From positions 1-14,150 of the forward strand of contig CAJOFG010000072.1 in assembly GCA_905233965.1 (NCBI GenBank): 14,150 nt of DNA. The letters run 5' to 3'. Of this stretch, positions 1 to 14,150 are shown one piece after another. Within the stretch, counting starts at the first letter, position 1. Every line of letters begins with the position of its first letter. The stretch comes from an uncultured Selenomonadaceae bacterium. Its GTDB lineage: Bacteria; Bacillota; Negativicutes; Selenomonadales; Selenomonadaceae. The position numbers and the translations under genes are program-made. Under the pieces are notes generated by a model. It saw only the letters and a list, made by a program, of their open reading frames with translations, was not told the origin of the DNA and ran no database searches.

Positions 1-257
1 TCCGGCGAAGGTTTCATAATCAACTGAAGTTGGTGATGCTGATAAAGTCTGTTCGGGTTGTCGCCGTACCTGCCGTCAGCCGGTCTGCGCGAAGGTTCGA
101 CGTATGCGACGTTCCAAGGTTCCGGTCCGAGCACTCTCAGAAAGGTGAAAGGATTCATCGTGCCGGCTCCTTTTTCCACGTCGTAAGGTTCAGCCAAAAC
201 GCAACCTTTATCCGACCAGAATTTTTGCAAAGCCAAAACCAATTCCTGATATTTCAT
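1..257 (-). CDS. glyQ: Glycyl-tRNA synthetase alpha subunit (5' part, cut by window edge)
   Basis: The first 85 residues of the alpha chain of the two-subunit (alpha2beta2) glycyl-tRNA synthetase, which charges tRNA-Gly in the cytoplasm; the alpha chain carries the class II catalytic core. The translation begins [14 protein letters not shown] and contains family signatures in order: [50 protein letters not shown] and MKPSP. All of these are standard GlyQ N-terminal sequence with no gaps. The ATG at 257 follows a GAGGAGG Shine-Dalgarno about 13 nt upstream, and an in-frame TGA four codons before the ATG excludes a longer start. glyS, the beta subunit, is expected just beyond the left edge but is not visible. 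A separate promoter lies upstream at 311-339, so glyQ need not depend on pnp transcription. Identification is very secure; only the extent is limited by the window. Confidence 0.96.
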
Positions 258-310
258 TTCAGGCGTTCAGCCTCCTCATATTTTTTCAAATCATTTTCAT
301 TTCCGGTTCT

Positions 311-339
311 ATTATGTCAAAACAATTCGTCAATGTCAA
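311..339 (-). promoter_or_regulatory. Sigma-A-type promoter for glyQ
   Basis: Reading the minus strand: TTGACA (-35, perfect consensus, 334-339), a 17-nt spacer, then CATAAT (-10, 5 of 6, 311-316). It lies in the 94-nt pnp-glyQ gap, about 45-50 nt from the glyQ ATG, with the Shine-Dalgarno between. No clear intrinsic terminator is visible after pnp, so some read-through from pnp is possible. Confidence 0.72.
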
Positions 340-351
340 TTCCGAACGGAT

Positions 352-2592
352 TTATCTGTCGTAATTGTTATTTCTTCGCGGCGGACGATTTCTGTTGCCG
401 AAATTTTTATCCGACCCTCTGCCGAATTTTTTGTAGCCGTCCTTGCCGGAATTTCTGCCGGACGGAAAATTGTCGCGGCGATCGTTTCTGTTGAAGTCCG
501 GCGCGGGGAGCAATTCTTTGTGGCTGACGTTTACTTTTCCGCGCTCGTCAATCTCTGTAATTTTCACCGGGAGAACGTCACCGATTTTTACAACGTCCTC
601 AACTTTTTCGACGCGATGATGTGCAAGTTGCGAAACGTGGCAAAGACCCTCGCGACCGGGAAGAAGTTCGACGAACGCGCCGAAAGATTCAATCCGGGTG
701 ACGACTGCATTTTCGTAAACTTCACCGACTTCAAAATCATGAACGATGTATTCAATCATTTTAATCGCACGTTCTATGCCGTCAACGTTCGGAGAGGTGA
801 CAAAAATATTTCCGTCATCTTTAATATCGACCGCAACGCCGGTTTCTTCAATAATTTTGTTGACGTTCTTGCCGCCGGTGCCGATGACTTCACGAATTTT
901 ATCAACCGGAATTTTGATGTTCATGACACGCGGAGCATAAGGCGAAAGATCCGGAGCCGGTTCGCTGATGACTTCCAACATTTTTCCGAGAATAAATGCG
1001 CGACCGCGTTTTGCCTGAGCAAGAGCGTCACTCAAAATTTCGCGGGTGATACCGGCAATTTTTATATCCATTTGAATTGCGGTAACGCCTTCGGTCGTGC
1101 CGGCAACTTTGAAGTCCATATCGCCGAGCGCGTCCTCCATTCCCTGAATGTCGGTTAAAATCGTATGTTGGTCTCCGTCTTTGACCAAACCCATCGCAAC
1201 GCCGCTGACCGGTCTTTTAATCGGAACGCCGGCTTGCATTAAGCTTAACGTACTTCCGCAAACGCTGCCCATTGAGCTTGAGCCGTTCGATTCCAAAACT
1301 TCAGAAACGAGCCGGATTGTGTAAGGAAATTCCTCAATCGGCGGAATGACCGGAACAAGTGCGCGTTCGGCAAGTGCGCCGTGACCGATTTCGCGTCTGC
1401 CGGGTCCGCGTGAAGGACGTGCCTCACCGACGGAGAAACCCGGAAAATTATAGTGGTGAATATAATGTTTCGCGTATTCCGGATCGAGTCCGTCAATAAT
1501 TTGTTCGTCGCCTATCGCGCCCAAAGTCGTTATCGTCAAAACTTGAGTTTGACCGCGTGTGAAAAGTCCGGAGCCGTGGGTACGGGGGAACAATCCGACT
1601 TCGCAACTTATCGGACGAATTTCTTCCAACTCTCTGCCGTCCGGACGAATTTTTTCATGCGTTATCATTTTGCGGACGACTTCTTTTTCGACTTTGTAAA
1701 TGACGCTTGCAATTTCTTTTTCGGCGTTCGGATATTCTTCAGCCGGGAATTTTTCGGCGAGCGCGGCTTTAATTTCTTCGCGGACTTCTTCAACCGCCGC
1801 ATCTCTTGCAAGCTTATCCGGATTTCTTATCGCCTTGTCGATTTTTTCCGGCGCGATTTCGCGAACCGCCGCATCAATTTTTTCGTCAGGGTGGAAAAGT
1901 TCAAATTCTTTTTTCTCTTTGCCGACTTTCGCGGCGATTTCGTTTTGGAATTGCACAAGCTTTTTAATTTCTTCGTGACCGAACCAAATTGCATCCGAAA
2001 TGACTTCTTCCGGCAATTCTTTTGCGCCCGCCTCAACCATCATAACCGCGTCTCGGGAACCGGCAACCATCAAGTCGAGTTCTGAAATTTCCGTCTGCTC
2101 TTTCGTCGGGTTGATTATAAATTCTCCGTCAATTCTTCCGACGCGAACACCGGCTATCGGACCGGCAAAAGGAATTTCCGAAACGCAAAGCGCGCAGGAC
2201 GCTCCGAACATTGCCGGAATTTCCGGCGGGTTGTCCGGGTCGTAGCACAAAATTGTCGCGATGATTTGAACGTCGTTTCTGAATCCGTCCGGGAAAAGCG
2301 GGCGAATCGGTCTGTCAATCAAACGACTTCTCAAAATTCCGCTGGTCTGCGGGCGACCTTCTCTCTTCATGAATCCGCCCGGCACTTTGCCCGCCGAATA
2401 CATTTTTTCTTCGCAGTCAACCGTCAGCGGGAAAAAATCAATTCCTTCCTTCGGTTTAGCCGAAACAGTCGCCGCCACCAGTACCGCAGTATCTCCGTAT
2501 CGAACGAGCACGGAACCGTTTGCCTGTTTCGCCATTTTTCCGTGTTCGACAATCAATTTTCTTCCGCCGAGTTCAATTTCAAAGCAATCCAT
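352..2592 (-). CDS. pnp: Polyribonucleotide nucleotidyltransferase (PNPase)
   Basis: A 746-residue 3'-5' phosphorolytic exoribonuclease that degrades mRNA to nucleoside diphosphates. The order is: first RNase PH-like domain ([31 protein letters not shown]), alpha-helical linker, second RNase PH domain with [13 protein letters not shown], the [12 protein letters not shown] segment and the catalytic aspartates in [12 protein letters not shown] domain follows ([17 protein letters not shown], GxxG present), then an S1 domain ([21 protein letters not shown]) and a basic, Asn/Arg/Gly-rich tail of about 50 residues. Length and domain order are normal. The frame is open upstream, but I chose the ATG at 2592 because it is preceded by AGAGGAGG at correct spacing and [10 protein letters not shown] matches the family's N terminus. 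pnp is divergent from divIB; no rpsO lies in the window, although it often precedes pnp. It probably works alongside RNase Y, encoded further right. Confidence 0.97.
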
Positions 2593-2753
2593 ATATTTTC
2601 CTCCTCTTATTTTTTTATCCGTAGAAAAAAATTTCGACAAAAAATTTTTTCTTCCTTCAAATAATAAATGTTTGAATTTTTTCGGCAGGAAAAATAAGAC
2701 TTTGGCAGAAAAAAAATTCCGGAGAAAAAAAATTTTTTTGGAGTGAAAAATTT

Positions 2754-3509
2754 TTGGCTGAGATAAAAAAGAAAAAACGTCCCGCGCCGAAAAAAAGCGG
2801 ACGACGTTTGTTCAAAGGATTTATTTTTCTGTTGATATGCGGAGTGATTTTGGGATTCGTCGTCTACTCTCCGATTTTTACTCTGACCGAAATAAGAGTT
2901 ATCGGTGCGAACGAAATTACCGCAGAGGACGTAAAAAAAATTGCAAACATTTATATCGGCGAACCGCTTTTTCGATTGGAAACGGATCAGGTTGCCGGAC
3001 GACTGTCAAAAGATTTGCGGATTGAAGAAGTCACCGTCAGAAGAAGTTTGCCGCATACTTTGGAAGTCACGGTTAAGGAACGAAAACCCATTGCGACGAT
3101 TGTTTGCAATTACGGTTACCTTGACATTGACCGGCAGGGAAAAATTGTTGACAGTTACAAAACTTTAAAGAATATGCAAATCCCGATGATAACCGGCGCG
3201 ACCGTCAAAGACCTTTACATAGGCGACGACGTGGACAATCCGCTCGTGAAAAAAATTTTGGAGTTCATGCAAAAGCTTGACGAAAAATCAATCAACAAAC
3301 TTTCCGAAATTGCGATTGTTTCCGAAGATTATATCGTTGCCTACACGAACACGGAAAAATCCGTTCAAATTCGTATCGGGAAAATCGAACGGCTCGACGA
3401 AAAAGCAAGATTGACCGATGACTTTTTGCGCGACTTGGAAACGAATCCGAACCCGGTCGAATACGTCGATTTCAATTACACCGCACCTTTCATAAAGTTG
3501 GCGCAATGA
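2754..3509 (+). CDS. ftsQ: Cell division protein DivIB/FtsQ
   Basis: A 251-residue bitopic division protein of the divisome FtsQ/FtsL/FtsB (DivIB/FtsL/DivIC) subcomplex. A Lys/Arg-rich cytoplasmic tail (residues 1-21) is followed by one membrane segment (about 22-40), a POTRA domain (about 43-112: [18 protein letters not shown], then [21 protein letters not shown]) and a beta domain, which is the family architecture. The start is a TTG at 2754, 8 nt after GGAGTG (2740-2745); the GTG inside that motif is out of frame, so TTG is the sensible choice. It lies alone, divergent from pnp and 63 nt before hisD, rather than in a dcw cluster with murB/murG or ftsA/ftsZ. Family assignment rests on the POTRA signature and topology. 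The downstream partner hisD is functionally unrelated. Confidence 0.88.
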
Positions 3510-3572
3510 CGGGAAGTCCGGCGTGATAAAATATTTGCGATTAAAAATTTTAAAACGGGAGTGAAAAAAATT

Positions 3573-4934
3573 TTGGCAGAAAAAAATTTTGTGAAAACAA
3601 TAAAAAGCTCGGAAGTCAATCCGGGCGAAATCGAAAAAATTTTGACGAAAAAATCTTTTGACGAAATCGAATTGCCGGAAAAAATTCGGGAAGGCAACAA
3701 AAAAATTTTCGGCGAAGATTTGAGTGCGTCCGAACTCGTGAGAAAAATTGTCGGCGACGTTCGCAAAAACGGAGATGCCGCCGTCGTGAAGTACACGAAA
3801 ATTTTTGACGGCGCGGAAATTTTGCCGGAAAAATTTTTTGTCGGCGAAGAAGAATTTTCAAACGCCGAAAAGGAAGTCGATTCAAAAATTATCGACGCGC
3901 TGAAACGTGCGGCGGAAAATATCCGGAGTTATCACGCCGAACTTTTGCCGAACTCCCGGATAACTTATCGCGGAAAAAATTCCGTTCTCGGTCAGGCGGT
4001 AATTCCTTTGGAGCGTGTCGGCGTTTACGTTCCGGGCGGGACGGCGGCTTATCCTTCAAGCGTTTTGATGAATGTCGTTCCGGCGAAAGTCGCGGGTGTC
4101 GGCGAAATTATTATGTGCGTCCCGGCGAAGGGCGGGAAAATAAATCCTTACGTTTTGTCTGCGGCGAAAATTGCCGGCGCGGATAAAATTTTCAAAATCG
4201 GAGGAGCGCAGGCAATCGCGGCTATGGCCTTCGGCACGGAAACAATTCCGCGTGTTCGGAAAATTACCGGACCGGGGAATATTTTCGTCACTCTGGCTAA
4301 GAAGGAAGTTTACGGGCATTGCGATATTGATATGCTTGCCGGACCGAGCGAAATTTTGATTGTCGCCGACGAAGGAGCAAATCCGGTTTACGCCGCCGCC
4401 GATATGTTGAGCCAAGCCGAACATGATCCGCTGGCTTGCAGTATCCTCATCACGACGGACGCGGAGCTTGCGAAAAAAATTTCCGTCGAAGTCGAAAAGC
4501 AACTGGCGAAACTTCCGCGCCGTGAAATTGCGGGAGCGTCGATAAAAAATAACGGCTTGATAATCGTTGCGAAAGATATTGACGAGGCGATTAAATTTGC
4601 GAACATTTCCGCGCCGGAGCATTTGGAATTGCTGACGAAAAATCCTTTCAACCTTTTGCCGGAAATAAAAAATGCCGGAGCGGTTTTTCTCGGCGAATTT
4701 TCACCCGAACCGCTCGGCGATTATTTTGCCGGACCGAATCACGTTTTGCCGACCGGCGGCACGGCGAAATTTTATTCCGTGCTGAGCGTCGAAACTTTTT
4801 TGAAACGAACCAGTTTAATTTCTTACACGCAAAAAGATTTAAATTCGGTTGCCGACGACATAATCCGCTTGGCGAAAACGGAAGGTCTTGACGCGCACGC
4901 AAACGCAATCGAAAAAAGATTTGACGAAAAATAA
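3573..4934 (+). CDS. hisD: Histidinol dehydrogenase
   Basis: A 453-residue zinc enzyme that catalyses the last two steps of histidine biosynthesis, L-histidinol to L-histidine, with two NAD+. Key residues are in place (numbered from the TTG start): Zn ligands Q281 and H284 (LSQAEHDP), D383 (EPLGDYFAGPNHVLPT) and H442 (GLDAHANA), and the catalytic pair E349/H350 (SAPEHLEL). Family blocks VYVPGGTAAYPSSVLM, IGGAQAIAAMAFGT, KITGPGNIFVTLAK and DIDMLAGPSE are intact. The frame also has a GTG at 3561, but that GTG is the 3' end of the Shine-Dalgarno GGGAGTG, and TTG 3573 is correctly spaced behind it, so I place the start there. No other his gene is present. It is probably co-transcribed with divIB and ends at a clear terminator. 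Confidence 0.96.
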   Translation: MAEKNFVKTIKSSEVNPGEIEKILTKKSFDEIELPEKIREGNKKIFGEDLSASELVRKIVGDVRKNGDAAVVKYTKIFDGAEILPEKFFVGEEEFSNAEKEVDSKIIDALKRAAENIRSYHAELLPNSRITYRGKNSVLGQAVIPLERVGVYVPGGTAAYPSSVLMNVVPAKVAGVGEIIMCVPAKGGKINPYVLSAAKIAGADKIFKIGGAQAIAAMAFGTETIPRVRKITGPGNIFVTLAKKEVYGHCDIDMLAGPSEILIVADEGANPVYAAADMLSQAEHDPLACSILITTDAELAKKISVEVEKQLAKLPRREIAGASIKNNGLIIVAKDIDEAIKFANISAPEHLELLTKNPFNLLPEIKNAGAVFLGEFSPEPLGDYFAGPNHVLPTGGTAKFYSVLSVETFLKRTSLISYTQKDLNSVADDIIRLAKTEGLDAHANAIEKRFDEK

Positions 4935-4949
4935 TTTGTCATTTGCAAT

Positions 4950-4993
4950 AAAAAAACCCGGTCGAAATTCAAAACTTCAATCGGGTTTTTTTT
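4950..4993. terminator. Bidirectional intrinsic terminator between hisD and thrS
   Basis: A-tract (4950-4956), CCCG, then an inverted repeat closing with CGGG (4982-4985) and a T8 run (4986-4993). The inner stem continues with GAA/TTC and the loop is about 8-9 nt. Because both flanks are A/T homopolymers, it can terminate hisD on the plus strand and thrS on the minus strand, which converge here. Confidence 0.87.
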
Positions 4994-5016
4994 GCCGTAA
5001 AAAAATTTTTTTTCAA

Positions 5017-6148
5017 TCAGTATTTCAAATCGCGTGACGAAATTTTTTCTTGAACGTAGGAAATAAAATCTTCGACGCTCATTTCAAATCCGTCTTTTTC
5101 GCCGTGTTTGCGAATCGGCAAAATTCCGGTTTCCGTTTCCTTGTCGCCGATAACGATTGTGTAAGGAATTTTCCGGACTTGGCTGTCACGAATTTTTTTG
5201 CCGGTCTTTTCGCTTCGGTCGTCAACTTCGGCGCGGAATCCGAGATTGAAAAATCTTTCCGAAAGTTTTTTCGCGTACTCCGAATGTTTGTCGGTAATCG
5301 GGAGAAGTGCAATTTGAACCGGCGCAAACCAAACCGGAAATGCTCCGGCGAAATTTTCAATCAAGATACCGATAAAGCGTTCGATACTTCCGTAAACGAC
5401 GCGGTGAACCATAATCGGACGGTGTCTTGCTCCGTCCTCGCCGATATACTCCATTTCAAATTTTTCCGGCAACATCATATCAAGCTGAATCGTTCCGCAT
5501 TGCCAAGTCCTGCCGATTGAATCTTTCAAATGGAAATCGATTTTCGGTCCGTAAAATGCTCCGTCGCCTTCGTTGATGACGTATTCGAGTCCGCGATTGT
5601 CCAACGCTTTTTGCAAGGCGTTCGTCGCAACTTCCCAAACTTCGTCGCTGCCCATCGAATCTTCCGGACGCGTCGAAAGTTCCGCCTTGTAAGTCAAGCC
5701 GAAAGTTTTGTAAACTTCGTCGAACAAGTCAATCGTTTTTTGAATCTCCGACTCAATCTGTTCTTTCGTCATGAAAATGTGTGCGTCGTCCTGCGTGAAA
5801 TTTCTGACGCGAAACAGTCCGTGAAGAACGCCGCTTTTTTCGTGCCGGTGAACCAAGCCGAGCTCCGCCAAATGCAAAGGCAATTCCCGGTAACTGTGCG
5901 GACGAGATTTGTAAACCAAAATACTGCCCGGACAATTCATCGGCTTGACGGCATAATCCGCGTCGTCAATTTTCGTGAAATACATATTGTCTTTGTAATG
6001 ATCCCAGTGACCGGAAGTTTCCCAAAGTTTTCGGTTCAAAATCACCGGCGTTTTAATTTCTTCGTAACCGTAACGGCGATGAACTTCGCGCCAATATTTA
6101 AGCAACTCGTTTTGAATCGTCATGCCGTTCGGGTGGAAGAAAGGAACT
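5017..6148 (-). CDS. thrS: Threonyl-tRNA synthetase, C-terminal part (frameshifted from N-terminal part)
   Basis: Catalytic and anticodon-binding part of threonyl-tRNA synthetase, about 375 residues from [14 protein letters not shown] to the TGA at 5017-5019. Class II motifs are present: the Zn-binding Cys in [14 protein letters not shown], motif 2 [16 protein letters not shown], the second Zn ligand in [10 protein letters not shown], and the third in [10 protein letters not shown], followed by motif 3 [15 protein letters not shown]. The anticodon-binding domain follows ([16 protein letters not shown] to [11 protein letters not shown]). This frame is +1 relative to the N-terminal part at 6098-6778. 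It is open back to a TTG at 6204, but those extra residues are out-of-frame shadow sequence; the first internal ATG is at 6123. No credible independent Shine-Dalgarno plus start is visible, so this half probably belongs to a broken or misassembled gene. The coordinates mark the homologous segment. Confidence 0.88.
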
Positions 6149-6778
6149 GAACAAATCCAATTCCTTGCCGAGTTTGCGGTGATCTCTTTTCGCCGCCTCC
6201 TCAAGCATATGCAAATATTCTTTCAACTCGTCTTTCGTTTCAAAAGCCGTGCCGTAAATTCTTTGCAACATCTGATTATGTTCGTCGCCGCGCCAATATG
6301 CTCCGGCGATTGACATGAGTTTGAACGCTTTTACTTTTCCGGTCGATTGAACGTGAGGACCTGCGCAAAGGTCGGTAAAATTTCCCTGAGTAAAGGTGGA
6401 AATTTCCGCGTCCTCCGGCAAATCGGTTATCAATTCGACTTTGTAAGTTTCTCCGGCATCTTCAAACATTTTCAAAGCGTCGGCGCGGCTCAAAACTTTC
6501 CGCTCCAACTTCAAATTTTGTTTGACGATATTTTTCATTTCCTTTTCGATTTCCGGCAAATCCTCTTCGGTAATTTTTTTCTCCGTGTCGATGTCGTAGT
6601 AAAAACCGTTGTCGATTGCCGGTCCGATTGCAAGCTTGACAAGTTTTCCGTCCGCTCCGCCGTAAAGATTTTTTATCGCCTGCGCCATGATATGTGATGC
6701 GGTGTGTCGGAGAGTGCGGAGAGCCTCCGCGCCTTCGACTTCAGCCAAACTTCCGTCTTTCGTTATAACAGTTGCCAT
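6098..6778 (-). CDS. thrS: Threonyl-tRNA synthetase, N-terminal editing part (truncated by frameshift)
   Basis: The first 210 residues are the N-terminal part of threonyl-tRNA synthetase; the last 16 (SSFLPPERH onward) are out-of-frame sequence ending at TAA 6098-6100. The tRNA SAD editing domain, which removes Ser from mischarged tRNA-Thr, is recognisable by HTASH (H25, H29) and DLCAGPH (C138, H142). The linker [18 protein letters not shown] then leads to where the catalytic domain should begin. The usual N-terminal TGS domain (about 60 residues) is absent: the protein starts [10 protein letters not shown] and reaches LRHTASH by residue 29. ATG 6778 is set by the GGAGGAGG Shine-Dalgarno upstream and by a promoter further up at 6821-6849, which leaves no room for a TGS domain. 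If the frame were restored, the enzyme would be about 590 residues. Confidence 0.9.
6139..6151 (-). other. Frameshift/deletion junction inside thrS
   Basis: The N-terminal frame ends its family match at GKELDLF (codon TTC at 6149-6151) and the +1 frame resumes at PFFHPNG (CCT at 6142-6144). Only 10 nt separate LDLF from FHPNG. In E. coli and B. subtilis ThrRS the same interval is about 11-12 codons, including a conserved Gly-containing turn. So about 23 or 26 nt are missing, a number not divisible by three, which shifts the frame. No slippery stop such as the prfB type is present. Confidence 0.82.
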
Positions 6779-6820
6779 GTTTAAAAATTCCTCCTCCGGT
6801 TTTTGAAAATTGCCGTGAAT

Positions 6821-6849
6821 ATTATTGCACCGTTTCAAATTTAAATCAA
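6821..6849 (-). promoter_or_regulatory. Sigma-A-type promoter for thrS
   Basis: Minus strand: TTGATT (-35, 4 of 6, 6844-6849), 17-nt spacer, AATAAT (-10, 5 of 6, 6821-6826), about 45 nt before the thrS ATG. The leader would be only about 35 nt, too short for a T-box, the riboswitch that commonly controls thrS in Bacillota. Confidence 0.62.
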
Positions 6850-6850
6850 G

Positions 6851-7735
6851 TTATTGTAAAGCTTCGACGAGGGTATCTTTATTTTTTTTCATTCCCTCAA
6901 TGTAAGCGTCGGCATTTTCCGGTTTCGCGTCGCCGGTGACAATCGGGTCGAGCGTGAAAATTTTTGCTCCGGTTTCCCGCGAAATTGTTTCAGCCGCCTT
7001 CGGGGAATATTGCGGTTCGACGAATAACACTTTCGCCGGCATTTCATTTACTTTTCCAATCGTTTCGGTGAGTTCTCCGGGTGTCGGCTCCGTTCCCGGT
7101 TCGCGTTCGACAACGCCGACAATGTTCAATTTAAATTCTGCCGCGAAATAGGGAAACGCTTCATGGAAAGTTACGATGTCTTTGTTCGGCAAATTGTCCA
7201 GCGCGAAATGCATTTCGTCCCGGAGCGCGGAAAGTTTATTCAGATATTCCAGCGCATTTTTTTTGTATTCGGCGGCATGATCCGGATCGGCAAGGCAAAG
7301 TTGCGAAGTTATCGCCTTAACTTGATTCATGTTGTAAGTAATACTCAGCCAAACGTGGGGATTTATTTCGTCGCCGTCTTTGAGCGTGAAAATTTCGTCG
7401 GAGTCTGACGCGTCGATAATTTTTAAATTCGTCCGCTCAGATTTGATTTTTTCCAAAAAATTTTCCATGCCCAGACCGTTGACGACAAAAATATTTGCGC
7501 GCTCCAATTTTTTCATGTCGTCCGTCGTCAGTTGATAATCGTGAAGGCAACCGGTTTGCGGTTGCGTCAGGTTCATGACTTCGACGCCTTCCACGTTGCC
7601 GGCAATATTTATCACGTCAAGATAAACCGGATAAAACGAAGTGACGATTTTTATTTTGCCGTCGTCGCCGGAATTTGAACAGCCGGCAAAAAAAATTGAT
7701 ACGACGACAAGCGCAAGTAAAAAAATTTTTTTCAC
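6851..7735 (-). CDS. Zinc/manganese-type ABC transporter substrate-binding lipoprotein (ZnuA/TroA family)
   Basis: A 294-residue cluster A-I metal-binding protein, anchored outside the membrane, that would deliver Zn2+ or Mn2+ to an ABC permease. A lipoprotein signal peptide ends in the lipobox FAGC (C19). Putative metal ligands are H65 (TGCLHDYQLT), H127 (NPHVW), H191 (FHEAFPYFA) and D263 (FTLDPI). The two-lobe fold with a connecting helix is implied by length and spacing. There is no His-rich loop, so the metal cannot be fixed by eye. A TTG at 7753 lies in frame, but GTG 7735 is better: it gives a textbook signal peptide (MKKIFLLALVVV) and has a GGGAAGGGTG ribosome-binding stretch upstream. 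No ATPase or permease gene adjoins it, so the transporter must be encoded elsewhere. A repeat-like non-coding element precedes it. Confidence 0.9.
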   Translation of the reverse strand: MKKIFLLALVVVSIFFAGCSNSGDDGKIKIVTSFYPVYLDVINIAGNVEGVEVMNLTQPQTGCLHDYQLTTDDMKKLERANIFVVNGLGMENFLEKIKSERTNLKIIDASDSDEIFTLKDGDEINPHVWLSITYNMNQVKAITSQLCLADPDHAAEYKKNALEYLNKLSALRDEMHFALDNLPNKDIVTFHEAFPYFAAEFKLNIVGVVEREPGTEPTPGELTETIGKVNEMPAKVLFVEPQYSPKAAETISRETGAKIFTLDPIVTGDAKPENADAYIEGMKKNKDTLVEALQ

Positions 7736-7764
7736 GATAACACCCTTCCCCAAAAAAAATTAAC

Positions 7765-7784
7765 CTCCCTCGCGATAAAGGGAG
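7765..7784. repeat. Short hairpin, terminator-like in both directions
   Basis: CTCCCT (7765-7770) and AGGGAG (7779-7784) form a 6-bp stem with an 8-nt loop. A run of A8 lies on one side (T8 on the minus strand) and T7 on the other, each a few bases from the stem. It sits between the MITE-like element and the metal-binding lipoprotein gene, so it may be part of that repeat or a weak terminator/attenuator. Confidence 0.45.
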
Positions 7785-7870
7785 CTGGCAAAATTTTTTT
7801 ATAAAACTTTCCGGGGCGTGTCGGTAAAGTAAGAATGTGCGACGTGACGAGGAATTTTTCTTGACGGAAA

Positions 7871-7899
7871 AATTTACCGGTCGTATTGACATACGTCAA
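7871..7899 (-). promoter_or_regulatory. Possible promoter for the metal-binding lipoprotein gene
   Basis: Minus strand: TTGACG (-35, 5 of 6, 7894-7899), 17-nt spacer, TAAATT (-10, 4 of 6, 7871-7876). The -35 overlaps a palindrome, TTGAC-N4-GTCAA (7886-7899), that could be an operator. It lies inside the repeat-like element about 135 nt upstream of GTG 7735. The weak -10 makes this tentative. Confidence 0.35.
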
Positions 7900-7991
7900 G
7901 AAATTTTGACAAAGTCCGGACGCAAGCGTGACGCTTGACCCTTTTGTCGCGTCCGATGTTGCGATAAATTCAGGTTAAGCAACCGCGCCAA

Positions 7992-8018
7992 AAAATATTC
8001 TGTCGCTTTTAAAGCGAC
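7992..8018 (-). terminator. Possible terminator after the PHP-domain gene
   Basis: On the minus strand GTCGCTTT and AAAGCGAC form an 8-bp near-perfect palindrome (8002-8018), followed within 5 nt by ATTTTTT. It lies about 50 nt past the PHP stop codon. The hairpin belongs to the repeat-like element, so a terminator role is inferred. Confidence 0.4.
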
Positions 8019-8070
8019 CCGTCATCGGCGTGCGTTCGTCTTTACCAACACGCCCTATGCAAATCGAATT

Positions 8071-8892
8071 TTAAATTTCTTCCCGATAAAATTGTTTCGC
8101 AACCTCGTCGGCAACAGTAAATTCGCCGAGTCTGTTCACGAATCTGGAGGCGGTACCGTGAAAATCACTGCCGCCCGAAATTTTCAATCCGAATTCATTC
8201 GCAAAACTTTTGTAAAGGTCTGTCTGCTCCGGCTTGTGACTCGGATAATAAACTTCAATCGCATCAATTTTTTTGCAAAGCTCACGAACCAAATCATTAT
8301 CGCCGACAAGTCCGGGATGAGCAAGGCAAACTTCGCCGCCGGCATTGTGTACGACTTCGACAATTTCATCGACCGTCGGAAAATATCGCGGGACGTAGCA
8401 CGGTTTGCCAAGCCCCAAAACTTTTTCAAACGCTTCGCCGGGAGATTTAAAAATTCCCTTCTTGACCATCGCCCGTGCAATGTGTGAACGCCCGATCGAG
8501 TGAGAACTTCCGGCAATTTTCAGAACGTCCGCTTCTTTGATGTCGTATTTTTTTTCGCGAAGTTTTTCTATCATTTCCGAAAATCTCGTCCAGCGTGCAT
8601 CCAAAATTTCATTCGTCATATCGGAAAGTGCGCCGTCGTAAATATCGACGTTCAGCCCGACAAGGTGGACGTTATGATCCGGATTTTCCGCGCTGAATTC
8701 TATTCCCGGAATAATTTTTAAACCTTTCACCGGAAAAATTCTGTTCTCGTAAAGATGTTTCACACCGTCCACAGTATCGTGATCCGTTATCGCAAGGTAA
8801 GTTAATCCGATATTTTTTGATTCCGCAACAAGTTCCTCCGGCGTGTAACTTCCGTCGGAAAAAGTTGTATGCGTGTGCAAGTCACTTGCCAT
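8071..8892 (-). CDS. PHP-domain phosphoesterase (YciV/TrpH-like)
   Basis: A 273-residue cytoplasmic metal-dependent phosphoesterase of the PHP family. Metal-binding motifs appear in the expected order: DLHTHTTFSDGS (residues 4-15), AITDHDTVDG, PGIEFSAE, HNVHLVGLNVD, an inserted segment with SIGRSHIARAMVKKG, CLAHPGLVG and GGSDFHG near the C terminus. This arrangement, with the GRSHIARAMV insertion, matches the YciV/TrpH group. Characterised members hydrolyse nucleoside 3',5'-bisphosphates or trim RNA 5' ends (RNase AM); the exact substrate here is inferred. ATG 8892 follows GGAGGT at good spacing. It lies 54 nt downstream of spoVS in the same direction, close to the RNA-decay genes rny and ymdB. 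It may be co-transcribed with spoVS. Confidence 0.9.
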   Translation of the reverse strand: MASDLHTHTTFSDGSYTPEELVAESKNIGLTYLAITDHDTVDGVKHLYENRIFPVKGLKIIPGIEFSAENPDHNVHLVGLNVDIYDGALSDMTNEILDARWTRFSEMIEKLREKKYDIKEADVLKIAGSSHSIGRSHIARAMVKKGIFKSPGEAFEKVLGLGKPCYVPRYFPTVDEIVEVVHNAGGEVCLAHPGLVGDNDLVRELCKKIDAIEVYYPSHKPEQTDLYKSFANEFGLKISGGSDFHGTASRFVNRLGEFTVADEVAKQFYREEI

Positions 8893-8946
8893 GAATCTTA
8901 CCTCCGAAAAAAAATATTTTCTCCCGAATTGATTGGAAAAATTTTT

Positions 8947-9207
8947 TTATCGCGGCTCGACAATCAATTTAATTGCCGTGCGCTCATTGCCTTCAATCTC
9001 AATGTCCGTAAAAGCCGGAACGCAAATCAAATCGATTCCGTGAGGAGCAACGAACCCGCGCGCGATTGCAACCGCTTTGACCGCTTGGTTGAGTGCGCCG
9101 GCACCTATGGCTTGCATTTCCGCGCAACCGTTTTCGCGGATTACCCCCGCAAGCGCGCCGGCTACAGAGTTGGGATTGGATTTTGCCGAAACTTTAAGAA
9201 CTTCCAT
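8947..9207 (-). CDS. spoVS: Stage V sporulation protein S
   Basis: An 86-residue Alba-like small protein, full length for the family. The sequence is near-canonical: EVLKVSAKSNPNSVAGALAG, AIGAGALNQAVKAVAIARGF, APHGIDLICVPAFTDI and ERTAIKLIVEPR. In B. subtilis SpoVS affects spore coat assembly and septation and is a sigma-H gene. SpoVS homologues also occur in non-sporulating bacteria, so the gene alone does not prove sporulation. ATG 9207 follows GGGAG by about 10 nt. Two predicted promoters lie in the 154-nt gap upstream (sigma-A-like at 9230-9259, sigma-H-like at 9271-9297). Upstream is ymdB and, further, rny, which is the conserved ymdA-ymdB-spoVS order. Confidence 0.97.
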   Translation of the reverse strand: MEVLKVSAKSNPNSVAGALAGVIRENGCAEMQAIGAGALNQAVKAVAIARGFVAPHGIDLICVPAFTDIEIEGNERTAIKLIVEPR

Positions 9208-9229
9208 GACAGGTTTTCTCCCTTCAGAT

Positions 9230-9259
9230 TTTATATCAAATTTCTTTCCAAGTATTCAA
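9230..9259 (-). promoter_or_regulatory. Sigma-A-type promoter for spoVS
   Basis: Minus strand: TTGAAT (-35, 4 of 6, 9254-9259), 18-nt spacer, TATAAA (-10, 5 of 6, 9230-9235) with an extended TGA just before it. It lies about 25 nt upstream of the spoVS ATG, which leaves room for the Shine-Dalgarno. Confidence 0.5.
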
Positions 9260-9270
9260 CCGGTGATATA

Positions 9271-9297
9271 ATTCTGCAAGTTCGGATAAAATCCTTC
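9271..9297 (-). promoter_or_regulatory. Sigma-H-type promoter for spoVS
   Basis: Minus strand: GAAGGATTT (-35, 9289-9297), exactly 11 nt, GCAGAAT (-10, 9271-9277). This fits every defined position of the Bacillus sigma-H consensus (RNAGGAWWW, N11-12, RNNGAAT). The predicted start is about 57 nt before the spoVS ATG. B. subtilis spoVS is itself sigma-H dependent, so motif and gene agree. Confidence 0.72.
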
Positions 9298-9361
9298 AAT
9301 CGGCTGTTGATTTTATTTTTAAAAGCAACCGTAAACGTGAAAATTTTCGTAAGTTGATTAT

Positions 9362-10129
9362 CTAATTTTTTTCGTGAATGAAAATTCGTTCCAGTTTAAC
9401 CGGCTTGTCGGTTTTGTCGTCCGTGTCGATTAAAAGTCCGCAATAAATCGAAGGACTTTCTCCGACTTCAAATTTCGTCGGGCGACAGCTGACAAATTTT
9501 TTTATAATTTCTTCCGGCACGACTCCGAGAATCGAATTTTCCGAACCGACCATTCCCAAATCGCTGAGGTAAGCCGTACCCTTCGGCAAAAATTTTTCGT
9601 CCGCCGTCTGAACGTGAGTGTGCGTTCCGACAAGCGCGGTAATTTCTCCGTCCAAAAAATATGCAAGTGCCATTTTTTCCGAAGTCGCTTCCGCATGGAA
9701 GTCGATTAAAATCAAATCGCACTCTTTCCGAATTTCTTTCAAAATTTCTTTTGCACGGGTGAACGGAGAATCCAACGGCTCCATGAAAGTTCTGCCGGAA
9801 AGATTTATCACGCCGATATTTTTTGCCCGGTGCGGGTAAATGCAAAAACCTTTTCCGGGCGCGTCCTCCGGATAATTCGCCGGACGAAGTAAAAAAGGTT
9901 CGCGGTCTATAAATTCAAAAACATCTTTATTTCCGGTTGTTACCACGTCCGCGCCGCCGCTCAAAACTTCTTCAAACGTCGCGCGCGTCAAACCTTTGCC
10001 GTGCGCCATGTTTTCCCCGTTGGCAACAACGACATCAATATTTTTTTCCCGACGAAGTTTTTGTGTGGTCTCCCGAAAAAAAATTCTGCCGGGACGACCG
10101 ACAATATCGCCGACCATTAAAATTCGCAC
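9362..10129 (-). CDS. ymdB: YmdB-family metallophosphoesterase, with active-site deletion
   Basis: A 255-residue dinuclear-metal phosphoesterase. The B. subtilis orthologue hydrolyses 2',3'-cyclic nucleotides and influences biofilm and motility gene expression. Family blocks are VGDIVGRPGR (D8), VANGENMAHGKGLT (E39, N40), INLSGRTFMEPLDSPF, DFHAEATSEKMA (H145), VGTHTHVQTAD (H170, H172) and LPKGTAYLSDLGMVG. The GNH(T/V)WD motif is damaged: the sequence reads TTGNKDVFEF, keeping N67 but lacking the following His-x-Trp stretch. Later metal ligands are exactly five residues earlier than in B. subtilis (H150, H175, H177), consistent with a 15-nt in-frame loss. I chose GTG 10129 over an in-frame start further upstream, because it follows AAGGAGA by 9 nt and gives the family start MRILMVGDIVG. 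It follows the 174-residue gene, with a hairpin in the gap. Confidence 0.93.
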   Translation of the reverse strand: MRILMVGDIVGRPGRIFFRETTQKLRREKNIDVVVANGENMAHGKGLTRATFEEVLSGGADVVTTGNKDVFEFIDREPFLLRPANYPEDAPGKGFCIYPHRAKNIGVINLSGRTFMEPLDSPFTRAKEILKEIRKECDLILIDFHAEATSEKMALAYFLDGEITALVGTHTHVQTADEKFLPKGTAYLSDLGMVGSENSILGVVPEEIIKKFVSCRPTKFEVGESPSIYCGLLIDTDDKTDKPVKLERIFIHEKN

Positions 10130-10164
10130 AAAAAAAAATCTCCTTTTAACTTTGCAAAAATTAA

Positions 10165-10194
10165 AGAGGGAGGAAAAAATTTTTTCGTCCCTCT
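10165..10194 (-). terminator. Strong hairpin after the 174-residue gene
   Basis: AGAGGGA (10165-10171), one mismatch, GAAAAAA (10173-10179) pair directly with TTTTTTC (10180-10186) and TCCCTCT (10188-10194), a nearly perfect 30-nt inverted repeat. On the minus strand a broken T tract (TTAATTTTT) follows. It begins just past the stop codon at 10200 and ends about 20 nt before the ymdB Shine-Dalgarno. It could be a terminator, a partial attenuator or an mRNA-stabilising hairpin. Confidence 0.6.
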
Positions 10195-10199
10195 CTTTT

Positions 10200-10724
10200 T
10201 TATCCGGAATAAACGACAACCCTTTCCTGTTCGCGAATCCCAACCAGTCGCCCGTCAATTCGGAGTTGCCTGATATTGTTCAGGTACTGCTCCAAAAAAT
10301 CTTCCTGCGCCATGATAAATTCTTCGTCCGGAATTTCGTCGCCGTAATCCTCAATCAAATTGTCGCCGAAATAATTCAGTGCCAACTCCGTCAGCAAAGA
10401 CAATTCCCTGCAAGTCAAAGTCGCCATGTCCCGGCGCACGTTCAGGAAACAGGTACCGAAAACTCCTTCGACGTTCAATTCTATCGTCGCGCCGCCGAGA
10501 CCTTCAATGTGGTGAAAAGTTTCCACCGACTCCGCGACGTACTTTAAAAAATCTTCAAAATCATCTTGGGAAAATTTCCCGTTGAGTGCAAAAGAAAGTT
10601 CGAGCTTGTCGTCTTTCGAGTCGTATGTAACCGATTGAATTGCGGGATACACGACGAGAATTGCGGCTAACAGCCGCGTTGCATCCGGATTCGGTTTTTT
10701 CTCCCTTTTCAAAAAATCGAACAT
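10200..10724 (-). CDS. Uncharacterised acidic protein encoded between rny and ymdB
   Basis: A 174-residue soluble protein that I do not recognise. It begins MFDFLKREKKPNPDATRLLA, has no signal peptide and no evident membrane span (the only hydrophobic patch is AAILVVYPAI, about 20-29). It is rich in Asp/Glu, especially in the second half (NLIEDYGDEIPDEEFIMAQEDFLEQY). No catalytic motif or metal-binding cluster is apparent. ATG 10724 follows GGGAGG by about 9 nt. It starts 29 nt after the rny stop codon and is followed by a hairpin and then ymdB. The tight position just after rny suggests co-transcription and perhaps a role linked to RNase Y or its regulation, which is inference from context only. 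Coding character matches its neighbours. Confidence 0.82.
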   Translation of the reverse strand: MFDFLKREKKPNPDATRLLAAILVVYPAIQSVTYDSKDDKLELSFALNGKFSQDDFEDFLKYVAESVETFHHIEGLGGATIELNVEGVFGTCFLNVRRDMATLTCRELSLLTELALNYFGDNLIEDYGDEIPDEEFIMAQEDFLEQYLNNIRQLRIDGRLVGIREQERVVVYSG

Positions 10725-10753
10725 CGCTCAAAACCTCCCTGCCTCTCCAAAAA

Positions 10754-12298
10754 TTATTTTGCGTAATCCACGACGCGAATTTCGCGAATCAAGGTCGCTT
10801 TAATGTGACCGGGATATTCCAATTCTTTTTCGATACGTTTCACAATGTCGTGAACCAGAGTGACGGCTTCAAGGTCGTCAACTTTATCCGGCTGAACCAT
10901 AACCCGGACTTCGCGCCCGGCTTGAATTGCGAAACATCTTTCCACGCCGTCGAAGGACTTTGCAATTTCTTCCAACATGGTCAGGCGTTTGAGATACATT
11001 TCCAAACTTTCGCGCCGCGCTCCGGGTCTTGCCGCAGAAACCGCATCCGCCGCCGCAACCAGAACCGCTTCGACGGAAGTCGGTTCAACGTCGCCGTGAT
11101 GAGATGCGATCGCGTTGATAACGGTTTTGTTTTCGCGATACCGTTTCGCCAAGTCCGCGCCGATTGTGACGTGAGGACCTTCAACTTCATGGTCAACCGC
11201 TTTGCCTATGTCGTGAAGGAGTCCGGCGCGTTTTGCAAGATTCACGTCAACGCCCAACTCACTCGCCATAATTCCGGCAAGCGTGGCAACTTCGATTGAG
11301 TGATTCAAAACATTTTGCCCGTAACTGGTACGATATTTCAAACGTCCGAGAAGTTTGACAAGTTCCGGGTGGATACCGTGAACGCCGACTTTGAAAGTCG
11401 CCTGTTCGCCTGTTTCCTTCATTCTGCTTTCGACTTCGCGACCTGCCTTTTCAACCATTTCCTCAATCCTCGCGGGATGTATTCTGCCGTCCGAAATAAG
11501 TCTTTCAAGAGCGACGCGGGCAATTTCACGCTTCACAGGATCGAAACCGGAAAGTAAAACTGCCTCCGGCGTATCGTCGATAATTAAATCAATTCCTGTC
11601 AAAGTTTCAAGCGTCCTGATGTTTCTGCCTTCGCGACCGATAATTCTTCCTTTCATGTCATCGCTAGGCAAATTCACAACTGTTACAGTCGTTTCGGCAA
11701 CGTGATCCGCCGCCGATCTTTGAATTGCAATACTTAAAATGTCTCGCGCCTTTTTGTCGGCTTCGTCCTTGAGTTGCGCTTCATATTCCTTAATCCTGAT
11801 TGCCTTGTCATGTTTTAAATCTTCCTCGACTTCGCTCATCAAAATATTTCGCGCTTCGTCTTTGGAAAGAGCGGCAATTCTTTCAAGTTCGGCATCTTCG
11901 CGTTCCTGCATTGCGTCAAGTTTCGCTTGCGACTCATTCAACTTGGCTTCTTTCTTGCTGAGGAGCAATTCTTTCTTTTCGAGCGAGTCAATTTTTCTGT
12001 CAAGATTTTCTTCCTTTTGAACAACGCGTTTTTCTTGCCGCGCCAATTCGCCGCGTCTTTCCTTTGTGTCCTTGTCCAACTCTTGACGCATACGATGAAT
12101 TTCTTCCTTCGCCTCAAGAACGGCTTCTTTTTTTTCTGCGTTACCTTTTTCACGCGCTTCTTCGACAATTCGCTTTGCTTCTTCTTCTGCGGAACCGATT
12201 TTTTCTTCCGCAGTTTTTTTCCGCGCCGCATAGCCTCCGAATGCGCCCAAAATCATTGCGATAACTGCTGCTGCGATTGTTGTAGCAATAACATTCAC
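10754..12298 (-). CDS. rny: Ribonuclease Y
   Basis: A membrane-anchored endoribonuclease of about 514 residues (B. subtilis 520) that starts bulk mRNA decay. Order: one N-terminal membrane helix (about 3-23), a long Lys/Glu-rich coiled coil (about 27-185), a KH domain with [17 protein letters not shown] (GREG at 221-224), and an HD domain with [19 protein letters not shown] (H362, D363), ASHHGD and [17 protein letters not shown]. The C terminus ends [20 protein letters not shown] to DYAK. All expected catalytic residues are present. The start is uncertain: the GTG at 12298 lies inside AGGGGGTGA, which looks like the Shine-Dalgarno itself, and an in-frame ATT follows with ideal spacing. Transcription probably starts near 12574, which would give a leader of about 275 nt. 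The small acidic gene and ymdB follow in the same direction. Confidence 0.97.
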
Positions 12299-12470
12299 CC
12301 CCTGACTTTTGTCAAAAAAATTATTTTACTTCGTCGTGTCGAACCAAAAATCAATACAAAACCGCTCAAGTTGCAGGGGATTTTTTACCGCACAAAAAAA
12401 ATCAAGTTCCTCACTCAACCAAAAAAATTTTTTATCTGCACAAAAAACATTTTACAAAGTCATAATCAAA

Positions 12471-12513
12471 GCGAAAACTTGCCGGAAAAAACTTTCCTGT
12501 CCCGCAACTTCGC
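12471..12513 (-). promoter_or_regulatory. Interrupted stem-loop in the rny leader
   Basis: Within the 376-nt stretch without genes (12299-12674), three nested complementary blocks occur in register: GCGAA/TTCGC outermost, TTGC/GCAA, then GGAAA/TTTCC around a small loop. Together they make a 43-nt interrupted hairpin in the predicted 5' leader of rny. Its role is unknown; a processing or autoregulatory site is possible. Confidence 0.4.
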
Positions 12514-12557
12514 ATTTTTATATTGAACAAATTTTTTAATAACACAACAAAATTTCT

Positions 12558-12576
12558 TGTATCATACTGTATACAG
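12558..12576. promoter_or_regulatory. Operator-like palindrome at the rny promoter start site
   Basis: CTGTATACAG (12567-12576) is a perfect 10-bp palindrome overlapping the predicted transcription start. A further TGTAT copy starts at 12558, exactly 10 bp (one helical turn) from the TGTAT starting at 12568. The layout suits a dimeric repressor. The regulator is unknown; GntR-type proteins bind similar TGTATACA cores. Confidence 0.4.
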
Positions 12577-12580
12577 GATT

Positions 12581-12609
12581 ATTTTATATATTGTCACCGA
12601 ATATGTCAA
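12581..12609 (-). promoter_or_regulatory. Sigma-A-type promoter for rny
   Basis: Minus strand: TTGACA (-35, perfect, 12604-12609), 17-nt spacer, TAAAAT (-10, 5 of 6, 12581-12586). It lies just past the terminator of the preceding gene and about 275 nt ahead of rny, so it would drive rny and the genes after it. Confidence 0.68.
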
Positions 12610-12623
12610 ATAATTTTACCGAC

Positions 12624-12660
12624 AAAAAAATTTCTGTCGATTGAGCGGCAACAGAAATTT
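12624..12660 (-). terminator. Intrinsic terminator of the YczE-family gene
   Basis: On the minus strand AAATTTCTGT (12651-12660) pairs perfectly with ACAGAAATTT (12628-12637), a 10-bp stem with a 13-nt loop. The 3' arm runs into a T7 run (12624-12630). It starts 14 nt past the stop codon of the membrane protein gene. Confidence 0.85.
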
Positions 12661-12674
12661 CAAATCTAAAATTT

Positions 12675-13337
12675 TTATTTTTGGTAAATCAATTTTTTGT
12701 TAATGTTGTCCGTGAAGAAAACTACAAGCGGCCCTGTTCCGAGAGCCATTGTAAAAGTTCCCAAACTCACAATACTGCCGAAAATAAAACCTGTCACTGT
12801 CGAAATTGAGTCAAGAGCAATACGCGCGTACTTGAAAGGAATTTTTTTTGCAGTCTTTTTTTCGACAATCCAACCGATAGCGTCGTAAGGTCCCATTCCC
12901 AAATTTGTGGTCATATACATTGAAGCTCCAAAACAGGTAACGACAACGCCAACAATCAAAGCAATAATTCTTCCTGCAAGCGAAAGATAGGCAAGTCCCG
13001 GGAAAAAATAAATCATACAAGCAAATTCAATATCGGCAAGAATTGGAAAGACAAACATATTTATCAGCGTGCCGAATTGAATAAAACTCCTGTCCAAAAT
13101 AAAAATCGGAATAATAGCGATTAAATTGAACATAATAGCCATCGTTCCATAACTCATTCCCGAAGCGTTGCTAAATCCCAACATCATGCAGGAAAAAGGA
13201 TCGTTGCCGAAAAGACTGACTCGCAAAAAATTTACGCCCAACGCCAAAATGACGTGAGCAACCAAAATTGCAATCACACGCCTTTTTAAAATTGGATCTT
13301 TCCGAAACATTTTCTTAACATTGTCGATAAGTCCCAT
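12675..13337 (-). CDS. YczE/YitT-type integral membrane protein
   Basis: A 220-residue inner-membrane protein with about five or six predicted helices (roughly residues 22-44, 62-82, 90-118, 120-142, 172-193 and 195-210). It contains the paired motifs typical of the YczE/YyaS family: GNDPFSCMMLGFSNASGMSYG early and TTNLGMGPYDAIGWIVEKK later, which look like an internal duplication. The biochemical function of the family is not established; some members are discussed as transporters. ATG 13337 is chosen over two upstream in-frame ATGs because it alone has a well-placed Shine-Dalgarno (AAAGGTGG, 8 nt). It has its own predicted promoter (13367-13395) and terminator (12624-12660), so it is probably a single-gene unit between ubiX and rny. 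Confidence 0.85.
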   Translation of the reverse strand: MGLIDNVKKMFRKDPILKRRVIAILVAHVILALGVNFLRVSLFGNDPFSCMMLGFSNASGMSYGTMAIMFNLIAIIPIFILDRSFIQFGTLINMFVFPILADIEFACMIYFFPGLAYLSLAGRIIALIVGVVVTCFGASMYMTTNLGMGPYDAIGWIVEKKTAKKIPFKYARIALDSISTVTGFIFGSIVSLGTFTMALGTGPLVVFFTDNINKKLIYQK

Positions 13338-13366
13338 ACAAATTTCCACCTTTCTCATTTTTCGAC

Positions 13367-13395
13367 AGTTTATCAAATTAAATTTTTACCGTCAA
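13367..13395 (-). promoter_or_regulatory. Sigma-A-type promoter for the YczE-family gene
   Basis: Minus strand: TTGACG (-35, 5 of 6, 13390-13395), 17-nt spacer, TAAACT (-10, 4 of 6, 13367-13372) with a TGA extended -10 immediately upstream. It lies about 30 nt ahead of ATG 13337. Confidence 0.55.
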
Positions 13396-13429
13396 TTCAA
13401 ATTGTGAGGCGGAATTTCAAAATTTTATT

Positions 13430-13993
13430 TCAAACTTTTCCGCCTTTCCACTCGACAAGTTCCGAAGGCAAATTCAGTTGCAACAAAATTTTATTTACAA
13501 TGTGATTTATCTGTCCCTCAATCGTGGCGGGTTGATTGTAAAAAGTCATAACAGGCGGCATAATCACAACGCCCAAGTCCGCAAGTTCCTTCAAATTTCG
13601 CAGATGTATTCGACTGAAAGGCATTTCACGCGGCACTAAAACAAGTTTGCGATTTTCTTTAATGCAAACGTCAGCCGCTCGGAGCAGTAAATTTTCACAG
13701 TAACCGCTCGCAATCCCCGCGACAGTTTTCATCGTGCAGGGAACAATCACCATTCCGTCAACCAAAAAACTTCCGCTTGCTATGGACGCGTCAAGTTCAT
13801 TGACATTATAAACAACGTCGGCAAGGTGGTTAATGTCGTAAATATCAAAATTTGTTTCGTCGCGAATGGTCAAAAATCCGCCTTCGGTAATTATCAAATG
13901 CGTTTCGACAGTTTCAATTTTTTTCAATCTTTTCAAAAGTTCGACCGCAATCAAAATTCCGCTTGCCCCAGTTATCCCAACAGTAACTCTCAT
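13430..13993 (-). CDS. ubiX: Flavin prenyltransferase UbiX/Pad
   Basis: A 187-residue enzyme that attaches a dimethylallyl group to FMN, making the prenylated-FMN cofactor used by UbiD-type decarboxylases. The sequence shows the flavin-binding start RVTVGITGASGILIAVELL, then GSFLVDGMVIVPCTMKTVAGIASGY, NLLLRAADVCIKE, and the signature VLVPREMPFSRIHLRNL, followed by VIMPPVMTFYNQPATIE. The length is normal and no block is missing. ATG 13993 follows GAGGTG by 5 nt. No ubiD lies in the window, so the partner decarboxylase must be elsewhere or further right. It is preceded by a terminator/promoter pair and followed by a 92-nt gap carrying the promoter of the next gene; no terminator is obvious between them. 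Confidence 0.95.
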   Translation of the reverse strand: MRVTVGITGASGILIAVELLKRLKKIETVETHLIITEGGFLTIRDETNFDIYDINHLADVVYNVNELDASIASGSFLVDGMVIVPCTMKTVAGIASGYCENLLLRAADVCIKENRKLVLVPREMPFSRIHLRNLKELADLGVVIMPPVMTFYNQPATIEGQINHIVNKILLQLNLPSELVEWKGGKV

Positions 13994-14022
13994 AAAAACA
14001 CCTCATTTTTAATTTTAGAGGA

Positions 14023-14052
14023 ATTATAACATAAAAAAATGGAGTCGCTCAA
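14023..14052 (-). promoter_or_regulatory. Sigma-A-type promoter for ubiX
   Basis: Minus strand: TTGAGC (-35, 4 of 6, 14047-14052), 18-nt spacer, TATAAT (-10, perfect, 14023-14028) with a TGT extended -10. The -35 hexamer lies inside the hairpin of the upstream terminator. The leader to ATG 13993 would be about 20 nt. Confidence 0.66.
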
Positions 14053-14065
14053 GGAGAGCAACTCC
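14033..14065 (-). terminator. Intrinsic terminator of the gene at the right edge
   Basis: On the minus strand GGAGT-t-GCTC and GAGC-g-ACTCC (14041-14050 with 14056-14065) form a 9-bp stem with one mismatch and a 5-nt loop, followed by A then a T7 run (14033-14039). It lies about 45 nt past the stop codon of the partial gene. Confidence 0.85.
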
Positions 14066-14109
14066 GAAAAAATTTTATTCAGTTAATCAATCTAAAGTTT
14101 CGGAAAGAA

Positions 14110-14150
14110 TTAAGCCTGAGTCCAACCGCCGGTCGTGCCGTCCGCATTTT
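14110..14150 (-). CDS. C-terminal end of an unidentified gene (cut by window edge)
   Basis: The minus-strand frame entering from the right edge reads NADGTTGGWTQA and stops at TAA (14110-14112). Another minus-strand frame also stays open at the edge, but this one gives a plausible protein end and is followed by a clear terminator at 14033-14065, which supports a real gene ending here. Thirteen codons are too few to name it. Confidence 0.5.
   Translation of the reverse strand, partial: NADGTTGGWTQA

Follow-up and report, generated by a model that had tools for sequence, protein, structure and literature searches.

The DNA analyzed here (the window, 14,150 nucleotides) is the entire contig C72 of a draft genome that comprises 1,770,533 bases in 223 contigs and is 85.9% complete. 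The source organism is a Quinella-like rumen bacterium of the Selenomonadaceae. The threonyl-tRNA synthetase (ThrRS) gene, thrS, lies on the minus strand of the window from about position 6778 to 5017 and is spread over two reading frames, in two overlapping ORFs that together cover it (Table 1). Pfam searches placed the editing-type domain in the first ORF and the class II core and the anticodon domain in the second, and the ThrRS profile TIGR00418 is divided between the two frames in the same manner. All three domains of the family are thus present, in the right order and on one strand, and the catalytic and anticodon-binding part (the 3' piece) matches chains of solved ThrRS structures. A single continuous frame that includes the segment opening the catalytic part was not found in the window thrS. 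The likely start of the 5' piece is an ATG at 6778, with start codon and ribosome site judged by eye, and below 6147 this piece continues in the wrong frame. An earlier note on this DNA had claimed that thrS is split into two frames at the start of the catalytic domain, and ORFs, Pfam and TIGR00418 all agree with it. The window contains no N over its whole length, and a search of it for RNA elements gave nothing in Rfam at gathering score. Of the genes in the window with a comparable relative in the stretches sampled for the comparison described below, thrS is the only one in two pieces.

Table 1. Pieces of thrS in the window and the junction between them
Feature	Position	Strand	Basis
5' piece of thrS	6101..6778	minus	ORF 6838..6098; PF07973; TIGR00418 positions 1-184
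Junction, 23 nt of the relatives absent, no N	6146..6147	minus	alignment with relatives; N count
3' piece of thrS: catalytic core, anticodon-binding domain, stop codon	5017..6146	minus	ORF 6204..5017; PF00587; PF03129; TIGR00418 positions 193-564

In DNA alignments, the window thrS is exactly 23 nt shorter than that of 10/10 relatives (five loci of the same genus, the four nearest named kin and one Selenomonas bin), and the shortfall lies at 6146|6147, to within a few bases. The same 23-nt gap appears in four gapped blastn alignments against relatives, two of whose four loci belong to the same genome. Because the ten relatives and the blastn alignments concur, the frame break is confirmed and its size is fixed at 23 nt; of the two sizes proposed earlier, roughly 23 or 26 nt, the larger found no support. 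The absent stretch belongs to the conserved segment, with its Gly-Pro-Gly turn, at which the catalytic part opens, and the claim that a conserved Gly-containing turn is among the missing residues was correct. Outside the junction, thrS is well conserved, with 80-85% identity to relatives, and the homology of relatives to the 5' piece extends across 6146-6787. The nearest named relatives by the catalytic part of thrS are Quinella sp. 1Q5 and 2Q5 and three uncultured Selenomonadales/Selenomonadaceae bins (80-82% identity).

A single frame runs through the junction in 37/37 of the genus genomes whose match spans it, out of 48 searched and counted separately from the L-numbered loci, with which these G-numbered genomes overlap (L046 is evidently G041). 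The gene is present end to end in one frame in 32/48, and partial genes span the junction in one frame in five more (G004, G026, G043, G045 and G047). In G041, only the part of thrS beyond the junction is present, at a contig edge. A ThrRS-level match was absent from 10/48 genus genomes (G001, G005, G007, G008, G009, G018, G020, G022, G028 and G032), which probably reflects their incompleteness. A check for relatives that share the two-frame layout, as the earlier note had proposed, therefore found none among the junction-spanning genomes. G054 was considered as a second case of the same break and rejected, its contig ending at that point.

Two other synthetase genes of the same assembly have lost short stretches. 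Relative to 6/6 aligned relatives, hisS (contig C116, locus L165, position ~6800) is 25 nt short, and proS (contig C93, locus L164, position ~8390) is 34 nt short relative to 7/7, in both cases with no N at the join. The notion that all synthetase genes are broken was rejected, as alaS reads in a single frame and the only interruptions of leuS are contig ends. The leuS gene is split over G000:C87 and G000:C113, at the first bases of both contigs, and its profile matches overlap by 13 positions.

Frame breaks were then counted in a sample of 20 stretches of this genome plus the window (285,008 of 1,770,533 bases, including the already broken C72, C93 and C116). Open frames from 60 stretches of the genus genomes G006 and G048 served as queries, and the comparison was limited to genes with a relative in these sampled G006 and G048 stretches. 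Breaks were found in 11 of the 94 compared genes (88.6 kb), four at N runs and seven without N. All seven N-less breaks are losses, of 16, 19, 23, 25, 25, 28 and 34 nt, although blastn gives one gap of 25 nt for the 28-nt loss. Besides the three synthetase genes, they comprise losses of 16-28 nt at L148 (11714), L150 (5334), L153 (5149) and L162 (706). From our own reading of the sequence, we take the broken gene of L148 to be elongation factor Ts-like and that of L150 to be RelA/SpoT-like. In a search for the TGS domain, the L150 contig matched profile positions 16-60 only, and the match is nearly whole or whole in six genus genomes.

By the same procedure, 2/248 genes were broken in three genus genomes used as controls. 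Singly, these gave 1/73 for G040, whose fragmentation is similar to that of the genome under study, 0/86 for G048 (queries from G006) and 1/89 for G006 (queries from G048). Part of the control set is reciprocal, since G006 and G048 were compared against each other, and both control breaks (G040 L190 and G006 L178) come from segments with 48-50% identity. When contigs C72, C93 and C116 were left out, 8/83 genes of the draft genome were broken (76.0 kb; Fisher P 0.0003 versus the pooled 2/248), and N-less breaks amounted to 4/83 (P 0.037). Leaving out two further contigs that had been seen earlier gave 7/75 (P 0.0007) and, for N-less breaks, 3/75 (P 0.084). A smaller run with 62 G006 frames against the draft genome yielded 8 candidates, and the reciprocal run with 60 frames yielded 1, which is the L153 locus viewed from the other side. 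With G040 frames as queries, no break was found in 20 genes of the draft genome.

The sampled contigs of the draft genome carry 16 N runs in 285 kb, with lengths from 2 to 127 (2, 2, 2, 6, 8, 10, 14, 33, 59, 60, 61, 63, 71, 84, 86 and 127), whereas G040 (277 kb) and G048 (357 kb) have none and G006 has two in 779 kb; some of the runs counted may mark something other than scaffold gaps. Their irregular lengths look like estimated scaffold gaps. At the four N runs inside compared genes, the spacing departs from that of the relative by -11, -4, +2 and +43 nt. In G079, a genome of the same class, thrS contains three 2-N runs (L247, G079:C234, at 1502, 1710 and 1891), and its frame changes at the last of them. 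In-frame gaps of 4-14 residues numbered 9 in the draft genome, 11 in G040, 12 in G048 and 12 in G006, and those with well-conserved flanks numbered 2, 5, 2 and 6, respectively; alongside seven losses that break the frame, no more than three or four in-frame ones are expected, so this comparison is weak. Candidates for N-less in-frame losses that resemble the frame-breaking ones occur at L162 4835 (36 nt) and L161 11172 (21 nt).

The arrangement of thrS could be taken at face value in two ways. If the editing and catalytic parts were made as two proteins, or if the ribosome slipped at the overlap, the two overlapping frames (6098-6204) would have a function, and catalytic-plus-anticodon ThrRS constructs do exist as solved structures. 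ThrRS divided into an editing protein and a catalytic protein occurs in archaea, and the window resembles it in having two coding parts that match editing and catalysis. Unlike in that system, the two reading frames here overlap, no start of its own is evident for the catalytic part, and a conserved segment is lacking. By eye, no ribosome site lies ahead of the TTG at 6204, and in the alignment the segment opening the catalytic part is not encoded; accordingly, no complete catalytic domain with a start of its own was found. The 23-nt segment is not encoded in the window, and a ribosome slip therefore cannot supply the missing residues, as the earlier note had argued for a simple programmed slip. 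Nor is the layout conserved, since all 37 junction-spanning genus genomes have one frame. A literature search on a split threonyl-tRNA synthetase gene found no paper that combines all of its terms. We regard a split or recoded enzyme as extremely improbable. A real and recent deletion in the sampled population, with ThrRS supplied by intact copies in other cells or by an unassembled second gene, has somewhat more in its favor: the genome is only 86% complete and could be missing such a gene, and the rest of thrS is conserved (80-85% identity), as it would be after a recent event. Against it, profile searches with PF00587 and TIGR00418 detected no second thrS in the ~86% complete draft genome. 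Beyond the two thrS pieces they returned only weaker class II matches, on contigs C52 (presumably SerRS), C93 (proS) and C116 (hisS). A search with a degenerate version of the missing motif gave 0 matches in this genome, whereas five genus relatives have exactly 1 apiece, and no genus genome has more than one thrS among the matches listed. The search for a second thrS or thrZ, which had been suggested as a check, thus came back empty; as the genome is incomplete, this falls short of proof. A real deletion in thrS would also not stand alone, as this organism would need several in its essential genes, with the same kind of loss in hisS and proS, and we consider it improbable. More speculatively, each very large cell could hold many chromosome copies, some with 16-34-nt deletions in essential genes that are complemented by intact copies, and the assembly would have caught the damaged alleles. 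Real losses of this kind would be very surprising, the evidence points the opposite way, and we hold the idea to be highly improbable.

Because other indispensable genes of the assembly have lost similar short stretches while relatives are intact, the frame break in thrS is, judged from sequence comparison, very probably an artefact of the draft assembly. Lesions of the same kind recur elsewhere in the assembly and are rare in relatives (11/94 versus 2/248). Two pieces of thrS, separated in the cell by a short unresolved stretch, would have been joined without N, and 23 nt of an ordinary single-copy gene would have been dropped at the join. If the gap at a join was estimated as zero or less, no N would remain and tens of bases could be lost. 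The thrS gene would then be intact in the cell, and the error would lie in a join whose gap size was misjudged, not in another fault of assembly or consensus. A fault of the latter kind, with bases dropped inside a contig by the assembler or the consensus owing to strain variants or low coverage and with no scaffold join, would fit the junction without N and the narrow range (16-34 nt) of most N-less losses. Joins are the simpler common cause, given the many N runs of irregular length and misjudged spacing in this assembly. Within the artefact reading, where it overlaps with the explanation by joins, we allow this fault a tentative minority share.

Several observations stand against an assembly artefact. 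In-frame losses are no more frequent than in the controls, though joins blind to frame should add some, and the excess of N-less breaks is modest once earlier-seen contigs are left out (P 0.037 and P 0.084). Six of the seven N-less losses have a length of 3n+1, which a random join does not favor, a weak point with seven cases. The window itself contains no N, and the G040 queries gave 0 breaks in 20 genes. The losses otherwise resemble the misjudged small-gap joins of short-read assemblies, this assembly showing N runs of irregular length together with short losses that carry no N. Gap sizes, some of them negative, have been estimated and the gaps then joined or closed (PMC3158087); the difference is that this paper reports accurate closures by its own assembler and no such losses. 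A literature search on frameshift and misassembly in metagenome genomes, with those terms together, found no paper. The earlier note had listed three options, an assembly error first, and had chosen none. The assembly error is favored by the losses in hisS, proS and other genes and by the nearly clean controls. The recent lesion alongside a second thrS is disfavored by the failure to find a second copy in the 86% complete genome, and the split enzyme by the missing opening segment and the lack of a ribosome site by eye.

In comparison with bacterial ThrRS as represented by TIGR00418, the window thrS lacks the TGS domain, as do its nearest kin, is 23 nt short and lies in two frames. ThrRS of the Quinella-like genus starts just before the editing part, without an N-terminal TGS domain. 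Pfam searches found no TGS in the 5' piece of the window thrS and none in thrS of the four named nearest kin (L042-L045). The domain is present in thrS of 6/6 other relatives tested, including Selenomonas, Schwartzia and Anaerovibrio, and in seven genus genomes the sole TGS match sits in another gene. Frame breaks in the draft genome come to roughly one for every 8-10 kb of coding sequence compared (11 in 88.6 kb; 8 in 76.0 kb), and at such a density claims of pseudogenes, split genes or missing genes made from it are unsafe. The frame break in thrS is very probably not a real biological feature of this organism, and the absence of TGS from its ThrRS looks like a true loss in the lineage.
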